Source: a virus. From it: 64,000 nt of DNA. Below, piece after piece: positions 1-64,000 of this stretch. The stretch is from IMG/VR virus record IMGVR_UViG_3300044949_002468, positions 1 to 64,000 of that record. One strand, 5' to 3'. The notes beneath the pieces were generated by a model. The model was given only the letters and a program-made list of their open reading frames with translations. It made no database searches and was not told where the DNA came from. The number at the start of each line of letters is the position of its first letter. Within the stretch, counting starts at the first letter, position 1. A program made the translations under genes and the position numbers.

Positions 1-18
1 TTCCGCGCGCGCGCGGTT

Positions 19-127
19 GCTGTGATGCGCGAAAACCCTAGAGGGTGAGCATCAGAGAACCGCGAGAAGCGCGCTTACATAAGCGCGCGCGGTTTGCTGT
101 GATGCGCGAAAACCCTAGAGGGTGAGC
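19..127. repeat. 32-bp direct repeat, two copies
   Basis: Positions 19-50 and 96-127 are identical over 32 bp (beginning gctgtgatgcgcgaaaaccc), 77 bp apart. Each copy is preceded by a run of alternating GC. Both copies lie upstream of the Ala/Arg-rich gene and flank the palindrome at 69-88. The left end may continue outside the window. The role is unknown; a regulatory or replication site would fit. Confidence 0.9.
69..88. promoter_or_regulatory. 20-bp palindrome, CTTA-CA-TAAG core
   Basis: Two 9-bp arms (gcgcgctta and taagcgcgc) surround a CA centre. The same design, with different outer arms and a TG centre, recurs at 1401-1420 ahead of the next gene. This suggests a binding site for one regulator or an RNA hairpin used twice. 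It sits about 90 bp before the first start codon, between the two direct repeats. Confidence 0.6.
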
Positions 128-178
128 GCGTGCAAATCGCTTGCACGTGTTGCGCTTTTGCGTTACTCTTTCTTTGCT

Positions 179-1165
179 ATGGTAACAGAGCAAACGACAA
201 CGCAAACCGCCACCAAAGGCGGACGCGCCGGACGTAAATCCGGCAACGCATGGGAAACCCTCGCGCGCGAAACGCGCGACGACCGCACGCGCTTTGCGCG
301 CGGTTCCATGCGAACCCTCAAACCTCAAAAGGTCGCCGCCGTGGCGCGCGATTTTTCGCGCGGCGGGGCGGTTCCTCACCTTCTCGGCCTTGATGATATC
401 GCCGGAAAGGTCGCGCACCGCGCCGTGATTCGCGCGGAGGCAAACCGCGTTTGCCTCCCCTTCGCGGAGGCAAAGGCGGAGGCGCGCGGAGCGGCGGCGG
501 AAATCGTCGCCGCGATTTGCGCGCCGGAAAGCGCGCGCGAATCCGCGCGCGACACTCTCGCGCGCTTGCACGTGCCGGAAGACTTCGCGCCTTGTCGCGC
601 GGTTTTCCTAGGTGCCGCGCGCGCGGTGGATCGCCTACAGCGCAAAATGTCGCACGAGGAAACACTGCCGGAAGACTACGCGCAAACTGGAGCGGAGCGC
701 GCGGTTTCGGCCTTGCCGGAAGATGACAACCGCCGCGAATTCGCCTTGCAAGGCGCGATTGCCAAGGCGCGCGCGCTTACTCGTCGCGCGTTTCTTTATC
801 ATCGCGCGATGGTCGCGACAATGGCGGCACGCGGCACGCTTCGCGGCCTTGCCAAGGAGCGCGCAAACCTCCGCCGCGATTTGCGCTTTGTCCGCCGCGC
901 GTTTGCCTATAAGCGCGCGGTGCTCACGGGAGACGCTCCGCGCGGGCGAATCGCCTTTTGCCTTCGCATCGCGGCGGGAGTCTCGCCGGAAGGCAAAGGT
1001 GCGCGCGTGGCCTCGGACTGGAGCCTGCGCGAGAACAAAGGCAAAGGCGCGCCGCGCGAACCGCGCGCGCGCGCGGCTTGGGCAAATATGCTCCGCGATT
1101 ACCGCAAAACCGCCGCGCGCCTAGGTTTGCCGGATCTCATGGCGGCGGATTTGCTCCGCGCCTAG
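179..1165 (+). CDS. Ala/Arg-rich protein of unknown function
   Basis: This 328-residue protein is not recognised. It is dominated by Ala and Arg, with Ala mostly GCG and Arg mostly CGC, so the DNA is packed with GCGCGC. It is predicted mostly helical and basic; the N-terminus (MVTEQTTTQTATKGGRAGRK) is polar and probably disordered. I chose the ATG at 179; an in-frame GTG-type start at 122 would add 19 residues but overlaps the direct repeat. No clear ribosome binding site is visible. A strong terminator follows at once, so it is a single-gene unit. Its base composition differs sharply from neighbouring genes. A nucleic-acid-binding role is only a guess from its charge. Confidence 0.75.
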   Translation: MVTEQTTTQTATKGGRAGRKSGNAWETLARETRDDRTRFARGSMRTLKPQKVAAVARDFSRGGAVPHLLGLDDIAGKVAHRAVIRAEANRVCLPFAEAKAEARGAAAEIVAAICAPESARESARDTLARLHVPEDFAPCRAVFLGAARAVDRLQRKMSHEETLPEDYAQTGAERAVSALPEDDNRREFALQGAIAKARALTRRAFLYHRAMVATMAARGTLRGLAKERANLRRDLRFVRRAFAYKRAVLTGDAPRGRIAFCLRIAAGVSPEGKGARVASDWSLRENKGKGAPREPRARAAWANMLRDYRKTAARLGLPDLMAADLLRA

Positions 1166-1170
1166 TCACA

Positions 1171-1207
1171 AAGGGCGCGCGGGATTTTCCCGCGCGCCCT
1201 TTTGCTT
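1171..1207 (+). terminator. Rho-independent terminator
   Basis: A perfect 13-bp stem (aagggcgcgcggg pairing with cccgcgcgccctt) closes a 5-nt loop and is followed by a T-rich stretch. It starts 6 bp after the stop codon at 1165 and ends that gene's transcript. Confidence 0.9.
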
Positions 1208-1446
1208 AATAATTTTTACCGTCCGAGGTTTTTTGTTTCACCGGACTGCCCTGTGGGGCCGTCCGGTGAGGCAAACGCCGTCCGCCAGATCGTCTCTGGC
1301 TTGAATGGCCTCTCTGCCTCTGTCGCGGTCTGGTTCCAACCTTTCCCGCGTTCTGTCCGCTTCCCCTGTGGGATGCGGGGTCACGCGAAAACCGCGCCGT
1401 CCGTGCTTATGTAAGCACGGCGCGCAAATCTGGAGGTAATAAACCA
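1208..1446 (+). other. Structured leader before the 1447 gene
   Basis: These 239 bp hold no convincing gene. AT-rich DNA near 1205-1235 (taataattttt) could hold a promoter. Downstream, 1239-1268 forms a hairpin with an 8-bp outer stem (CACCGGAC/GTCCGGTG) and an inner GCCC/GGGC stem, 1286-1301 can form CCAGA/TCTGG, and the palindrome at 1401-1420 lies just before the ribosome binding site GGAGG at 1432-1436. The word CCGTCCG recurs four times. The layout resembles a regulatory 5' leader, but it matches no riboswitch class I know. Confidence 0.5.
1401..1420. promoter_or_regulatory. 20-bp palindrome, CTTA-TG-TAAG core
   Basis: Arms ccgtgctta and taagcacgg surround a TG centre. It is the partner of the palindrome at 69-88: same 9+2+9 design and same CTTA/TAAG inner ends, but different outer bases that still pair. 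It lies 26 bp before the ATG at 1447, just upstream of the ribosome binding site, where a bound protein or hairpin could block expression. Confidence 0.6.
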
Positions 1447-2208
1447 ATGGCTAAATCCGCCAAGACCGATCCGACCGCCGTTCTGCAGGCTTCGGATATT
1501 CAATCCATGCAGCAGGAGCAGCGTATCGCCACGTTCGTCAGCCATGACAACGTGATGCGCCGCGCGTTCTCCGAACTCGGCAAGCTTCTCACGTTCATCG
1601 CCCGCAACATCGCGCGCGACACGACAGTTGAGAAAGTCCTGACCGAAGCCGGAGTCCACCGCTCCACCATCAGCAACGCGAAACTCGCCAAGCAGGCGTT
1701 CGACCTCGTCGAGGCCGGCGCCATTACCGAGGCGAAATACGACACGCTGACTTTCGAGGAGTGCCGCGCCATCGGCAAAGTCAAGTCGATGGACACGCTC
1801 AAATCCATCCTCGCGTCGAAAAACTACCGCGCGGAATTGGAGTGTGTCATCGACAACGGCTGCACCCTGGCCGAGCACAAGCAGCGCCAAGCCGACAAGG
1901 CGGCGCTGGTCGACAAGGCCAACGAGCCTTCCTCGGAAACCACCACCGCGACAACCGAAGCCGCGACTCCCGCAGAGTCCGGCAAAAAGTCCGCCAAGAC
2001 AGCCAAGGCTGGCAAGACGCCCGACAATGTGGTGAAACTGCCGTCTGCTGATGGCATCACGCAGCAAGACCTCATGACAACGGCTATGAGCTACGTCTCC
2101 GGCCTCCGCGAAGTCCTGCCGCGACTGCAGGATGCCACGCCCGTCATGGATGCCCTGCGCTCCATCGTCGAAGGCACCGGCTCCAAAAAGGCCAAAAAAG
2201 CTGCCTAA
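1447..2208 (+). CDS. Putative HTH-containing protein, unknown function
   Basis: This 253-residue protein is not assigned to a family. Residues about 60-85 (VEKVLTEAGVHRSTISNAKL) look like a helix-turn-helix, so DNA binding is plausible. The middle (residues 85-150) is helical and acidic/basic mixed. A Thr/Ala/Lys-rich linker follows at about 155-195, and the C-terminus is short and Lys-rich. A good ribosome binding site (GGAGG, 1432-1436) supports the start. The gene is isolated between a structured leader and a strong terminator, an arrangement typical of a regulator or an abundant early protein. Confidence 0.8.
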   Translation: MAKSAKTDPTAVLQASDIQSMQQEQRIATFVSHDNVMRRAFSELGKLLTFIARNIARDTTVEKVLTEAGVHRSTISNAKLAKQAFDLVEAGAITEAKYDTLTFEECRAIGKVKSMDTLKSILASKNYRAELECVIDNGCTLAEHKQRQADKAALVDKANEPSSETTTATTEAATPAESGKKSAKTAKAGKTPDNVVKLPSADGITQQDLMTTAMSYVSGLREVLPRLQDATPVMDALRSIVEGTGSKKAKKAA

Positions 2209-2235
2209 ACCGCGCCGTCCACTACGCCGCGACCC

Positions 2236-2281
2236 GAGGCACGGGGGGAACGCCACCCCCGTGCCTCCCACTTTTTTTTTT
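2236..2281 (+). terminator. Rho-independent terminator
   Basis: A 12-bp GC-rich stem (GAGGCACGGGGG/CCCCCGTGCCTC) is followed by CCA-C and a run of about ten T. It lies 27 bp after the stop at 2208 and is one of the strongest terminators in the window. Confidence 0.93.
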
Positions 2282-2575
2282 CACGGCACCGTCCGTGATT
2301 TTCCCTTTCCTCGCTGAAAAGGTGGGACGCCACCAATATCGGAAGCCTCGTCGAACAAACGCGCGCGTGTTCGGAGGATTACCCGACGAGGAACCCTTTT
2401 TTGACACGGCTCCGTAGATTTCGCCGGTAACCCCGGCCACATTTCCTGCGTTCCACCATCTACGCAGAACAAATGTGCATGGGCCGCGCCAATCGGCGCG
2501 TTTGCACAGGGCCATCCCGCGGTGGGCGGGGTGGCCCACCTCTTTCCGAGTCACCCTCATCAGGTGGCCGTCTGA
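2282..2575 (+). other. Non-coding, hairpin-rich intergenic region
   Basis: No convincing gene is seen in these ~290 bp. It holds a CACGG/CCGTG hairpin near 2282-2297, a larger structure 2346-2391 (CCTCGTCG/CGACGAGG enclosing GAACA/TGTTC) followed by CCC and six T (2397-2402), a CGCGCC/GGCGCG hairpin near 2490, and GGGCCA/TGGCCC near 2510-2538. The second structure plus T-run is a second terminator, so a short transcript of about 120 nt could start after 2281 and end near 2402. A small RNA is possible but unproven. Confidence 0.45.
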
Positions 2576-2581
2576 CTTTTG

Positions 2582-2609
2582 TAAGTTCCGTCCGTGTTCG
2601 CGGAGCTTA
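2582..2609 (+). promoter_or_regulatory. TAAG-stem-loop ahead of the small-gene operon
   Basis: TAAGTTCCG (2582-2590) pairs with CGGAGCTTA (2601-2609) across a 10-nt loop, with one G-T pair. The preceding bases gacttttg and the loop ending gtgttcg match the element at 5059-5084. Both end 31-32 nt before an ATG. This is probably a promoter/operator or leader hairpin that controls the plus-strand operon. Confidence 0.6.
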
Positions 2610-2641
2610 CCCACCGAACCGAACACGCAAATCATTCAAAC

Positions 2642-2842
2642 ATGAGCAAACACGAGTTCCTCACCTCGACTCTGACGCCCAACGTCGAAGTCGCGGGTCA
2701 ATCGGTCGATGCCAAGCCCATGCAATACAGCACGGGTTCCGTCGGCTACAACCTCAACGGCAAAATCACTCTGCCCAACGGCATCCGCCTCCAAGTCTCC
2801 GGCAATGCCGTCGTTATCGGCAGCAAGGAGTGGTCGGCCTGA
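2642..2842 (+). CDS. Small protein, unknown function
   Basis: A 66-residue protein that begins the long plus-strand operon. It looks compact and beta-rich (core GYNLNGKITLPNGIRLQVSG), without membrane segments. The ATG at 2642 is 32 nt after the stem-loop at 2582-2609; upstream in-frame codons would run through that element. No family is recognised. A hairpin that could act as a partial terminator follows, so this first gene may be expressed more than those downstream. Confidence 0.75.
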   Translation: MSKHEFLTSTLTPNVEVAGQSVDAKPMQYSTGSVGYNLNGKITLPNGIRLQVSGNAVVIGSKEWSA

Positions 2843-2849
2843 TTCCCTC

Positions 2850-2875
2850 GCGGCGGGTGGGCAACCACCCGCCGC
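2850..2875 (+). terminator. GNRA-capped hairpin, possible attenuator
   Basis: An 11-bp perfect stem (GCGGCGGGTGG/CCACCCGCCGC) is capped by a GCAA tetraloop, of the GNRA type. Only a weak T-rich stretch (aatcaatttta) follows, so it may act as a leaky terminator or an RNA-stabilising hairpin between the first and second genes of the operon. Confidence 0.6.
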
Positions 2876-2885
2876 AATCAATTTT

Positions 2886-2987
2886 ATGAAACCCATCCGT
2901 ATCGTCCTGCACGTGGCCGTCATGCTGCTCAAGCCGTCCACGTGGAAATTCCAGCTCGCGGGCATTTACCGCGAGTTTCACCCGTGA
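2886..2987 (+). CDS. Small basic peptide, unknown function
   Basis: A 33-residue open frame (MKPIRIVLHVAVMLLKPSTW...) with a hydrophobic N-terminal half that could be a short membrane helix. It sits between a hairpin and the next gene, whose GTG start overlaps its stop (GTGA at 2984-2987). That coupling is the main support. No family is recognised. Confidence 0.5.
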   Translation: MKPIRIVLHVAVMLLKPSTWKFQLAGIYREFHP

Positions 2988-3157
2988 CGGCCATACCCGT
3001 CCGGATTCCCTCACCCTCGGTCTTCACGCTTCGCCGCGTGTTGTCCGAGCGGATCTGCCACCTCTGGCCCGTGCGCCATAGCCGCGACCGCAACAAGCGC
3101 GACTACGCACGGGAAACCATCCGCCAGTTTGTCGGAATCATCCGCCAACTGTCCTGA
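2984..3157 (+). CDS. Small Arg-rich protein, unknown function
   Basis: A 57-residue protein starting at a GTG that overlaps the previous stop. It is strongly basic (HSRDRNKRDYARETIRQF) and probably binds nucleic acid or protein, which is inference only. The end of the gene and the following gap contain three copies of ATCCGCCA spaced about 25 bp apart. Confidence 0.55.
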   Translation: MTAIPVRIPSPSVFTLRRVLSERICHLWPVRHSRDRNKRDYARETIRQFVGIIRQLS

Positions 3158-3192
3158 TTCATCCGCCAACAACCCAAAATCACCCGCTAACT

Positions 3193-3330
3193 ATGAAATT
3201 CCGTCCCTACAACCTCGCCCGTCTCGTCACCGCCAAAGCCCTGCGCCCCCTGCCCAAATCCGAGCGCAAGCGCCGTCCCTACCGCCCCCTCACGTGGCAA
3301 CCCTTCCGCATCCTGCTGGTCAATATCTGA
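3193..3330 (+). CDS. Small basic protein, unknown function
   Basis: A 45-residue frame (MKFRPYNLARLVTAKALRPL...) rich in Arg, Lys and Pro. It fills the gap between two coupled genes and ends one base before the next ATG. Codon use matches its neighbours. No homologous family is known to me. Confidence 0.5.
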   Translation: MKFRPYNLARLVTAKALRPLPKSERKRRPYRPLTWQPFRILLVNI

Positions 3331-3331
3331 C

Positions 3332-3508
3332 ATGAGCCTACAGCAATTCCTCAAAAAGAATCGGAAGCAAATCGACGAGTGCATCATTGAAGCCCTCGGG
3401 GGGGATCCCAAAAGCCACCGCTATCGCAATGATGAGGAGCGCCGTCTATGGGTTCTCAACGACGAGGGTCTTTACAACTGGGCGCGCAACGAGGGTGTAG
3501 CCATATGA
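3332..3508 (+). CDS. Small protein, unknown function
   Basis: A 58-residue, charged, helical protein (MSLQQFLKKNRKQIDECIIE...). The ATG is one base after the previous stop, and its own stop overlaps the next ATG (3505-3508). Its start resembles small phage proteins predicted to form one helix plus a short sheet, but no function is known. Confidence 0.65.
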   Translation: MSLQQFLKKNRKQIDECIIEALGGDPKSHRYRNDEERRLWVLNDEGLYNWARNEGVAI

Positions 3509-3738
3509 AGTTCGAGTTCTGCAGCACCGCCATCGGCTACTGGACGCGCACGCGCACCATCGAAGCCGAATCGCTCGATGAAGCGCGCCGCAAACTCGAC
3601 CATGATGATGAGACAGTCGAATACGAAGACGACTTGGAATCTGCTGAATGCACCAGCGAGCAACTGACCGCCATCTGTGCCGATGGAAAAACGCACTTCA
3701 TCGGACACGAGGGCAACGTAGTCGCCACCATTCCATGA
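3505..3738 (+). CDS. Small acidic protein, unknown function
   Basis: A 77-residue acidic protein. The pattern YWTRTRTIEAESLDEARRKL is typical of small phage beta-alpha folds in which a strand is followed by a helix that aligns substrate or partner. Four-base overlaps with both neighbours place it inside the operon. Function unknown. Confidence 0.75.
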   Translation: MKFEFCSTAIGYWTRTRTIEAESLDEARRKLDHDDETVEYEDDLESAECTSEQLTAICADGKTHFIGHEGNVVATIP

Positions 3739-3914
3739 AACGCGTTCTGCCCCCCGCGCCTTTCGTGCGCAACAGCCACGGCGACAATCTCTGGCCTGCC
3801 GAAGTCTATATGCGCCTCTGGGCGCCACCGGAGCCGCGGCGCCTCAACGCCTTCCAGCGTTGGCTGCGCCGCCGCCGCATCAGCCGTCTGAGATTTCAAA
3901 TTTCTAATCCATGA
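3735..3914 (+). CDS. Small Arg/Pro-rich protein, unknown function
   Basis: A 59-residue basic protein (MKRVLPPAPFVRNSHGDNLW...) with an Arg-rich tail RRRRISRLRF. The DNA at its 3' end (gatttcaaatttctaatcc) belongs to an AT-rich word often seen between genes in some bacteria, so the last residues may be read-through. It overlaps both neighbours by 4 bp. Confidence 0.55.
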   Translation: MKRVLPPAPFVRNSHGDNLWPAEVYMRLWAPPEPRRLNAFQRWLRRRRISRLRFQISNP

Positions 3915-4267
3915 CAACATTCACCGACATCGAAGTAGTCAAAGACAACATTCGGCTCGTGTGGGAACACATCGGCGAAGGGTGGAACGGCGACTACAAT
4001 GCCGAAGATCCCAATGACAAGCCTCTCCTGCGCTTCTCAATCGACTGGCGCAACAACGGCGATTGGGAAGGACTCGATGATGCTTCTTACTGCACGGGGC
4101 TACCCACCGACACCAGCCCCACCACGCTGCGCGAGTATGCCGATAGCATCATAGCCAGCTTGAGCAGCACCAAAGAACAACCAACCGGACACAAACGCAC
4201 CTTGGAGCGTTGGTCTTGGGTTGGGATTGAGGATGCCAACCTCCCCCAAGCCACCAACAACTCATGA
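3911..4267 (+). CDS. Hypothetical protein
   Basis: A 118-residue soluble protein rich in Asp, Asn and Trp (WNGDYNAEDPNDKPLLRFSI). It has no signal, membrane segment or recognised domain. Four-base overlaps with genes on both sides support it as part of the operon. Confidence 0.75.
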   Translation: MTTFTDIEVVKDNIRLVWEHIGEGWNGDYNAEDPNDKPLLRFSIDWRNNGDWEGLDDASYCTGLPTDTSPTTLREYADSIIASLSSTKEQPTGHKRTLERWSWVGIEDANLPQATNNS

Positions 4268-4515
4268 CTTGTCCCCAATGCGGGGGTCGCATGGAGCAAG
4301 GTCGCGCCGACCTTGGTTTGGCCGGATGCCTCTCCTGCGCGCAAGCCCGCCCCGTCACCCGCTATCGCGGCGCCATGATCTACGGACACAAGACTGCCGG
4401 TGCCGTCTGCCTCATGTCGCCTGACGAATTTTCCCGCTACAAAAAACTCACCAACCGAAAAGGACAATCCAGCGTCCTGCGCAACGTGCTGGTCGCCGCC
4501 GGGAGAGCCTTGTGA
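4264..4515 (+). CDS. Small zinc-ribbon protein
   Basis: An 83-residue protein with two CxxC knuckles near the N-terminus (CPQCGG at 3-8 and CLSC at 22-25), consistent with one bound zinc ion. The C-terminal part is basic. Such proteins act as nucleic-acid or protein adaptors in many phages; no specific role is evident. It directly precedes and overlaps radC by 4 bp. Confidence 0.8.
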   Translation: MTCPQCGGRMEQGRADLGLAGCLSCAQARPVTRYRGAMIYGHKTAGAVCLMSPDEFSRYKKLTNRKGQSSVLRNVLVAAGRAL

Positions 4516-5027
4516 AAAAACTAACCAGTAAATATCTCACCCACGCCAAACTCGTCACCATCCGAGCCTGCGAATCACCTGCCCCCAGCATCGGCACCCC
4601 CGAAAAAGTTCACGGCCTCTGGCAAGACCACGTGACCAAGACCGACTGGTATGAATCCCACCGCGAGCACTTCGTCCTATTCACCATGGACACCCGCTAT
4701 CGCGCCACCGGCTTATTCCTTATCTCCGTTGGCACATTATCCGAGACGCTGGTGCATCCGCGCGAGGTCATGCGCCCTGCCATCGTTGCCGGTGCCTATG
4801 GCATGGTCGTCGCTCACAATCACCCATCCGGTGACCCGACCCCCAGCGAAGCCGACCGATCCATGACGCGCAAGATCCGCGAGTGTGCCGACCTTTTCCA
4901 GATACAACTCCTCGATCACCTGATTGTCGGTGAGGCCGCCGTGACCAATGCGCCGGTGCCGAGGGGAGCGCCGGGGCAGCGATCCGTCCCGCCATACTTC
5001 AGCTTCAAAGAGCACGGGTTGATTTAG
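4512..5027 (+). CDS. radC: RadC-like JAB/JAMM metalloprotease-fold protein
   Basis: A 171-residue RadC-family protein. The zinc-binding JAMM signature HNHPSGD at about 102-108 continues as PTPSEAD, giving the H-x-H-x7-S-x2-D pattern of the family. The usual N-terminal helix-hairpin-helix region of chromosomal RadC (about 220 residues) is missing, as in many mobile-element copies. RadC-like proteins accompany phages, plasmids and anti-restriction genes; their biochemical role is unsettled, and a peptidase or isopeptidase activity is only inferred from the fold. The start at 4512 overlaps the previous stop (GTGA/ATG region). It ends a block of the operon before the next regulatory hairpin. Confidence 0.93.
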   Translation: MKKLTSKYLTHAKLVTIRACESPAPSIGTPEKVHGLWQDHVTKTDWYESHREHFVLFTMDTRYRATGLFLISVGTLSETLVHPREVMRPAIVAGAYGMVVAHNHPSGDPTPSEADRSMTRKIRECADLFQIQLLDHLIVGEAAVTNAPVPRGAPGQRSVPPYFSFKEHGLI

Positions 5028-5058
5028 TCACCCGCTCCAGATCCACCCCCGACTTTTG

Positions 5059-5084
5059 TAAGTCCGTTCGCGTTCGCGGACTTA
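5059..5084 (+). promoter_or_regulatory. TAAG-stem-loop, second copy
   Basis: TAAGTCCG (5059-5066) pairs perfectly with CGGACTTA (5077-5084) over a 10-nt loop ttcgcgttcg. It is preceded by gacttttg, as at 2574-2581. It lies in the only sizable gap of this part of the operon and ends 31 nt before the ATG at 5116. Conservation of pairing with changed bases suggests a selected structure, probably an internal promoter/operator. Confidence 0.65.
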
Positions 5085-5115
5085 TCCTATTGTTGAACGC
5101 ATCTCCATACCGCAC

Positions 5116-5991
5116 ATGATCGACACCATCGCCTCAAAAGTGCTCGTCGTGAAGCCGTCCATCAGCATGGTGGGCAAAAGCGTCACCGACGAAACACTGA
5201 CCAACGAGGTGCAGTCCGAGCATAGCATCGGACGCGATGGCGGCGCATGGGTCAAAAAGCTCTACCCGTCCAAACACGGCGAGCCGTCCGCCCTCGCTGC
5301 CATCAACTCCATCGTCACCCAAGCCCGCAAGTTCCACGGGATGCAGACTCTGCGCTCATCCTTCGGCGATTTGCTGCCTTCGGTGGCTTACTCCGACTAC
5401 ACCGACCGCATGGAGGAATTCCGGAAGAAGTTCGATGACGAAGCCGACTACTTCGCCGTCCGCTTCCCGCAGATCCTCGCTGATTGCGCCGAAGTTCTCA
5501 ACGGCACCTTCGACCGCAAAAACTACCCGAGCGAATACAACGTCCGCTCGCGCTTCAACTTCACCTTGGCCACGGCGCCGCTGCCCCGTAGCAGCGACAT
5601 GCTTGTGAAATACTTGGGTGAGGAACAAACCGCCGCCGTCCAAGCCAACCTCGCCCGACAGGTCGAGATTGCCGCCAAAAACGGCGTGAAACAAGCCATG
5701 GAACGCGTGCTCCAACAGGTCGCCCACATCACCGATGTCCTGACCCGACCAAGCACGAAAATCTACGATAGTCTCATCGAAAACCTCGCTGACCTGCTCA
5801 AGCTCGTTCCGGCCTTCAACCTCACCAACGACCCGCAGCTCTCCCAGCTCGTCCACCGCTGCCAAGCCGATCTGCTCGTCGCACCGGATGTCCTGCGCGA
5901 TAGCGCCGTCAACCGCACCATCGTCGCCAGCAAGGCCAAGGTCATCGCCGACACCTTCGGCGGCCTCGGCAACCGCAAACTCGCGGCGTGA
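5116..5991 (+). CDS. Phage protein, DUF3150-like (tentative)
   Basis: A 291-residue soluble protein. The order of features (N-terminal strand region, an AR-x-FH helix near 75, a YxDRMEEFRKKF helix near 95-105, an NGTFDRKNYPSEYNV segment near 128-142, then long helices) resembles DUF3150 proteins that occur beside AAA+ ATPase genes in large phages. That match is from memory and weak. It leads the sub-operon containing the Ycf35, DUF2997 and Ycf46-like genes, right after the TAAG hairpin, so it may work with the ATPase. Confidence 0.7.
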   Translation: MIDTIASKVLVVKPSISMVGKSVTDETLTNEVQSEHSIGRDGGAWVKKLYPSKHGEPSALAAINSIVTQARKFHGMQTLRSSFGDLLPSVAYSDYTDRMEEFRKKFDDEADYFAVRFPQILADCAEVLNGTFDRKNYPSEYNVRSRFNFTLATAPLPRSSDMLVKYLGEEQTAAVQANLARQVEIAAKNGVKQAMERVLQQVAHITDVLTRPSTKIYDSLIENLADLLKLVPAFNLTNDPQLSQLVHRCQADLLVAPDVLRDSAVNRTIVASKAKVIADTFGGLGNRKLAA

Positions 5992-6182
5992 ACTGCATCA
6001 TCCGGCGACTCCTGCAAGAAGCCGATATTCTCCTCACGGACGGCGAGAGCCTTACCTCTCTCGCCGTCCAATGGGGCGAGGACGATTCCACTTACCTCTG
6101 GGCCAGCCAAGTGCGCGCCCTTCTTCACCAAACCGCTTATGTCACACGTAGCGAAAATACAACTGCAAATCACCGACCTTGA
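5988..6182 (+). CDS. Small protein, unknown function
   Basis: A 64-residue protein starting at a GTG that overlaps the previous stop (GTGA). The helical sequence IIRRLLQEADILLTDGESLT has no recognised family. Its 3' end overlaps the following Ycf35-like gene by 44 bp, longer than usual here, so the last residues may be of little importance. Confidence 0.6.
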   Translation: MNCIIRRLLQEADILLTDGESLTSLAVQWGEDDSTYLWASQVRALLHQTAYVTRSENTTANHRP

Positions 6183-6576
6183 CGCCCTCGATGCGGCTTG
6201 CCGCGAACTGGGCCTTACCCTGACCCGCGACCAACGCACCTACCAATGGTTCGGCAGGCACGTGGGCGACTACCCGCTGCCCGATGGTTTTACCCAGCAT
6301 GACCTCGGACGCTGCGAGCACGCCATCAAAGTGCCAGGCACCACTTGGGAAATCGGCGTGGCCCGTGCTCGCGGCCACAACCACTACACCCTGCTCTTCG
6401 ACTTCTACGGCTCCCAAGGCCGACCGATCAGCAATGCCATCGGCGGCAACGAAGGCACCAAACTCAAACGAGCGTATGCCACCCAAGCCGCCATCCAACA
6501 AGCAAGAAAGCAAGGCTGGACCTACACCCGCCGCGACCTCAACGGCAAAACCAAGCTGACCATCAATGTCCCATAG
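6139..6576 (+). CDS. Ycf35-like protein (DUF1257)
   Basis: A 145-residue protein that opens with MSHVAKIQLQITDLDALDAA, the hallmark start of the Ycf35/DUF1257 family (usually MSH-x-x-x-I-x-T-x-I-x-D-x-x-x-L). The length also fits the family. Ycf35 proteins are encoded by cyanobacteria, red-algal plastids and some large phages; no biochemical function is established. A DUF2997-like gene and a Ycf46-like ATPase gene lie within 1.1 kb on the same strand, the companions expected for this family. The start is the conserved Met; it lies inside the end of the preceding frame. Confidence 0.85.
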   Translation: MSHVAKIQLQITDLDALDAACRELGLTLTRDQRTYQWFGRHVGDYPLPDGFTQHDLGRCEHAIKVPGTTWEIGVARARGHNHYTLLFDFYGSQGRPISNAIGGNEGTKLKRAYATQAAIQQARKQGWTYTRRDLNGKTKLTINVP

Positions 6577-6763
6577 CGACCAAGCCATCGAACAACACGA
6601 AGCCCGCGAAGCCTTAATCGCTGCGCTTCGTCAGTGTCTTGTCCCCTTGCAAGACGCCCAGAACAACATGCGATCCGCTCGCGCCGCCGAAGCCTTCGTT
6701 ACGGCCAAACGCGCCATCGCCACTGCTGAAGGATGGAATCCTGCCGGACCTTTTCCATCATGA
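6566..6763 (+). CDS. Small helical protein, unknown function
   Basis: A 65-residue, almost fully helical protein (LIAALRQCLVPLQDAQNNMR). It overlaps the Ycf35-like gene by 11 bp and the DUF2997-like gene by 4 bp, so it belongs to the same translation-coupled set. No family is recognised. Confidence 0.7.
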   Translation: MSHSDQAIEQHEAREALIAALRQCLVPLQDAQNNMRSARAAEAFVTAKRAIATAEGWNPAGPFPS

Positions 6764-6945
6764 AAACCATCGAAATCACCATCGACGCAGAGGGCAAGAC
6801 CATCGTGGAAGCAAACGGCTTCACCGGATCGTCCTGCACCGATGCCACCCAAGCCATCGAACGCGCCCTCGGCGCCGTCAGCCATGACACCAAAAAACCG
6901 GAATACTACCAAACCGCCCACGTTCAAGCACATCAACGTGCGTAA
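6760..6945 (+). CDS. DUF2997-like small protein
   Basis: A 61-residue protein. The sequence MKTIEITIDAEGKTIVEANG followed by FTGSSC and an acidic helix is the DUF2997 pattern (K-x-I-E-I-x-I, G-x-x-x-x-E-x-x-G-F-x-G-x-x-C-x-x-A). Members are small partners of DUF1257/Ycf35 genes in cyanobacteria and phages; function unknown. It sits between the Ycf35-like and Ycf46-like genes. The fold is probably beta-beta-alpha. Confidence 0.85.
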   Translation: MKTIEITIDAEGKTIVEANGFTGSSCTDATQAIERALGAVSHDTKKPEYYQTAHVQAHQRA

Positions 6946-7081
6946 TTACTGCGCGCGGTGCGGCGGCGAATTGCCCAAATATCCCGCCCTCTCCCGAAGA
7001 GACAACCACACCCGCATTTGTTCCGACTGCGGCTTCCTTGAAGCTATGGAGGACGCCGGAATGTCCATCCGCTACCCATGA
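6938..7081 (+). CDS. Small zinc-ribbon protein
   Basis: A 47-residue protein with CARCGG and CSDCG knuckles, enough for one zinc ion. I chose the GTG at 6938, which overlaps the DUF2997-like gene by 8 bp; an ATG at 6884 would add 18 residues but a 62-bp overlap. It ends with an ATGA overlap to the next gene. Function unknown. Confidence 0.65.
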   Translation: MRNYCARCGGELPKYPALSRRDNHTRICSDCGFLEAMEDAGMSIRYP

Positions 7082-7254
7082 AATTCCGCATTACGGCCAC
7101 CTACGAGACTTACTGCTACCTCGATGTCGAAGCCGACACCCTTGAGCAAGCCCTCGACACCGCCCACAACACCGACGGCGGGGATTGGACCAACATGGAC
7201 TACGGCGATTGGCACATCGACCAAGAACCTCAACACCTCAACACATCTCCATGA
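7078..7254 (+). CDS. Small protein, unknown function
   Basis: A 58-residue acidic protein (MKFRITATYETYCYLDVEAD). The strand-then-helix pattern VEADTLEQALDTAH is common in small phage proteins. Four-base overlaps on both sides support it. Function unknown. Confidence 0.7.
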   Translation: MKFRITATYETYCYLDVEADTLEQALDTAHNTDGGDWTNMDYGDWHIDQEPQHLNTSP

Positions 7255-7484
7255 CGCTAACCATCACCCATGAAGGGGACATCGTGACCCTCTACGATGA
7301 CCGCTTACATAAGTTGAGCCTCGGCCGCATGACCATGCGGCGCGCTTCCCACGTGGAATTCAACGCCGCCTCACAGGAATGGGAAGTCTCCCTCCCTGAC
7401 ACCTCCGGCGAAGTCATCTTTGCTCACCCCGACCGATCCACCTGCCTCGCATGGGAACGCGAATACTTCACCGAACGCTTATGA
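7251..7484 (+). CDS. Small protein, unknown function
   Basis: A 77-residue protein with a beta-rich start (MTLTITHEGDIVTLYDD). Its codons for His-Lys include the 10-mer CTTACATAAG found in the palindrome at 69-88; here it is coding. It overlaps both neighbours by 4 bp. No family is recognised. Confidence 0.7.
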   Translation: MTLTITHEGDIVTLYDDRLHKLSLGRMTMRRASHVEFNAASQEWEVSLPDTSGEVIFAHPDRSTCLAWEREYFTERL

Positions 7485-7678
7485 CCCTCGCCGCCATCGC
7501 CAAGAATCCGTGCCGCCATCCGGCGGTTCTTTTCCCCGAACGCTACCGCCAACGCATCTACGAGCTGATGCACCTTTACAGCTGCGATCACTCGGACGCC
7601 GAAGGCATCGCCGAAGTCGAATACTGCGAACTCGGCCACATCCCAAAACCATCTACCGATGAAATCCCGCATCATTAA
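7481..7678 (+). CDS. Small protein, unknown function
   Basis: A 65-residue protein starting with an ATGA overlap and ending 20 bp inside the ATPase gene. It contains two Cys and several His (HLYSCDHSDAEGIAEVEYCE), so metal binding is possible but not shown. Function unknown. Confidence 0.65.
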   Translation: MTLAAIAKNPCRHPAVLFPERYRQRIYELMHLYSCDHSDAEGIAEVEYCELGHIPKPSTDEIPHH

Positions 7679-9176
7679 CTACCTCAAAGCCGGTTATCCC
7701 GGCCTTGCCCTGCAATCGCACGAGGAGCACCGCTGCCAAGCCATGATCCGCTCGGTCGCCGCCGACCTCGAATACAACCTGTATTCATGGAGCATCACGA
7801 CCGGACGCACCGACGTAAATACCGGCGCAGGATTCGGCGAGGACGGCAACCCCATCGAAGTCTTCGACGGCATCATTGCCGCACCGGAGAAAAGCATTGT
7901 CCTGCTCAACGACTACCACCACTTCCTCGACCAGCCCAATCCGGTCATCTACCGCAAATTCAAGGAAGTGCTCTGGCACGCCAAAGCATCGCAAAAATGC
8001 ATCATCCTGCTCGCTCCGACCATCAAGCTGCCGCCCGACCTTGAAAAGCTGATCGTGTTGCTCGACTTCGAGCTACCCACCAGGGACGAGCTGACCAGCG
8101 TGATCGACACTTTATGTAAGTCGAACGACCGCCCGATGCCCGATGAGCAAACGCTGGGCAAGGTGCTCGATGCGCTCTCCGGCCTCACCACCACCGAAGC
8201 GGAGGATGCCCTCGCCCTCACCATCATCGAAACCGGCACCTTCGACACCAAGATCATCACCCGCGAGAAAGCTGCCGCCGTGAAGAAGAATGGCCTCCTC
8301 GAAATCATCGAACCCAAGCTGACCCTCGATGATGTCGGCGGCCTCGATGTCCTCAAAGCCGACCTCCTCTCCAAGCGCAAACTCTTCACGCCGGAAGCAC
8401 GGCGTGCCGGTGTCGAACCACCGCGCGGCTTTCTCTTCGTCGGCCAAGCGGGCACCGGCAAATCCCTCACCAGCCAAGTCTGCGGCAGCAACTTCGGCAT
8501 CCCGACCTTGCGCCTCGATGCGGGTAACATCTTCGCCTCCCTCGTCGGCGAATCCGAACGCAACTGGCGCACCGCCTTCGCCACGGCCAAAGCCATCGCC
8601 CCCTGCGTGTTCTGGATCGACGAGGTTGACGGCCTCACCTCCGGTGCCGCTTCCAGCGGCAAAACGGACGGCGGCACGACCAACCGCGTCTTCAAATCCA
8701 TCCTGCAGGATATGCAATACAACTCGCACGGGATCTTCTTCGTCTTCACCGCGAATGACATCGACGCCATCCCCGACCCGCTGATTGACCGCCTCAAAGT
8801 CTGGTCCGTCGAACTGCCCAATGCCGACGAACGCGAAGCCATCTGGCGCATCCACATCCCCAAGCTGCGCGAGGAGCAAACTGAGCCGTGGGACATCAAC
8901 AAGTTCGACCTTCCCACACTCTCCGCCGCCACCGAAGGCTTCTCCGGTCGCCAGATCGAAGACGCATGGCGCAAGGCCATCGAACTCGCCTTCAACGCCG
9001 GACGTGCGCCCGGCATGGTGGATTGCGTTGACGCACTCTCCGGCTTCACCCCAACCAGCGTCACCATGATCGAGCAGATCGAAGCCCGGCGCCGCCGCCT
9101 TGCCGGTAAAGCAACCAACGCCTCCACCCCCACGCCAACCAAAACTAACACCAACATCCGCAAACTCGCCGCATGA
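7659..9176 (+). CDS. Ycf46-like AAA+ ATPase
   Basis: A 505-residue AAA+ ATPase. Residues 1-200 form an N-terminal domain that begins as in Ycf46 (a Tyr-Pro segment, then HEEHRCQAM, where Ycf46 has a T-x-E-E-x-R). The AAA core has Walker A GQAGTGKS at 262-269, Walker B VFWIDEVD at 317-324, a sensor region FVFTAND near 361-367 and a candidate arginine finger in DRLK near 378. The lid domain follows to about 470, then a Thr/Lys-rich tail. The length equals plastid and cyanobacterial Ycf46. The family's substrate is unknown; as an AAA+ protein it probably remodels a protein complex, perhaps with the Ycf35 and DUF2997 partners encoded just upstream. Confidence 0.92.
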   Translation: MKSRIINYLKAGYPGLALQSHEEHRCQAMIRSVAADLEYNLYSWSITTGRTDVNTGAGFGEDGNPIEVFDGIIAAPEKSIVLLNDYHHFLDQPNPVIYRKFKEVLWHAKASQKCIILLAPTIKLPPDLEKLIVLLDFELPTRDELTSVIDTLCKSNDRPMPDEQTLGKVLDALSGLTTTEAEDALALTIIETGTFDTKIITREKAAAVKKNGLLEIIEPKLTLDDVGGLDVLKADLLSKRKLFTPEARRAGVEPPRGFLFVGQAGTGKSLTSQVCGSNFGIPTLRLDAGNIFASLVGESERNWRTAFATAKAIAPCVFWIDEVDGLTSGAASSGKTDGGTTNRVFKSILQDMQYNSHGIFFVFTANDIDAIPDPLIDRLKVWSVELPNADEREAIWRIHIPKLREEQTEPWDINKFDLPTLSAATEGFSGRQIEDAWRKAIELAFNAGRAPGMVDCVDALSGFTPTSVTMIEQIEARRRRLAGKATNASTPTPTKTNTNIRKLAA

Positions 9177-9358
9177 AGAACTTCACCGTCTTTACGATCT
9201 TCTTCGCCGCTTCTTGGTTCCTCGGAGCCACACCCATCATCATCGGCGTCTTCCTCGTCTATGGCATCGCGTGGCTTCTTGCTCGCAACAGCCGACCAGC
9301 GCCTCCAAGCCCGCCGCCGCCAACCTTCGGCAATGGCTCACGCAAACTGCATTTATGA
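9173..9358 (+). CDS. Small membrane protein
   Basis: A 61-residue protein with one or two hydrophobic helices at residues 3-35 (FTVFTIFFAASWFLG and IIIGVFLVYGIAWLL) and a Pro-rich cytoplasmic-type tail. It overlaps the ATPase stop and the next start by 4 bp. It could anchor the ATPase at the membrane, but that is only suggested by position. Confidence 0.75.
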   Translation: MKNFTVFTIFFAASWFLGATPIIIGVFLVYGIAWLLARNSRPAPPSPPPPTFGNGSRKLHL

Positions 9359-9714
9359 AAACACAGACAAGCAGCAGATTCACCACGGACCACAAAGAAC
9401 CCATCCTCGCCTTGTTAGACCAGATCGGCGGCGATGGTCACTCCGTCTACAAACCGACCATCTTGGCTGCCTTTCCCAAGGAGATCCAAGACCGGTTCAC
9501 CCACGAGATCAAATCCGACGAGAGCGACTGGAAAAGCACGCTCCGTGACCACGATGGCAACATCATCAAATCCATCGTCGCCGTCTACTCCCTCTCTGTG
9601 CATGAGGGCATCTGTGCCGATTTCGGCCTGACGGAACATCGCCAGTATAACGGCAGGGGATTCCGCGCCCAAGCCTGTTGCGCCGCTATTCGCCGCCACT
9701 TGGAACAATCATGA
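9355..9714 (+). CDS. Hypothetical protein
   Basis: A 119-residue soluble protein. The segments LALLDQIGGDGHSVYKPTIL and FTHEIKSDES are predicted helical, followed by a strand and a helical Cys/Arg-rich end. The ATG at 9355 overlaps the preceding stop. No family is recognised. Confidence 0.7.
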   Translation: MKTQTSSRFTTDHKEPILALLDQIGGDGHSVYKPTILAAFPKEIQDRFTHEIKSDESDWKSTLRDHDGNIIKSIVAVYSLSVHEGICADFGLTEHRQYNGRGFRAQACCAAIRRHLEQS

Positions 9715-10226
9715 AACCAACCACCACCACCATCGACGTTCAAGAAATTGTCGATGCGTTCCGCGCGCAAGAGCAGGAACGTCTCGACCGTGAATCTGCC
9801 GAGCGCCGTCACCGCTTGCAGCAGATAGTAGACAACCGCGACAAGTGCCGCTGGGCACTTCAAGCCATCATAAAACCTCTGTGGCCCGCCGTCCTTGCGT
9901 TGCCGCACGGTAAATTCAATGCAGACGCCTTCGGTGATCCTGTCATTTTTGACACCGACCATGCCGCCGTCTTTATCGAGTTCAGCACTGTTGCGACGGC
10001 ATACCTCTACCCTGTAGACCGCAAGCTTGAAGTGTGGTGGCGCCCACACTCCCAAAGCGTCATGTTCACGCTTAAACACGGCAAGCGTGGAGGATGCCTG
10101 CTGGATCCCGTTGGCAAACGGCATCCGCTTGGCCATGAGACTTACGAGAACCCTGCCGATCTCATCGTGCGGATTGCCGAATGGGCGGGGATCTGCAAAG
10201 CGCGGCAACCAAAGGAATGGTCATGA
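9711..10226 (+). CDS. Hypothetical protein
   Basis: A 171-residue protein. Residues 8-45 form a charged helix or coiled coil (EIVDAFRAQEQERLDRESAE), and the rest appears to be a mixed alpha/beta domain with several Trp. Four-base overlaps with both neighbours. Function unknown. Confidence 0.72.
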   Translation: MKPTTTTIDVQEIVDAFRAQEQERLDRESAERRHRLQQIVDNRDKCRWALQAIIKPLWPAVLALPHGKFNADAFGDPVIFDTDHAAVFIEFSTVATAYLYPVDRKLEVWWRPHSQSVMFTLKHGKRGGCLLDPVGKRHPLGHETYENPADLIVRIAEWAGICKARQPKEWS

Positions 10227-10480
10227 CCAACGAAGATATCGTAGACGCCCTCGATCGCCTGACCAAAGCGGTCGATACCATCAACCTCCAACCACGGCGG
10301 CGCTACCACTACGCCACACTCCCTGCCGAGGATGTCCTCCAATCGGCGCGCGTCTGCACCGATCCCGACAGCTACACCGCCGACGATCCGATCAGTGCCG
10401 CCGCCCGTGACCTCCTCAAACAAGGCTACCGATGGGTGCGTTGCGACCACGGCCTCGCCGTATTCGAGAAACAGGCATGA
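10223..10480 (+). CDS. Hypothetical protein
   Basis: An 85-residue protein starting MTNEDIVDALDRLTKAVDTI. It ends in a WVRCDHGLAVFEKQA strand. It overlaps its neighbours by 4 bp. No family is recognised. Confidence 0.68.
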   Translation: MTNEDIVDALDRLTKAVDTINLQPRRRYHYATLPAEDVLQSARVCTDPDSYTADDPISAAARDLLKQGYRWVRCDHGLAVFEKQA

Positions 10481-10824
10481 CCGACACCGACGAACTTCCG
10501 TTTATCTTCGACGAACTCGACCACATTTACCTGGCCGAACGCATCGAATACCACCTCCAATCTATGCGGGTCTGCTGGCCCGAGTGGGACGGACCCAAAG
10601 TGGGCGGACGCTGCGAAGTCCATAGCGGGGTTGTCCATAGCCTGACCCACAACGAAACCCGCTACCACTACATGGCCCCCTGCGTCCTGCTCGCCAATGA
10701 CGGCGAATACTGGACCGCCCGTGTCGATTACGACCACGGATGGTGCAAGGAAGCCTACAACGGAGAAATGCTACGACTCCATATCACCGACATCTGGGCG
10801 CCCGTTGGCCTATTACGCTCATGA
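10477..10824 (+). CDS. Hypothetical protein
   Basis: A 115-residue acidic, Tyr/His-rich protein (FIFDELDHIYLAERIEYHLQ). No signal or membrane segment is present. It is translationally coupled on both sides. Function unknown. Confidence 0.7.
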   Translation: MTDTDELPFIFDELDHIYLAERIEYHLQSMRVCWPEWDGPKVGGRCEVHSGVVHSLTHNETRYHYMAPCVLLANDGEYWTARVDYDHGWCKEAYNGEMLRLHITDIWAPVGLLRS

Positions 10825-11189
10825 AAGATCCGATCATGATCCTGCTCCGCAACAGCGGCGTCGATCTCTCCGCTTACGGCGCCGACAGCTATTCGCTCGA
10901 AGATGGCTGCTACTTCTTCGTCCGCTATGTCGAAATCATGGGCGACTCCGCCAAAGACTCCGCAGGGTTCTTCTTGGAGTTTCTATCTTGCGACCACGAG
11001 GCGGAACACGGATGCGTCGAAGTCACCCGTCATAAGCACCTCATCCGCGACTCCGGCAATGGCTATCTGCAATACCATTGCCACGGACGCGCCTACGACT
11101 ACTTGGACATCTTCGACGCCAAGCACGCCAAAAGCGCGCTCTACCCCAAACACCTCCTCGTCCCTACACCAACTTATGACAGCACCTAA
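10821..11189 (+). CDS. Hypothetical protein
   Basis: A 122-residue acidic protein with many Tyr, Cys and His (CDHEAEHGCVEVTRHKHLIR could bind a metal). The ATG at 10821 overlaps the previous stop. Its end overlaps the next gene by 14 bp. No family is recognised. Confidence 0.68.
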   Translation: MKDPIMILLRNSGVDLSAYGADSYSLEDGCYFFVRYVEIMGDSAKDSAGFFLEFLSCDHEAEHGCVEVTRHKHLIRDSGNGYLQYHCHGRAYDYLDIFDAKHAKSALYPKHLLVPTPTYDST

Positions 11190-11565
11190 CCTGACCTACC
11201 TCTGGCGCTTTGTCGCCAAAGACACCCAGCAAGACGAAGATGGCTTCTGGTATGGTCACTCCTTCTGGCGTGACCTCAAAACCGGACGCGTTTCCATCTG
11301 CGATATGTCCGGCGACCGACCGGATCTCACCGATGACGGCGTGCTCTGGATCGACACCCACAAACCTTGGGTTCTCACTGACCGACAAGGCAAACTGCGG
11401 GTGGACGTTCCCCTGCTCGCCGACGACGAGAGGCCGACCGGCACCTTCATGTGCGGATACGATGGCGTCCGTATCGCCCAGAAGCTCGGCGCGCAAATCA
11501 AGGTCGATGCGACAAGCGACATCGGCAAACTCCTGCCCCTCATCCGCAGCTACCACGTGGAATGA
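11176..11565 (+). CDS. Hypothetical protein
   Basis: A 129-residue protein, Asp- and Trp-rich (DGFWYGHSFWRDLKTGRVSI), probably beta-rich. The ATG at 11176 is inside the previous gene's end. A 10-bp gap precedes the next gene. Function unknown. Confidence 0.68.
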   Translation: MTAPNLTYLWRFVAKDTQQDEDGFWYGHSFWRDLKTGRVSICDMSGDRPDLTDDGVLWIDTHKPWVLTDRQGKLRVDVPLLADDERPTGTFMCGYDGVRIAQKLGAQIKVDATSDIGKLLPLIRSYHVE

Positions 11566-11575
11566 CAACCTTTCT

Positions 11576-11794
11576 ATGATAACAAACCTTGTAGGTGTCT
11601 ATACACGCACACATCCCGCTCATGCGTGGATGTTTGAACAGCAATGTAGCCCAGACATGGCCGAGATTGCCCGACAAATGAATCAAGGCTTCGGCGGCGT
11701 CCAAACACTCGTTGTGCCACCAGTCGATGGACAATTCCCGCAGTGGCTCTGCTCAACCTCCAATGACCACCACCGAGCTTCACATCGCCCTTAA
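11576..11794 (+). CDS. Hypothetical protein
   Basis: A 72-residue protein (MITNLVGVYTRTHPAHAWMF). Its last third overlaps the following gene by 32 bp, unusual here, and the C-terminal residues look like frame noise, so the functional part may be shorter. No family is recognised. Confidence 0.5.
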   Translation: MITNLVGVYTRTHPAHAWMFEQQCSPDMAEIARQMNQGFGGVQTLVVPPVDGQFPQWLCSTSNDHHRASHRP

Positions 11795-12074
11795 CGAATG
11801 CGGCTTCTACCGCACCGGCACCGGCGGCGGATGCGATGCGTTTATCCGGATGTTCAACGACAAAAACGCAGGCTGCGACCCTCTGTGTGTCTTTGAGGAC
11901 TGCCCCGATGCCTACATCATGATGACCCAATCGGAAGATCCCTCCGCACCCGAAGGCAATGAGGATGTGTATATCGGCTTCTACGCCGAGAACGGCGCAA
12001 CCCTTACTTGGACTGCCACCGCTGAAGATGCCCTCAAATTCGCCCGATCTCTCACTTACGAAAACCGAGTATGA
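11763..12074 (+). CDS. Hypothetical protein
   Basis: A 103-residue acidic protein with four Cys in the first half (GGGCDAFIRMFNDKNAGCD). The ATG at 11763 was chosen because it begins the well-formed sequence; it lies inside the preceding frame. The stop overlaps the next ATG by 4 bp. Confidence 0.68.
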   Translation: MTTTELHIALNECGFYRTGTGGGCDAFIRMFNDKNAGCDPLCVFEDCPDAYIMMTQSEDPSAPEGNEDVYIGFYAENGATLTWTATAEDALKFARSLTYENRV

Positions 12075-12304
12075 CCGAACAAGCATGGGTCAACGCCGCC
12101 GAGAAAGCACTTCTTGGCAAGACCATCATCAAATGCCGCTACATGACCCCAGCGGAACAGCAAGACCTCGGATGGCGCCATCGCCCTCTGGTCATTGCCC
12201 TGCATGACGGAAACCTCCTCTACGCTTCCCGCGACGACGAAGGCAATGATGCCGGGGCGCTATTCATGAACGAGGAACCGGGCTGCTTGCCTGTCATGCG
12301 ATGA
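12071..12304 (+). CDS. Small protein, unknown function
   Basis: A 77-residue protein. The segment RHRPLVIALHDGNLLYASRD resembles a small beta-barrel that often follows a helical start in phage proteins. Four-base overlaps tie it to both neighbours, including the LuxR-type gene downstream. Confidence 0.68.
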   Translation: MTEQAWVNAAEKALLGKTIIKCRYMTPAEQQDLGWRHRPLVIALHDGNLLYASRDDEGNDAGALFMNEEPGCLPVMR

Positions 12305-12567
12305 GGAACCATCCGTTCAATCGCTTCCATCCGCTCATGACCGACCGGATGGCCGATGCCGCCGCTCTCATTGCTTTGGGCTATATCAACAAGGAAATCG
12401 CAGACGAACTCGGCGTGAGCATCAAAACCGTGGAGAAATTCCGGCAAATGCTGAAAGACAAATTCGGCACCCGTGGCACGGCGGACATTACCCGCCTCGC
12501 CATCTACCTCGGCCTCATCGACCTAAATAACTCGATGCACCTTTTTCATGACACCAACTATCCCTGA
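12301..12567 (+). CDS. LuxR/GerE-type HTH DNA-binding protein
   Basis: An 88-residue protein that is mostly a GerE-type helix-turn-helix: LIALGYINKEIADELGVSI is the scaffold and first helices, and KTVEKFRQMLKDKFG the recognition and dimer helices, as in LuxR-family C-terminal domains (K-E-I-A-x-x-L-x-x-S-x-x-T-V). No sensor domain is attached, so it resembles small stand-alone phage regulators. The ATGA overlap at 12301 supports the start, though an internal Met at residue 13 is possible. It probably regulates the operon or host genes. Confidence 0.85.
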   Translation: MRNHPFNRFHPLMTDRMADAAALIALGYINKEIADELGVSIKTVEKFRQMLKDKFGTRGTADITRLAIYLGLIDLNNSMHLFHDTNYP

Positions 12568-13054
12568 CACACTGCGCATCTACAACGTCCCGCAACAGGA
12601 AATCCTCGATTGCAATGTCTTCCCCTTCATCGAGCGAATGTCGCCGTTCGTGCTCAACCCCAAGGCGGAATACGTGGATACCTTCGCCGTGCTGGTCGAC
12701 GGATACAACGATATCGACGAAGAAATCTACGCCATCCCCGAGGTCCGCGCTTACTGGCAAAAGCTGGATACCCACTGGCCCTACATTTTCTTTTTCGGGA
12801 GCGTCCTGGCCGAGATGCCGCAAATGGTCGCGTGGTGCTGCCACAATAATATCTCCTCCTACAAACGCCCCGGCCACATGGCCACGCTCATCGACTACGA
12901 CAAGCCGGAACTGATCCAGTGGATACACCGGCACTGGCCCTACATGAACGCCCTTTACCAACTGGCCTACGAAGATCCGATGCAGCGCGAATGGGCCATT
13001 CTCGAGCGCACCAAGCAAATCTTCGCCGCCTTTAACATCGACTTCTCACCATGA
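12548..13054 (+). CDS. Hypothetical protein
   Basis: A 168-residue, Trp- and Tyr-rich soluble protein (EVRAYWQKLDTHWPYIFFFG and IQWIHRHWPYMNALYQLAYE). It overlaps the HTH gene by 20 bp and the next gene by 4 bp. No family is recognised. Confidence 0.72.
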   Translation: MTPTIPDTLRIYNVPQQEILDCNVFPFIERMSPFVLNPKAEYVDTFAVLVDGYNDIDEEIYAIPEVRAYWQKLDTHWPYIFFFGSVLAEMPQMVAWCCHNNISSYKRPGHMATLIDYDKPELIQWIHRHWPYMNALYQLAYEDPMQREWAILERTKQIFAAFNIDFSP

Positions 13055-13245
13055 AATTCGAAAACCCTTGGGACCCCCAAGACTCCGACCGCCTCATCTG
13101 GCAAGCTCTGACCCTCGCTATGGACGCCGTGCTTTCCCTGCGCATCGTCCGATCACTCCTCGCCATCAACCCGTTCGCCGAAGCCGACATCGCTCCGATC
13201 GCTCCGGTCGCCAAACCCAAGCGCAAGCGTGCAACCCCTGCTTGA
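13051..13245 (+). CDS. Small protein, unknown function
   Basis: A 64-residue protein with an amphipathic N-terminal helix (DRLIWQALTLAMDAVLSL) and a basic Ala/Pro/Lys tail, which could bind DNA. Coupled to both neighbours by overlaps. Function unknown. Confidence 0.6.
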   Translation: MKFENPWDPQDSDRLIWQALTLAMDAVLSLRIVRSLLAINPFAEADIAPIAPVAKPKRKRATPA

Positions 13246-13498
13246 GCTGGACTACGAGCGCCGCCGCCGCCTCGACGCCTGCGACTACTTTGCCGTGCAC
13301 CGCGTCGGCAAAAAGAAACACTACTTCGTCGGCAATATGCTGGCTCGTGACGAGGACGAAGCCCTGCGCATGGCTAAACGCCAGTGTTTCAGCACAACCA
13401 AAGAGCGCACCTACTGGCAAGTGACCCGCATCGGACTCAAAGGCTACGCCGCCGACATGAAGAGAGCCATGATCGGCCTTGGCACCGTCACTCCCTAA
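13229..13498 (+). CDS. Small basic protein, unknown function
   Basis: An 89-residue protein starting at a GTG that overlaps the previous gene by 17 bp. It has a beta-rich core (YFAVHRVGKKKHYFVGNMLA) followed by a helix. It is the last gene before the bidirectional terminator at 13502-13530. Confidence 0.65.
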   Translation: MQPLLELDYERRRRLDACDYFAVHRVGKKKHYFVGNMLARDEDEALRMAKRQCFSTTKERTYWQVTRIGLKGYAADMKRAMIGLGTVTP

Positions 13499-13501
13499 AA
13501 A

Positions 13502-13530
13502 GTGAAGCGGGTGCATAGCACCCGCCTCAC
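13502..13530. terminator. Bidirectional terminator
   Basis: GTGA-GCGGGTGC pairs with GCACCCGC-TCAC around an ATA loop, with one internal mismatch. It lies between a plus-strand gene ending at 13498 and a minus-strand gene ending at 13553, so it can serve both. The T-tract on the plus side is weak (ccctttctt). Confidence 0.75.
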
Positions 13531-13552
13531 CCTTTCTTCCCCACAAGAAAAC

Positions 13553-13879
13553 TTACTCCGCCGCAACGTCCACGCCGGTCGCTTCTAGATTGAAACTGAA
13601 CGTGAAACTGGTCGTGAACTCGTTGTTCGCATTGATCGCGCCGATGGTTCGCGAAACCGTCATTTTGGTCGGGCGATTTGCTGTCGCCAATCCGTTGAAC
13701 ACGGAATGAATGCGATGCAGCAAAGCAAAGATTACCTTGCGACTGTCGCCGCCGGCTCCGGTTGTCGCACTGGCTTCGGCGCTACTCAACTCAGGAAAAG
13801 CCGCAATCGGGATCGAAAGGGCTGTTCCGTTGGAAGAATAGCTGGTTCCGAAAAATACTGTAGGCGCCGCGTTAAACAT
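13553..13879 (-). CDS. Minus-strand island gene; possible virion protein
   Basis: A 108-residue protein encoded against the operon direction. It is rich in Ser, Thr, Ala and Asn, without charges clustered, and ends NNEFTTSFTFSFNLEATGVD, which resembles beta-rich phage virion proteins such as tube or decoration proteins. It is followed by a shared terminator. The composition and the opposite strand suggest a late-expressed or moron-like insertion. Its start codon faces the plus-strand gene at 13905, so a divergent promoter may lie in 13880-13904. No exact family is recognised. Confidence 0.65.
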   Translation of the reverse strand: MFNAAPTVFFGTSYSSNGTALSIPIAAFPELSSAEASATTGAGGDSRKVIFALLHRIHSVFNGLATANRPTKMTVSRTIGAINANNEFTTSFTFSFNLEATGVDVAAE

Positions 13880-13904
13880 GATGCCTCACCCCTTTTGTCA
13901 ACCT

Positions 13905-14108
13905 ATGGAAACCGAAACCACCCGCACCAACAGCAGCCTGCTTTGCCGCTCCAAGGTCAAAGCCTACCTGCTCGACCACGCCAAGAAAGCCCGCCACCAC
14001 AAGTTCACCCGCGTCAGCGCGGAAACCCTGGACAAACTGGAGGCCGTCATCCGCCAAGCCTGCCGCACCCATGTCGATAAGCACCCTTCCAAGGGAACCA
14101 CTTTGTGA
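13905..14108 (+). CDS. Candidate histone-fold-like DNA-binding protein
   Basis: A 67-residue basic protein. The arrangement RSKVKAYLLDHAKKA (short helix), FTRVSAETLDKLEAVIRQAC (loop plus long helix), then HPSKGTTL (short strand) resembles small bacterial histone-fold proteins, in which S-K-V-K, S-x-E-T-[LI]-D and a terminal G-[RK]-T are recurrent. Those proteins form dimers that bind DNA. The usual third helix would be missing or very short. The match is by eye and could be coincidental; another small DNA-binding fold is possible. ATG at 13905 chosen; an ATG at 13878 would add nine residues into the divergent spacer. Confidence 0.7.
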   Translation: METETTRTNSSLLCRSKVKAYLLDHAKKARHHKFTRVSAETLDKLEAVIRQACRTHVDKHPSKGTTL

Positions 14109-14466
14109 TGCCGCCTCCATCGGGGCGCTGACCTTCAGCGAGTTCCGCGACGAGTTAGAAACCAACGCGCGTTTTCGCAAACGCTGGAAAAGTCAGTGGC
14201 GGCGGGAAAAAGGGCATCCGCTCTACCCGACTCTCTTCTGCAAATACCACCACTGCACCGGCATCGAAGTCCTGCATTGCGGGCATCCCACCGCTCTCCG
14301 CCCTTGGTATGCCTACTTGCCCGATGGAACCAGAGTGATCCACGGCAATTTCTACGCTTTTCGCCACCTTGAAGACTGCCGAGTGGCAGCCTTCATTTTC
14401 TGGTGGAACCAACTATGCCAACAACAACAGCAGAACGCAAAGCCCCGGCCAAAGCCGCAGGCTTGA
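14071..14466 (+). CDS. Hypothetical protein with Cys/His clusters
   Basis: A 131-residue protein. The centre has several Cys and His (FCKYHHCTGIEVLHCGH), a plausible zinc site, and the C-terminus is Gln-rich. The only good start is the ATG at 14071, which overlaps the preceding gene by 38 bp. Function unknown. Confidence 0.68.
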   Translation: MSISTLPREPLCDAASIGALTFSEFRDELETNARFRKRWKSQWRREKGHPLYPTLFCKYHHCTGIEVLHCGHPTALRPWYAYLPDGTRVIHGNFYAFRHLEDCRVAAFIFWWNQLCQQQQQNAKPRPKPQA

Positions 14467-15080
14467 AGAAAGTGAACCTCGGCGGCATCGCCACCAAGTC
14501 GGCCAGCAAAACCAAGACGGCTTACCCCGTCCTACCTGACCCGACCGGTGACGTTGCCAAACTCGTGGCCGACATCCGCCGCGAAACCGCCGAACTGGAA
14601 GCCCTCGAAGGCAGCCTGGACATCAAGAAAGCCGAGCTGCGGGGCACCGCGCAGGAGTATTACTTCGACCACTACTCCGGCAAACACGACATCGCCTCGT
14701 CCATCGAGGCTCACGATCCGAACGGTGAATCCGTGCTCGTGTCGTTCACCAGCCGCTACAAAACCATCACCGACGAGGACTCGCTCATCGACACCATCGG
14801 AGAAGATCGCACCGCGCGCTTCTTCCGGCAGTCGTTCGAACTCAAGGTGGACGGAGACAAGATCCCCGAAAGCGAGGCGGAAACCCTCATCGAGGAATTG
14901 AGCGCCCTGTTCGCCCGATTCAATGCCGGTGATGCCCTGACCGCCAAATCGGTGATCAAGCCCACGGCGGAATTCCACACCGCGCGCCACACCGCGCTGT
15001 CGGTGGACGAAAACCGCGCCGTCGACCTGATCTGCCCGATCATCGCCTCGGTCAAAACCAAGGGCCGCAAGAAAGACTGA
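14415..15080 (+). CDS. Hypothetical soluble protein
   Basis: A 221-residue protein. The basic, Lys/Ala-rich N-terminus (residues 1-40) looks disordered; residues 50-80 form a coiled-coil-like helix (DIRRETAELEALEGSLDIKK), and the rest is a compact alpha/beta domain. The ATG at 14415 has GGTGG upstream; one at 14403 is also possible. It lies just before the ligase gene. Comparable mid-size phage proteins precede recombination genes, but no function can be assigned. Confidence 0.75.
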   Translation: MPTTTAERKAPAKAAGLKKVNLGGIATKSASKTKTAYPVLPDPTGDVAKLVADIRRETAELEALEGSLDIKKAELRGTAQEYYFDHYSGKHDIASSIEAHDPNGESVLVSFTSRYKTITDEDSLIDTIGEDRTARFFRQSFELKVDGDKIPESEAETLIEELSALFARFNAGDALTAKSVIKPTAEFHTARHTALSVDENRAVDLICPIIASVKTKGRKKD

Positions 15081-15083
15081 CCC

Positions 15084-15698
15084 ATGACCCTCCCCTCCTA
15101 CCCAGCCCGCCCCATCAACGGCGGGCCGTTGGAGCGGGCGCGCCCTAAATCGGGGCATTGGACTTACGAACCCAAGCTGAACGGCTGGCGCGCGTTAGTC
15201 CATGCCCCGACCGGGCGCATGTGGAACCGGCACGGCGAGAGGCTGTCTATCGAAGACTGCTTCAAGCCGGTGCTGGACACGCTCGCCAAAGCCGACGTTC
15301 CCGAATGGCTCGACTGCGAAGCCTTGGAACGCCGCCTCAACCTCGGACGCGGCAGCCTCGTCGTATTCGACTACATCCCGTCCGGAACGGACCGGATCAC
15401 CCCCTACGACAAGCGCAAAGCCAAACTGGAGGCCGCCATGAAAACTCTGCCCAACTGGCAGCCGTGGCAATTCGGTCCTCCGGTGCAATGCGCCGTCTAC
15501 ACCATAGAAGGCGTCGTGCCTTACGAGAGTGACCAGCTCGACGAACTCTATCTTCACCTCAAATCCGAAAACCAAGCCCTTGATGCCGATCTCTACGAAG
15601 GACTCGTCGCCAAGCGCACCAACTCACCCTACCCCGTCCAACAACGCTCGTCCTCCGAAGAAACCACCTTCTGGGTCAAGCATCGCTGGGCATTCTAA
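15084..15698 (+). CDS. Minimal ATP-dependent DNA ligase-like protein
   Basis: A 204-residue nucleotidyltransferase of the ATP ligase family. Motif I is YEPKLNGWR with the adenylated lysine at 31, motif III is LDCEAL near 76-81, motif IIIa is VVFDY near 93-97, motif IV is YEGLVAKR at 171-178, and motif V is WVKHR at 197-201. These motifs make up the adenylation domain, and the protein stops right after motif V, so the usual OB-fold domain is absent. That is shorter than typical phage ligases of about 300-480 residues. It may seal nicks with help from another protein or act on a special substrate; RNA ligase activity cannot be excluded. Confidence 0.88.
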   Translation: MTLPSYPARPINGGPLERARPKSGHWTYEPKLNGWRALVHAPTGRMWNRHGERLSIEDCFKPVLDTLAKADVPEWLDCEALERRLNLGRGSLVVFDYIPSGTDRITPYDKRKAKLEAAMKTLPNWQPWQFGPPVQCAVYTIEGVVPYESDQLDELYLHLKSENQALDADLYEGLVAKRTNSPYPVQQRSSSEETTFWVKHRWAF

Positions 15699-15700
15699 CT

Positions 15701-16006
15701 ATGACACCCGCTGACCTCTCCTCGCTCGCCGACGATCTGGAAAAACGCTGCGAGAATGTCGATCAACTCGACTTCCTCGTGGGGTTCCTCGCTTGGATCT
15801 CCGACCAATCGTTCGATCTGTTGGTCAACGACTTCTCCGTTTTGGCCGACCACTGCTACGAAATCGCCGACAAGCTCTCCTGCGGCATCCTTGCCAGCCA
15901 GGATCCCAACGGGCAAGCCGACGATGCCGAAGAAGTCGCCGAAGCTATCACCAACCTTCACGCCATCCTCGGCGCCAAATATTGCAAGGCCGTAGGCCGT
16001 GCCTGA
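15701..16006 (+). CDS. Acidic helical protein, unknown function
   Basis: A 101-residue, strongly acidic, helical protein (DDLEKRCENVDQLDFLVGFL). It starts 2 bp after the ligase stop. No family is recognised; an inhibitor or small partner protein would fit its charge but nothing proves it. Confidence 0.7.
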   Translation: MTPADLSSLADDLEKRCENVDQLDFLVGFLAWISDQSFDLLVNDFSVLADHCYEIADKLSCGILASQDPNGQADDAEEVAEAITNLHAILGAKYCKAVGRA

Positions 16007-16009
16007 CTT

Positions 16010-16462
16010 ATGACATCGCTAACCGCACAGATGGCCGCCATCCGAGAGAGCACATCTTGGCACGACTACAACAAACGCACCGAGGCTTTCGCCAAGCTAT
16101 GGGGAATCACTCCTGACAACCGCCGCAAATACATCAACGATTGCGGAGTCTTTATCCGCCGCACCAAGGAGGCAATTAGCTTCGGCAGCTGCAAGGTGGG
16201 GATCGAGGTCGCAGAAGCTCCCGGCGGGAAATATGCCGTCGCTTACAGCCATCATGTCGGCAACGGAGGATTCTCCTTTGCCCCCAGCGTGTGCAACGAA
16301 GAAATCTATGATGATCCGCACTCTGCCAAGCTCGGAGCAATGGCAACACTCTCGCAGCGCATCAGCCGCGAAGCCGTCGTGGCGGAAGGAAAAGCGCACA
16401 AAGCCGACGCCTTGAAAATGCTCGCCTACCTCAACGCAGAACAGGAACCTCTACTACTATGA
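16010..16462 (+). CDS. Hypothetical protein
   Basis: A 150-residue soluble protein with two Cys in the centre and a helical C-terminus (EAVVAEGKAHKADALKMLAY). It overlaps the next gene by 4 bp. No family is recognised. Confidence 0.7.
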   Translation: MTSLTAQMAAIRESTSWHDYNKRTEAFAKLWGITPDNRRKYINDCGVFIRRTKEAISFGSCKVGIEVAEAPGGKYAVAYSHHVGNGGFSFAPSVCNEEIYDDPHSAKLGAMATLSQRISREAVVAEGKAHKADALKMLAYLNAEQEPLLL

Positions 16463-16878
16463 ACATCATGAACATCATCATGCCGTATCGGCACCCTGAT
16501 TCACCCGACATCTGGGTGTTCGACGATGAAGCGCGCGACCTCGTGCGCGAGCCGTTTATCGGCGATGCAAATCAGTTACTCGACTACGCCGACGAGCAAC
16601 TGGGCGGAAAAGGTAAGCTCGTCGTGTTTTTCCGATCCGACATGGGTGTTGATCCCGTGCATCAGCACTATGATAGCGTGTCCGTCGAAGCCAAGCTCAT
16701 CGAAACTGATGCCACCGGATCCACTTATTCCGCTGAAGTCAGCCACGATGGCGCAGTGCACTTCATGGCGGACAATATGTGGCTGTGCCCAGCCTTGTTG
16801 AAATACTTCGACAAAGCACCAAAGCGCATTCACGCCGCCATCGTCAGGCGCAACTCACGGCACAAATCTCGGAAGTAG
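16459..16878 (+). CDS. DUF6717-like protein
   Basis: A 139-residue protein. The pattern PYR near residue 10, then IWVFDDEARDLVREPFIGDA and a C-terminal WLCPALLKYFDKAPKRI is shared with a conserved family of small bacterial and phage proteins that I recall as DUF6717; the DUF number is from memory. No function is known for it. It is the last plus-strand gene before the second minus-strand island and overlaps that gene tail to tail by 24 bp. Confidence 0.75.
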   Translation: MNIMNIIMPYRHPDSPDIWVFDDEARDLVREPFIGDANQLLDYADEQLGGKGKLVVFFRSDMGVDPVHQHYDSVSVEAKLIETDATGSTYSAEVSHDGAVHFMADNMWLCPALLKYFDKAPKRIHAAIVRRNSRHKSRK

Positions 16879-17616
16879 TGCCGTGCCGCCGCGCTTAAAT
16901 CCCATCTTCTTGGCGATGCGCGTGTAGCTCTTGAACAATTTTCCGGTCTGCGTCACAGCACCCTTGTTGCCGCTATCGGCCATGGCATGAGGATGGAAAT
17001 CCACCGACACCTTGTTCTTCTTGAAGTGCTTCATCAACGATCTGATGTTTCTGGCGCCTTTGGGTTTACCGATCATGTCATTGTCGGAATCTAGCAAGTC
17101 CCACACTGCATTACGCGGACCGTATTTGGTAACAATCGCACTTGTCTGACCTCCACGCCCGACCACTTCAATCCGGCGCGGATTTGCATAAGCGGTTCCA
17201 TCCGTGTCTGCGGTTCGACTGCGATACAACTTGGACTGAGGTGACATGACGCCCCTGTAAATTCTCGTGTAGTTTGCGTCCCGCGACGATGGGCGGGGTA
17301 TCATTTGAAATCCTTGCGGTGCAGGATTAACAGTGCGCGTTGAAACGCTGGGTGAAGCGGGGCTGACCCGATCACCTTTGCCAACGATCCAGCTGTCCTC
17401 CAGCCGAGACGATGAACTTCCGGTAGCAAGGATGCGCGCATCACGATCGCGCATTTTGCCAATTAACCGGCGATACCGCTCCGCTTTCGGACCCGAAGCA
17501 TCGCCTTTTAGTTGCGTATTCGGCGCGCGCTCGGATCCAAAGTTGCCCATGTAGCGCGCGATACCAAACTCCAACGCGGCAATTCTGCTGGCAACAAGAT
17601 CGAGCAATCTCACCAC
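16855..17616 (-). CDS. Minus-strand island gene, unknown function
   Basis: A 253-residue basic protein on the strand opposite to the operon. The N-terminal helix (RIAALEFGIARYMG) is followed by a Ser/Pro-rich linker near 85-110 and a basic C-terminal domain with HFKKNKVSVDFHPHAMADSG. No family is recognised. No plus-strand gene competes for the space, and it ends tail to tail with the previous gene. The basic character and the LEFG-type N-terminal segment recall internal virion proteins at 54-58 kb, so a virion or ejected protein is conceivable. Confidence 0.68.
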   Translation of the reverse strand: MVRLLDLVASRIAALEFGIARYMGNFGSERAPNTQLKGDASGPKAERYRRLIGKMRDRDARILATGSSSSRLEDSWIVGKGDRVSPASPSVSTRTVNPAPQGFQMIPRPSSRDANYTRIYRGVMSPQSKLYRSRTADTDGTAYANPRRIEVVGRGGQTSAIVTKYGPRNAVWDLLDSDNDMIGKPKGARNIRSLMKHFKKNKVSVDFHPHAMADSGNKGAVTQTGKLFKSYTRIAKKMGFKRGGTALLPRFVP

Positions 17617-17636
17617 GATTTAGCCCTGTCAATTTT

Positions 17637-18383
17637 ATGAGCAAAATAACCAAATTGGTTATCCCAACGACCGCGCCGAGTCCTGCGCGCTCCACCAAGT
17701 GGAACAAAGGCCTCACACTGCAATCCGCCGACCTCCTCGAACCGATGAGCGCGGCTTCCAACGACACCACCCGCTATGTCCTCAACGGCATCTGCTTCGA
17801 CCAGGACAGCATTATCGGCACCGATGGGCGGCGCCTCCTCCGCATCGTGCATGACGTTACCCCGCTCATGCACGGCAAGGAACCGACCATCCTGCCGAAC
17901 GACAAGCAAACAGTCCGATTCATCAAGGATGCTCCGATGCTCCGCATCCAGTTATCCACCGATGGACAATGGTTCAAACTCACCGCCTTTGGCCGTGAGC
18001 ACTGCGTCAAAAAAGTCGCGGGCCAATACCCCAACTGGCGCCAAGTCCTGCCGGATTCCAAAAATCGCTGGCACCTGACGTTCGACAGTGAGCAAGTGGC
18101 CAAGGTGCTGCGCGACTTGCCGGTGGACAAGAAGGAACCCGCCGCGACCATCGAATTCCGCGATGGTTACAGTAAGGCAACTGTGGGCAAGACCAGCGTG
18201 CTGTTCCACTGTGTCGGCAACGCTGCCGCGACCATCCGGCTCAACGCAATCATGCTTGCCCAAGCGGTCAAACAGGGGTTTGCTACCGCTTACCTCAACA
18301 TGGACAAGCTCGAAGAACCCGTTCTCTTCACCAAGGCGAACGCCGCATACGTGCAAATGCCGATGGTGATGAAAGCATCATGA
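17637..18383 (+). CDS. dnaN: Short DnaN-like sliding clamp
   Basis: A 248-residue protein related to the bacterial polymerase III beta clamp. TRYVLNGICFDQDSIIGTDG followed by RRLLRI (about 45-70) is the typical DnaN repeat element with the T-D-G-x-R-L signature, and KVAGQYPNWRQVLP (about 126-139) matches the clamp G-x-[FY]-P-x-[WY] element. Host clamps have about 366 residues in three domains, so this is about two thirds of that length and may assemble differently. It would tether a polymerase to DNA; no DNA polymerase is encoded in the window, so the host enzyme is the likely client. ATG at 17637, followed by a coupled small gene. Confidence 0.82.
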   Translation: MSKITKLVIPTTAPSPARSTKWNKGLTLQSADLLEPMSAASNDTTRYVLNGICFDQDSIIGTDGRRLLRIVHDVTPLMHGKEPTILPNDKQTVRFIKDAPMLRIQLSTDGQWFKLTAFGREHCVKKVAGQYPNWRQVLPDSKNRWHLTFDSEQVAKVLRDLPVDKKEPAATIEFRDGYSKATVGKTSVLFHCVGNAAATIRLNAIMLAQAVKQGFATAYLNMDKLEEPVLFTKANAAYVQMPMVMKAS

Positions 18384-18595
18384 CCGAGAAACAACAACAA
18401 CGCCGGCAAGAACTCGACGATAAGTTCTGGGCCGACTTCGCCAAGTATCGTCCGAACCTTGAGCGCATCATCAGCAACCAAGAAGTCCAACCAAGCGACA
18501 CGAAGCTGGTTGTCCTCATGGCCCTGCACATGATGGGTTCGCTCGACTTCTGGGAAGCCGAACAAATCGACAAACTGCCGCCTCCGCAAGTGTGA
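18380..18595 (+). CDS. Small acidic helical protein
   Basis: A 71-residue helical protein (QRRQELDDKFWADFAKYRPN) that overlaps the clamp gene by 4 bp and is followed by a terminator. It may work with the clamp, by position only. No family is recognised. Confidence 0.7.
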   Translation: MTEKQQQRRQELDDKFWADFAKYRPNLERIISNQEVQPSDTKLVVLMALHMMGSLDFWEAEQIDKLPPPQV

Positions 18596-18638
18596 CTTTG
18601 GCTAACGCCGCGCGAGTGCGCGGACTGTTACCATAGCG

Positions 18639-18668
18639 CCCCCGATCCGAAAGGGTCGGGGGTTTTTG
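18639..18668 (+). terminator. Rho-independent terminator of the plus-strand operon
   Basis: CCCCCGATCC pairs with GGGTCGGGGG (one G-T pair) around a GAAA loop, followed by TTTTTGCTTTT. It closes the long plus-strand operon and stands before the convergent large terminase gene. Two copies of GGTTATCCGC (18687-18696 and 18715-18724) lie beside it. Confidence 0.92.
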
Positions 18669-18716
18669 CTTTTACGCCGATTTGCTGGTTATCCGCTTTT
18701 TTTACACCATTGCGGG

Positions 18717-20537
18717 TTATCCGCCACCCACCTCGTGCAGCTTGAGCGCGCCCTGCGCGTGGGCGTATTTCTCGTGATCTTCGCTGATCACCCCTGCGCA
18801 CAGCGCATTCACCACCTGCATGGCCTCGCAGTCGAGCAAGTGGTTGTCTTTCCGCACCTGCTTCCACAATACCTGATACCGGCCGGTGCGCGGATTCTGC
18901 TTCATGATCTTGATCTCGGCATTTAAGTGCCTTGTGTATTCTTGCGGGATGTCCCCGTGCACATGCCAACGACGAGGCTCCGCGTGGCGCATCACCGCGA
19001 GAATGTCCTTCACCGGATCATTCGCCCAATACACGTAACGCGCGCGGTTGTTCCGCTCGCTCTGCTGCACCGTGCCCAAAAACGGATCGCGCCATTGCAC
19101 GGGCGACACTAGCCGTTGCACGCGATTCCCGTTCGGCAGACTGTGGACAAAGCCCTGCTTGCTGCTGCCCCACGCCCCGCGCCAATCTCGATCAACAAGC
19201 CATTTGCAGACCAAGTTGGTCTGGTCGGCACAGTCGATCATGACCAGATTCGGATTCACCGCATACTTGGTCTGCAATGCGTCGCACTCCTCGATCGTTT
19301 CGAGAAAGCCAGCATGCAACAGCCAGCTTTCGCCGGTCTTGCTCCATGCCCGCACCACCGCCCAGAAGCCCGGCCTCTGAACGTCGATCGTCATGAGCGG
19401 CACCCGATCACGCTGCATCTCGGCAGGCACGTAGATTTCCGTCGGCACCGGCTCCTCGTCGTAGGCGTTCTCGCCATCCCAAGGCTCGGCCAAGGTGGAG
19501 TTCACAAAGTTTTGCCTGCCATCCAAAGTCGCCTTGCTCTGCAGCCAGCGCACCGCCAAGTTCCCCCATCGCGTTTGCTTCCACGGCGCGTAAAGCGCGG
19601 ACAAATGATAGCTCCGGCGGGTCTTCTCAGCGGAAGGGTTGTTCGGCCGCCACTCTCCCGCCAACAGCATTCCCTGCTTGTAGACATCGGTGAACTTCTG
19701 CTCGCACTCCTGACACACATAGTGCGTGTTTTTCCGCACCTTCTCCATGTCCCAATCGCCGCCGGTCTTGGCCTCCTCCTGCTCCTTGTCCCACCACCTC
19801 ACCTGCTTCCACAAAAGGCGGATCATCTGCTTACAGTGCGGACAGGGCATCCAGTAATACCTCTGGTCCCCTTTCAAAAATTCCTGCCAAATCTCGCCGT
19901 ACGCGATCGTCGGGGTCGACGTTTTCACCCTCTTGGGAAAGGTGAAGGACTTCGTGCGCTCCTCGGCATTTTTCAGTGCCCCCGCCTCACGATCGTTTCT
20001 CAGCCCGAATTTATCGCACTCATCCATCAGAACACAGCCGCAAGGACGGCTACTGATTTGCGAGGCGGAGTTCGAACCCACGAAGAACAAGGCCGCACGA
20101 GCAAACCTCTGCTCGCGAGTGGTCCATAGAATCCGGTTCGACGGCTTCAAATCCGCCAACGGACGGCAATCATCGACCCACGGCATCCACCGGTTTCGCG
20201 AAAAGCTGCCGCCCAATTCCTTGTCAGGCATCACCCACAGCGTGTCGCGAGGATCGTTCACCAGCAACCAGCTTGTCCCCGCCATGACGATAGTTGTCTT
20301 GGCCACCTGCGCAGCAAAGCAAAGCGTCAGATCCTCGATCTGCTTGTCCTTGAACCCTTCCAGCGGCTCCCTCGCATACGGCGTCAGCGTTGTCGAGTAG
20401 GCGCCCTCGTTGTCGCCGCGCACATAGCAGTTCCGCTCCGCCCACTGCCACACCGGCTCATCCGGTGCCGGCGCCAAAGTGTCGCGGCAAAACTGCTCCA
20501 GGCGCCCTCTGGCCTCGCTATGCCAGGACTTGCTCAT
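18717..20537 (-). CDS. terL: Terminase large subunit (GpA type)
   Basis: A 606-residue packaging ATPase-nuclease of the lambda GpA family. It cuts replicated DNA and drives it into the prohead through the portal. The adenine/Walker A-like segment AAQVAKT is near 75-81 (GpA members usually have S-A-Q-x-G-K-T) and Walker B VLMDECD near 169-175. A zinc knuckle follows with CPHC (about 242-245) and CQEC (about 275-278), as in GpA proteins. The nuclease domain begins near MTIDVQ at about 370. I chose the ATG at 20537, which overlaps the small subunit by 20 bp. The gene lies after the replication genes, far from the portal gene at 60 kb. Confidence 0.95.
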   Translation of the reverse strand: MSKSWHSEARGRLEQFCRDTLAPAPDEPVWQWAERNCYVRGDNEGAYSTTLTPYAREPLEGFKDKQIEDLTLCFAAQVAKTTIVMAGTSWLLVNDPRDTLWVMPDKELGGSFSRNRWMPWVDDCRPLADLKPSNRILWTTREQRFARAALFFVGSNSASQISSRPCGCVLMDECDKFGLRNDREAGALKNAEERTKSFTFPKRVKTSTPTIAYGEIWQEFLKGDQRYYWMPCPHCKQMIRLLWKQVRWWDKEQEEAKTGGDWDMEKVRKNTHYVCQECEQKFTDVYKQGMLLAGEWRPNNPSAEKTRRSYHLSALYAPWKQTRWGNLAVRWLQSKATLDGRQNFVNSTLAEPWDGENAYDEEPVPTEIYVPAEMQRDRVPLMTIDVQRPGFWAVVRAWSKTGESWLLHAGFLETIEECDALQTKYAVNPNLVMIDCADQTNLVCKWLVDRDWRGAWGSSKQGFVHSLPNGNRVQRLVSPVQWRDPFLGTVQQSERNNRARYVYWANDPVKDILAVMRHAEPRRWHVHGDIPQEYTRHLNAEIKIMKQNPRTGRYQVLWKQVRKDNHLLDCEAMQVVNALCAGVISEDHEKYAHAQGALKLHEVGGG

Positions 20538-21153
20538 ACACCCGCTGCCCGTCAGCAATCGCCCGCTCGATATCCTGACGGATGATCTCCGCCGCCGTTA
20601 TGTCATCCGCCGGATTGACCTTTGGCGCCAAAATCGCCGGAAGCCCGCGCAACCGCGCAAGCAAAGCCCCCCAGCCCTTCCCAAACATCTCACGCGCCTC
20701 ATCGAAGGGTATCAGCACCCGCGCCTTCTCCTTGATCTCCAACACCATTTTCTCCGAGGCCATTCGGCCCTCTTTGGCGCGATTGTAGGTCTGAATTAAA
20801 AGTGGCAGCTTCTCCACCGAATCCGCCGCAATCGCCGCCTCCACCAGATACTTCGCCTGCTCCTCAATCTCGATCGACGCCTTCAGCGAAGCCTCCATCT
20901 CTGTCAAACTCCGCCTTTTCGGCAACCGCACTCGCGGTGCTGCCTCACCTTCTTCCACTGTCTCAACCCTCTTGCTCCGAAAACCCACGCCGCCGCGCGC
21001 ATGGCTCAACCTCCACTCCCGCGCCGCCTCCAAAGAATCAACAGGACACCCCTTCTGATTCTTCATGCGGCTCACATAGGCCACACTGGTCCCCCAGTCC
21101 GCCGCAATCTGAGCCAAAGTCACCTTCCCGCTTTCTGATACTTCCTTCTCCAT
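20518..21153 (-). CDS. terS: Terminase small subunit-like protein
   Basis: A 211-residue protein. The N-terminus has an HTH (VTLAQIAADWGTSVAYVSRM), as in Nu1-type small subunits that recognise the packaging site, followed by a helical oligomerisation region (about 80-150, MEASLKASIEIEEQAKYLVE) and an acidic C-terminus that would contact the large subunit. Its position directly before and overlapping terL supports the call. The start follows a long regulatory gap. Confidence 0.85.
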   Translation of the reverse strand: MEKEVSESGKVTLAQIAADWGTSVAYVSRMKNQKGCPVDSLEAAREWRLSHARGGVGFRSKRVETVEEGEAAPRVRLPKRRSLTEMEASLKASIEIEEQAKYLVEAAIAADSVEKLPLLIQTYNRAKEGRMASEKMVLEIKEKARVLIPFDEAREMFGKGWGALLARLRGLPAILAPKVNPADDITAAEIIRQDIERAIADGQRVYEQVLA

Positions 21154-21202
21154 AACACTACCCCCACTTTCAACCTTAACTTGTCAACCAGAACTCAAGT
21201 CA

Positions 21203-21253
21203 CAGGTTAATGTAAGGGTCGCTTCGCTCAAACCTGACGGATTTGCAGGTTAA
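21203..21253 (-). promoter_or_regulatory. Operator-like cluster before the terminase genes
   Basis: CAGGTTAA occurs at 21203-21210 and 21246-21253, and its inverted half AACCTG at 21231-21236. The last two form AACCTG-N9-CAGGTT. They lie 50-100 bp upstream of the terS start on the minus strand, where a regulator could control packaging genes. On the minus strand TTGACA (plus 21182-21187) could be a -35 box, but no good -10 box is at the right distance. Confidence 0.45.
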
Positions 21254-21278
21254 TAGATTCCTTTACCATGGTGGTGGC

Positions 21279-21382
21279 TTGCCAGCCTTGCCACCCTAGT
21301 CGACCTTTTTGCTATGTCTCCTTATATACAGGTCATTTCTTTTTTCTAAGAACATACAGGATTTGGTTGGCAAGGGTGGCAA
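21279..21382. other. Inverted iteron-like repeats with an AT-rich spacer
   Basis: TTGCCA occurs at 21279-21284 and 21288-21293, and its complement TGGCAA at 21368-21373 and 21377-21382. Each pair is spaced by 9 bp and the pairs face each other across about 75 bp of AT-rich DNA (ccttatataca, tttcttttttc). The whole gap 21154-21472 (319 bp) holds no gene. Beyond it, GAGAGCGCTA is repeated at 21452 and 21466. The design fits an origin or a dual operator beside the helicase gene. Confidence 0.5.
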
Positions 21383-21472
21383 GCACAGCAACAAACAGTC
21401 TGAGTGTTATTCAAGACAAATCCTTCTCTATTATAGAGATAGAACGAAAGAGAGAGCGCTAGACTGAGAGCG

Positions 21473-22819
21473 CTATTTCAATCCGATGCCATTCATGAAC
21501 CGTTTTTGCTGCCCATTAACGACGTGGCGCGAGACGGTGATGTTTGGATTCCGCTCATACAAAGCACGAAAGAAGTATTCTCGCGTGCGGTGCGGAAATT
21601 GATGGGCATCAAGAAATTCTGTAAATGCGTCGATGACATCCTCTTTCGGAGTTCTTAACTCTGGTGACAGGACGCAAGTCTCTCGAATAAAGCACCCAAC
21701 GGGATCATTCGACAACTCAAACCGCTTTAAGACGGCCGTGCTGTGTGACCCACCCGCAGGCGCCGGAAAGCCCTGCATAATGGCTTGGAGACCATCTACC
21801 AGCCAACCCAAAATGCCATCTCTTTCCAGACGAAGCTTGTCTTTCAAAGTAGGGTCTTTTTCGACCGGCTTCTTATCAAAAGCCAAAAATCTCGCCCTTC
21901 GATACTCGGCGTCCGTGCCACTTTTGAATCGGGGCAGTGCATTGCTCAAAAACCACAACTTACAAGTTGTCTGCATCTTGAAAGGCTTGCCGTAAATTGA
22001 ACGAGCGACGATCGGCTCACCCGAAACGATCTGTTTGAAGTTAGCGCTCTCGTCCATCTCAACGGTATCAAGCTCAGTGCCAAGATTGACCAGTGCGGTC
22101 TGAAGGCCGGGCAAGGAGTAACTGCCGGGCCCACTGCTGCAAATCTGTGCAAGGGAAAGCCTCGTAACCAAGACATCATCGGAAAATGCGTTCACGATGG
22201 CGTCAGCTAATGTGCTTTTGCCAGTGCCTCCGGGTCCGTAGCAAATCAAGAACACCTCATGCTGCTTGCTGTCTGGGTAGAGACAATAGCCCGCAAACCA
22301 TTGGAAGAGCGCTATGTCCTTGTAGTCATGCAGAACCTCATGAAGCGTTTTCGTAAAAAGCGGTGTTTCCACGATACCGTTCCAATTCGCGCCCAGGCAT
22401 CCGGTGAACATGAGATCCTTTGAGTGCGGCTCCACGGTTACGCTCTCAGCAGTAACTCGCAGCACGCCGTTGTTGACGTTCACCAAGACCGAGTCACCGT
22501 CCCACGCCACTGCGCTCCGAAACTCCATCTCTGCCGTGCACTGCCTCTTTTCCTCCACGTGATCCCTGATGGCCTTGCTATGGCGCGCGCGCTGATGCTG
22601 AACCGGCAGCACCTCCATGGACAGCGAACGAAAAGTATCCTTTGATCGCGGGCGCCAGCACTTGCCGTCGTAGGCAAACCAATCATCACCCTTTGCCAAG
22701 ATCGGCGGGGCCTTGCGCATAAAGGACGAGGCATATTGTGCCTCATCGAACTTGTCCTTGCCCGCATCGGCCATCGGCATGATGGGCAGCGGTCCCCTTT
22801 TTTTCGGCGCAGTGCTCAT
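21473..22819 (-). CDS. D5-type superfamily 3 helicase/primase-like protein
   Basis: A 448-residue SF3 (D5-type) helicase. Walker A GPGGTGKST is at about 195-203, followed by the Walker B-type region ALVNLGTELDTVEMDESANF near 240-260 and the sensor LWFLSNALPRF near 290-300. The N-terminal part (1-170) matches the D5_N region found before such helicases. It would unwind DNA at the origin as a hexamer. The ATG at 22819 overlaps the primase stop by 4 bp; an upstream in-frame start would add 20 residues that overlap the primase. Primase activity is supplied by the adjacent DnaG-type gene. Confidence 0.92.
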   Translation of the reverse strand: MSTAPKKRGPLPIMPMADAGKDKFDEAQYASSFMRKAPPILAKGDDWFAYDGKCWRPRSKDTFRSLSMEVLPVQHQRARHSKAIRDHVEEKRQCTAEMEFRSAVAWDGDSVLVNVNNGVLRVTAESVTVEPHSKDLMFTGCLGANWNGIVETPLFTKTLHEVLHDYKDIALFQWFAGYCLYPDSKQHEVFLICYGPGGTGKSTLADAIVNAFSDDVLVTRLSLAQICSSGPGSYSLPGLQTALVNLGTELDTVEMDESANFKQIVSGEPIVARSIYGKPFKMQTTCKLWFLSNALPRFKSGTDAEYRRARFLAFDKKPVEKDPTLKDKLRLERDGILGWLVDGLQAIMQGFPAPAGGSHSTAVLKRFELSNDPVGCFIRETCVLSPELRTPKEDVIDAFTEFLDAHQFPHRTREYFFRALYERNPNITVSRHVVNGQQKRFMNGIGLK

Positions 22820-23874
22820 GAGCGGCGCCTCCGTTTCCGCAGGCCCTTCTCGCACCAAGAACGCAGCATCTCGCACCACTCGGCACTGGTCGTTTCGTAG
22901 GCCCTGTGCACATCGTTAAAATCCTTCAAGCCATCATCATTCAACGTGTAGATAAATGGATGCACCGCCTTGCATCGCAAGCGCAGCGCAGTGACCAACG
23001 AGTCAGGCTTTAGCCACTCCTCTCCCGCCGTGTCGCCATCGGCAAAAACAAAAGCCTGCACCTTCTGTCCCCAATCGTAGCTCATAAGTTTTCTCCAGCT
23101 CGAAGCACCCCGAATACCGACAACAGCCACGCCGCGCGGAAATTCAATCCCGTCAGACAGTGCATCGTAGAACGAAATCGCATCCCACTGGCCCTCCAGC
23201 ACCACCAAGACCTTGCAGCTCTGGATGTCGCCAATGACAAAAGGCCATGAGCCAATGCCAGCCGGTTCAAAGCGAAATCGCCCCTTCAACTCCTTCGTGT
23301 GCACGTGAAAGCCTGCTTGAAAGCTCTCTTGGTCGCTCGATCCCGGCACCCATACCGAAAACGCTTCCCTGCGCTGCGCTCGGTAGATCGGCATGCCCAA
23401 GACTTCTAACTCCACCATTTTTGCCACCGTCTGAACGCGCCACCCCCGCCAATCAGCGATCCTCTTCTGCTCCTGCATGTTATCGCCAAGCCAATGCAAC
23501 CCGTCGCTCCAGATCCTCGCCGTTTTCTCATCCATCGGCTTCAGCTCAGTCTCCTCGATGCGCACCACCGGCTTCTGCACCGGCGCCTCCCAAGCGATCC
23601 CTCCCATTGCGCGCAGCGCCTCCGTAGCACCCGCCAAATCCGTATTCCGCGACAGCTGCCAGTAGTCCAGCACATCGCCGCCCTTGCCGCAGCCGAAGCA
23701 CTTGAACCGCTCCATGCCATCTCGGCCGGTAGCCAGATAGAAAGATGGCGTCTTCTCCTGATGCAAGGGACAACAGGCCGCCCAGCGCGATCCTACGCGC
23801 CGCAGCGCCACGCCATCACGCGTCAGCACATCGCGCAGACTTACCCGCGCCTTGATATCCTCGATTTTACTCAT
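22816..23874 (-). CDS. DnaG-type primase (CHC2 zinc finger + TOPRIM)
   Basis: A 352-residue primase that makes RNA primers. The CHC2 zinc finger is CCPLH at 34-38 with CFGC at 59-62 (ligands C35, H38, C59, C62), followed by GGDVLDYWQ. The TOPRIM core has E227 in VVLEGQWDA and the D-x-D pair at 279/281 in FADGDTAGE. The RNA polymerase middle domain seems reduced and there is no DnaB-binding tail, as expected for a protein that works with the SF3 helicase encoded next to it. The C-terminus ends in RKRRRRS, a basic DNA-binding tail. Confidence 0.94.
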   Translation of the reverse strand: MSKIEDIKARVSLRDVLTRDGVALRRVGSRWAACCPLHQEKTPSFYLATGRDGMERFKCFGCGKGGDVLDYWQLSRNTDLAGATEALRAMGGIAWEAPVQKPVVRIEETELKPMDEKTARIWSDGLHWLGDNMQEQKRIADWRGWRVQTVAKMVELEVLGMPIYRAQRREAFSVWVPGSSDQESFQAGFHVHTKELKGRFRFEPAGIGSWPFVIGDIQSCKVLVVLEGQWDAISFYDALSDGIEFPRGVAVVGIRGASSWRKLMSYDWGQKVQAFVFADGDTAGEEWLKPDSLVTALRLRCKAVHPFIYTLNDDGLKDFNDVHRAYETTSAEWCEMLRSWCEKGLRKRRRRS

Positions 23875-23899
23875 TCTTGTGGGGTCTCTTAGGAAAAAT

Positions 23900-24505
23900 T
23901 CAATTCATCGTTTGCCATCTCTCTCCGTTGCGAACAGCCAACACTCGCGCAGCCATCAGTCCCGCCTCATAGCCCTTGCGCACAGCCAGCACCGCATCAT
24001 GTGCACAGCGCGCGGCTATCAACGGCGCGACATCCTCGCCCATCCACGCCAGCTCCATCGGCACCGCGCCATCGCGCCGTGCCCGCCACGCAACCAACTC
24101 CGCGTTAGACATCGACACCAGCCGCCGCCGCATCTCCTGAGCGGCGGGCAAGGACCGGCACCGCACATTCACCCGCAGGCCTGCGCGCGTCACCGCAGCG
24201 ACAAACTGCCCGCGCGCGCGGTCATACCACACACCCGCTCCTCTACACCGGCCCACGAGCAAATTCTCCCGCCGGCAATCCGCCATATCGCCATTGGCAT
24301 AGACCACACGCCCCCGCACGTGAGGCAGCAGCACTCTAGTCAGCAGCACACGCTCGTCGGCGCAATAAGCGCCACGACGGCAATTCCAATACCACTTGCG
24401 GCTCTCCACCAACGGAACATCCGCCGCATCGACGACAACCCGCCTTTGCGCGCGCCCGTCTAGAGCGAATTCCGCACGATGCCCCCTCACCTGCACACGT
24501 GTCAT
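23900..24505 (-). CDS. Degenerate HNH/AP2-like DNA-binding protein
   Basis: A 201-residue basic protein. RKWYWNCRRGAYCADE, then LTRVLLPHVRGRVVYANGD and RRENLL follow the layout of HNH homing endonucleases with an AP2 domain (L-x-x-x-K-W-x-x..., V-D-H-I-N-G-D, R-x-x-N-L), and GAGVWYDRARGQFVAAV matches the AP2 strands. The catalytic D-H is replaced by V-Y, so cleavage is probably lost and the protein may be a domesticated DNA-binding factor. The C-terminal 80 residues are helical and not recognised. ATG at 24505 chosen; longer starts run into the preceding gene. Confidence 0.72.
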   Translation of the reverse strand: MTRVQVRGHRAEFALDGRAQRRVVVDAADVPLVESRKWYWNCRRGAYCADERVLLTRVLLPHVRGRVVYANGDMADCRRENLLVGRCRGAGVWYDRARGQFVAAVTRAGLRVNVRCRSLPAAQEMRRRLVSMSNAELVAWRARRDGAVPMELAWMGEDVAPLIAARCAHDAVLAVRKGYEAGLMAARVLAVRNGERWQTMN

Positions 24506-24509
24506 AATG

Positions 24510-24728
24510 TCAGCGCGCGTTGAGAGCTTCATCCATGGCAGTCCGCGCCTCATCGAAGACACGAGCCAACTCATTCGCCGCCGCCGTCCGCCCAGCCTGC
24601 GCGATCCGATCCGCATCGTCCCCTGTCAGCCGCTCCAAAAGCAACTGACCCGACTCAGCGAACGCCTGCCGCACCTCGCGCACCGTCTCCAGCCGCCGCG
24701 CTGCCTGAGTGATCTGCTCGGCGATCAC
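24510..24728 (-). CDS. Small helical protein, unknown function
   Basis: A 72-residue all-helical protein (LETVREVRQAFAESGQLLLE) starting at a GTG that overlaps the upstream stop (GTGA at 24725-24728). It lies in the replication operon. No family is recognised. Confidence 0.7.
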   Translation of the reverse strand: MIAEQITQAARRLETVREVRQAFAESGQLLLERLTGDDADRIAQAGRTAAANELARVFDEARTAMDEALNAR

Positions 24729-25420
24729 TGCGCCACCCCTTTCGTCGCCGCAACCTTCGCCGCCACTTCTTGATAGAGAGACACGATCTTCTCCACACCC
24801 CTCATCCAATGCTCCATATCGTCCACCGGCAGATCCAGCACCGCTGTGCGCCCGCCGATGCGACGAGCCCACGACTCAAATGCCCAATCCAACTCATCGA
24901 GGAAACCCAGCCCCCCGCTCTTCTTGCCCGAATCCTCATCCATCTCGGCATCCGTCACCACCTCACCCCGCTCGATCGACCTCTTGAGAGCGCGCGCCGA
25001 CAATTCGTGATCCACCACCTTGCGCGCCCACTGCTCCTGCAACTCATGCCCCTTGAACTCCAGCGAAAGGATCACCAGATGCTCCGCCGTCAGCCCCGTC
25101 CACGTATCGAAAGACAACTCCGCCTGCGCCAAAGCCAACGCCTTCCGCGCCTCCGCCAGCGGCAACTCCAACTGCGCCAGGATCACCTTCGTCTCCTCCT
25201 CCCCGTGCCACGCGATCGTCTGCTTCACCGCAGAGCCGAAGCACAGATCAAAGTGCTGGCCCAACATCCGCAACGTCCGCAACAACTGCGTGCACTCCTG
25301 CACCGACAACTGATCGAAGAACTTCAGCCCCCGCGGCGTCAGCTCGAACTTCCTCTCGCCCCCCGGACTCGGCAACAACAACTCGAGTCCGCCATCATTG
25401 TTATACTTTGTGTTTTCCAT
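24725..25420 (-). CDS. Hypothetical helical protein of the replication operon
   Basis: A 231-residue protein. After a short start (MENTKYNNDGG) it has a strand region, then long helices: RGLKFFDQLSVQECTQLLRT and LAEARKALALAQAELSFDTW. The pattern suggests a helical DNA-binding or partner protein, but no family is recognised. The ATG at 25420 was chosen because longer starts read through the gap and the upstream gene's end. Confidence 0.72.
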   Translation of the reverse strand: MENTKYNNDGGLELLLPSPGGERKFELTPRGLKFFDQLSVQECTQLLRTLRMLGQHFDLCFGSAVKQTIAWHGEEETKVILAQLELPLAEARKALALAQAELSFDTWTGLTAEHLVILSLEFKGHELQEQWARKVVDHELSARALKRSIERGEVVTDAEMDEDSGKKSGGLGFLDELDWAFESWARRIGGRTAVLDLPVDDMEHWMRGVEKIVSLYQEVAAKVAATKGVAQ

Positions 25421-25433
25421 AGAAGAAATTTTG

Positions 25434-25790
25434 TTAGTCCCGCCGCATCTCCATCCAATCCGCCGAACGCTGCACCTCATCCGCCAGCAAATGCTCGTCC
25501 ACGCCCAGATACTCGGCGGTCTGCTGCGTCGTCTTCAGCAACGACCGCCGCATGAACACCCACACCCGTAAAGCCAGCGCCACCGAAAACGCCGCCAACC
25601 TCGGCTCACGCGCGCCCGACAAACGCACGATCAACTTATTCATCAACCACGCATTGTAATTCCGCGCCTCCGCCCGCAACCGCCGCTCGTGCAAGGCCAC
25701 GATGTCCTCCGCCAGCTCCTTACGGAAACCGAATCGCTCCCGTAGCAGCGCCACCTTCCGCTCATGATCTTGTGCGTCGATGATATCCAT
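25434..25790 (-). CDS. Paralogous protein A of the replication operon
   Basis: A 118-residue protein that resembles the C-terminal half of the next upstream gene product. Shared elements are a W-L-[ML]-N-K segment, an A-x-[FV]-x-V-A-[LF]-A-L hydrophobic helix with a following V-W-[VI], and a TT-[RQ]-Q-x-[TL] element before an AEYLGV/ADFLGI helix. The last part could be a DNA-binding HTH (TTQQTAEYLGVDEHLLADEV). It probably pairs with, or was duplicated from, the larger gene. Function unknown. Confidence 0.75.
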   Translation of the reverse strand: MDIIDAQDHERKVALLRERFGFRKELAEDIVALHERRLRAEARNYNAWLMNKLIVRLSGAREPRLAAFSVALALRVWVFMRRSLLKTTQQTAEYLGVDEHLLADEVQRSADWMEMRRD

Positions 25791-25792
25791 AG

Positions 25793-26566
25793 TCAGTTCC
25801 AGCCAAACACCCGATGCCGCCAGTGATTCGCACCCGCCTGCGCGCGGCGGAACGACTCCACCGCTCCCTGCCCCTTCATGTGCAGCCCCTCCTTGATCCC
25901 GAGAAAATCCGCCGCCTTACGCACCTCCTTCGAAAGATTCTGCCGCGTCGTCGCCAGCGCCCGCGCCGCCGCCATTTGAGTGCGGCACGGCACCCGACGC
26001 ATCCTGCGCTGACCATCATCCTCCGTCACATGCCGCATGATCCACACCTCCGGCACTGAGAGAGCAAACGCCACCGCCACCGAAGCCACCTTCGCATTCG
26101 TCGCCGCCGCGAGACGCTGCAACACCTTATTGAGCAACCAATCCGAATACGCCAACCCCCGCGGCCGCGCCTCCTGCTCATCCCACTGCGCCAAGGCCGC
26201 CGCCGTCTCCCGATCCAACCCGAAAGCCTCCTGCAACTCATCCGCCAGCGAATCCAACTCCGCCGCCATATCCACCTCATAAGAAGCCCTCGACGAATTG
26301 GCCACATCCTCATCCAAGCCCGAATCCGACCTGCCTCCCACGACCTCCCCATGCACCAAGGCCAACTTCTCCGGCGCCGACAACTCATGCCACCGCTGCG
26401 CCACCCGTGCATACGCCGCCGACAGCAAAGCCAAATCCCGCTCCTCCCGCGACAGCCCATCCAACCACCGCAACATCTCCGCCTCCGCCGCACGGCGCCA
26501 TCCCTCGGCCCGCACCTCATACGGCAGCTGCGCCTCCACCTCCTCCTTCTGTAAATCATCCCTCAT
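25793..26566 (-). CDS. Paralogous protein B of the replication operon
   Basis: A 257-residue acidic/helical protein. Residues 1-120 are unique; residues about 130-235 match the smaller gene downstream (YSDWLLNKVLQRLAAATNAK, VAFALSVPEVWIMRH, ATTRQNLSKEVRKAADFLGI). The TT-RQ-N-L-S-K element followed by DFLGIKE looks like an HTH recognition region. The start overlaps the upstream stop by 4 bp. A DNA-binding role in replication control is plausible but unproven. Confidence 0.75.
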   Translation of the reverse strand: MRDDLQKEEVEAQLPYEVRAEGWRRAAEAEMLRWLDGLSREERDLALLSAAYARVAQRWHELSAPEKLALVHGEVVGGRSDSGLDEDVANSSRASYEVDMAAELDSLADELQEAFGLDRETAAALAQWDEQEARPRGLAYSDWLLNKVLQRLAAATNAKVASVAVAFALSVPEVWIMRHVTEDDGQRRMRRVPCRTQMAAARALATTRQNLSKEVRKAADFLGIKEGLHMKGQGAVESFRRAQAGANHWRHRVFGWN

Positions 26567-26739
26567 TGCAGACCCATTGCCTCCTCACGTGTTCTGCGGC
26601 GCTGCAGCGCTCTTTGCTGAGAAGCCGCCGCTACGCCGCCCCGAGCGCCCACCCGACGGCAACACTCACGGAAAGGCAGCCGAGTCCGCTGCATCATCTC
26701 CTCCACAGCCTTCAGCCAATGGCGGCGCGGATCTCTCAT
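26563..26739 (-). CDS. Small Arg-rich protein, unknown function
   Basis: A 58-residue basic protein (MRDPRRHWLKAVEEMMQRTR). Both ends overlap neighbours by 4 bp (ATGA). The helix-turn region FRECCRRVGARGGVAA could bind DNA. Many phages carry similar small Arg-rich proteins before replication genes. Function unknown. Confidence 0.65.
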   Translation of the reverse strand: MRDPRRHWLKAVEEMMQRTRLPFRECCRRVGARGGVAAASQQRALQRRRTREEAMGLQ

Positions 26740-26894
26740 CGCGCACCTCCGCTCCACCAGCGCCGCCGCTGCTCCTCCGCACGGCCCGCCTTGCGTCCGA
26801 GGTGAAAACCAATGTCGTAGGCCGAAAAAATGCAGAGAGCACCGGCAGCGCCCACCAGCAAAGCCACCAACGCGATCACCCCGTAATCGCTCAT
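26736..26894 (-). CDS. Small membrane protein
   Basis: A 52-residue protein with one transmembrane helix (VIALVALLVGAAGALCIFSA) after a short polar start and a basic C-terminal tail (RKAGRAEEQRRRWWS), so the C-terminus should face the cytoplasm. The ATGA overlaps at both ends (26736-26739 and 26891-26894) place it firmly in the operon. The function is unknown; an exclusion or anchoring role is possible. Confidence 0.72.
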   Translation of the reverse strand: MSDYGVIALVALLVGAAGALCIFSAYDIGFHLGRKAGRAEEQRRRWWSGGAR

Positions 26895-27004
26895 GGCCGC
26901 CCCCTCCGAGGAATCCGATTGATCGGCCTACTAAGTGCTGCACTTTTTTTCCGCCGCGCTGCACTAACCGGCACGGCCTTTTTGATTCGGGATAACATTT
27001 TCAT
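26891..27004 (-). CDS. Very basic 37-residue peptide, first gene of the operon
   Basis: MKMLSRIKKAVPVSAARRKK and a further Arg/Pro-rich tail give a net charge well above +10. It opens the minus-strand replication operon and its stop overlaps the membrane protein gene by 4 bp. A GGAG about 12 nt upstream could serve as ribosome binding site. A DNA- or RNA-binding peptide is the simplest idea. Confidence 0.55.
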   Translation of the reverse strand: MKMLSRIKKAVPVSAARRKKSAALSRPINRIPRRGRP

Positions 27005-27084
27005 TTTATTGCCATGCTCCTTTCGCCTTGCTTAATCCACGGCAAAGCCCGAGAATCCACCCCATGCCGCATTCGAAGAACACA

Positions 27085-27260
27085 GTGTCACCAGTGACAC
27101 CAAAAGTGACACTCTTCGTAAACCGTTGATCTATTAGATACTTACATTGCCTCGTGGTGTAACGGTAGGTCCAAGCAGCACACTTTGCTTCTCTGTTAAT
27201 CCACGTTGTTCCACCGAAAAAACCGCTAATCTTCTTGTGTCGAGTGACACTCGGTGACAC
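27085..27260. other. Candidate attP/operator region with GTGACAC repeats
   Basis: GTGACAC occurs at 27094-27100, 27106-27112, 27244-27250 and 27254-27260, and its complement at 27085-27091; 27085-27100 is GTGTCAC-CA-GTGACAC. The repeats fall in two clusters on either side of 27150-27190, which holds a tRNA-like D-arm string (tggtgtaacggtag). This lies in the 265-bp gap between the integrase and the divergent operon. It fits arm-type integrase sites around an attachment core, or operators for the two divergent promoters. Confidence 0.5.
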
Positions 27261-27269
27261 TTTGCGGGT

Positions 27270-28373
27270 ATGGCCTTCCTGCGGAAAAAGCCCCGCTCCC
27301 CCTACTGGTTTCTGCGCTCCCGCGATCCGGACACCGGCGAGTTGCGCGAGGAATCGACCAAGCTGCGCCATGACAATTTCGAGCAGACGCGCACGGCCCG
27401 GCGCCAAGCGGAGAAGGCCACGCACGATGAAGCACGCTTTGCCACCGCGGACGGGCCGCGCGACGCCGCGCACTTCTCTCATTGGGTCGCCACCTACATC
27501 GCCTCGCACTACCAGCGCGGAGCCAGCCTGCGCCGCTATCAAGTCGCTTGGGCCAACCTCTGCGTCTTTCTGACCGAACACAACTTGCGCCACCCGCGCC
27601 AGATCCGCTACGAGCACGCCGCCGAATACGTGGCGTGGCGACTGAAGCTGGGCATCAGCAGAAACACCGCGCGGCTCGAGGTGAAGTTCTTCGCCTTTAT
27701 CATGGCCGAGGCCATCCGGCGCGAATACTGCGAGCGCAACGCGATTGCCTTGGCCCGCGTGCCGCGCTCGCCCGTCGTGCCCCGCCCCGACCTCGATGCC
27801 GATGACCTCGCCCGCGCCCGCGCCATCTTCGTCAATCGCCCGAAATGGATGCGCACCGTTTTTGAAATTCAAGCCCACTTGGGTTGTCGCTTTTCGGAAA
27901 CGTCCATTCCCTTCGCCCACATCGACTTTGACCGTGGCATTATCCACCTCACCGATTCCAAGCGGCCCGACGACGACCCGCGCAAACTTTACGCCGTGCC
28001 CCTGCCCGAGAGCCTGCGCCCCTACCTCCTCGCGCTCAAGGAATCCGGCGCAGAACGCACCGTCCACGTTCTGAGCGGCGACGACAACCGCTGTTTCAAT
28101 ATCTACCTCAAGGCCGCGACCGGAGCGACCAGCCACAGCCTGCGCGTGGCCTTCATCTCCCGCTGCCATCGCGCGGGGCTCTCCGAGATGCAGGCGATGA
28201 GGTTGGTCAATCATAGCTCGCAGCTTGTTCACCGCATTTATTCACGCTTGTCGGTGGAGGATATGCGCTCGGCCATGGAGAAACTTCCGGCGGTCTTGCC
28301 CCCACCGCCCGTGCCTGCTCCGGGGTCGCCCCCGCGCGGTCATTCAAAAAATCCCTCACCCAGCGCAAGGTAG
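27270..28373 (+). CDS. int: Tyrosine recombinase (phage integrase)
   Basis: A 367-residue site-specific recombinase that would insert and excise the phage genome. The N-terminal core-binding SAM-like domain spans about 65-165. The catalytic residues are present: R207 in LGCRFSE, a Lys near 231 in TDSKR, H289 and R292 in SHSLR, H315 in VNHSS, and the nucleophile Y324 in RIYSRL. The C-terminal 30 residues are Pro-rich and overlap a gene on the opposite strand. It starts 10 bp after the last GTGACAC repeat, so its own binding may control it. Confidence 0.95.
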   Translation: MAFLRKKPRSPYWFLRSRDPDTGELREESTKLRHDNFEQTRTARRQAEKATHDEARFATADGPRDAAHFSHWVATYIASHYQRGASLRRYQVAWANLCVFLTEHNLRHPRQIRYEHAAEYVAWRLKLGISRNTARLEVKFFAFIMAEAIRREYCERNAIALARVPRSPVVPRPDLDADDLARARAIFVNRPKWMRTVFEIQAHLGCRFSETSIPFAHIDFDRGIIHLTDSKRPDDDPRKLYAVPLPESLRPYLLALKESGAERTVHVLSGDDNRCFNIYLKAATGATSHSLRVAFISRCHRAGLSEMQAMRLVNHSSQLVHRIYSRLSVEDMRSAMEKLPAVLPPPPVPAPGSPPRGHSKNPSPSAR

Positions 28374-28542
28374 TCTTGCGACCAAAGAACGGGCACCCAA
28401 CTCGCTTGAGGGCATTGATTTGGTTTACGCCGAGTCCGATGGCAGAGCAAAGCTGGCGCGGATAGTAAAGCGTATCGGGATCAATGACCGCGTGGTCGTA
28501 AGTCGCACCGCTTGTTTGCGCTGGGGAGGGCAAAGTGATCAT
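28207..28542 (-). CDS. Excisionase/HTH-type DNA-binding protein
   Basis: A 111-residue protein. YYPRQLCSAIGLGVNQINAL followed by KRVGCPFFGRKTTLRWVRDF reads as a winged or MerR-type HTH, as in excisionase and small phage regulators (helix, turn, recognition helix, then a G-x-K wing and W-V). The C-terminal 45 residues lie antisense to the integrase 3' end and look disordered. The ATG overlaps the stop of the upstream small regulator by 4 bp. It is probably a directionality factor or a regulator of the switch. Confidence 0.7.
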   Translation of the reverse strand: MITLPSPAQTSGATYDHAVIDPDTLYYPRQLCSAIGLGVNQINALKRVGCPFFGRKTTLRWVRDFLNDRAGATPEQARAVGARPPEVSPWPSAYPPPTSVNKCGEQAASYD

Positions 28543-28775
28543 TGCGGGACTTGTTGGAGGTGCGCGATGCCGCGCTTGCGCTTTGCTTCCGCAAGGACGA
28601 GACGAGTGAGTAGTTCACTGACGCCGCCATGCAACTTGCGAGCGAAAACCAAGTCGCGCGCCGCGATGTCGATGTCCTGCGACCAGCGAATCGTGCGATT
28701 CCTGTGAGTGGTTTTGGCACCTAGACAAAGAGCCTTGGCACCGGAAATGAGGACGGTTGATCTGTTTTTGGGCAT
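28539..28775 (-). CDS. Small DNA-binding-type regulator 1 (paralogue pair)
   Basis: A 78-residue basic protein. The part RNRTIRWSQDIDIAARDLVF and GGVSELLTRLVLAEAKRK matches the divergent gene at 28881: [KN]RT[VI][KR]WS[EQ]D[VI]D, then GGVS[KE][LF]L[AT][DR]LVL. A strand followed by two helices suits a ribbon-helix-helix type repressor, where the R-T-[IV]-[KR]-W strand would read DNA. It is the first gene of a two-gene unit with the HTH gene. It faces its paralogue across an inverted repeat. Confidence 0.72.
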   Translation of the reverse strand: MPKNRSTVLISGAKALCLGAKTTHRNRTIRWSQDIDIAARDLVFARKLHGGVSELLTRLVLAEAKRKRGIAHLQQVPQ

Positions 28776-28813
28776 ATATCTTTACGTGTAGGGGTTTGAT
28801 ATCGGGACGGATC

Positions 28814-28830
28814 ATACGGATCAGCCGTAT
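28814..28830. promoter_or_regulatory. Inverted repeat between divergent regulators
   Basis: ATACGG-N5-CCGTAT (28814-28819 and 28825-28830) lies in the 105-bp spacer of the divergent pair. The spacer also has AT-rich stretches (atatatctttacg, aataaaaaatt) that could hold both promoters. It is a natural operator for one or both regulators. Confidence 0.6.
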
Positions 28831-28880
28831 CATGCCAATAAAAAATTGCGGTGGGCGCGCTCCATGCGTATGCTGACAGA

Positions 28881-29063
28881 GTGAACAAGAGCAAAAATAG
28901 TGCCGACCGGAAGCGCACTGTTAAGTGGAGCGAAGACGTTGATGCACTTGCCATTACACTTGCCGCTTCCCACGGCTATTACCCCGAGAAGAGCAAGGGG
29001 GGGGTCTCGAAGTTCTTGGCCGATCTGGTCCTGCGGGCCAAAAAAGCCAACTCCTCTAAGTAG
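28881..29063 (+). CDS. Small DNA-binding-type regulator 2 (paralogue pair)
   Basis: A 60-residue basic protein that starts at GTG 28881 (VNKSKNSADRKRTVKWSEDV). It is the paralogue of the gene at 28539-28775 and shares the K-R-T-V-K-W-S-E-D strand and the GGVSKFLADLVL helix, consistent with a ribbon-helix-helix fold. Between them it has an inserted ASHGYYPEKSK segment not found in the other copy. An upstream GTG at 28851 is possible but adds sequence that looks non-coding. The two proteins may act as mutual antagonists in a lysis-lysogeny decision. Confidence 0.7.
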   Translation: MNKSKNSADRKRTVKWSEDVDALAITLAASHGYYPEKSKGGVSKFLADLVLRAKKANSSK

Positions 29064-29076
29064 GGTCTTTCCCTAC

Positions 29077-29757
29077 CTACGCCACGCTTGGCCTGATGCG
29101 CAGAAACGCGCGGGCCAAGCTCCGCCGCCGCACTTTGACATAGACGCCATCGCCATCCCGGCTTCCTGCGCCATTAGTATTGCCCTCCACTGCCTCGAAA
29201 TAGTTTTCGTCGATGTTGCGCTTCACGATCCCGATGTGAGAAAAGTCATATATGACAAACATCCCCGGCTCTGGCTCCGCCGTGTCCGGCAGGATCTGCA
29301 CTGTCGCAGGGCGAGCCTTGGCCCACTTGAGAAACCCATAGGCCAGGGCGGTCTTCGGCCTCCACGCCTGCGGCGAGGTTTTCTTCAAGCCCAGCCATTT
29401 CCGATTGTCGGGATCATCGAGCCAGCGATCGAGACACCAGCAGCAGAACGCGGCGCAGTATGGCCACGCACCGGGATCGAGATTCGACGCGCTCTGATAC
29501 TTGCGCACCTCGGGCCCGAGATTATTGCCCTTCGTTTCCTTTTTTCCCACTTCCCGCGCGGCGATGATCGGAAGCATCGCCATGCGATTTGCGCCGCTCG
29601 GCTTCCCTGTGTATACGCTGGTGCGCTGCGGCAAGGACTTCGGCGAGGTCGCCGAGGTCGAGCCTTTCGACGAGTGCGAGAGCGACGGCGCGGCGATCAG
29701 CTTCGGGCCAGCCGCGTAGCCCGCGAATAAGTTCCTCAACCATGAGAGCACGTTCAC
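29077..29757 (-). CDS. CHAP-type peptidoglycan hydrolase (endolysin)
   Basis: A 226-residue lysin. After an N-terminal hydrophobic segment (residues 1-16) and a Ser/Thr/Pro linker to about 58, a CHAP/NlpC-like domain follows: PEVRKYQSA and PGAWPYCAAFCCWC give the catalytic Cys101, FSHIGIVKR gives His174, and EGNTN near 191-195 completes the active site. It cuts peptide bonds in the cell wall at the end of infection. The GTG at 29757 overlaps the stop of the lipoprotein gene (GTGA), which supports this start over Met59. The neighbours are a small lipoprotein and a holin candidate. Confidence 0.9.
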   Translation of the reverse strand: MNVLSWLRNLFAGYAAGPKLIAAPSLSHSSKGSTSATSPKSLPQRTSVYTGKPSGANRMAMLPIIAAREVGKKETKGNNLGPEVRKYQSASNLDPGAWPYCAAFCCWCLDRWLDDPDNRKWLGLKKTSPQAWRPKTALAYGFLKWAKARPATVQILPDTAEPEPGMFVIYDFSHIGIVKRNIDENYFEAVEGNTNGAGSRDGDGVYVKVRRRSLARAFLRIRPSVA

Positions 29758-29894
29758 TTCTTCAGACCCGGTTCCAGAGGCCGCTCGATTTGCAGAAAGA
29801 ACTCCCGCGTATCGAACTTATAGCCCGTGCCCACCCTCATTCCCTCGCAGCCCGCGAGGAAAAACAAAACCACAACCGCCGCCACGAGACGCAT
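29754..29894 (-). CDS. Small lipoprotein, spanin-like
   Basis: A 46-residue lipoprotein. Residues 1-16 form a signal peptide (MRLVAAVVVLFFLAGC) with the lipobox LAGC at 13-16. The mature peptide is only about 30 residues, ending in LEPGLKK. Its place between holin and lysin fits a small outer-membrane spanin (Rz1-like), which would imply a Gram-negative host. No partner inner-membrane spanin was identified. It overlaps the lysin start by 4 bp. Confidence 0.8.
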   Translation of the reverse strand: MRLVAAVVVLFFLAGCEGMRVGTGYKFDTREFFLQIERPLEPGLKK

Positions 29895-29897
29895 AGC

Positions 29898-30062
29898 CTA
29901 ACGCTGCTTGGTGAACACATTGATCAAGCCGACGAGGGACAGCCCCACGGCAATGATCGCATTGGCCTGCATGGGATCCAGACTCACGCCAGCGGCGGTC
30001 AGGAGCATCAGAATGCCTCGCCAAGTCGAATCTTCACGCAACCGGTCGAGTATGTAGTTCAT
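29898..30062 (-). CDS. Putative holin
   Basis: A 54-residue protein. Two hydrophobic stretches (about 18-27, GILMLLTAAG, and 36-50, NAIIAVGLSLVGLIN) follow a charged N-terminus RLREDSTWRG; the STWRG followed by a TAAGV-x-L segment is a pattern of small phage holins. It would make the membrane hole that releases the lysin. The ATG at 30062 was chosen because longer starts overlap the tail-fibre stop with non-conserved sequence. Confidence 0.75.
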   Translation of the reverse strand: MNYILDRLREDSTWRGILMLLTAAGVSLDPMQANAIIAVGLSLVGLINVFTKQR

Positions 30063-30093
30063 ACCCACACCGGCACTGTCAATCCGGGGAGCT

Positions 30094-31305
30094 TTATCCC
30101 ACGAGCGACCCGGTAAAGATTGCGCCAACGGCCAGCCCTCCAGTGTCTAGCCAGACGCTCACATAATCATTTGCGTTTAGCTGGATATTCGCGGCCAGAG
30201 ACATCGACGTATAGGCGGGGAAGCCGGGGGCAAGATTCACCTGATATTGGCTCGTTGTCGTTCTTAGAGCGGGCGAAAGAATGGCACTATTTACCCTGAA
30301 CTGAACAGTGGTCCAAGCGGGTGCAGACGTAACATGAGTCATGCCGGTGAATAAAAAAGAGTAAACACCGGCTGCTGGTGCTGTAAATCGCCCGCTTGAG
30401 AAACTAAAGGCGCTGCCTCTGTTTAACGGGGCCGAGCCATATGTGATTTCTTGAGCAGTCGTCAGATGCGCGGAGGATACAGCCGTGAACGCAGGGTAAT
30501 TGTTCGTTCCTGCTATCTCACTATAAGCAGTTCCGTTCCAGACATACACTTTACCGTTGTCTGAGGTCACATACACAGAGCCACCTTGAGATACAGTAAC
30601 ACCTGTTGTAGGAAGAGCGGCGAAATTGGCTACGCTAACAAATATATCCAAGGCGTCTCGTTGCGCTTGTGCATTTGCGGCAAGCAACAAATTACGCCCG
30701 GCGGAAGTGCTGTCGCTGATATCGCTGGCGGCGTGAGTATGGGCTACCACAAACGCATGGCGGTGATCAGCCCTAGCATACTGATCAGAAGTGCCAACGG
30801 CAGAAGTGGTGCCACCAACATCCGTCGGCGTGTTGATCGACGCGCTAGGGGCTCCTGCCGAAGGAGACACCTCGACGTAAGCCGAACCAGACCAGCGATA
30901 AATCTTGTTTGTATCTAAAGCCACGTAGATTTTGCCGCTCTCGCCACTCACGCTTTGAATTGCCGCGACGTTGGCGTATTCCAGAATATCATCCACGTAG
31001 CTTGGGAGTTGGCTGGCCGGAACTTTTCCGCTCTCCAACGTGGCATAGGTTCCACTGGCTTGTTTTCCGTCGAGCGAGGTTTGCAGGTTCGTTACATCGC
31101 TGATGGCGTGCGCGTGCGCGGACGGGGTGAAGGTAGAAGGCTTGTTCGTCACCGCGCTCCAATCAACCGCCGTCGCCGATGAACCCGCTGGACCCTGCGG
31201 CCCCACCGTCGGAAAGCTAAACGTCGCATTGAGGCTGGCTCCGAGCAACTCAGCCGTCTCCAAGGTCACACCACCCAGATCAAAATCGACGCGCAGAAAG
31301 TTCAT
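30094..31305 (-). CDS. Tail fibre protein with C1q-like tip
   Basis: A 403-residue fibre. The N-terminus (to about 45) includes a short collagen-like GPQGPAG and should attach to the tail. A repetitive beta region follows with two H-x-H elements (HAHAISD near 65 and DHRHAFVVAHTHAASD near 180), typical of metal-binding trimeric phage fibres. The C-terminal 130 residues (from about 270, AFTAVSSAHLTTAQEI) resemble a C1q/TNF-like trimer knob that binds receptors. It is the most distal tail gene before the lysis genes. Confidence 0.88.
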   Translation of the reverse strand: MNFLRVDFDLGGVTLETAELLGASLNATFSFPTVGPQGPAGSSATAVDWSAVTNKPSTFTPSAHAHAISDVTNLQTSLDGKQASGTYATLESGKVPASQLPSYVDDILEYANVAAIQSVSGESGKIYVALDTNKIYRWSGSAYVEVSPSAGAPSASINTPTDVGGTTSAVGTSDQYARADHRHAFVVAHTHAASDISDSTSAGRNLLLAANAQAQRDALDIFVSVANFAALPTTGVTVSQGGSVYVTSDNGKVYVWNGTAYSEIAGTNNYPAFTAVSSAHLTTAQEITYGSAPLNRGSAFSFSSGRFTAPAAGVYSFLFTGMTHVTSAPAWTTVQFRVNSAILSPALRTTTSQYQVNLAPGFPAYTSMSLAANIQLNANDYVSVWLDTGGLAVGAIFTGSLVG

Positions 31306-31308
31306 ACT

Positions 31309-31641
31309 TTAGGAGGCGGCCAGTGTTGCCACCGGGGGGATGTTAAGCGCACCACCCTGCAATGGCGCGGCGTAGCCCGCAGGACTCAGCGCCTTGAAGT
31401 CATAAACAAACACCCCCGCCTCCGCCGTGTCATTCTCGTCGATATGGAATGAAACACTGGTGCCCATGGCCGGGGTAGCTATTTTCTGAAAAATAGCGGC
31501 GGCATCGAGGTCGTTCAGTGATCTTTTGGCTGTTAGCCAGAACTTCCACCCCGACACAGCAAGCGGCGCTCCTCCCGCAGTAAAATGCGCCTCAAATAAA
31601 AAATCACTCCGGCGCGGGATCGTTAAGTCTCTTTGTATCAT
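31309..31641 (-). CDS. Tail-tip/baseplate upper-domain-like protein
   Basis: A 110-residue beta-rich protein (MIQRDLTIPRRSDFLFEAHF). Proteins of this kind (BppU N-terminal type) attach fibres to the tail tip. The ATG at 31641 has a strong ribosome binding site (GGGGAGG) a few bases upstream; an upstream TTG is less likely. It is similar in layout to the gene at 32898-33593, which begins with the same kind of linear-gradient beta pattern. The assignment is tentative. Confidence 0.68.
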   Translation of the reverse strand: MIQRDLTIPRRSDFLFEAHFTAGGAPLAVSGWKFWLTAKRSLNDLDAAAIFQKIATPAMGTSVSFHIDENDTAEAGVFVYDFKALSPAGYAAPLQGGALNIPPVATLAAS

Positions 31642-31671
31642 GTGCCTCCCCCAACTTGTTTGCAGTGTCAA

Positions 31672-32247
31672 TCAGAACCGAAGAACGCCCGCCATCTTCA
31701 CATTGGTGATTCCCATCGCATGGTTCTCCGCATCCTTTCGGAAGCGGATCGTGATCTGCGATCCAGGCCTTACCCTCGCTTCAAGCTGCACTTCGCGCGG
31801 CGCGCTACGATTGCCAGAGACAACTCCAGTAGCCACCACAGCATCGTCCTCAAGAATTTGGTGGGTCATGCTATAGACAGTATAAGCCGGGTTGGGAAAC
31901 GGATTGTCCACGTAGAACTTTAGTGCGACGACACCGCAGCAACTACGGCCAACGGCCTGTTGGAAAAACACAGAATTGGGCGGCTCGCGCGTAAGCGTGT
32001 GCAGATTTGCAAACAACATATTGCCAAACTCGCGCACATTGAAGACCGACCTAATACCGGCCCACCCATAAGGAACCCCCTCATACCAGCCTATCGCGGG
32101 CTGGCCATTGAAGATCGGATGCCGGATCAGCCCGGTGAGATTCTGGAAATCGCCGTTAATGACCGGATTACAGCGCCCCATCAAAACTCGTCCGCCCACA
32201 ATCGGCACTCGAGGGCTTGGCACTGTGCATACTTTTACGGTGTCCAT
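31672..32247 (-). CDS. Tail-associated protein, possible carbohydrate-binding domain
   Basis: A 191-residue beta-rich protein with strands such as FNGQPAIGWYEGVPYGWAGI and QLEARVRPGSQITIRFR, reminiscent of jelly-roll carbohydrate-binding modules. The first 25 residues have many Val and Pro. It lies in the tail-fibre cluster. Function is inferred from position only. Confidence 0.65.
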   Translation of the reverse strand: MDTVKVCTVPSPRVPIVGGRVLMGRCNPVINGDFQNLTGLIRHPIFNGQPAIGWYEGVPYGWAGIRSVFNVREFGNMLFANLHTLTREPPNSVFFQQAVGRSCCGVVALKFYVDNPFPNPAYTVYSMTHQILEDDAVVATGVVSGNRSAPREVQLEARVRPGSQITIRFRKDAENHAMGITNVKMAGVLRF

Positions 32248-32295
32248 TGCTCCCTGGTGCTACAATCCCCGCGGATGACCGCAGGGCATTGGTCA

Positions 32296-32901
32296 TCATA
32301 GCTCGTAAACAGAAGTAATAATCCCGTTGACCACTTGGACGGCCATAGTGACGTTCCCGTTTTCCGGGTCAGGCATGTAGAATGTGCCAGTGAAAAGATT
32401 TGTGCTCAAAGCCAACGCGCGCATCATCCCGACGTTCGACGTATTGGTCAGCGCCGGAAGCCCCAGCCCCAGATTCGTTCTTGTCCCGGCAATGTTTGCT
32501 CCGCTGTTAAAGGTAATCGCCGAGCCTGCCCCTACGGTAAAACTTCCGCTGAAACCGCCCGTGAAATCTGTTGCTGCCACCGAATTGCTGAAAATTTGCA
32601 GTCCGGAGACCCCGCCGACCACCGCCACGATCCGATCCGGCCCCTGCGTGTGCATAAATCCGGTATTCGTCGCGGCGATCTTGATCGCAGGATTGGTCAG
32701 CGCCCCGCCGCCAAACACCCCCAGCATGACCCCGTTCGTATTGGTCAGCACCGCACTGGTCGAGGGCGCATTGGCCCAGAAATTGGTCGGACTCACCACC
32801 ACGCCATTGGTGTTCACCATGACCGACCGCGCAACCGTCTGGGCATGGCCACAACAAAGCGCAGCCATTAGCACATAAGAGATCAAAAGCAGTCTTTTCA
32901 T
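32296..32901 (-). CDS. Secreted protein in the tail cluster
   Basis: A 201-residue protein with a classical signal peptide (MKRLLLISYVLMAALCCGHA, cleavage near 20) followed by beta-rich Thr/Asn/Gly repeats: SVMVNTNGVVV, AVLTNTNGVML, then SGANIAGTRTNLGLGL. A signal peptide is odd in a gene expected to make a virion part; it might be exported to the host surface or be a moron that alters the host. It overlaps the upstream gene by 4 bp. Confidence 0.75.
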   Translation of the reverse strand: MKRLLLISYVLMAALCCGHAQTVARSVMVNTNGVVVSPTNFWANAPSTSAVLTNTNGVMLGVFGGGALTNPAIKIAATNTGFMHTQGPDRIVAVVGGVSGLQIFSNSVAATDFTGGFSGSFTVGAGSAITFNSGANIAGTRTNLGLGLPALTNTSNVGMMRALALSTNLFTGTFYMPDPENGNVTMAVQVVNGIITSVYEL

Positions 32902-33593
32902 AAAGGTCGTGTTTCGATCGTGTAGACCCCTCCTTCAACAACTGGAACGAGCCGCACCCACGCTACTCCGTCGGCTGACAACTCTAGACTTCCATCAGAT
33001 CCAAGCCTCGCTCTTGAGGTCGCAAACTTCATAGAGTCAAAAGCCTGCTTGGTGCGCAAGGGGGTCATCCATGTCGTATTGTTTGTCCCATTTTGAGATT
33101 GAGCCTGTGTGGCCTTGAGATCGACTTCAGCGACAGGAAGAATGGTATTAGGGCGGATGATATCATTCGCCACGATCACGTTGAACGTCGCGCTCGTTAT
33201 CACGGAGTGATCCTGCTCTACGCTGACTTCGGCGATTAGAGCCACACTCTCAGGCTCCTCAGCAAACAGTGCATTTAGTTCGACCGTGTTAAGATTCAGA
33301 TCAAAAACGTAAACCCTGCCCGAGCCGAAGCCCGATACAGTCCAATCGCTAGCTACGGCGACATAACCCGCCGCGGCAACAATACCCGCAGGGCCAGGGC
33401 GGATCCCCAGACTCCTTTTCAAAGCCAACATTCCTTGGGCCGTCTCCGGTAATTCAATGTTGATACCATCGACCCTAAAGACGGCCTCAACTCGCAATCG
33501 GTCTGCGCGCTTGACCCGCCGCGCCGTGGCGCCGCCAAGCCCCCCGTTCCAATCCGTCACCGCGCCGGTATCCAAGTCGATGGCCAGTTTCAC
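32898..33593 (-). CDS. Tail-tip protein, BppU-like
   Basis: A 231-residue beta-rich protein. MKLAIDLDTGAVTDWNGG and later DRLRVEAVFRVDG match the start of tail adaptor proteins that hold fibres. The C-terminus has SADGVAWVRLVPV. Short helix TPLRTKQAFDSM near 180 resembles the trimer-forming region of fibres. It is part of the tail operon. Confidence 0.68.
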   Translation of the reverse strand: MKLAIDLDTGAVTDWNGGLGGATARRVKRADRLRVEAVFRVDGINIELPETAQGMLALKRSLGIRPGPAGIVAAAGYVAVASDWTVSGFGSGRVYVFDLNLNTVELNALFAEEPESVALIAEVSVEQDHSVITSATFNVIVANDIIRPNTILPVAEVDLKATQAQSQNGTNNTTWMTPLRTKQAFDSMKFATSRARLGSDGSLELSADGVAWVRLVPVVEGGVYTIETRPL

Positions 33594-33640
33594 CAGACCA
33601 AGCTACCTGTCAATTTAGGTATTCGGTTCGAGCCAGACTG

Positions 33641-34408
33641 CTACGGAGTCCATGTCTCACCCGAGCTACAATCTGCCCCCGGCACCGCGGCGTAGAACTG
33701 GCCGTCCTTCACATAGAGAAAGCCATCCTCCACCGGCAACATCGCCTTGATCCACTCGTCAAACAAAGCCCGAATCTCAGTCACAGAAGGTCCACCACCA
33801 CCACCGCCGCCACCGCCGCCGCCACCGCCGCCGCCACCGCCACCGCCGCCGCCACCGCCACCGCCGCCGCCACCGCCACCGCCGCCGCCACCGCCACCGC
33901 CGCCGCCACCGCCGCCACCGCCACCGCCGCCACCTGGGGCGGAGATCCGTGGCGAGATGTAGCCGAATTCCATGACTACCGGCATCGACTGGGACGAGTA
34001 TGTCTTGCCTCCCAACGTCCACTCCAACTCGGTCACGCAAGATAGAGACTCATCGACCCGAATTCCCTCTGCGTTGGCGGAAAGAGCAGCAATGTCTGGC
34101 TCGATAACAAAGTAAGGATGATCTTCATCCGTGAAAGCCTGTGGCTCATCAAGAGTCTGTGAAGCTACTATCTCCATGTTACGCCCGTCTCGAAGCGTCC
34201 ACGTTAGGCTGTCGACGGACGATCGCGCCGTGTCATTGGTATCAAAAAGCAACACCAACAGTTTGAAATAATTGCCGCTTCGCAGACGCAATGTGCCGTT
34301 TTCGCTCAACGTGCTGCGCAGGAAGCCGCCCCGCATTTCAGCCTGCAAGTCGATAAATGACCACAACTGGCCAACCCAGGGAGCCCGAGCTGCGGCAACG
34401 GCGTCCAT
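33641..34408 (-). CDS. Tail-tip protein with 48-residue polyglycine linker
   Basis: A 255-residue protein. Residues 1-155 form a module (APWVGQLWSFIDLQAEMRGG to YSSQSMPVVMEFG) that is a paralogue of the C-terminal 160 residues of the neighbouring 656-residue protein. It is followed by 48 consecutive glycines and a short C-terminal domain (SVTEIRALFDEWIKAMLPVE) with a GFLYVKDGQFYA beta-hairpin. Polyglycine probably works as a flexible spacer, as in long phage tail fibres with polyglycine helices. Confidence 0.8.
   Translation of the reverse strand: MDAVAAARAPWVGQLWSFIDLQAEMRGGFLRSTLSENGTLRLRSGNYFKLLVLLFDTNDTARSSVDSLTWTLRDGRNMEIVASQTLDEPQAFTDEDHPYFVIEPDIAALSANAEGIRVDESLSCVTELEWTLGGKTYSSQSMPVVMEFGYISPRISAPGGGGGGGGGGGGGGGGGGGGGGGGGGGGGGGGGGGGGGGGGGGGGGGGPSVTEIRALFDEWIKAMLPVEDGFLYVKDGQFYAAVPGADCSSGETWTP
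33791..33934 (-). repeat. Polyglycine codon tract (48 codons)
   Basis: 144 bp of GGC/GGT-type Gly codons (read on the plus strand as a CCG/CCA mix) form an in-frame microsatellite. Runs of this length expand and contract during replication in multiples of 3 bp without changing frame. A smaller 10-Gly tract exists in the gene at 41679-42401. The opposite strand would encode only proline and is not a gene. Confidence 0.95.
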
Positions 34409-34416
34409 GGCAGCAA

Positions 34417-36387
34417 CTAGGGGCGAGAGACATCCAACTCCAGATGAACCGGGAAGGTGCGGCTAGAGTAGACTTTGTTGTCCTTGGTCCATTCGACATC
34501 AGCAGCGCACAACAGAGGTTCGTTCTTCGCGTTTTCCTCGGCCCATTCAAGCACGACCTCCCGTTCTGCCGCACCGGTGACGACTTCCATTAAATAGTAA
34601 GGCGTCTGCTCTTGAAACGAGGCCGATCCAAAGGCGACAGTTTTCTCAAGCAACACATCATCCAAATTGTCAGCCTTGCGCACCGACAGGCGCAACTGAC
34701 TTGGAGCCAATTCAAAGATTGAATCCGACGCATCGACAAAAAAGATACCAAGATTAACGGTGTCGCCGATCTTCATTCGCAGGGCCCCATCTTCAAATAG
34801 AGTGCTCTGCACGACCTTACTTCTTGCTTGCACCTGAAGATCGGTAATTTCCCACTGATTCAGCAACCACGGCGCGCGCAGGATCGCATCATCGTTGTCC
34901 TCTACCGCTTCACCAGTAATGATGAATTTGATTGTGAAAGGGATACTCTGAAGGTGGTTTGACGCGGGCACGGAAATAGCCGTGATCGAGGCCAAGTATG
35001 ACCCCGGGCGCCGATACGTTCCGGCGATCAATCCCTCGGAAGATATGCTCAAGCCCGGTGGCAGCCCAACAGCAGTCCATGTGGCCGGTGACGGCGTAGC
35101 TTGCAGGGCTAGATTTACCGTCTCCCCCACTATACCCAAAGTCCCATCACGACTGATCGAGGCGTTGGAGGAAATAATCGTTCGCACAGGCGTGATGATC
35201 GTCAGCACGCAGGTATGATCACGAAAATTGACGGCATCCCGGGCGGCACGCAGATTGATGCTGAACGTGCCACTGGAGGGGGGCGTCCCCACCATGGCCG
35301 TGCCGAAGAAAGGCCTTATAATTGTCTGCACCGGAGTTCCCGGCGCCCCTGGCGGCGGGCTGTCGTCTTGGATCCGTAGCCAGCCTGGGTTATTCAGAAT
35401 AGTCCAATTCGCCGCATAATTGGATGTCAGCTGCACGGTGATTTCTTCTCCCGTTTTGCCATTGGCAGACGATGGCACGCTGGTTGTCCATGGCGCGACG
35501 GGCGGAGGCGCTAGCATACTTATATTCCCGCGAAATCCGTCATCATTAGGCTCCAGCCTGTAGAAATACTGCGCCAATCCCCCAAATTGTCCGGGCCCGA
35601 CAAACTCCTGGTGCACAGTAAGCGAAGACATCGACCGGCGATTCACGTTTGCCACGAGTTGAGTTCCAGCTGGCTCAGTAGGAAGCGAGGTCGTTAACGC
35701 ATTCACCGGAATGGAGACATTACCAACACTGATGTTTCCCTGCGGAGTTATTTTTTGCCATGAAACCCAGTCAGGCGACACGAAGTTTCCGACGTAAGTG
35801 GAATTGACGACCAGTTGTTGTGCCTCGCTCGACTGCCACGGAGCGCCTGAGTAACCAATCAGATTCAACTGATCGTTTGTCACCGACATAACCCCAGCAT
35901 TGAGTGTCGCGGCCCGCGTCGGATGGATGCCATATTCAGCCACAGTCGGTGTCGAAAGTGCTCCCGAATCCGAAACATTGGTCAGCGTAATGCGAACACC
36001 GAAAGGAGCCTGTGACGCAAATAGGCCGGATCCGGCGTTCCAAAAAATAGAACCCGCGGATCCATACAGCTGTGCGGCAGTTACGCCCCAAATACGTCCT
36101 CTGAATTGGTTTACACCCGCTACTGACGTATCCAAGTAAGCAGTAGAATACGTAAGCCACGAAAAACCCGAAGAAGTCCCATTCGACGTAGCCCCCCTCA
36201 TCAAATCGACCTTAACTTTCGTGTAATGCGGCGATACGACTGCATCGCTCCAAGCGATCGTTACGTCCAAAAACACGCTGCGATAATATGCGGGGAAAGA
36301 CCTATCGTTAATACGAACGCCGTCCATACGCTCCAAGACGCGTATGGGATCGGTCAGCGTAATGTTACTCGGAGCGGCGATTGACAT
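34417..36387 (-). CDS. Tail-tip protein with Ig-like domain
   Basis: A 656-residue beta-rich protein. Residues 1-330 are an unknown tail domain with Asn/Ser-rich strands. Residues about 420-490 include a putative Ig-like (He-PIG type) domain: WTAVGLPPGLSISSEGLIAG followed by T-x-x-x-G-x-Y. The last 160 residues (APWLLNQWEITDLQVQARSK to YSSRTFPVHLELD) are a paralogue of the N-terminal module of the downstream gene. It is a likely central tail-tip or fibre component. Confidence 0.75.
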   Translation of the reverse strand: MSIAAPSNITLTDPIRVLERMDGVRINDRSFPAYYRSVFLDVTIAWSDAVVSPHYTKVKVDLMRGATSNGTSSGFSWLTYSTAYLDTSVAGVNQFRGRIWGVTAAQLYGSAGSIFWNAGSGLFASQAPFGVRITLTNVSDSGALSTPTVAEYGIHPTRAATLNAGVMSVTNDQLNLIGYSGAPWQSSEAQQLVVNSTYVGNFVSPDWVSWQKITPQGNISVGNVSIPVNALTTSLPTEPAGTQLVANVNRRSMSSLTVHQEFVGPGQFGGLAQYFYRLEPNDDGFRGNISMLAPPPVAPWTTSVPSSANGKTGEEITVQLTSNYAANWTILNNPGWLRIQDDSPPPGAPGTPVQTIIRPFFGTAMVGTPPSSGTFSINLRAARDAVNFRDHTCVLTIITPVRTIISSNASISRDGTLGIVGETVNLALQATPSPATWTAVGLPPGLSISSEGLIAGTYRRPGSYLASITAISVPASNHLQSIPFTIKFIITGEAVEDNDDAILRAPWLLNQWEITDLQVQARSKVVQSTLFEDGALRMKIGDTVNLGIFFVDASDSIFELAPSQLRLSVRKADNLDDVLLEKTVAFGSASFQEQTPYYLMEVVTGAAEREVVLEWAEENAKNEPLLCAADVEWTKDNKVYSSRTFPVHLELDVSRP

Positions 36388-36389
36388 AA

Positions 36390-37151
36390 CTATTTGGTGC
36401 CGAGATGCAGGTAATAGGCCACATACCCACGAGGATCGCGGACATCATTTTGCGTGTCGAAGTAGGAAAGCCGGATGCGTAGTACAAAATAAGGATTGGT
36501 CGGCAACTGCGCGGCTATCGCCCCGACTGCTTTATCATAGCGGATAATGTCGCCGCTGAACCCCTCCTCCGTGGGGCTCAAGCGCTCCCGCGTGAGCTTC
36601 ACCCCGAAATTGTGTGTAGAGACCACATCGGTAATGTGCAACTGCTGCTCGATCAGCGGCTCGCGCCAGACATATCCATCTAAGTTCGGGCCGACCGGTG
36701 CGGGCGAAGCTTGCTCCGTGCGCATACCAATCTCCCACACCATGCTCCAGACCACATCCGTGTTATTGGAAAACAGCCTCACTTGCAGCGTGCGCAGCAA
36801 AGTGAACGTGCTGCCCAAAGTCAGGGCTTGCGGCGTGAAGGCGATGGTAAAAAGTGTGCGCGAGAAAGCCCGAGGATAGTAGGAATTGGTCTGTTTGTAT
36901 CGCTGGAGCGGATACCACAACCGGCCATCGCATCCGAAATGCTCGCCGGGTTGAACTCTTTGCGGCGGCCAGCTCTTGAAGGCTGGCAAGACGATGCTTT
37001 CATTGCGCCCATTCACCATGACCACGGAAGACCCCAGCGCGGGCGCGGCGGTGCCGAGATGCACTTCTGCTGTTGCATCATGAATGGCCGGAAGCAGCCC
37101 CAAGGCCGGCTGAGGCAAGGCCTCGATTTCACTCATGGATTCGATGATCAT
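36390..37151 (-). CDS. Tail-tip protein, paralogue of the next gene's C-terminus
   Basis: A 253-residue protein. HFGCDGRLWYPLQRYKQTNS, then a Phe/Leu-rich beta region and a final RDPRGYVAYYLHLG, is similar to the last 240 residues of the 929-residue protein upstream (YFAADGRCYYRVYRDEEAK, FDPRGQVALI). It starts with ATGA overlap to that gene, so it probably arose by duplication of its end. Structural role in the tail tip inferred. Confidence 0.72.
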   Translation of the reverse strand: MIIESMSEIEALPQPALGLLPAIHDATAEVHLGTAAPALGSSVVMVNGRNESIVLPAFKSWPPQRVQPGEHFGCDGRLWYPLQRYKQTNSYYPRAFSRTLFTIAFTPQALTLGSTFTLLRTLQVRLFSNNTDVVWSMVWEIGMRTEQASPAPVGPNLDGYVWREPLIEQQLHITDVVSTHNFGVKLTRERLSPTEEGFSGDIIRYDKAVGAIAAQLPTNPYFVLRIRLSYFDTQNDVRDPRGYVAYYLHLGTK

Positions 37152-39937
37152 AGCTTTTGCCGGATGCTCAGTTTTGAACTGGGTGCGATCAGAGCCACTT
37201 GCCCCCGAGGATCAAATATCTCGTCGCTCTCGTCCGCAAAGGCATCATCAATGTCAAAACCCGTCAGGCGGAGGCGCAAAACCGCAGGCAGCGGAAACGA
37301 GCTTCCATCCGCAGCCTTGCCGTAAGCCTGCCAACTCGTGCTGGGACCTGTTGCCTCCCTGAGAATAGAAAGCGACCAATTAAACATTTCCATACTTGAT
37401 GAAAGCCCGATGCGCGTATTACCAAGCGTGATCGGAGTTCCCGCTGGCCCAACAAAACGGCTGGTTCCGATTAGCGGAAGCGCTTCGCAGCGCAGAAAAT
37501 ACTGGCCCCCGAAATCGACTCTACCGATCCCTCTCGCATCGTCATCAAAGAAACTGCCCAGCATCCGAATCCGGATTTCGCCGCTTGCGGCGAGGATCGC
37601 ACCAAGCGGGAACTGGTCCTCGGTCAAAACGACACGCCAAAGCTCTCGATCCATCTCCAGCGGATAAAAGGTCTTTGCTTCTTCATCCCGATAAACCCGG
37701 TAATAGCATCGGCCATCAGCCGCGAAGTAACTCCCTGCTGGCGCCCACTGCGACTTCCGGCCGCCCCCAGCCGGAAGCATGAATCCTGGCGTGGCGCCGC
37801 CGCCGTGAACCTTGTAGACGACAGGGGAGCGCGTCGATCCGCCCATCGAAGGCAATGAAACGACGACCTGAGGCTCGCTCGCCGAGCCTTGAAAAGTGAC
37901 AAGACCGCTGTTGCTGCCAAAATACTGATTGCCGCCGAAGGAAACGGCGGAGCCGTAATAAACCGCCGGAAGCAAATACGGCCATCGCCCCGCTTTTTCC
38001 ATCGAAGCGGAGCGCATCGGCCAGCTCTCCGGTTGAGCCGGTTCCTCAGGCGTTGCTTCGACCAATACATTGCCCTTGTCATCCACCTCGGCTTTCTTGC
38101 CCTTGCTGGCCACGCTGCCAATACCCGGAAGGAGGGCGCGATAAAGAACCCCCGGCGGCAGGGCATCTGGATCATCCGCCGCCGCTTCAGCAGCCGCCAC
38201 CGCCTCTGTCTCTTGCGCGGCAACATCCGTGCCCGCGGGCGCCTCGGTTGTGCCTTTTTCGTTGGTAATGACTATCTGCGAGGCGAGAGTTCCCTCGGCA
38301 TCCACAGAGGCCACGTCTGGCAGGATCTCTCCCACATTAGGCAACTCGAAGCTGATCATCGGCTGCCCGCTGGTCACCCCTGCAACACCTTCGCTCGGTA
38401 GCATCTCCTCCAACACGGCAATGCGCAGCAACATAGCGTCTAACAAATCTTTCAGCCCAATGATCTGCTCCTGCGTATGAGTGTGAGGCTCCCAATCCCT
38501 GGCCGATGAAGCCGCCTGCACTGAGACGATCATCGAATTGGGCGCGGGCACCGATGCTGTTCCGAACGACAGAGCCACCGAGTTAGTCCCCTCGATGCGC
38601 GCGGTGAAATCTACCCCTTCGGTCAGCGTCTCCCACTCTTGAGTGTTCCGGCGCACCGAGAGATTCGAAAGCGCCGCAGTATTGAGGCCGTGGTCGATAA
38701 CAAAGTTGCGCGTCTGCCCATCTCCAAAAACCGCTTGATAGGCCTGAGGCCCGGTCACCACCTGCTGAGGAGTGAAGGGCACATAGTCCGGTGGATTCAA
38801 GCGCAACCAATCCACGCTGGGCGCTTCGGCCATGTAGGGCATGATCTGCGGGCGCAAGATCGTCAGATTCGTCTGCCAGAGCTTGCGGGTCATGACCCCT
38901 TGGGTGGGATCGTTCGGATCGTTGTAGAAGTCGGCCTCGGCCTCGAACGGCACCGTGATGCTTGGTTGGTCTCGCAAGGCGAAAAACATCTCCGCGCGAT
39001 CAAGGGGCAGCTCGAACGTCCAATCGCCGGGCGGGGCGGAAAAAACAACCACCTCTAGCTCTTCAACATCCGTTCCTGCCAAATCTCCAACGAATTCTAT
39101 GTGCGCGACATCATTAAAAGGATTAGTCACCTCAACCGAACCCACGCGGCCGGTCGGCAAATTCAGCATGTCATTGATCGCCTGCTGGATCTGGGGCGCA
39201 CCATCGTCGATGTCCAGCAAGCTGGTCTTCGCATATTGACCATACCTAATCTGGTAAACTCCTCGGAAAAGCCGCGGAATTCTCAACTCCTGTATCTCGT
39301 TCCAGAATACAGTGTTAGACGAGTCCGCACCGCCATTGACCAGCGTTCGGATCGTCGGCGGGTCCGGCATCACCTGAGCCGCTGAATCAGAAAAGGCATA
39401 AGGAGCGACCACCAAGCGCAGCTCGTAGGACCATTCTCCATCGGTTTGCACACCCGTAAACCGGACAAAACTCACCGGCACCAGCCGGTTGGCATTCACC
39501 GACAGCACCTCTTCGGCCCCATCGGTGCGGCGAATCATGACGCCGCCGCCTACATCCATACAAACAAAGGCGCTTTGCTTGCCGGTCAAAGCATTGAGCG
39601 CCGCAGCGATGTCCACGGCCCTGGATGCGGGCGAAAGAAAAGTGGTCGTGTTGACCCCCACTTGCGTGGCCCCAAGACCAATCTTGATGCGGTAAACCCC
39701 ACTAAGTGGACGTTGATCCACCGGCCCGACGCCCACTCGCAGCGCCGCTAAAGCCTGATCCTTTTCCACAAATTGGTTCTCTATGAACTCTAAAAACCTC
39801 AGTCCATAGCTCAACGTGCCTCCGGCCACCACCGACGGAAAGGCAAGCGGATCTCCCGACAGTGAACCTACCGCCCGCCCATTAAAAAGGTCGACATAGA
39901 ACACGTTGGCGCTCACTGAACACCGCGCCGCAGTCAA
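37148..39937 (-). CDS. Large tail-tip/baseplate protein
   Basis: A 929-residue protein. Residues 1-450 are beta-rich tail domains with repeated FRGVYQIRYGQYAKTSLLDI-type strand-helix units (also GVYRIKIGLGATQVGVNTTT near 80). A helical stretch near 495-535 (TQEQIIGLKDLLDAMLLRIA) is a likely coiled coil for trimerisation; a disordered Ala/Glu-rich linker follows to about 620, then the C-terminal module shared with the gene downstream. Such proteins act as tail-tip or central-fibre components. The start is TTG; GTG at 39916 is an alternative. Confidence 0.75.
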   Translation of the reverse strand: MTAARCSVSANVFYVDLFNGRAVGSLSGDPLAFPSVVAGGTLSYGLRFLEFIENQFVEKDQALAALRVGVGPVDQRPLSGVYRIKIGLGATQVGVNTTTFLSPASRAVDIAAALNALTGKQSAFVCMDVGGGVMIRRTDGAEEVLSVNANRLVPVSFVRFTGVQTDGEWSYELRLVVAPYAFSDSAAQVMPDPPTIRTLVNGGADSSNTVFWNEIQELRIPRLFRGVYQIRYGQYAKTSLLDIDDGAPQIQQAINDMLNLPTGRVGSVEVTNPFNDVAHIEFVGDLAGTDVEELEVVVFSAPPGDWTFELPLDRAEMFFALRDQPSITVPFEAEADFYNDPNDPTQGVMTRKLWQTNLTILRPQIMPYMAEAPSVDWLRLNPPDYVPFTPQQVVTGPQAYQAVFGDGQTRNFVIDHGLNTAALSNLSVRRNTQEWETLTEGVDFTARIEGTNSVALSFGTASVPAPNSMIVSVQAASSARDWEPHTHTQEQIIGLKDLLDAMLLRIAVLEEMLPSEGVAGVTSGQPMISFELPNVGEILPDVASVDAEGTLASQIVITNEKGTTEAPAGTDVAAQETEAVAAAEAAADDPDALPPGVLYRALLPGIGSVASKGKKAEVDDKGNVLVEATPEEPAQPESWPMRSASMEKAGRWPYLLPAVYYGSAVSFGGNQYFGSNSGLVTFQGSASEPQVVVSLPSMGGSTRSPVVYKVHGGGATPGFMLPAGGGRKSQWAPAGSYFAADGRCYYRVYRDEEAKTFYPLEMDRELWRVVLTEDQFPLGAILAASGEIRIRMLGSFFDDDARGIGRVDFGGQYFLRCEALPLIGTSRFVGPAGTPITLGNTRIGLSSSMEMFNWSLSILREATGPSTSWQAYGKAADGSSFPLPAVLRLRLTGFDIDDAFADESDEIFDPRGQVALIAPSSKLSIRQKL

Positions 39938-39946
39938 CTTTTGAGG

Positions 39947-40138
39947 TCAACCCCGAGGTGGGGGCGGCGCGTCCGATGGTTCGGCGAAAAAAAACAGATC
40001 GTCGAAGCCCACCACCTCATACGGGAATACCGGCTGCAACGGAGCCAGACCGTCCGGATCAGTGTTTAGATCCCGCAGACGGCGCTCCTTGTTCAGACCA
40101 TAGCCGTCTGAAAGCATGAGTGAGCTAATGTCGGCCAT
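39947..40138 (-). CDS. Small tail-cluster protein, unknown function
   Basis: A 63-residue protein (MADISSLMLSDGYGLNKERR) that ends in a Pro-rich tail. It lies between two tail genes with short gaps. Function unknown; possibly a minor tail-tip adaptor. Confidence 0.6.
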   Translation of the reverse strand: MADISSLMLSDGYGLNKERRLRDLNTDPDGLAPLQPVFPYEVVGFDDLFFFAEPSDAPPPPRG

Positions 40139-41104
40139 TTACGCACTCCAGAATTTGCCCAGGTTCTTTTTGCTGTTCATTGCCGTTGTCAGTATGGACT
40201 GCGTGATCGACTCGAGCGCGCCAAGCGCCGCCGCTGGCGCGGCCGTAAAGCGCCCCACGAAGAAGGCCAAGAAAGGGTCCAACTGGAGCCGAGGAACAGT
40301 GTAGGGGCGATCATTCTTCCAGTTGTAAAACAAGTTCCAGAACAAATTGTGCTTCACGTAAGTCTGCCACCCCGGCCCAGGCTGATCGTCGCCGCCATCC
40401 TCCGGGCTGATGAAGTAGACCGTGGCGATAAGCAGATAATCCACCCCATCATCCTCGGTGGCAACAGGCTGCCCGGCGGAAAGGCCAGCCATACTACCGG
40501 CCGCGAGGGTCTTTGTCGGCATGACTCCAGCCCTTATCAACGGGTCCATGCCCAACACTCCAATCGTAGAAAGATCAAGAGCGACGTTCGTCTCATAAAG
40601 ATCGCCCGTGACAAGATTGCCAATGATCAGGGTGTCCAATTTGTAGGTAGGACGCGCCTGCGCCAAATACACTTGCGCCTTCTTCAGCGTGCGGGTTCCG
40701 GCACCTGCTCTTTGCGTTTGATCAATGCTAATGCTCAGGTTTGCCGCGTCGAATGACACGCTCTCTCGAAGGTTCACCCCCATCCGCTCGAAAAACTTCT
40801 CGTCCGTTTTACTAAGCTCGGTTCCCTCGCCAAGCGCACTCTCTGAAATCGGAATCAATGGATTGTCCAATAAGGTCACCGCAGGGGTTTCGATATTGCC
40901 CTCCTTGTCTTTCTTCGCACGCTGCCATACAGGCGCCACGCCATTGACAAAGCCGGGCTTTACTTGAACGGCCCAACCCCCGCCCTCATGCGTCACCGTC
41001 GTTTTCCACGGATGATCAAACTGCGAGGAGTCTGTTTGCTGTCCATACCACGTTTCCACCTTGCGGAAACGGCGACCAACCGTTCGTTTGTAGACGAGTT
41101 TCAT
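40139..41104 (-). CDS. Tail-tip protein, unknown function
   Basis: A 321-residue protein with beta-rich N-terminal part and a helical C-terminus that has a hydrophobic stretch (DPFLAFFVGRFTAAPAAALG) near 285-305. Its N-terminal sequence (MKLVYKRTVGRRFRKVETWY) is similar in style to the next genes upstream, and WAVQVKPGFVNGVAPVWQRA resembles their glycine-proline loops. It is joined to the upstream gene by a 4-bp overlap. Part of the tail tip by position. Confidence 0.68.
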   Translation of the reverse strand: MKLVYKRTVGRRFRKVETWYGQQTDSSQFDHPWKTTVTHEGGGWAVQVKPGFVNGVAPVWQRAKKDKEGNIETPAVTLLDNPLIPISESALGEGTELSKTDEKFFERMGVNLRESVSFDAANLSISIDQTQRAGAGTRTLKKAQVYLAQARPTYKLDTLIIGNLVTGDLYETNVALDLSTIGVLGMDPLIRAGVMPTKTLAAGSMAGLSAGQPVATEDDGVDYLLIATVYFISPEDGGDDQPGPGWQTYVKHNLFWNLFYNWKNDRPYTVPRLQLDPFLAFFVGRFTAAPAAALGALESITQSILTTAMNSKKNLGKFWSA

Positions 41105-41682
41105 GCCACGTGAAAGTAGTGACGGAAGCCCGTGCCGCGCGTTCCAAACTGATCCCGGAGGCGAGCAGTGCTGTGTCGATAACTGAAATAGGCAATCTGG
41201 TAAATACTCGGTATACCTCGTGTCGTATCTATCATCGCCAACGGCGCATAACCGAATTCCGCGTTCCCGCCCATATCGCCCCCCTTAGCACTGTCATAGA
41301 GACTGACAGAAAGATTTTCCGGTGATACGTCCTCTTGCGTTTTGGCCGTCATGCGTCCCGTCTCGGTATCAATCTGCACCTTCAAGCACAGCCAGGACTC
41401 ACCGGCAGGCAGCTGCATATCGAGAGTGGTTTGCGAAATAACAGCGCCATCCGGGCCGACGGGCTCCAACCCATTGACATAGCCCTTCGTCATTCCTCCT
41501 TTCAGCGAGCCTTGATCCACGCTGGCATCAGACAAAGAAAAAGCCCCGCGAAAAATAGAGCCTCCCGCGGAACCATAGACAGTAGCGCGGCGGCGGCGCC
41601 CCCTGCCCACCACTCGCATGTATAAATTCGCACCGGCATGCACGTGGGCCGAAGCGACCGGTATTAGTAGTGGAATGATCAT
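41101..41682 (-). CDS. Tail-tip protein, unknown function
   Basis: A 193-residue beta-rich protein. It shares a G-x-V-N-G-[VL]-x-P-V motif (KGYVNGLEPVGPDGAVI) with the 321-residue neighbour, suggesting related folds. Overlaps at both ends are 4 bp. Tail role inferred from the cluster. Confidence 0.66.
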   Translation of the reverse strand: MIIPLLIPVASAHVHAGANLYMRVVGRGRRRRATVYGSAGGSIFRGAFSLSDASVDQGSLKGGMTKGYVNGLEPVGPDGAVISQTTLDMQLPAGESWLCLKVQIDTETGRMTAKTQEDVSPENLSVSLYDSAKGGDMGGNAEFGYAPLAMIDTTRGIPSIYQIAYFSYRHSTARLRDQFGTRGTGFRHYFHVA

Positions 41683-42401
41683 GTGCCTTTATAGAGCATT
41701 TCCGACCAGCCATCCGAAGAGAACAGCCACTCTTCGACCACTTCCTTTGACCCCCCGAAGTTGCGCGAATTAGCACCACTTTTTAGCCAAGAATTTTTTC
41801 CTCCACCCATATCCCACGGTGGGGTGTCGATAAACCCCAACTTATCAGTCTCGGGATTGCCCCCGAAAGTGCGCAATTTCAGCATCGCGCGCGGGGCGAA
41901 GTAACTCGTGACGCCGTAGAGAGGATTCAGAGTGATAGAATTGCCCTCTGCGTCGACGCCTTCGCGGGTGCCCTTACCGCTTGGGTCTTCCAAGGGAAAA
42001 TTCAGCTGGCCATCCTGTATCGTTCCGCCGTGCGCTTTCATCAACGAGTCTATCTTGGGGTGCATGGTCAGCGGAACCTGATCGGCCCAAATATCCAGCG
42101 TCATCGAAGTGCGCCTAACGTCGTAGTCGGGCGAGCCACCGCCACCGCCGCCGCCACCACCGCCATCAGAAACGCCGCCCATGTAAGTCCAGCGAATCGT
42201 TCCGAATCCGCCATCCATCGGATCGTTGGTCTCAAAACCGACATACTTTACACCGCTTACCGGGCATGTCGGCGCACCGATGTTTGGATTGGTTCCGAGA
42301 TAGTAACCCACCATCGTGACCGTCATCCCGCCGGGAAATTTCCATTCGATCGTCTCCAATCGCGGCGCAGGAAGCGTGCCTACCAATCTTGTTGCACTCA
42401 T
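41679..42401 (-). CDS. Tail-tip protein with 10-Gly linker (paralogue 1)
   Basis: A 240-residue protein. A run of ten Gly near residues 90-100 splits it into two parts. The C-terminal half (NSITLNPLYGVTSYFAPRAM, SWLKSGANSRNFGGSKEVVE, then EEWLFSSDGWSEMLYKGT) matches the C-terminal half of the upstream gene. The ATG at 42401 overlaps that gene's stop by 1 bp (TAATG). Tail-tip structural role inferred. Confidence 0.72.
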   Translation of the reverse strand: MSATRLVGTLPAPRLETIEWKFPGGMTVTMVGYYLGTNPNIGAPTCPVSGVKYVGFETNDPMDGGFGTIRWTYMGGVSDGGGGGGGGGGSPDYDVRRTSMTLDIWADQVPLTMHPKIDSLMKAHGGTIQDGQLNFPLEDPSGKGTREGVDAEGNSITLNPLYGVTSYFAPRAMLKLRTFGGNPETDKLGFIDTPPWDMGGGKNSWLKSGANSRNFGGSKEVVEEWLFSSDGWSEMLYKGT

Positions 42402-43153
42402 TAGTATTCGTAAATGGCTGGCTCCCAGCCTCCGGGCCCACTCAGCATCCAAGTTTTGCGCACGATGAAGGATGTGCCTACCTGCTGTGCTGAAGCGCCT
42501 ACGTAAAGCCAGTTGCGCGTGCTATCGCCGCCCTTGGCCGCAGAACGAGCACCGGGCGGATTGCCGATTTTTCCCACATTGTTAAAGAGCGTACTCAGCT
42601 GCCCCTTGTTCATTGGCTCCTCGATGATAAAGGTTGCGGCAACGTCATAAAAATCATTGACCCCGTAGAGAGGATTCAAATTGCTTATTTTAGCTCCGTC
42701 TTTGCTTAGGCCACGCCGCCCGCTCGCCTGATTGGGATCCTCCGCTTCCCAGATAACCTCGCCGCCGCTCACCCGTCCATATTTGGCACCAGTGATCGGA
42801 TTGCGATAACCTATCCACTTGCCAAAGTCTTTGTGCATGGTTATGGGGGATTTATTCAATGACCCCTCGTACATAGAAACGTCACCCGTTGGCTGGTAAG
42901 TTGCCCAAGAATCCGGATCGACCGCCTCGTATTTCCACACATAGTCGGCCACACCTATATCAAAGCGCGCGCTGGCCGAAGTGAGTTGCATGCCCGATGG
43001 CCCGCGCGGCGCAGGCACCAAATCCACCGGAGGGCCACCGCCTTGCCAATAAAAACGCGCGCGGATGATCTGAAAACGACGCCCCTGCGAAATGCCATAG
43101 TCGACCACACGAGACAGCTCACTATTGCTGCTTAATCCGCCTAAAGTCATCAT
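42401..43153 (-). CDS. Tail-tip protein (paralogue 2)
   Basis: A 250-residue protein. It is a paralogue of the downstream gene: both contain NPLYGV followed by a hydrophobic strand, then N-[WS]-L-x-x-G-A, a W-x-x-S-x-x-G-W segment and a Tyr near the end. No polyglycine is present here. It starts after the tape measure gene, where distal tail proteins are usually encoded, so a distal tail or tail-tip role is plausible. Confidence 0.72.
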   Translation of the reverse strand: MMTLGGLSSNSELSRVVDYGISQGRRFQIIRARFYWQGGGPPVDLVPAPRGPSGMQLTSASARFDIGVADYVWKYEAVDPDSWATYQPTGDVSMYEGSLNKSPITMHKDFGKWIGYRNPITGAKYGRVSGGEVIWEAEDPNQASGRRGLSKDGAKISNLNPLYGVNDFYDVAATFIIEEPMNKGQLSTLFNNVGKIGNPPGARSAAKGGDSTRNWLYVGASAQQVGTSFIVRKTWMLSGPGGWEPAIYEY

Positions 43154-43159
43154 ACGCTT

Positions 43160-46100
43160 CTAATCGCTTAGTGCCGCGGCTTGTCCGCGCGCCCACTGCG
43201 CCATTTCGTTGTTTAAGTTGTAAATTCGGTCCATCGCCTGTCGCTGTTGCTCGGCAATTTCTTGCAGCTTTTTGATCTCGCTGGCCGTGTCCTGCACCAG
43301 ACCGCCCCACCCTGCGCTGCCACCGACCGAAGCCATCTCCGACATGCGCGGCTGCTTCATCTCGTTAATGTTCGACATCGCACGCTCCATGTCTACTTGA
43401 TAGCCCGCCAGTTCTTTGGCGTTGGCAGCGTTCTCCTCGGGCGAAAGATTGGGGTTGCTCATCGTCTTCCCGATTTCACGCGCCCGATCTTCTTTGAGAG
43501 CTTCATCTTCCAGTCGATCGGCGGCTTCTTTGGCACCCCGCCGATCCGTGCCGAAGTTTTCCTGCACCCGCAAGGCTTGGATCTGAGCCTGCCGATTCAT
43601 GTCCGATACAACCTTGGCCTGACTTTCCTGTGCTGCCACCTGCTCGGCTTGAATCTCGTCTGCACTTCGGCCACCCCCGCCCACCGCCGCCAACTGCACC
43701 TCCGCCGCGCGGACGGCGGCTTGGGCTTGTTGCGCCTGCTCCTGGTTGCCCGGCGCCACATTCGCCGCCGCTTCCTTTGCCGCCTCCAACTCCTTCAAGG
43801 CATCTGCCCTAAAGTTCAAACGCCATTCTTGATTGGCCTTGGATTGCAGATCAATAAGCGCCGCATCCAAAGCTTCCACATCTTCCAAGCCCGTCATCTC
43901 AAGGGCTACTTCCACAATGCGCTGTTCATCCTCCGTCGCGGTCCCTGCCAGCACCTTGTCGACCTTGGGCCGAAGCTCGTTTTGAATTACCTCCGGATCC
44001 TCTGTCTTCAAATTCAACCCGCGTGCCGCGGTCGATGTGGCCTCTTGAGCTTGTTCCAAATCACGCTGCGCTTCATTGGCCGTTAGGTTCGGCTGCTCCT
44101 CCAAATAGTCCTCGGCTCGGACTTCGGCGTTTTTCACCCGCTCCTGCGCCTCGTCAAACGCCGCCGCATTACCCTCCTTCACCGGCGCCGCCGCCACTTT
44201 TTGCGCCTGTTCCAAAGCCTGTGCCGCCTTGAGCTGCGCCTGCAATTCTTCCTGCGCCACTTGGGCGCCGGTTTTTTTCAGCTGCATGATCATCGTTTCG
44301 TTGCGGAGTCTTTGCATGGAGAACTGCGCTTCCGCTTCGGCCACCGCTTGCCCTTGCAAGAGCTTGGCATTGGATTCATCGGCTTGTATGGCGCGCGGCA
44401 CATTGGCTTTTTCCATGCCTTCATCGCGGCGGAACTCCAACTGCTGGATGGACGCCCCGCTCAACTGCTCTGCCCCGCCAATCGAAGTTGTCAGCTCGGA
44501 CACCGCCCGGAGTAGCGCCTCCGCGGCGGCCTTCTGATCTCTTGTTGGGCCGCCATCCTCTTCGGAGGTTGGATTAGCGAGCACTTCAGTCGCTTGGCGC
44601 GAAGCATCATTGAGCAACTGCCGCTGCGCGATTTGCGCATTGGTCTGTGTCACCCCGAAATCATTGCTCGGCGCCGTGGCCTCGACTTCCTGCAACTGCG
44701 AAAACGCTGTCCGCAAAGATCCCTCTTGCGCGGCCTGCGCTGCACGGGTCCGCTGCTCTTCCAGTGCACGCTTTTCTCCCTCCATTGTGGCCACCTCTTC
44801 GCGGCTAAAAGACGGCGTCCCTGCTGCTACCGGACCACCAACAAATTGCTGACCATCTGGATTCTGTCTAGCAAGGGCCAAAGATGCTTCTTTTTCTCGA
44901 ATCGCAGCGTCCAATCGCTTCTCTTCATCCGAGGAGCCCACAGCGGGTAATTTTGTATCAACCTCGGCAATCGCCCGATTGCCCTTGCTGATCTGCCCGC
45001 TGGCCACTTTGGCATCTTCCCGCCGCTGCGCGCTTTCATTCTTGATCGACTGCAGCGCTTCTTTGCTCCCAGCCCCCATTTGCGCGGCAGCCAACCGCGC
45101 ATCCTCGGCAATCTCACGCTCCAGCTTTGCCCTCTCCCTTGCCTCTTCCGTGCGCTTGGCGTCCAAAGCCAAGGCGGCTTGGTTGATGGAGAGAATCTGC
45201 TGCGCAAAGCCTTGAATTTGATCTAAGCCTCCTTGCGCCTGATCCACCCCTTGTTGCGCCAGTCCCACAAGCTCATCGCGCCCAAAACCCGGACCTGCAT
45301 TTTGGGCCTCGGTCAATCGGCCCTTGGCATCATCCAGATTCTTTTGCGCATTGGCCACCGCCTCGTTGGCCGCGTTCTTCGCCGCATCCAAATCCTCCGG
45401 CGTCTGCACCCCGCGCGCTTGGCCAGCCAAAGACCCCGCCACGGCGCCAGATTCAGAACGGGAACGCTGCAGCTCCTTGTTAAGTTCCGATACCTTCTGC
45501 CTGGCTTCGATCGCCTTGAAAGCCAATAGCGCCAGACCAGTGCCTACAATCGTCAATGCCCCGCTCACACCGGTCATTAGTGACGCCCACGCGCGGGTTG
45601 TGCCAATCAGCCCCGCCATCGCCGCTTGCGCAACGCGCGTTTGCATAACAAAGCCAATGATCGCCTTAGATGCCGTCAGCAACGAGGCGGCCAAAAGCGT
45701 GAGCACAGCGACCGACACCGCACCCAGCCCCTTGAAAACAGCTTGCACAGCGCCCAACTGCGCCACCGAAGCAAAGAAATTGGCAACCGCCTCCTTGGCG
45801 CCCTGCACCCCCGCCATGATGCTGGCCCATGGACCGGAGGCCGCTTCTTGCACCGCGCTGGTGAATTTCTGAAAAGAGGCGGCAGCCCTTAGTCCAGCCT
45901 TCTCACCTTCTTCAAACATCTTGCCGATTTCGGCATCACTGGCCGTCTGCTGATTAGCCAACTGCTGCTGCAACCCCGCAATGGTGTTGGACAACTCCTG
46001 CGCCGCGCCTTTGGCCTTTTGCGTATCCGCCTCCAGCAAGCGCATCGCTTCGCTGGCCGGTGCTCCGGATTGGGCCAGATCGGCAATCTTGCGCGCCGTC

Positions 46101-46615
46101 TGACCAGAAATCGCTCCCATTTCCACCAGCTGATTAGCTGCCGCAGCAACCCCGTCGCCCCCGCTCTTCAATGCCCCCGCCAACCCACCCATCGCCGCCG
46201 CCACCGCATCGACCGGTGCACCAGTCGCCGCTGCCACATCCTGCACCTGCTTCAAAGCAGCAGTGGAATCAAAGGCTCCCTTGGAGAGCACCTGCAAGTT
46301 CAGTGCCGCTTTGCCCAAGGCTTCGAAGGCAAAGGGGGAGCGCGCCGCCTCAGCGGTTAATTCTGCCACCTTCTTGCGCGCCGCATCGGCGCTGCCCATG
46401 ATGGTTTTGAACAGCGAGGTCAGGCGATTCGCCTCGCCACTGGCCTGCAATGCCGCCTGCATTTTCTCCGCATTGAGTGCGGCCCCACCCATGGCCTTGA
46501 CAAAAGCCAGCGCACCCGCGCCCAACGCGGCCATCGGGCCTACAGTCTCGTTGAGGATGGTCTTGAGGGTCTTGGCGGCGTTGGCCATGCCGCTGGGTGG
46601 TGGATTGACCGCCAT
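43160..46615 (-). CDS. Tape measure protein
   Basis: A 1151-residue tail-length ruler. The N-terminal 50-250 region (LTSLFKTIMGSADAARKKVA to MGAISGQTARKIADLAQSG) is the typical tape-measure domain. Hydrophobic helices near 285-385 (ISVAVLTLLAASLLTASKAI, VSGALTIVGTGLALLAFKAI) could insert in the host membrane at ejection. The rest is long helices and coiled coil with heavy Ala, Gln and Glu content (residues 390-1150). From its length a tail of roughly 170 nm is expected if the helix sets 0.15 nm per residue. It is preceded by a chaperone-like gene and followed by tail-tip genes, the normal order. Confidence 0.95.
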   Translation of the reverse strand: MAVNPPPSGMANAAKTLKTILNETVGPMAALGAGALAFVKAMGGAALNAEKMQAALQASGEANRLTSLFKTIMGSADAARKKVAELTAEAARSPFAFEALGKAALNLQVLSKGAFDSTAALKQVQDVAAATGAPVDAVAAAMGGLAGALKSGGDGVAAAANQLVEMGAISGQTARKIADLAQSGAPASEAMRLLEADTQKAKGAAQELSNTIAGLQQQLANQQTASDAEIGKMFEEGEKAGLRAAASFQKFTSAVQEAASGPWASIMAGVQGAKEAVANFFASVAQLGAVQAVFKGLGAVSVAVLTLLAASLLTASKAIIGFVMQTRVAQAAMAGLIGTTRAWASLMTGVSGALTIVGTGLALLAFKAIEARQKVSELNKELQRSRSESGAVAGSLAGQARGVQTPEDLDAAKNAANEAVANAQKNLDDAKGRLTEAQNAGPGFGRDELVGLAQQGVDQAQGGLDQIQGFAQQILSINQAALALDAKRTEEARERAKLEREIAEDARLAAAQMGAGSKEALQSIKNESAQRREDAKVASGQISKGNRAIAEVDTKLPAVGSSDEEKRLDAAIREKEASLALARQNPDGQQFVGGPVAAGTPSFSREEVATMEGEKRALEEQRTRAAQAAQEGSLRTAFSQLQEVEATAPSNDFGVTQTNAQIAQRQLLNDASRQATEVLANPTSEEDGGPTRDQKAAAEALLRAVSELTTSIGGAEQLSGASIQQLEFRRDEGMEKANVPRAIQADESNAKLLQGQAVAEAEAQFSMQRLRNETMIMQLKKTGAQVAQEELQAQLKAAQALEQAQKVAAAPVKEGNAAAFDEAQERVKNAEVRAEDYLEEQPNLTANEAQRDLEQAQEATSTAARGLNLKTEDPEVIQNELRPKVDKVLAGTATEDEQRIVEVALEMTGLEDVEALDAALIDLQSKANQEWRLNFRADALKELEAAKEAAANVAPGNQEQAQQAQAAVRAAEVQLAAVGGGGRSADEIQAEQVAAQESQAKVVSDMNRQAQIQALRVQENFGTDRRGAKEAADRLEDEALKEDRAREIGKTMSNPNLSPEENAANAKELAGYQVDMERAMSNINEMKQPRMSEMASVGGSAGWGGLVQDTASEIKKLQEIAEQQRQAMDRIYNLNNEMAQWARGQAAALSD

Positions 46616-46631
46616 AACAGGGTAAATCCAG

Positions 46632-47441
46632 TCAACGCGCGCCCTGTGTCACCAGCCGGTCAAGCGTTGCCTCCCAATACCTGGCTTCAGCATGTGCCAA
46701 AGCCTCGGCGTGGCCCTTGTCTTCGTCGCGCGCAATCTCCAAGGCCATATTGGCAATCTTTTCTTTGCGGTGCTTGATCACGTGTTCCATGCGTTGATCG
46801 TCCAGCGGTGTCCACAGATTGACCTTGGCTCCCTCGACTTTGGCCATGGCCACATTGAGCCAGACCAGCTCGCCCACCGGCATATTCCACGCCAAAGATG
46901 GCGGGTGCCCGTGCCGACAGAGCAAGGCAATTTGTTCCATCGCATCATCGAGATCGCGGTCCAACTGCCGCTCTCCGGAAAATGTCTCACACTCCTTGAT
47001 TTTGCCCCTGATTTGCTGCTGTTCTTCACCCTGCAGGAAAGGCAATAGGCGCCTGTAGGCATCGCCCAGTTTTCGGTAGGTGCTTCCGATCCCCTCCCAT
47101 GTTTTTGGGGGAGCATTGTATTCCCGCAGGTATTCCGCGAATTTCTGCAACTCTTTCTGCAGCGAGTAGCGGCCGAAGCGCACCCACCAGAACAAGTGCC
47201 ACCACGAGCTGTAACGTGTCTTCAGCGCTGGCCGGTTCGGATATTGCGTGCAGCAGACTTTGGCTGCCAGCCACACATCCCACAGCGTCGCGCCGCCCAA
47301 GAGAACGCGCGAATTCCAGCGCTCCAGCTGCAGCTTATGCCAGAAAGAGAACGGCTGCAGGCGATACCCAAGAACTCGGTGCCCTCCGTCGTGGAAAAGG
47401 CTTTCCGCTAAACGCTCATCAACAACGTATTGGTGATCCAC
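46632..47441 (-). CDS. Hypothetical protein before the tape measure
   Basis: A 269-residue protein starting at GTG (read as Met). It is aromatic-rich at the N-terminus (SFWHKLQLERWN, SSWWHLFWWVRFG) and helical at the C-terminus (EKIANMALEIARDEDKGHAE). The position between the tail tube candidates and the tape measure is where tail-assembly chaperones are encoded, but no frameshift signal or family match was recognised. Confidence 0.68.
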   Translation of the reverse strand: MDHQYVVDERLAESLFHDGGHRVLGYRLQPFSFWHKLQLERWNSRVLLGGATLWDVWLAAKVCCTQYPNRPALKTRYSSWWHLFWWVRFGRYSLQKELQKFAEYLREYNAPPKTWEGIGSTYRKLGDAYRRLLPFLQGEEQQQIRGKIKECETFSGERQLDRDLDDAMEQIALLCRHGHPPSLAWNMPVGELVWLNVAMAKVEGAKVNLWTPLDDQRMEHVIKHRKEKIANMALEIARDEDKGHAEALAHAEARYWEATLDRLVTQGAR

Positions 47442-47450
47442 CCCACGTCC

Positions 47451-47777
47451 TTACGAGGGCAAACCACGGCCGTCAGCTGTGAATCGGCTGAAGTCCTCGT
47501 TTGACCTTTCGATGGTTACATTGGTCACCTTGCCACCCGCACCGGCCACGGAGATCGCGTCCCCTAAATTGGGACCACCCGCCTCCGTGCTGTAGCCCGT
47601 CACGCTGAGGGATATGCTTTCCTTGCCAAGCAGCGCCGCAACAACTTCACCATTTTGGTCTTTGGCGCGGGCGATGGTTCCAAAAGACTTCTCGGCAAAA
47701 GCCGAAGTTGGGTGGGTAATCCCATTGCAGCTTGCGTTTACCCCAGTGGTCGAAGACCCAAGTTTCATTAGTGCCAT
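47451..47777 (-). CDS. Putative tail tube or minor tail protein
   Basis: A 108-residue beta-rich protein rich in Thr, Ser, Gly and Ala (ALLGKESISLSVTGYSTEAG). A strong ribosome binding site (AGGAGGT) precedes the ATG, expected for a protein made in many copies. The position before the tape measure fits a tail tube protein. No direct family match is possible by eye. Confidence 0.68.
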   Translation of the reverse strand: MALMKLGSSTTGVNASCNGITHPTSAFAEKSFGTIARAKDQNGEVVAALLGKESISLSVTGYSTEAGGPNLGDAISVAGAGGKVTNVTIERSNEDFSRFTADGRGLPS

Positions 47778-47789
47778 AGTGCTACCTCC

Positions 47790-48077
47790 TTAGAAGCTAA
47801 ACTGCAGTGTCTCGGTCGACTGCTTGGCCGCATCTTCGTTGGAAAATTCAACGCGCGTGCGGATAGTGGCATTGGATCCAGCGGACAGGTCCTCCAGCGC
47901 ATTGCCCAGCGTGGTTGTCGTGGTGCTGGTTTCGGGCCCGGAATAAATGACATCTTGCAAAATTCCGCCCTCGCCCGTCACCTCCACCTCGGAGGAATAC
48001 CGCTTGTTGATCGTCTCGCGGATGCCGTCGCTTAAGAAATCAAGACTCTCGCCGATTCTTTGAAGTGCCTGTGCCAT
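47790..48077 (-). CDS. Small tail-region protein
   Basis: A 95-residue protein. The N-terminal half is helical (LQRIGESLDFLSDGIRETIN), the C-terminal half beta/Thr-rich (TSTTTTTLGNALEDLSAGSN). It could be a tail completion or tail tube partner. It ends 12 bp before the next gene's start. Confidence 0.66.
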   Translation of the reverse strand: MAQALQRIGESLDFLSDGIRETINKRYSSEVEVTGEGGILQDVIYSGPETSTTTTTLGNALEDLSAGSNATIRTRVEFSNEDAAKQSTETLQFSF

Positions 48078-48089
48078 AATACGTGCGCT

Positions 48090-48530
48090 TCATGTCAACC
48101 GGCGCCGAAAATACAACGCGTCCTTCCCGCCCCACCGCTCCGCCGGACTATACAGCTTAAAACCTGCCCGAATCAGGCTGTTCGCACTGGCCAGATTGCC
48201 CGCCACCACATACGTCACCACCTCCTTCAGCCCCAACCGCCGCGCCATCCGCACCCGCGCATGAACCAGCCGCCGTTGCCGACCCTGCCCACGCTGACCT
48301 GCCACTACCCCAGCCCGCGACAAATACCCCAGACCCCGATTGTAATCCGCTCCACAAACCTTCATGCCCGCAAAGGCCACCGGCTTGCCCTTCTCCTCAT
48401 CAATCCACCAATACGCACCCTCCGGTTTCACCCGCCAATCCCCCGGAAAACATTGTGCATCCAGCTCCACAATCAGATCATGCACCCAAGCGGCGCACTC
48501 CTCCGGCGTTGCTACCAATCGCAGGCCCAT
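48090..48530 (-). CDS. GNAT-family N-acetyltransferase
   Basis: A 146-residue acetyltransferase. Motif A is SRAGVVAGQRGQGRQRRLVH (the V-x-x-x-x-R-G-x-G-x-x acetyl-CoA loop), and motif B follows with NLASANSLIRAGFKLYSP. Such enzymes move an acetyl group from acetyl-CoA to an amine. The substrate is unknown; in phages, GNAT enzymes may modify virion proteins, host factors or toxins. It lies among head-tail genes, which makes a virion maturation role possible. Confidence 0.88.
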   Translation of the reverse strand: MGLRLVATPEECAAWVHDLIVELDAQCFPGDWRVKPEGAYWWIDEEKGKPVAFAGMKVCGADYNRGLGYLSRAGVVAGQRGQGRQRRLVHARVRMARRLGLKEVVTYVVAGNLASANSLIRAGFKLYSPAERWGGKDALYFRRRLT

Positions 48531-48545
48531 GCGGGCCGCGTCCTG

Positions 48546-48968
48546 TCAAGCCAGCCGGATGTCCTTCTTGCGAAACGCCGACATGCTGCACTCCTTACGC
48601 CCCGTGCTCTCCCACTCAATCACCATCCGGTCGCCCTTGACCGACACGATCTTGCCTTTGGTCCCCCGCTTGCGCGACACCACCGGCATCCCCGCTTTAG
48701 GCTCCATCGCCTTTGGCGCCACCTTCGGCGCGTTCGCTGCCATCTGGCTCACCTTCCGGTAGCCCGTGCGGCGAACAAAGCGCCCGTCCGACCACACCTT
48801 GAAATCCCGGAACTCGATGGTTCCCGCCTTGATCCCAGGATTCAGCACCTCGCGCACCCGCTCCGGCGAGCATTCCACCTGCTCCGCGATTTCCTCCCGC
48901 GTGCTCCAACCCTTCGGCCAGGCATAAGCCGAAACATTCATCCGGTTTACTTCGGCTTTCCAGTTCAT
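48546..48968 (-). CDS. Winged-helix plus SH3-like protein, unknown function
   Basis: A 140-residue protein. STREEIAEQVECSPERVREV and the following strand pair suggest a winged helix; residues 90-135 (GTKGKIVSVKGDRMVIEWES) look like a small SH3-type barrel. A linker of Lys/Ala/Pro lies between. The overlap with the phosphoesterase gene is 4 bp. A nucleic-acid role is likely but unproven. Confidence 0.7.
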   Translation of the reverse strand: MNWKAEVNRMNVSAYAWPKGWSTREEIAEQVECSPERVREVLNPGIKAGTIEFRDFKVWSDGRFVRRTGYRKVSQMAANAPKVAPKAMEPKAGMPVVSRKRGTKGKIVSVKGDRMVIEWESTGRKECSMSAFRKKDIRLA

Positions 48969-49969
48969 GCTAAAACAATCGGCGCCGTGATCGTGCGCCC
49001 TCTCTTCGAGTCGAAGAGAAAATATGTCTGCTGCGGCGGTTCATAGGACGCCTTGATGCTGATCGCATACGCATTGTAGCCGATCAGCGACCCATTGCTC
49101 ACCCACTTCGGATTCTGCTGTTGCGTGTGCCAGTGCCCGAAACAATCCAGATCCGCCACCCGCGCCTTGTTCCACGAGGCAATCGCCTTCTCCGTCGGGA
49201 TGGTCAACCCGCCGATCCCGCCCTGATACTTCAACCCGTCCCCGTGGTGAAATCGCAGCGTCTTGCCGAAAAGATCCACGTAATTGAAATACGAATCCGA
49301 CACCTGCCACTCCACCCCGTCCTGCACGCGCTGCGACATCACCTTGTAGAGCAACCACTCGTAGCTGTTGCGAAACCCCGTGGCATGCCTCGGCTTTTTC
49401 GTTGTTCGCCCATGGTTGCCGTAGCAACACGGAATCAAGACCCGCGCAAAATTCTGCCGCAATGAGGCAATCCCCCGCGACACCCGCTCCATCACCCACA
49501 AAATTGTCTCCGTCGGACTCAGCGCATTTGTCTCCGCCAGTTCCTCGTGGATATACCCACTCATCAAATCGCCACCCAAAAAAAGCACGCATGTGTCGAT
49601 CTCCGCGCCGTTTCGCTCGATCTCCGTCAGCCGCACCACACTGTTGAAAAACTTCTCGATCCGGGCCTCCGCCACGCGCAGGTCGAAATGATTCAGCCCA
49701 TTGGTCGAATCCGCCGTCACTTGCTCTTCCACGTGCCAATCACTCGCCAAAGCCACCGCCACCGCCTCGCACTTCGCCGTCTTCTTCACCGCCAACGGCT
49801 TCTGCGAGGGCTTCGCCGCATTCAACGCATCGACCACCCCCAGCTGCTCCTCCAATTCCTTGATCCGCTCCAGCCCGGCCGTAATCTGCCGCTTGTAATC
49901 CGACACCACACTGCGATGCGCGTGCTCCGCGCTCTCCCGCGCAATCGTTCCCCAGTTCTCCTTGGGCAT
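48965..49969 (-). CDS. Calcineurin-type metallophosphoesterase
   Basis: A 334-residue protein with a helical N-terminus (residues 1-60) and a metallophosphoesterase domain from about 68. Metal-binding motifs are SDWH (D77, H79), GGD (D134), YGNHG (N185, H186), FHHGDG and GHWH. The spacing and order match the dinuclear-metal phosphoesterase fold that cleaves phosphodiester or phosphomonoester bonds. Phages carry such genes near replication or packaging; here it lies between head-tail genes, so DNA-end processing or nucleotide turnover are possible. The 118-bp gap upstream has no gene. Confidence 0.92.
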   Translation of the reverse strand: MPKENWGTIARESAEHAHRSVVSDYKRQITAGLERIKELEEQLGVVDALNAAKPSQKPLAVKKTAKCEAVAVALASDWHVEEQVTADSTNGLNHFDLRVAEARIEKFFNSVVRLTEIERNGAEIDTCVLFLGGDLMSGYIHEELAETNALSPTETILWVMERVSRGIASLRQNFARVLIPCCYGNHGRTTKKPRHATGFRNSYEWLLYKVMSQRVQDGVEWQVSDSYFNYVDLFGKTLRFHHGDGLKYQGGIGGLTIPTEKAIASWNKARVADLDCFGHWHTQQQNPKWVSNGSLIGYNAYAISIKASYEPPQQTYFLFDSKRGRTITAPIVLA

Positions 49970-50087
49970 GACCCTCTTACAGTGTCAACCCCCCGCGCCC
50001 CCCTGACATAAAGAAGTTCCCAGATAAAGCGCACAGCACTTTGACATCTGAACTTTCCACTCTGAAATGCGCGGCGCGAGCCGTGCC

Positions 50088-50510
50088 TTACATCCTCTCT
50101 ACGCCGAAAGAAACCCGCAGCACGTCGGCTTGGCTTCGATCCTTGCGCAGCACGCTAGTCCCGCGCATCACCGAAAAACTTGGCCAAGTGCACATCTCCG
50201 GTGATCCCGCCTCACGCATATCCTCAACCACATCCGCCGTCCCGAAATACAGGCCGAGCGTCCGAATACGATCTTTGCTCGCTTGCACTTCATTTGCATC
50301 GTCCAGCTGCGCCACGCTCATCACATCAATCTCGACAAAACCGGCGCGTGCATTGGGCATAATAAAACTTTCCTCCTCTGCCCGCACCACGACAAAGGAT
50401 CCCGGCCGGTCCCCCGTTGTCCGCCCCGCTAGGACAGGAACCCCCAACTCCGGCTCCAGCGGCTTCAAAGCCCCCACCACCATCGCCTCGATCTCGTAAA
50501 GCGCGCTCAT
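50088..50510 (-). CDS. Putative head-tail or tail-terminator protein
   Basis: A 140-residue protein (MSALYEIEAMVVGALKPLEP). The layout (one helix, then an alternating strand pattern with LDDANEVQASKDRIRTLGLY) is like tail completion/terminator proteins. The ATG at 50510 is 2 bp after the upstream stop. Position after the connector candidate supports the idea, but no family match was possible by eye. Confidence 0.65.
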   Translation of the reverse strand: MSALYEIEAMVVGALKPLEPELGVPVLAGRTTGDRPGSFVVVRAEEESFIMPNARAGFVEIDVMSVAQLDDANEVQASKDRIRTLGLYFGTADVVEDMREAGSPEMCTWPSFSVMRGTSVLRKDRSQADVLRVSFGVERM

Positions 50511-50512
50511 TC

Positions 50513-50890
50513 CTACCACCCCGCGCTGCTGTCAGCCCTAGATCCCAAATTCAAAGTCACTGTCGCCCCCTGCCATGTCAGTCCCGTGATCCGGTAAGTC
50601 ACCGCCTTCCACTCCACCAACCATCCGTCCCTCACCTCGGCGCCGCCGAAACCCAACCCGATCGCCTCCTCCTTCAACGGCTCCGCCTCGCACTCCAGGA
50701 CAAAATTCACCTCCTCCACCCGACCACCCATGCGGTAATCCCCGCCGATGTCGCGCGGCATCTCGATCGCCCGCACCTCGCGCGAGTGTGCCTCTTGGCC
50801 CGCTTTCCATACCCGCGCCTTCGCTGCACTCAAAATGGCAAACGCCGCCTCATCCGCCGCCGCCATCGCCTCATCGAACATATCGCCCAC
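50513..50890 (-). CDS. Putative head-tail connector or minor virion protein
   Basis: A 125-residue protein. Helical N-terminus (EAMAAADEAAFAILSAAKAR) followed by a beta-rich part (ITGLTWQGATVTLNLGSRAD). The first gene after the terminator of the capsid gene. Similar proteins act in the head-tail joint (head closure type). Tentative. Confidence 0.65.
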   Translation of the reverse strand: MGDMFDEAMAAADEAAFAILSAAKARVWKAGQEAHSREVRAIEMPRDIGGDYRMGGRVEEVNFVLECEAEPLKEEAIGLGFGGAEVRDGWLVEWKAVTYRITGLTWQGATVTLNLGSRADSSAGW

Positions 50891-50910
50891 CCCTCGTCAA
50901 CTTCTCAATC

Positions 50911-50948
50911 TCAAAACAAAACCCCCGGCAGCTTTCGCCACCGGGGGT
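50911..50948 (-). terminator. Terminator after the major capsid gene
   Basis: On the minus strand ACCCCCGG pairs with CCGGGGGT and is followed by TTTTGTTTT. It lies 26 bp after the capsid stop and should separate the abundant capsid message from the connector genes downstream. Confidence 0.93.
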
Positions 50949-50973
50949 CCGTATGCAGGAGGATTGGAAATCC

Positions 50974-51954
50974 TTAGGCTGTGTAGCCGGTCTTGATCAA
51001 AGTGCCTGCGCACTCGTTGACCACATGCTCGTCGTTGTTCTGGCGAACTCGGACCACATTGCTGCGGCGGGGTTCGTCACGATAGCTTTCGACGACATAC
51101 ATGAACTCGGCGTCTTCTTGCCAGTAGAAGATACGGCCGGCGCCGCCCATCTCCGGAGCACCCGCTTGCACGTTGCCCAGCCAGATGTAATCGTCGCCCC
51201 AGAGGTAGGACAACTTGTTGTCCGCCACTGCGGTGTTCTTCGCCGCCGTGCTCTCCGTCGCTTCCGCGATGAAAAGCTGGGTGATCGGAGCGCTGTCTTG
51301 GAAGATCGACAGGAAGATGTCCTTGGTCACGATCTTGCCGCCGCTGTCTCCACCGAAGATGTATTCGCGGAGCTTGGTGCTGCGACGAACACGCTTCCAA
51401 ATGTTACGGCTCATCACGATGGTGTTCACCGACTCCTGGCGCTTGTGCACGCGGGCGATGGCTTCCTCGATGTCCGTAGCAACGTCGAGCGTGGCCACAT
51501 TGGATTCGGTGTAGGCCACGGCAGCGTCAGCCTTGCCCCAGATCGACTCGTTCATGACCTTGGCCGCCACACGCTTCTCTTGCGCGCGGAGGATGTTGGC
51601 CAGCAACAAGCGGGTCGAAACGCTTTCCGCGTCGAAGAAACGCTGCAGATCGGCCTGAGTGCTGTCATCGACAACTTCGGTCAAACCGCGGTCTTGGCAG
51701 GCAAACGAAGCCTTTGAATAGGTGCGATCGACTTCTTTGTAAGCCGTGCGCGGTGCGCGCAGCGTGATGTCGCTCGAGGTCGTGGCAAGGATATTGCCGC
51801 TGCCCTTGAGGATCTTGCGATACTCGCCCGTGTTGGTCGACACGCCGAAGGGCGTGAAAATTTTGTCAGCGATGAAAAACTTCTCAGCTTCCAAAGCCTC
51901 TTGCACCACCGTTTGGAGTTCGGGGCGAATTACTGCGTCTGTGTTTGTATACAT
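50974..51954 (-). CDS. Major capsid protein
   Basis: A 326-residue HK97-type shell protein. Residues 85-115 (RTYSKASFACQDRGLTEVVD) and the following acidic helices (DLQRFFDAESVSTRLLLANI, residues about 103-122) correspond to the P-domain and spine; ITQLFIAEATESTAAKNTAV and YLWGDDYIWLGNV belong to the A-domain/E-loop end. A strong ribosome binding site (GAAGGAGGAG) precedes the ATG. It is flanked by the decoration protein gene and its own terminator. Self-assembly is assisted by the protease/scaffold gene upstream. Confidence 0.9.
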   Translation of the reverse strand: MYTNTDAVIRPELQTVVQEALEAEKFFIADKIFTPFGVSTNTGEYRKILKGSGNILATTSSDITLRAPRTAYKEVDRTYSKASFACQDRGLTEVVDDSTQADLQRFFDAESVSTRLLLANILRAQEKRVAAKVMNESIWGKADAAVAYTESNVATLDVATDIEEAIARVHKRQESVNTIVMSRNIWKRVRRSTKLREYIFGGDSGGKIVTKDIFLSIFQDSAPITQLFIAEATESTAAKNTAVADNKLSYLWGDDYIWLGNVQAGAPEMGGAGRIFYWQEDAEFMYVVESYRDEPRRSNVVRVRQNNDEHVVNECAGTLIKTGYTA

Positions 51955-51972
51955 AGTAGTCTCCTCCTTCGA

Positions 51973-52329
51973 TTAGAGCGGGTACACCTCGATGACATCG
52001 CCATCCGCTGCGGCCGAACCCAGCGCGATGCCGAAGTTCGAACCAGCGCCGTCGGTGGTCACTTTGCCGTTAGCCGCACGCTTCACCACGGCGCCGATGG
52101 CCACTGCGCCACCCGCCACCACATCGAAGCTGCCGCCGCCATTGGTCAGATTGACTTTGACGACCTGCGTTCCGTTGTTTGTCGAGTAGTCGGTCACACC
52201 GATTTCGATATCGGATGCCCCGGCCACTTCCAGTTTGCGGCTGCTGTTGAGTTTCACGCGGATGTCAGCCGCGATCCCAGACGAACTCGCCGCCACGAAG
52301 CTGTCTGCATTGTCTCTGATGTTTGCCAT
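51973..52329 (-). CDS. Capsid decoration-type protein
   Basis: A 118-residue protein. The Gly/Ala-rich, beta-barrel-like sequence (VAGGAVAIGAVVKRAANGKV, FGIALGSAAADGDVIEVYPL) matches the small decoration/head-stabilising proteins encoded beside capsid genes. A ribosome binding site (AAGGAGAAA) is present. Probably binds the capsid surface. Confidence 0.82.
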   Translation of the reverse strand: MANIRDNADSFVAASSSGIAADIRVKLNSSRKLEVAGASDIEIGVTDYSTNNGTQVVKVNLTNGGGSFDVVAGGAVAIGAVVKRAANGKVTTDGAGSNFGIALGSAAADGDVIEVYPL

Positions 52330-52349
52330 AATCTTGTTTCTCCTTGGGT

Positions 52350-53111
52350 TTAGGCGTCAGCGAGTTTCACGATGCCGCGAGCGGCGTTGTGCTCGGCGTA
52401 AGCGCGCGGGTTGTCCTTCATCGCAAAACGGATCGCGTTCGCACGGGCCACCGTCTTGCTCTCCCCCTTTCCCTCCAGCTCGGTCGCTTTCGCGCTAACC
52501 AGCCGGTCAAATTCAGTCACCTTCTCGTCGCCTTCCGGCGCGTTGAACATGCGCAGGCTCTCCGTCCCCGGAGTTGCCGCCTTGATGCCCTGCAGGCGGA
52601 TCGTGCGCTGCAAAGCGTCATTCTGCGCGGTCAGCGCGGTCATCTTCGCTTCGAGAACGTCGAAAGCGTGCATGACCTCGGCCTTCTCCGCGTCCTCGGC
52701 TTTCTGACCGAGTTGGCTTTCCAGTTCGACCACGCGCTTGCGCAGTTCGCTGAAAGCACCCTCGCCGCTCGCGGCACCGGCCGGAACAGCAGCAGCCTCA
52801 CCGGCTTCACCAGCTTCTTGACCTTCGCCTTCGACGGCGCCTTCACCGGCTTCCGCTTCGACCGCCGCATTGTAAGCTTCGATCGCCTCGTTGACCTCAT
52901 CGCGGGTGATGCCCTGTTCGGCCAATTCCGCATCGTTCATCGCAGCAAGCTCTTGCAGCTCCTCGGCGGTGATCGGGGTGTTAGCCTCGATCAAAGCATC
53001 GATCTCGGCCTGACGATTGGAGACATCGGTAACGGCCTCCTTGAGTTCATTCAGCGCGGCGAGCACATCGGTGATCGTCGGCTCCTGCTGGTTCTGCTGG
53101 TTCTTATCCAT
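52350..53111 (-). CDS. Possible nested scaffold product
   Basis: Met177 of the protease/scaffold frame (ATG at 53111) lies exactly at the junction between the protease domain and the scaffold. The product would be 253 residues. This copies the lambda C/Nu3 arrangement. The ribosome binding site is weak (ATGAAAATTCT before the ATG), so the evidence is positional only. Confidence 0.4.
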   Translation of the reverse strand: MDKNQQNQQEPTITDVLAALNELKEAVTDVSNRQAEIDALIEANTPITAEELQELAAMNDAELAEQGITRDEVNEAIEAYNAAVEAEAGEGAVEGEGQEAGEAGEAAAVPAGAASGEGAFSELRKRVVELESQLGQKAEDAEKAEVMHAFDVLEAKMTALTAQNDALQRTIRLQGIKAATPGTESLRMFNAPEGDEKVTEFDRLVSAKATELEGKGESKTVARANAIRFAMKDNPRAYAEHNAARGIVKLADA

Positions 53112-53639
53112 AGAATTTTCATCGCGCGGTGTGTCAACCACCCGCCCATCCGAAAACAAACCCGCCGGATTCGCCGCTGGCATCGCCACGCAATCCACGG
53201 CCAAAAGCTCTTCGCACCGCGCCGCCTTCTTCCCGGTCGGCAGCTTCTCGCCCTCCGGAGGACCGGCAAACGCCGCCGAAAGCCCGAAACAATCCGGCAT
53301 CCTCACCGCGCGCTCCATCAGCGCATCGAATTCCTCGTGGCTCTTGAGCAAATGCCAATCCGCCACCACCTTGTCGCCCTCGCGACGGAATCCCTCCAAG
53401 TATCCGCAAATCGACTGCAAAGCCTGCGGATCTTTGTGGTTGAGTTTGACCTGCACCCTCCCCTTGGAGTTCCCGCAAGTGACGATCTGCTCCAGCGTCC
53501 GGTCATCCACCTCCAGGTCATGACCGCGCGCGGTCACCCCGCCGGTGATCACCGCTGCGCCACGAATGATCCCTGCCTCACGATCCACGCGGCCCGAAAT
53601 GCCGCCCGCCGCAAATGAAAAAACTGCCGAGTTGTCCAT
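52350..53639 (-). CDS. Prohead protease fused to scaffold
   Basis: A 429-residue protein. Residues 1-170 are a prohead protease (S78/U35-like): VQVKLNHKDP (His67 region) and FGLSAAFAGPPEGE (candidate Ser121) with VDCVAMPAANPAGLF are the expected motifs. Residues 178-429 are a scaffold: Gln/Glu-rich helices (EIDALIEANTPITAEELQEL), an acidic Gly/Ala linker near 255-290 and a coiled coil. Internal Met177 may start the scaffold alone. It cleaves the scaffold and capsid delta-domain during maturation. Located just upstream of decoration and capsid genes. Confidence 0.88.
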   Translation of the reverse strand: MDNSAVFSFAAGGISGRVDREAGIIRGAAVITGGVTARGHDLEVDDRTLEQIVTCGNSKGRVQVKLNHKDPQALQSICGYLEGFRREGDKVVADWHLLKSHEEFDALMERAVRMPDCFGLSAAFAGPPEGEKLPTGKKAARCEELLAVDCVAMPAANPAGLFSDGRVVDTPRDENSMDKNQQNQQEPTITDVLAALNELKEAVTDVSNRQAEIDALIEANTPITAEELQELAAMNDAELAEQGITRDEVNEAIEAYNAAVEAEAGEGAVEGEGQEAGEAGEAAAVPAGAASGEGAFSELRKRVVELESQLGQKAEDAEKAEVMHAFDVLEAKMTALTAQNDALQRTIRLQGIKAATPGTESLRMFNAPEGDEKVTEFDRLVSAKATELEGKGESKTVARANAIRFAMKDNPRAYAEHNAARGIVKLADA

Positions 53640-53669
53640 ACAACCTCGGCACGGTTGTCAAAGTCAGCT

Positions 53670-53801
53670 TTAGGCGAAGAGCTTCATGAACCAACGAATC
53701 ACGCTGAAGCGAGCCGTGACTCGCCTCGGAGTGATTCGCTGGACAAAGCCAACCGCGCCGTAAGGCCCGTAACACAAGCCAAACTCGGTGCTTCTATCCA
53801 T
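53670..53801 (-). CDS. Small basic protein, unknown function
   Basis: A 43-residue protein (MDRSTEFGLCYGPYGAVGFV and a basic tail RVTARFSVIRWFMKLFA). It has one of the best ribosome binding sites in the region (AGGAGG 3 bp before the ATG). It lies between the scaffold gene and a membrane-anchored gene. Function unknown. Confidence 0.7.
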   Translation of the reverse strand: MDRSTEFGLCYGPYGAVGFVQRITPRRVTARFSVIRWFMKLFA

Positions 53802-53814
53802 AGTCCTCCTTTCA

Positions 53815-54135
53815 TTAGGGGTTTTTCTCCTGATGCCGCAGCCGGTCCTCGTGATCACTCACCGTCAGAGTCATCGCCTGCACCGCCGCATCCATCTTCG
53901 CCGCCCACCAGACCGTTGCGGCCAACTGAATGACCACCGCGACAAGGATCGAATTGAACGTCGCCTTGAGAAACTTCGTCGTCTGATCCCGCTCCCTCAA
54001 AGTGACACGGATCTCGTGCGTCTCCCTTTGTAGATGATCCAAAGTCTCAGAGATCCGCGACAGCGCCGTGCTGTGGCGCTCCAGTTCCTTGTCGTGGTGA
54101 TCAATCCGGTGTCCGTGGTGGTCATCGCTATTCAT
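53815..54135 (-). CDS. Coiled-coil membrane protein
   Basis: A 106-residue protein. His-rich start, then a coiled coil (ALSRISETLDHLQRETHEIR), followed by a transmembrane helix (FNSILVAVVIQLAATVWWAA) near 62-82 and a charged tail. Similar coiled-coil/TM proteins are encoded among phage structural or lysis genes, perhaps as injected or membrane-anchoring proteins. The ATG at 54135 was chosen over a TTG two codons upstream. Confidence 0.72.
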   Translation of the reverse strand: MNSDDHHGHRIDHHDKELERHSTALSRISETLDHLQRETHEIRVTLRERDQTTKFLKATFNSILVAVVIQLAATVWWAAKMDAAVQAMTLTVSDHEDRLRHQEKNP

Positions 54136-54142
54136 GGTCAAA

Positions 54143-54916
54143 CTACATCATTGGTTGCTCTTGCGGGCGCCCCATCATCGCCTTCATCCGCTGCACCAGA
54201 CTCCGGCGCCGCATCATCTTCTCCTGCTCCACATTCCCGTAAGCCGCGTTCATGGAATTAGGATCCACCCCCGCCGTCTCATTTCCGACATACTGCCCCA
54301 TGTCGTTGCGCGGACGCGGATCGACAAACTCGATCATGCCGGGACGAACACTAAATTCAGACGGCAGACTGTCCTGCACGTTCAATGACAGCCTGCGCCG
54401 CAGAGCGAAAGTCGTCGGCCGAGCTTTTGTGCGAGTAAACATGCTTGCCACCTTTCCGGCGCGAAGCATGGCGGGCAACGCCGCGGCAAGAAATGGCAGC
54501 CCAAACTCGATCATGCCGGGTGTCAGCGACTCAAACCGTTTGCCCCGACTTTCCTTGATCGTCTTCGCCGCCCAATCGCGATTGTAGCGCATCGCTCCCG
54601 TGGCCTGACCCAGCCCCTCGTCCTCGCCCCAATACTTCTTTGTCGCGCGCTGCACATTCTTCGGATTCTTCCGCAAGGAGGGAATCATCGTGCCCGACAC
54701 GCCGATCTGATGGATCGACACAGGCTCCCCCGCATTGCCGATGCCCTTAGCCAACGCTTTCTTCAAAGCCGGAATCGCACGATCCCCGCGCATGAACTCG
54801 ATCATGCCGGGATTCAGCGCCGACATCCCGCAAGAGCAACTGCCCTTGCTATACGGCTTCCTCCCTGGCACCGGCTTGCAACCTTTCCAGCACCGCCCTT
54901 TTTTCTTCGCAGTCAT
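54143..54916 (-). CDS. Virion-associated protein with three PGMIEF repeats
   Basis: A 257-residue basic protein. Residues 9-28 (CWKGCKPVPGRKPYSKGSCS) match a short Cys-Pro motif shared by many phage virion-associated proteins. Three copies of PGMIEF occur: LNPGMIEFMRG (about 35), LTPGMIEFGLP (about 131) and VRPGMIEFVDP (about 192). They separate segments that end basic and differ in sequence, as if marking boundaries between processing products. Hydrophobic LPFLAAALPAMLRAG follows the second copy. Internal virion protein is the best guess. Confidence 0.75.
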   Translation of the reverse strand: MTAKKKGRCWKGCKPVPGRKPYSKGSCSCGMSALNPGMIEFMRGDRAIPALKKALAKGIGNAGEPVSIHQIGVSGTMIPSLRKNPKNVQRATKKYWGEDEGLGQATGAMRYNRDWAAKTIKESRGKRFESLTPGMIEFGLPFLAAALPAMLRAGKVASMFTRTKARPTTFALRRRLSLNVQDSLPSEFSVRPGMIEFVDPRPRNDMGQYVGNETAGVDPNSMNAAYGNVEQEKMMRRRSLVQRMKAMMGRPQEQPMM

Positions 54917-55578
54917 TAGAATTTGCCTTTGCCAAAGACCGCACGAAAGACCGCCCTTTGAAATTCCGGAGTGATCTTCGCCGCTTTTTTGCCTGCTTTC
55001 TCTGCGTTCTGGTTCTTCAAATGCAGAGCCTTGTAGTCGTTTAATTTCCGAGCGTCGGCCTTTTGAACCATCGCCAACTCAACAACCCGCGCTTTGATTT
55101 CCTGCGAGAACTTCAGTTTCCCGCCCGTGGCTACCGCAAGCCCCTTGCCCAGCGCCTTGCGGAAACGCCCGAAAAGTCCGGTGGTTCCAGCCTTGTTGCC
55201 AATCGCGCCCGGCTTGGTCGCGCGCCACGAACGCTGACCGGAAAGGAAACCATCGTTACCAGCGTCAATCGCCCTGCCACCTATCGCGCGTCCCGACTCC
55301 ATCAAGTCACGCCCCGCGCTGCGATAAGCCGACCCGCGCACTGCCATACCGCTGCCGCCACCGCCGTAGCGATTCATGATTGCGCGATCCGCGACCAATC
55401 CGCCACCGACCGCACCGGCAGTCGCCGCTGCGCCACCCACCGTTTTGAAATCGCCCACCGAGTTCGCCTCGGTGCCGTCCTCGCGATACCACTTGCCATC
55501 CGGCCCGCGCATCACGGCAAAAAGCTTCGCATCCACCTTGGCCTCCAAAGCCACCAGTTTGCTCTTGATCTCGTTCAT
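54916..55578 (-). CDS. Virion-associated, glycine-rich protein
   Basis: A 220-residue protein. A coiled-coil-like N-terminus (KSKLVALEAKVDAKLFAVMR) is followed by a glycine zipper (VGGAAATAGAVGGGLVADRA) that could form a membrane helix, a Gly/Arg-rich middle, LKFSQEIKARV and a basic tail. It overlaps the upstream and downstream genes closely. Likely an internal or ejected virion protein. Confidence 0.7.
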   Translation of the reverse strand: MNEIKSKLVALEAKVDAKLFAVMRGPDGKWYREDGTEANSVGDFKTVGGAAATAGAVGGGLVADRAIMNRYGGGGSGMAVRGSAYRSAGRDLMESGRAIGGRAIDAGNDGFLSGQRSWRATKPGAIGNKAGTTGLFGRFRKALGKGLAVATGGKLKFSQEIKARVVELAMVQKADARKLNDYKALHLKNQNAEKAGKKAAKITPEFQRAVFRAVFGKGKF

Positions 55579-55600
55579 AAATGTTTTGGTTCAGTCAATT

Positions 55601-58600
55601 CTACTTCTTGGGATCTGGGGCCAGATAATCCGGCAGCCAGTGGCCCTTCTTGAAAGTCATCTTCTTCGGCGTCACAACTTGCAGCTTCGGCTTCCAGATT
55701 TTGCGCCCCACCAGCACGCCACCCGCCGTCCCCGCAATCGTTCCGGCCAAGGCCAACCCGCCCAAAATCTTGCGCTCCCCTTCCTTCTTCTCATACCACT
55801 CCGCCGGTCGCCGGTTGCGCTTTTTGGCCGTGGGAGAAAAAACACGCGCACTGTTGCCGCGCGCATCGCGCAAGTCCCAGCCCTGCGTGCCGTAGTAGTC
55901 CTGATACATATCGAACGTCCGCACGGAGTTCTTCAGTCGGGCCGATAGACCCATGATCTTGCCCAAACGGTCCTCCGCCGTAGCCCGCAGATTTTGCGCG
56001 CGGGCAATCGTGGCATCCGTGCCGCGACGGAACGACTTGGCCCAATTCGGAGCGGAACGGAGCCCGCCTTTGCGATAGACCACGCCAGCACCCAACAAAG
56101 CCGCTGCCCCCGCTGCCGTCTGCAGCTTGTTCTGGAACCAACTCTTCTCCCACTCGCGCTTCTTGGTTTTCTTACCCTGCGACACTTCCGAGACATCGCG
56201 CACCAACCCCATGCCGCGCTTGCGCGTCCGGTTGTATTCCTCCGCCTTGCGACGAGCCGCACTGATGAATGCCCCCGTGGTGATCGGTGCCGCCTCGACG
56301 CGCCCAGTCACCGGATTCTTCCGCGTCAGCGAACGCCCCTGCACGTAATCATAGAACCCCGCCGCGCGACCCGTCTCCTCGTCGCGCGCATAGATGGCGA
56401 ACTGATGCACCGCACCCTTGCGGGCAAATTTGTATTTCGTCCGCAACATGGCCAAGGTCGCCCTCATCGCCTTACGCTCGCCGCGACTGTGCACCATCTT
56501 CATTTTGCTCCCCGCGCGGTAGCGACTCTTGATCTCCGACTCATACCGCTTGCCAATGGCCATCGCCTTGTTCGTCGCCTGATTCCTCTCCAGCGTATCC
56601 GGCTGCATGGATTTACGGATCGGCAACGGCTCGCGCTCGATCGAACCCTTCGGACCAAACCGCGCGTTGTTCACCTTGCCGCCCACCGACATGGAAGCAC
56701 GGCGCTCGGCCCGCAACTGCTGGCCCAGCTTCATCCGCGCCTCTTCCGTCTGCATCGCCTTGGCCGACTTCCGCAAAGACCGCCAGCCTGCATAGCCGAC
56801 CCCGGCCACCGGAGTCGCCACCGCGCCGGTGACAAGCAACTGCTGCTTCAGCCGCTCGCGCTCATCATAGACCGGATTCATCGGTGCCATCGGCGCCATG
56901 GTCTGAAATTCATACCGCGCCTCAAAAGGCAGCACCTTCATCAGCGACCGCAACTTCTGCGCCATCGCACCACGCGCGTTTTCCTTCTTGAGAACTTCTT
57001 TGATCGCCGGAGTCATCTTCATGCTCCGCATCTCCGCCGTGGAGCCAGGTCGATAAGTTTTGTCGTTCATCTCGATAAGTTCCTCCTTGGCCGAACAATT
57101 CCACCGCTTGAGCGCAGCACCTTTCGGCGTCAGCTTGCCATCCTTGCTCGTCGGCCCCTGCATCCCGCCCATACGCGCACAGAAAGATGCACGGCGCTTG
57201 GCCGCTTTGCTTCCCGGCTTGAGCTTGCTCGGATCTTTGGTCACCGGCCTTTTCAGATTGCTCCCGTGCTCGCGGTTGTATTTCGCGCGGAAGCTGTCAT
57301 TCAGCCCGCCGCTTTTGGCGTGCCGCTTCTTGTTGTATCCGTGAAACGGTTTCTCCAACTCCACGAGCTGACCGGAAGCATCGAAGGCCCGCAATTTGCG
57401 GAACGTCGGGAACGTGGTCAGTTGCCGCTTGATCCAGCGCGAAGCCCGCGTAATCCGCGCACCCGCCACCCGCGCCCCGCGAGTCGCCTTGCGCGCATCG
57501 CCTGCCACCGCACCCACCTGATTCATCGCCTTGCCCGCGCGCCAACCGGCATAGCCAACCCCCGCGCCAACTCCGGCTCCCGCCGCCAAAACCCCCGATC
57601 CCGAAAGAACGTCCTTTGCCGCCTCGCTGCGAGATTCACGCCGCAGATCCCGCCAATCCTTCGACATCTCGAATTTGAAATCTTTGATCCGGCTCGAAAG
57701 CCCGTGCATCCGCTTCAGATCCTTGCGGATATTGCGGATGCTATCCACTTGCTGGCCCTCATCCGCGCCGGTTGCCGCGCCATAGGCGCCACCCGCCACC
57801 CCGCCAAGCGCCGCCGCTTTGATCGGCCCCGCCTTCTTGATCCACTGGGCCGGGCGCCATTCTTTGGCCAATTTTCCAACCTGTTTACGCACCACCGGAA
57901 CCCGCCGCGCCACAAGGCCACCGGCTACTCCCAGCGTCCCGCCGACAATGGCGCCGCCCACCGCCGCGCGTTTGGTAAAAGCCGCCCCTTCCTTTTTGTC
58001 AGGATCGCCCAAAATCGCACTGCCGAGCAAAGATCCGCCGCCAACAATCGCCCCACCCGCCGCCGCGCCACCCGCCGCCGTCCGCAATGCCGTCTTCACT
58101 CCGACCCCGCGACGAAGCAAAGGCAAAATCCCCAAAGCCGCGCCGGAAGCCGCACCCGACAACCCCGCCATCACATACGGATTCATCTGCCGCTTCTCTT
58201 TTTTGGAAAACTCGAAACGGGCATCCGACATCTTGAGGAGCTTCTTCCGCAAAATCCGGTAAGCACCATAGCCCGCCGCGCCCGCGCCGATCACCGCCGG
58301 TGCCGCCTCGGAACGAGCCGCCCAAGGCTGCCGCGCTCCGTAAACATCGCGCCCCGTCTTGTGCGTGACCGCCCGAACGCCGATCACACTACCCGCACCG
58401 GCCAAAGCACCCGCCGCCAAACGTGCCTTCAGCGGCAAACGGCCACGGCCCAAGACTGCCCCTGCTGCCGTGCCCGCGATTCCCGCACGCAAAATGTTGG
58501 AATCCCGCTTGGCAATATCCTTCTGCCGGTTCTCGATCACATAGCGGTCATGGGCAATTTGGCCGGTCAAAGGAATGCCCGCCTCCCTGCCAATCGGATC

Positions 58601-58639
58601 CTGCCGCCTCTGTTTCGCCAAGTTCTCGCGCCGACTCAT
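55601..58639 (-). CDS. Large modular internal virion protein
   Basis: A 1012-residue, very basic protein. It repeats a plan: an aromatic motif (ARFEFSKK, DFKFEMSK, ARYEFQTM, RTFDMYQDYYG), a basic stretch, then a glycine-zipper helix (AGTAAGAVLGRG, AGLSGAASGAALGILP, VGAGVGYAGWR, VAGVGYAGWRSLR, AGTIAGTAGGVLVGRK). Near residue 485 a segment LKPGSKAAKRRASFCARMGG is shared with many phage virion proteins. Glycine zippers suit membrane pores, so it may be an ejected protein that forms a channel, possibly as a polyprotein. Start at ATG 58639; upstream codons match non-coding AT-rich repeats. Confidence 0.78.
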   Translation of the reverse strand: MSRRENLAKQRRQDPIGREAGIPLTGQIAHDRYVIENRQKDIAKRDSNILRAGIAGTAAGAVLGRGRLPLKARLAAGALAGAGSVIGVRAVTHKTGRDVYGARQPWAARSEAAPAVIGAGAAGYGAYRILRKKLLKMSDARFEFSKKEKRQMNPYVMAGLSGAASGAALGILPLLRRGVGVKTALRTAAGGAAAGGAIVGGGSLLGSAILGDPDKKEGAAFTKRAAVGGAIVGGTLGVAGGLVARRVPVVRKQVGKLAKEWRPAQWIKKAGPIKAAALGGVAGGAYGAATGADEGQQVDSIRNIRKDLKRMHGLSSRIKDFKFEMSKDWRDLRRESRSEAAKDVLSGSGVLAAGAGVGAGVGYAGWRAGKAMNQVGAVAGDARKATRGARVAGARITRASRWIKRQLTTFPTFRKLRAFDASGQLVELEKPFHGYNKKRHAKSGGLNDSFRAKYNREHGSNLKRPVTKDPSKLKPGSKAAKRRASFCARMGGMQGPTSKDGKLTPKGAALKRWNCSAKEELIEMNDKTYRPGSTAEMRSMKMTPAIKEVLKKENARGAMAQKLRSLMKVLPFEARYEFQTMAPMAPMNPVYDERERLKQQLLVTGAVATPVAGVGYAGWRSLRKSAKAMQTEEARMKLGQQLRAERRASMSVGGKVNNARFGPKGSIEREPLPIRKSMQPDTLERNQATNKAMAIGKRYESEIKSRYRAGSKMKMVHSRGERKAMRATLAMLRTKYKFARKGAVHQFAIYARDEETGRAAGFYDYVQGRSLTRKNPVTGRVEAAPITTGAFISAARRKAEEYNRTRKRGMGLVRDVSEVSQGKKTKKREWEKSWFQNKLQTAAGAAALLGAGVVYRKGGLRSAPNWAKSFRRGTDATIARAQNLRATAEDRLGKIMGLSARLKNSVRTFDMYQDYYGTQGWDLRDARGNSARVFSPTAKKRNRRPAEWYEKKEGERKILGGLALAGTIAGTAGGVLVGRKIWKPKLQVVTPKKMTFKKGHWLPDYLAPDPKK

Positions 58640-58698
58640 CGCCACCACCGACCTGTCAATTCGGCCCTCTGAAATCTGCAATTTCAAATCTGAAATCC

Positions 58699-58872
58699 TC
58701 ACGGCTGCCCCCTCCATTGATGAATAAACATCTGCATGCTGTTGCGTAGCTGCTGCAGATCGCGCCGCGCGATGGCCAGATCCATCGTCAGCTTGTCGCA
58801 GCGGTCCACGAGGGACTGCAACTCACGCATCGCCGCCGCTTCCGCTTCCGTTGTCTGGATTTCTGCTTGCAT
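58699..58872 (-). CDS. Small coiled-coil protein
   Basis: A 57-residue coiled-coil protein (QSLVDRCDKLTMDLAIARRD). The ATG at 58872 lies inside the end of the portal gene (50-bp overlap). A helical partner of the portal or internal core is possible. Confidence 0.6.
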   Translation of the reverse strand: MQAEIQTTEAEAAAMRELQSLVDRCDKLTMDLAIARRDLQQLRNSMQMFIHQWRGQP

Positions 58873-60574
58873 CAGATTGTTGCGGACGGCTTTCCGGCAC
58901 CAGCGCCTCCGCCTTGGCGCGCGGCACCCCGTAAACGTAGACCAGACTTTGGATCGCGCTCTCGCGCTCCAGCTTGCCCTCGGCATGGGCCGTGAGCACA
59001 TCAATCAACTGTGCAGCGGTCTTTTCGCCCACCTTGCCGACCAAGCCCTTAACCGGAGGCGGCGGCATTTCCGGCGGCATATTGATCGCCGCCAACATCT
59101 GGGTCGCGTTCTGCATGGACGGCACGATCAGTTCGATCGGCACCACGGATTCCGCCGCGACTTCCTGCAACTGCTTGACCTCGCGGGCCAGCGTGCGCGC
59201 CACTTCCAGATTGCTCGATCCGTCGATCTCCTCGATCACCTTGCCGCGCGGGATAATGCCGTTCTGCAACAAAAGCATCTGCTCCTGCACATAGTTGCCG
59301 GTATCGCCGGTCAGGCGCGCCCCGAAATTCCAACTGCCCGATTTCCACAGCGGATGCGGCGTGATCTTGCCCATGGCAATGGCCCGCTCCAGCACCAGAT
59401 CGCGGACTTTGTTCAAAACCTTGTCCACGAGCAACTGCTGGTATTGCTGGATCGTCCGCATCGCCTGCATCACCTCGATCCGCGCCGTCACACCGCCCAA
59501 AAGCGCCATGTTGTAGACAAAGCCGAACGGCAAATTCAGCCCCAAGGCCATCTCGCGGATCAGGATCTCGACAAACTGCATCAGATTCCCGGACGGACGG
59601 CCCGTGCTGCCGGGGAAGGTGATTTCCTCACCCTCTTGAAGCCTTTTGATCATGCCTGCCTGCACCTCGAAAGCATTCGGCCCGCCCGCGCCCGTGCCGC
59701 TCTTGGTCATCCAATCCAACCCGCTGCCGGTCGGGGCGCTGTCCTTGCGGCGGATGAATCCGGCAAAGGCGGCAGCAAATTTCATCGCCAATTTTTCAAA
59801 GCCAAACAGTTCATGGATGTCCCGCGCATGGGGCAAAAGCGGCGACAGCCAGCTATCCCCGTGGTATTGGTCCGCCCGCGTCGGACGGAACAAATGCAGG
59901 AACAGTTCCGGCGGCACGATCCCCGCACCCAGCCCCATGTCGAAAGTCTCCTTGGTGTATTGCGCCATCCGCGAACGGCGGTAAATCTCGTAGCCGGTCA
60001 CGCGGCCCACTTGGTCGATATGGATGCCGTTGATGCAATACTCGTCGGCCTTCACTGTATCCGGCCCGCCGATCCGGTCGGCCTCGATCGGTTGCAGGCG
60101 GATCTCGTCGCCATCCGGCACGATGATCCACCCGTATTCCCCATCCCGCGCCGTGGCTCGGAACCCCAACTGCACCAACTCGGCCAGCCGGTAACGCCCC
60201 GTCACATCCGCCCGCCCGCACCAATCATGGAAATAGTCCTGGTATTCTTGGTCGATGTCCGAATCTCCCGTCCTCGACTGATATGTAATCGCCCCGCAAG
60301 TGTATTGGGTCAGCTTTTCCAGCACCCCGCGGATGAAGCAAAACTTCTCCTCCATGTCCCGCGCTTCCCAGATGCGGTTGATCCGCTGACGCTGCTTGCG
60401 CTGGGTTTCGGGCGAACCCTGCCGCGTCTTGCCGCCGCTATTCCCGCGCTGCTCGCGGTTCCAATCCCCCCGCTCGAACTCCTGCAGCCAGTGTTTTGAC
60501 ACCAGCCGCCGCAACCCCGCTTCGGGGGCGACAGCGGCAATCGCCTTGTCCAGAAATGTGATCTTTTGCTCCAT
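58823..60574 (-). CDS. Portal protein (lambda type)
   Basis: A 583-residue portal that forms the dodecameric ring through which DNA enters and leaves the head. The order matches lambda-family portals: RGVLEKLTQYTCGAITYQSR (about 80-105), RYRLAELVQLGFRATARDGE, the clip/stem region near 255-300 (HGDSWLSPLLPHARDIHELF) and a QLPFGFVYN/GGVTARIEVMQAM-type region near 345-375. The C-terminal tail is polar and disordered. It is preceded by a small connector-like gene and followed by internal virion proteins. Confidence 0.92.
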   Translation of the reverse strand: MEQKITFLDKAIAAVAPEAGLRRLVSKHWLQEFERGDWNREQRGNSGGKTRQGSPETQRKQRQRINRIWEARDMEEKFCFIRGVLEKLTQYTCGAITYQSRTGDSDIDQEYQDYFHDWCGRADVTGRYRLAELVQLGFRATARDGEYGWIIVPDGDEIRLQPIEADRIGGPDTVKADEYCINGIHIDQVGRVTGYEIYRRSRMAQYTKETFDMGLGAGIVPPELFLHLFRPTRADQYHGDSWLSPLLPHARDIHELFGFEKLAMKFAAAFAGFIRRKDSAPTGSGLDWMTKSGTGAGGPNAFEVQAGMIKRLQEGEEITFPGSTGRPSGNLMQFVEILIREMALGLNLPFGFVYNMALLGGVTARIEVMQAMRTIQQYQQLLVDKVLNKVRDLVLERAIAMGKITPHPLWKSGSWNFGARLTGDTGNYVQEQMLLLQNGIIPRGKVIEEIDGSSNLEVARTLAREVKQLQEVAAESVVPIELIVPSMQNATQMLAAINMPPEMPPPPVKGLVGKVGEKTAAQLIDVLTAHAEGKLERESAIQSLVYVYGVPRAKAEALVPESRPQQSDASRNPDNGSGSGGDA

Positions 60575-60577
60575 GAA

Positions 60578-60823
60578 TCAGAAGGTGATCCGCGAGAAAT
60601 CCGCCACCGCCGTGTAGTCTTCCGTGCTCGCATTGCGCGTCCGCAGCACCCGATTCGCCGCCTGCAGCCGGTCCCGCACCTCCCGCAAATCCTTCGTGTA
60701 GCTCTTGCTCCCGATCTGTTGCGACGAAAGCGGAGTCGCCAGCTTCTTCAGTTGCTCGATCTCAGCCGCCAGTTCCGCACCGGAGTAAGTCGCATAGATT
60801 TCCACCCAGTCGCTCGCCGCCAT
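60578..60823 (-). CDS. Small head protein, gpW-like position
   Basis: An 81-residue protein with helix AELAAEIEQLKKLATPLSSQ and a SYTKDLREVRDRLQAANRVL segment, similar in layout to gpW-type head completion proteins. It lies just before the portal gene in the transcript. Tentative, because no signature is visible. Confidence 0.7.
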   Translation of the reverse strand: MAASDWVEIYATYSGAELAAEIEQLKKLATPLSSQQIGSKSYTKDLREVRDRLQAANRVLRTRNASTEDYTAVADFSRITF

Positions 60824-60838
60824 GCCCCTCCTTGTCTG

Positions 60839-61138
60839 TCAATTCGGACAATCTGACCGAAAAACCTGCCACATCCAGAATGCCTGTCTGAAAGATGCAG
60901 GAAGCTCTTGAATTTCTGCTCCCTGCTTTACGAATTTCTTAACGATGGCGGCGAACGATCGCACGCTCGTGCGCTCCCATGTCCACTTGGTATTGTCCCA
61001 TACATAGATATCAATCACGCAAATGCGGCGGTCCAGATGGTCTACGGTGCTCGTAGCCCGCTCGTGTAAAAGATACCTTTTGTCGCCGACTACCGCAGCG
61101 CAGCAACGCGGACTTGCACCTTCGATGGCGTATCTCAT
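60839..61138 (-). CDS. Hypothetical protein
   Basis: A 99-residue protein (RRICVIDIYVWDNTKWTWER) with a beta core and a helical end rich in Phe and Trp. The ATG overlaps the upstream stop by 4 bp. No family recognised. Confidence 0.65.
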   Translation of the reverse strand: MRYAIEGASPRCCAAVVGDKRYLLHERATSTVDHLDRRICVIDIYVWDNTKWTWERTSVRSFAAIVKKFVKQGAEIQELPASFRQAFWMWQVFRSDCPN

Positions 61139-61782
61139 TTGTGGGTCATCTCCACCGCCCCCTTACACCACTCCGATTTCCCGTGAAAGGCAAAGCTCTG
61201 CTCATGCCGCCAATCCGGAAATTCCGGCACCTCGTTCTCGTAGCTGAACCGGATCGCCGTGCCGATGTCGGCAATCCGCATCCCCTCCCGATCCAGCACT
61301 TCCCGCAGCCGCGAATTGCGCGTAAACCACACATCGCTCGGCTCCCCATTGTAGAAATGCCGGTTCTCCCACAAGAGGCGGCGGAACCTCCGGCTCTGCA
61401 AGGAACAACCGCCGTTACCCACCCGATCCCCGCCTTCCGGCACCAATCTCGGAGGCCACGGCGCCCCGATATAGTCGTAGTCCAGAAACCCCGGCTCCCA
61501 TCGGTCGAAATGCACCGGAAACCCATCCGTCTCGATGTGCAGCATGTGCGGCGTGTGAAAATACTTGTGCAACTCGTAAGCCTGCCACCGCTGCCCCTCC
61601 TGCCAATCGCACCTCGGCACATACACCTGACGCCCCACCGGCACACTCGGCTTGTCGGCGGAGAGATGCACACAATCCCCGAACCGAATCCGCTCGCAGA
61701 GCCAGTTCACAATCCGCCCCGACAAATCCGCGTCATGCGCCGGATTGAAGATCAGCAACGTGACTGTCGGTAGCTCAAGCAC
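61135..61782 (-). CDS. DUF5672-like glycosyltransferase
   Basis: A 215-residue protein. MLHIETDGFPVHFDRWEPGF and LDYDYIGAPWPP, then GNGGCSLQSRRFRRLL, are the hallmark of the DUF5672 glycosyltransferase-like family; the E-x-D motif would bind the metal and sugar nucleotide. These enzymes act in surface polysaccharide or glycan decoration. The start is a GTG (61782) that overlaps the upstream gene by 8 bp. It sits in a set with an FkbM-type methyltransferase and a GT9 enzyme, so the phage probably modifies a glycan, either its own virion's or the host's. Confidence 0.85.
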   Translation of the reverse strand: MLELPTVTLLIFNPAHDADLSGRIVNWLCERIRFGDCVHLSADKPSVPVGRQVYVPRCDWQEGQRWQAYELHKYFHTPHMLHIETDGFPVHFDRWEPGFLDYDYIGAPWPPRLVPEGGDRVGNGGCSLQSRRFRRLLWENRHFYNGEPSDVWFTRNSRLREVLDREGMRIADIGTAIRFSYENEVPEFPDWRHEQSFAFHGKSEWCKGAVEMTHK

Positions 61783-61957
61783 GTTTGAGATTTTCGACGG
61801 CGGCACGGAATTCCTTCAGCAAGGCGTCAAGACGTTCGAGAGCACCGCTTTCTGTGGAGGAGATTTGCAGCGGCCATTCCGCGTTTTCTCCCGTGTTGGT
61901 CCGAATATAGTCGTGCAGCTTGATGCCCGCCGCGATGGCTTGGTCTTTGGCTGTCAT
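61775..61957 (-). CDS. Small helical protein, unknown function
   Basis: A 60-residue protein (MTAKDQAIAAGIKLHDYIRT) ending in an acidic helix. The ATGA overlap with the methyltransferase stop supports this start. It may be a small partner of the glycan genes. Function unknown. Confidence 0.68.
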   Translation of the reverse strand: MTAKDQAIAAGIKLHDYIRTNTGENAEWPLQISSTESGALERLDALLKEFRAAVENLKRA

Positions 61958-62520
61958 CTTACAAACACCTCGTCTTGCCCGTCCGTCTCCACCATGCGGT
62001 AGCCCTGCACACCCATCCACCGCCGGATCTCATCCCCATACGGATTGCGGTAATGCTGCCACCCCATCTCCACACAGATCAGCCACGGACGGCTCACCAG
62101 CCCCTTGATCACGTGCCACTCGGAACCCTCTGTGTCGATGGCCATCAATTCGATGTCGCCCCGATCATAGTAATCCACGGTGCGACAAATCACCGTGACC
62201 CGATTGCTCGGTTCATTGCCCACGCTCGCGCGCGGACTCGCCACTCCGTCCAGATACGAGCTGCAGCCGTCATCCCGCAGCAAACGCGGCCCGCGCTGGT
62301 CGCTCAAGGCCACCTCATGCACCGTTACCTTGCCGCCGGTCCCGAAAAACTGCCGCAACTCCTCGGCATAATACGGATGCGGCTCGAATAGCTCCACCCG
62401 CTCGGCATCCCCGATCAAGGGCGCCACATGCACCTGATTCGGATGGTTCGCCCCCACCTCCCAGACCACCTTGGGCCTCGGCAACTTGTGTTCTTCCAAT
62501 ACTCGTGCCAGTTCGATCAT
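61954..62520 (-). CDS. FkbM-family methyltransferase
   Basis: A 188-residue SAM-dependent methyltransferase. Motif I VVWEVGANHPNQ (about 18-29), VELFEPHPYY, and IDTEGSEWHVIKGL (about 127-140, FkbM signature D-x-E-G-x-E-x-x-x-L) are present. Enzymes of this family methylate sugars or other small substrates. It overlaps both neighbours by 4 bp. The local glycan genes suggest that it methylates a sugar on the virion or host surface. Confidence 0.9.
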   Translation of the reverse strand: MIELARVLEEHKLPRPKVVWEVGANHPNQVHVAPLIGDAERVELFEPHPYYAEELRQFFGTGGKVTVHEVALSDQRGPRLLRDDGCSSYLDGVASPRASVGNEPSNRVTVICRTVDYYDRGDIELMAIDTEGSEWHVIKGLVSRPWLICVEMGWQHYRNPYGDEIRRWMGVQGYRMVETDGQDEVFVR

Positions 62521-62789
62521 ACCCTTTTGAAATCATGCCCCCGCGCCACGGCCATGTTCGCCATGGCATAATCGTAAGCCTCCCTTGTGCCCCACGCCGT
62601 CGCCCACAAGACAAGGCACGGCGCCAACAAATACCCATTGCCCTTCACCCGATGCTCCCGCAACGGCTCCAACTCCATCCGGTTCTCCGCCCACACTCGC
62701 ATCCCGGTGCGGCGCTTGCGCGGCGCAGCCTCGATTTTTCGCACCGACTTCCACCCGAATCGCTTCGGCCTGTTGAGAAAACTTTTCAT
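62517..62789 (-). CDS. Hypothetical protein
   Basis: A 90-residue basic protein (MKSFLNRPKRFGWKSVRKIE). A hydrophobic stretch LLAPCLVLWATAWG near 55-68 may be a membrane helix. Overlaps on both sides are 4 bp. No family recognised. Confidence 0.66.
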   Translation of the reverse strand: MKSFLNRPKRFGWKSVRKIEAAPRKRRTGMRVWAENRMELEPLREHRVKGNGYLLAPCLVLWATAWGTREAYDYAMANMAVARGHDFKRV

Positions 62790-63067
62790 TTCCATTCTCC
62801 CCTTGCTGCGTCCCATGCACTTTTGGCGTGTTTTTTCAAATCTTTGATGAACCGCACGGCATTCCGATATTTGGCTTTTTTGGTCGCCGCGTAGCTATCT
62901 TCCATCATCGTTATCGCATCATCAGCCAGCAGCCAGCGGGTCTTGCGTTTGTCGAACGTGTAGATAGCGAAGCCCATCAGTCCGGCCCAAAAGTTGCTGA
63001 GTCCCTTGGCTTCGACATACACTATCCCCTCATTGGCGATGAACTTGAGAGGCTTCGGCTTTTTCAT
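62786..63067 (-). CDS. Hypothetical protein
   Basis: A 93-residue basic protein (MKKPKPLKFIANEGIVYVEA) with a WAGLMGFAIYTFDK hydrophobic core and a helical, Lys-rich C-terminus. Linked by 4-bp overlaps. Function unknown. Confidence 0.66.
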   Translation of the reverse strand: MKKPKPLKFIANEGIVYVEAKGLSNFWAGLMGFAIYTFDKRKTRWLLADDAITMMEDSYAATKKAKYRNAVRFIKDLKKHAKSAWDAARGEWK

Positions 63068-63255
63068 CGCGCTCCTCCGGCGCCCAGCGGCGGATCGAAA
63101 GTGAAGTCCATAGTAGCCGAACCCAGAGGCAACAAATGATCACGGCGGTCCATTTTGCACAGCCACTCCGTCACCTGCGTCATTGCTTCTATTGCATCGC
63201 GACCTCTGAACTCTTCACTGCAGCCTCGATTATCTTTGTATTCGATCGTTGTCAT
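63064..63255 (-). CDS. Small protein, unknown function
   Basis: A 63-residue protein (MTTIEYKDNRGCSEEFRGRD). The ATG at 63255 overlaps the stop of a short gene upstream (ATGA), which is why the longer in-frame start at 63327 was not used. No family recognised. Confidence 0.66.
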   Translation of the reverse strand: MTTIEYKDNRGCSEEFRGRDAIEAMTQVTEWLCKMDRRDHLLPLGSATMDFTFDPPLGAGGAR

Positions 63256-63419
63256 TTCAATGCCCCCTTTGTCATCTTGGTAAAACACCAGCCACTCTCC
63301 ACGCGGTAGATTCGCAGATGCCGGCACCGCTTTCCTCGGTGCCGCCGCAGATACCCCCGCACCCGAATCGCCTCGGCCAAGGTCGGATACACGTTCTTCT
63401 CATGTTTGGCCTGACTCAT
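63252..63419 (-). CDS. Small basic protein, unknown function
   Basis: A 55-residue basic protein (MSQAKHEKNVYPTLAEAIRV). A-E-A-x-x-V-R-x-x-x-R-R looks like a small nucleic-acid-binding protein. Its ends overlap both neighbours. Missed easily because it is short. Confidence 0.62.
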   Translation of the reverse strand: MSQAKHEKNVYPTLAEAIRVRGYLRRHRGKRCRHLRIYRVESGWCFTKMTKGALK

Positions 63420-63762
63420 CGTTTACCGCCTCCACCGCCGCACGCGCCTTGGCGATCATCTCCAAGGACGCCAGCCCCTTCTCCATGTCGCACCATTCGC
63501 TCGGCTTCATCAGCCCGCTGGATAGCGCGATCTTCCGTGCCGGAATCTCCTTGGCCCGCCGCAATCGCGCCACCTCGCGAGCCGCCAAGACCCGCTGCGC
63601 TTCCTCCCCGAAAACACTCCCCTTCGTCTTGCACCTCGGACAATCCTTCTCCGGTCGCACATAGACGCCGCTATCATCATTCTCCCCATCCCAAAATCCC
63701 CACGAGGCATGAATCACGCCCATGCCATCGCATTCCGGACACGTTGCTTGCAGCGCACTCAT
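63400..63762 (-). CDS. Zinc-finger protein, DnaJ-type CxxCxGxG motifs
   Basis: A 120-residue protein. CPECDGMG near 8-15 and CPRCKTKG near 39-46 make a pair of zinc knuckles as in DnaJ central domains. The C-terminal half is helical. It overlaps the partial GT9 gene by 4 bp and the short gene downstream by 20 bp. A chaperone-like or nucleic-acid adaptor role is possible. Confidence 0.78.
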   Translation of the reverse strand: MSALQATCPECDGMGVIHASWGFWDGENDDSGVYVRPEKDCPRCKTKGSVFGEEAQRVLAAREVARLRRAKEIPARKIALSSGLMKPSEWCDMEKGLASLEMIAKARAAVEAVNDESGQT

Positions 63763-64000
63763 GAGATCAGCTTCAACACCTCCCGCACCACCCGCGCCGG
63801 TTCCAAAGTTCCCAGCGCCTCGCACTTGCCGGTGATCGAACACGGCCCATCCGGCGGATACGCACCGCCGCGCCCGTGCCAGTAGCACGGCGCACAACTC
63901 AATGCCCCCTGCAACGCACGGACGGTCGGCGCATACGCCGTGCGCGCCTGCCACGGAAACGATCCGTAAAGAGCCACGGTCGGCAGCCGGAGCGCCCCCG
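63759..64000 (-). CDS. GT9-type glycosyltransferase, C-terminal part only
   Basis: The frame is open to the right edge, so this is the end of a longer gene (about 80 residues visible). ALRLPTVALYGSFPWQARTA is the classic GT9 (heptosyltransferase) C-terminal P-T-V-x-[LIF]-[YF]-G motif, and the C-x-x-C-near-W, then GPCSITGKCEALG pattern and final EPARVVREVLK helix fit the sugar-nucleotide domain end. GT9 enzymes transfer heptose or related sugars to lipopolysaccharide or glycans. With FkbM and DUF5672-type genes it forms a glycan cassette. Confidence 0.82.
   Translation of the reverse strand, partial: GALRLPTVALYGSFPWQARTAYAPTVRALQGALSCAPCYWHGRGGAYPPDGPCSITGKCEALGTLEPARVVREVLKLIS

Follow-up and report, generated by a model that had tools for sequence, protein, structure and literature searches.

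A Ycf46-type AAA ATPase with DUF1257/Ycf35-type and DUF2997 partners in one segment of a phage genome

A phage sequence in IMG/VR (record IMGVR_UViG_3300044949_002468) carries what looks like a working copy of a linked AAA ATPase and two small partners, a DUF1257/Ycf35-type protein and a DUF2997 protein. The window analyzed here comprises positions 1–64,000 of that record, and all coordinates refer to this 64,000-nt stretch (Table 1). Each of the three proteins is the only match to its family in the window, each is under purifying selection, and their adjacency in one segment, as proposed in a preliminary description of this DNA, is real. The phage can also be called temperate, as that description had it, because the window encodes a tyrosine-integrase-like protein. 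Ycf35 and Ycf46 are conserved genes of cyanobacteria and algal plastids without known function; a physiological study of Ycf46 has reportedly been carried out in Synechocystis.

Table 1. Coordinates and supporting evidence for features in and around the phage segment
Feature	Coordinates	Strand	Evidence
Second zinc-ribbon-like gene, upstream of segment	4264-4515		
RadC-like JAB protein	4512..5027	+	PF04002 E 1.2e-33
291-aa protein upstream of module, specific to this phage group	5116..5991	+	88-89% identity in L002/L003
DUF1257/Ycf35-type protein, 145 aa	6139..6576	+	Leave-out profile, cellular-only profile, AF2 model
Small ORF, DUF1257-DUF2997 gap, outside conserved module	6566..6763	+	No relative among fetched loci
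DUF2997 protein, 61 aa, GFTGSSC with invariant Cys	6760..6945	+	Pfam E 6.7e-17
CxxC-x(n)-CxxC zinc-ribbon-like ORF, GTG start, outside conserved module	6938..7081	+	Sequence; no relative among fetched loci
Small ORF, outside conserved module	7078..7254	+	No relative among fetched loci
S4, 77 aa, fourth family, found with the trio in phages and Verrucomicrobiota	7251..7484	+	Leave-out profile E 1.6e-11
Small protein, S4-ATPase gap, overlaps both	7481..7678	+	62-79% identity to L002/L003
Ycf46-type AAA ATPase, 505 aa	7659..9176	+	PF00004, phrog_8638, motifs, dN/dS
61-aa hydrophobic (membrane) protein, overlaps ATPase stop, outside module	9173..9358	+	No relative among fetched loci
Tyrosine-integrase-like protein	27270..28373	+	PF13102 above cut-off, PF00589 below

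Two of the three assignments pass Pfam directly: the DUF2997 protein scores 61.5 bits against PF11211 (cut-off 24.1), and the ATPase matches PF00004 (E 6e-22) and phrog_8638 (E 2.6e-90), with a weak AAA_lid_3 signal. The DUF1257 protein falls below the curated PF06868 cut-off (15.4 bits against 22.2, E 0.022), but it is recovered at E 1.1e-33, as the sole match among 1089 window ORFs, by a leave-out profile from which the window protein and near relatives were excluded, and at E 7e-5 by a profile of cellular sequences only. Furthermore, a member of the same family (L126) passes the PF06868 cut-off (E 1.4e-29), and near relatives of that protein (L139 and L124) belong to the set A8, so that the window protein is joined by a profile link to proteins that pass the Pfam model. 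Reversed-sequence decoys gave no match below 1e-3. The AF2 model of the DUF1257 protein (pLDDT 92) has one clear match in BFVD, A0A7S5REL3; it matches no solved fold with confidence, and the fold of this putative adaptor is therefore not recognized, the best Foldseek hit in the PDB having E 0.16 and the best VIA-align superpositions, mostly on KA1 domains of kinases and METTL16, being too weak (Z 4.8 at most). Sequence searches of the PDB with DUF1257 and DUF2997 returned no usable relative, and the two families are unrelated on comparison.

The DUF2997 protein, whose ATG start lies in an ATGA overlap with the stop of the preceding gene, carries the motif G-x-x-G-x-x-C, in which the cysteine is kept in 124/124 sequences and is probably an active or ligand residue. 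Alongside the trio we recognized a fourth family, S4, present in 39 viral loci, every one of which also has DUF1257 and DUF2997. Direct comparison of S4 with DUF2997 was suggestive of kinship (probability 86%, E 4.7e-6), which we do not claim because S4 lacks the cysteine conserved in DUF2997. The remaining small genes of the segment have narrower distributions. The small protein encoded at 7481–7678 has relatives in the two nearest contigs and none more widely, and the 291-aa upstream protein has no PHROG match and exclusively sub-threshold Pfam matches. A membrane protein gene does directly follow the ATPase gene, as the preliminary description stated, and the two zinc ribbons that it placed nearby can be located, one in the segment and one upstream; however, neither the membrane gene nor the segment's zinc ribbon, nor the ORFs starting at 6566 and 7078, has a relative in any fetched locus (for the membrane gene, the nearest contigs included), and we do not count them as module components. 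An Rfam search of the window gave no match.

The ATPase has the layout of Ycf46-type proteins, namely an N-terminal domain lacking a Walker A motif (no GxxxxGK[ST] in residues 1–220) and, C-terminal to it, a single classic AAA domain with lid. Walker A (GQAGTGKS, residue 262), a pore loop (SLVGESE, near 294), and Walker B (WIDEVD, near 319) are all intact in sequence, and hydrolysis and ring formation are predicted; the arginine-finger region, however, reads PLIDRLKVW in place of the usual LLRKGRxDE. The sequence matches the D2 domain of Cdc48/p97 (E 1.7e-39); in structure, a modeled sister ATPase can be superposed on p97 D2 (Z 16.7, 2.5 Å, 203 residues) and on p97 D1–D2 (Z 18.5, 407 residues). 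The window protein thus shares with p97/Cdc48, a type II classic AAA protein, the tandem architecture and a D2-type sequence, but differs in that its first AAA domain has lost Walker A and the p97 N-domain is absent; with a single Walker A, it scores 77.9 bits against the p97/Cdc48 model TIGR01243, far from the cut-off of 802.65. In a sister phage clade (the family of L066 and L073), the segment bearing Walker B lies ahead of Walker A in the ATPase core.

Against the two nearest contigs, dN/dS was 0.09–0.29 for the ATPase, 0.10–0.13 for DUF1257, 0.09 for S4, and 0.32–0.56 for DUF2997, and the evolutionary distances of the three proteins correlate in both the viral normal-order set (r 0.47–0.60) and the cellular set (r 0.71–0.92; Mantel p 0.0005). 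Together with the intact motifs and the dedicated partners, this co-evolution supports the earlier suggestion of a self-standing AAA+ machine.

The three families do co-occur in other phages, the point on which the preliminary description had staked its claim. The trio was found together in six unrelated isolated phages, in four of them immediately ahead of DnaB and/or DNA polymerase genes, and its unrelated bearers include Aeromonas phage HJ05, Rhizobium phage RHph_I4, Rhodobacter phage RcTiptonus, Agrobacterium phage JP1, and Tunturi_3. In HJ05, RHph_I4 (whose genes carry DUF1257 and DUF2997 annotation), RcTiptonus, and JP1, the ATPase, DUF1257, DUF2997, and S4 lie within a few kb, as in the window; in contrast to the window, the ATPase comes first and an extra protein of 208–243 aa separates it from DUF1257, and the ATPases are 28–32% identical to that of the window. 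An all-against-all comparison revealed no similarity between this extra protein and the 291-aa protein upstream of the window module. IMG/VR contigs were fetched by the ATPase alone and then scored for partners, in two overlapping scans; both partners were present on 28/60 contigs in scan 1 and 33/54 in scan 2. Approximately half of the ATPase-bearing viral contigs have neither partner within the fetched flank, and Mycobacterium phage Dylan possesses the ATPase while DUF2997 is absent from its whole genome, so the ATPase can act without DUF1257 and DUF2997.

Among cellular loci with the ATPase, both partners occur in 48/80 and an NrdG-like radical-SAM protein (PF13353, E 1.6e-32) in 49/80. Newly recognized here is a cellular operon, radical-SAM – Ycf46-type AAA – DUF1257 – DUF2997, in Bacillota, Spirochaetota, Actinomycetota, Melainabacteria, and archaea. 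It shares with the window the trio, tight gene overlaps, and co-evolution, but it lacks S4 and encodes the radical-SAM protein in addition, often along with a membrane protein that bears a helix-hairpin-helix domain; its DUF1257 often has a hydrophobic N-terminus. The three had been introduced as companions in cyanobacteria and red-algal plastids, which is too narrow, since Bacillota, Actinomycetota, Spirochaetota, Gastranaerophilales, Verrucomicrobiota, and archaea also carry the module, mostly with a radical-SAM protein. In cyanobacteria, DUF2997–DUF1257 (Ycf35) is followed by ferredoxin, as in the cluster duf2997-ycf35-fed7 (PMC4284462). The cyanobacterial and plastid genes belong to the identical three families, with DUF2997 adjoining DUF1257 and, in Pseudanabaena and Nodosilinea, the ATPase adjoining DUF1257, whereas the phage set holds all three together with S4 and without ferredoxin. 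The window ATPase is about 35% identical to cyanobacterial and plastid Ycf46 over 95% of its length; in the tree, phage ATPases form a branch separate from the cyanobacterial one (SH-aLRT 95, midpoint root), with Verrucomicrobial copies nested inside the phage clade and not the reverse, which argues against a recent theft from cyanobacteria.

We consider, at a probability of about 0.5, that the phage encodes a p97-like remodeling ATPase served by two dedicated partners, DUF1257 and DUF2997, and that it uses this set early or while replicating. In the ATPase, a single active classic AAA domain would sit beneath an N-terminal AAA-like domain whose Walker A has been lost; a ring would be expected, through whose pore a client protein may be pulled or remodeled, with DUF1257 and DUF2997 as putative adaptors or cofactors that pick or prepare the client, DUF2997 presenting its invariant cysteine. 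In cells, the set may work with an iron–sulfur protein (the NrdG-like radical-SAM enzyme or ferredoxin), whose place in phages is mostly empty, with S4 added. In the phage, the module would most likely serve early, to remodel a protein complex as the infection takes over the host or as the genome is copied.

Three other explanations draw on parts of the same evidence. The genes could be a host-derived auxiliary metabolic set that tunes host energy or redox metabolism, comparable to cyanophage photosynthesis genes; the iron–sulfur partners in cells fit this, as do cyanophages P-SSM7, AG-345-E02, and AG-345-E15, which carry DUF2997–DUF1257 (near psbA, hli, and ferredoxin genes in P-SSM7), with no such ATPase in their records. 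However, neither the window phage nor the other module-bearing isolated phages are cyanophages, the phage ATPases are a clade of their own, and the radical-SAM partner appears in just 3/114 phage loci; we regard this explanation as unlikely. A replication or recombination accessory that remodels replisome or repair proteins would account for the position of the set immediately ahead of DnaB and/or DNA polymerase I genes in RHph_I4, L338C, RcTiptonus, and JP1, and for its company in the window and in Verrucomicrobiota, a RadC-like gene (which adjoins the module in Verrucomicrobiota/Lentisphaerota) and a beta-clamp-like gene. These arguments are of gene position, and cellular copies sit in ordinary neighborhoods, such as beside the ATP-synthase operon in Gastranaerophilales; we judge so specific a role improbable, at much the same level.

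Least probable, and indeed rather remote, is a defense or counter-defense device akin to IetA/IetAS. The window ATPase shares a classic-clade AAA domain with the antiphage ATPase IetA (PADLOC E 4.9e-19), but the similarity is weak and confined to that domain, the N-terminus and partners differ, the score against NCBIfam NF042959 (64 bits) is far under the cut-off of 510, the module partners match no PADLOC model, and no protease partner was present among the neighbors scanned.

The reading of a p97-like remodeling ATPase with dedicated partners might, more tentatively, extend into a wider scheme that we think possible but on balance doubtful. Phages, bacteria, archaea, and plastids would share a so far undescribed protein-processing pathway built around the trio. 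In it, DUF2997, as a small carrier whose cysteine is invariant, and DUF1257 would bring a client to a p97-like unfoldase, and a radical-SAM or ferredoxin partner would charge or serve it in cells; the phage branch with Walker B before Walker A would be the first such AAA+ topology. Neither the trio as a module nor a permuted AAA+ core is described in the open-access literature, to which our survey was confined. If confirmed by structure, the rearranged core of the sister phages would represent a new design for an AAA+ machine.

These results place Ycf35 and Ycf46 in one co-evolving module with DUF2997, found also outside photosynthesis beside radical-SAM and ferredoxin proteins. As the phage ATPase clade is distinct from the cyanobacterial one, the hope that phages offer a route to the function of the plastid genes stands in part, in that any transfer of function would be by inference and not given. 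Nevertheless, the spread of the module through unrelated phages, bacteria, and archaea means that what it does can be investigated in settings remote from photosynthesis; the invariant DUF2997 cysteine offers a single residue to test, and tractable phages of Rhodobacter, Rhizobium, and Aeromonas with a compact module are concrete test systems for this long-standing gap.

The preliminary description had placed Ycf35/DUF1257-, DUF2997- and Ycf46-like proteins in one segment, and profile matches bear this out. DUF2997 of the window scores above its Pfam cut-off (61.5 versus 24.1 bits), the AAA domain of the ATPase passes PF00004, and the ATPase matches phrog_8638 across nearly its full length (E 2.6e-90); DUF1257 alone misses its Pfam cut-off (E 0.022). 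Because our profiles were partly trained on the loci they count, leave-out profiles were built with the window and its near relatives excluded. Each matched exactly one of 1089 window ORFs: DUF1257 (E 1.1e-33), DUF2997 (E 1.6e-26) and S4 (E 1.6e-11), a small protein accompanying the trio. Cellular-only profiles also found the window DUF1257 (7e-5) and DUF2997 (1.5e-17), and reversed decoys gave no match below 1e-3. The dN/dS ratios against the nearest contigs (L002 and L003) were 0.09-0.29 (ATPase), 0.10-0.13 (DUF1257), 0.09 (S4) and 0.32-0.56 (DUF2997, a short protein).

The nine ORFs from DUF1257 to the hydrophobic ORF each overlap their neighbours. The hydrophobic ORF, the membrane protein gene noted earlier directly after the ATPase, has no relative in any fetched locus; nor have the zinc-ribbon-like ORF and two of the small ORFs. 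The window, 64,000 of the 66,249 bases of an IMG/VR virus record, also contains terminase, portal, head and primase genes, and its integrase-like gene, which scores above the cut-off for PF13102 (E 1.3e-5) and below that for PF00589, makes the description of the phage as temperate reasonable.

Features of the window and of fetched loci (L-numbers)
Feature	Source	Position	Strand	Remark
DUF1257	window	6139-6576	+	
Small ORF	window	6566-6763	+	
DUF2997	window	6760-6945	+	
Zinc-ribbon-like ORF	window	6938-7081	+	GTG start
Small ORF	window	7078-7254	+	
S4	window	7251-7484	+	77 aa
Small ORF	window	7481-7678	+	
AAA ATPase	window	7659-9176	+	
Hydrophobic ORF	window	9173-9358	+	
Protein with weak ATP-dependent DNA ligase match	window	15084-15698		PF01068, E 7.8e-5, below cut-off
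Gene similar to the clamp-like gene	window	17637-18383		
Integrase-like gene	window	27270-28373		
tRNA-Ser (ARAGORN)	window	63844-63922	-	odd anticodon 'act'; possibly false call or degenerate
DUF2997-DUF1257 pair	L009	5977-6529		T4-like cyanophage
DUF2997-DUF1257 pair	L010	5989-6538		T4-like cyanophage
DUF2997-DUF1257 pair	L011	5989-6544		T4-like cyanophage
Radical-SAM gene	L033	9449-10099		phage contig
Radical-SAM gene	L063	9488-10102		phage contig
Radical-SAM gene	L198	10568-11347		phage contig
Radical-SAM gene	L040			phage contig, at contig edge
Permuted ATPase	L008	3879-5471		
Permuted ATPase	L066	6863-8353		
Permuted ATPase	L073	6647-8107		
Permuted ATPases	L064, L067, L068, L069, L071, L072, L164, L169, L170, L172-L178, L182, L183, L185-L191, L214, L217			
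Cellular operon	L084, L088-L092, L095-L096, L104-L107, L115-L118, L124-L128, L144, L161 and others			
WD40-repeat and MreB/Hsp70-like proteins	L124	4124-7576		Sporomusa, just upstream of module
Phage-type module with S4	L093, L130, L145, L148, L152, L154, L159			Verrucomicrobiota, Lentisphaerota
Clamp-like gene	L152	10243-11796		weak DNA polymerase III beta domain
Clamp-like gene	L154	396-1958		weak DNA polymerase III beta domain

That the three families travel together in phages was confirmed in six isolates carrying them within ~4 kb: Aeromonas HJ05, Rhizobium RHph_I4 and L338C, Rhodobacter RcTiptonus, Agrobacterium JP1 and acidobacterial Tunturi_3. In RHph_I4, L338C, RcTiptonus and JP1 the trio immediately precedes genes for DnaB and/or DNA polymerase. 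When IMG/VR was scanned twice with the ATPase alone, a clear ATPase was present in at least 60 and at least 54 contigs, the two sets overlapping. Among the matches listed, both partners occurred in 28/60 and 33/54, counted in flanks of 6-8 kb that miss partners farther off, and S4 in 21/60 and 18/54, never without the DUF1257-DUF2997 pair; these are not population frequencies, since the scans were seeded with trio-bearing phages. Mycobacterium phage Dylan (Corndog-type) has the ATPase without DUF2997. Conversely, DUF2997 overlaps DUF1257 in T4-like cyanophages P-SSM7, AG-345-E02 and AG-345-E15, whose records lack a Ycf46-type ATPase, and we infer that these phages may borrow that of the host. 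In P-SSM7 the pair has psbA, hli and ferredoxin genes nearby, and in AG-345-E02 and AG-345-E15 it lies close to the DNA polymerase gene. Three phage contigs resemble bacteria in having a radical-SAM gene next to DUF2997 and DUF1257 or between them; a fourth has one at its edge.

When the ATPase alone was used to scan genomes of bacteria and archaea, at least 80 loci were found, from Paenibacillus, Bacillus, Clostridium, Sporomusa, Treponema, Microbacterium, Gastranaerophilales, Sulfurovum, Chloroflexota and methanogens among others. Of the 80 listed, 59 contain DUF2997, 59 DUF1257 and 48 both, while 49 encode a radical-SAM protein of roughly 200 residues (PF13353, E 1.6e-32), nearest NrdG yet under its cut-off; as with the phage counts, these fractions depend on the fetched flanks and are not population frequencies. 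In 26 cellular loci among the matches listed, the module is accompanied by a membrane protein carrying a helix-hairpin-helix domain at its C-terminus. An operon of NrdG-like radical-SAM, Ycf46-type AAA, DUF1257, DUF2997 and often this membrane protein is widespread in Bacillota, Spirochaetota, Actinomycetota, Melainabacteria and archaea. Cellular DUF1257, often with a hydrophobic stretch at its start, is broader than the Pfam model and matches phage DUF1257 in profile comparison (probability 99.2, E 5.9e-20). The order of the genes is not fixed: Sporomusa, for example, has DUF1257-AAA-DUF2997-radicalSAM and Gastranaerophilales has radicalSAM-AAA-DUF1257-DUF2997. This variation favours functional linkage over one inherited block. 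In Gastranaerophilales-type genomes (L095, L096, L109, L117, L118) the module is immediately followed by the ATP-synthase operon. A 4Fe-4S ferredoxin follows DUF2997-DUF1257 in Pseudanabaena and Chroococcus, and the same arrangement is reported with ferredoxin fed7 in Synechocystis (PMC4284462); the ATPase adjoins DUF1257 in Pseudanabaena and Nodosilinea. DUF2997 was present in 34/59 cyanobacterial genomes sampled versus, by Pfam, 0/100 Bacillota, the starting genome aside, and is thus sporadic outside cyanobacteria.

The window ATPase has one complete AAA site (Walker A at 262, pore loop SLVGESE, Walker B WIDEVD, sensor 1 TAND), and among solved structures it is most closely related to the D2 domains of Cdc48/p97. 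A sister-protein model superposes on both p97 rings (Z 18.5, 407 residues), although, unlike in p97, the first 220 residues of the window ATPase lack a Walker A. Together these features suggest a p97-like machine in which the first ring would be structural and the second working. As constant companions of the ATPase, DUF1257 and DUF2997 may serve as its adaptors or cofactors. DUF1257 is modelled with confidence (pLDDT 92) but has no recognisable relative. DUF2997 carries a GxxGxxC motif whose cysteine is kept in 124/124 phage and cellular sequences; this residue probably acts as a nucleophile, a ligand or a carrier. Its association with Fe-S proteins in cells suggests redox or radical chemistry on this cysteine or on a client; since the Fe-S partner is mostly missing from phages, the ATPase-DUF1257-DUF2997 core would work without it or use the host's. 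This proposed mechanism is built from sequences and models, and our confidence in it is moderate.

The core is rearranged in at least 29 sister phage ATPases, with Walker A placed after the Walker B strand and the helix next to it; the window ATPase has the normal order. A normal-core profile matches 28 of the 29 in the model order 100-139, 40-98, 141-275, with no first-block match reported for the remaining one. Walker B lies 54 to 60 residues after Walker A in 147 normal proteins (nearly always 55) but 42 to 49 residues before it in 30 permuted proteins, those classable by motif rule. The permuted ATPases form one clade (support 100), within which L078 and L168 are also permuted by spacing. 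An AlphaFold2 model (pLDDT 89) places the strands in the new order, b3-a3-b1-a1-b2-a2-b4, and the modelled domain superposes on p97 D2 (Z 16.7, 2.5 Å). Both partners occur in 24/42 permuted-type loci, many of which hold DUF1257, DUF2997 and S4. The open-access literature searched holds no description of such a permuted AAA+ core.

Pairwise distances of the ATPase, DUF1257 and DUF2997 correlate in all groups (Mantel p 0.0005), most highly for AAA-DUF2997 in cells (r up to 0.92). In a quick-build ATPase tree, whose midpoint root is arbitrary, the phage proteins all group on one side (SH-aLRT 95), and seven Verrucomicrobiota-type copies and one Lentisphaerota copy nest in the window subclade (support 100). 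Several of these have RadC, S4 and a beta-clamp-like gene as neighbours, as does the window, where the gene at 17637-18383 is similar to the clamp-like one; the Lentisphaerota copy additionally lies near a tyrosine integrase. The phage-type modules of these phyla have ATPases 37-44% identical to that of the window; some of the modules include RadC, and some of the genomes hold more than one copy of the ATPase. These copies hint at the host range of the phage. Judged from the tree and the shared neighbours, the phage ATPase branch is old, not a recent theft from cyanobacteria, and has either given genes to these bacteria or shares mobile elements with them.
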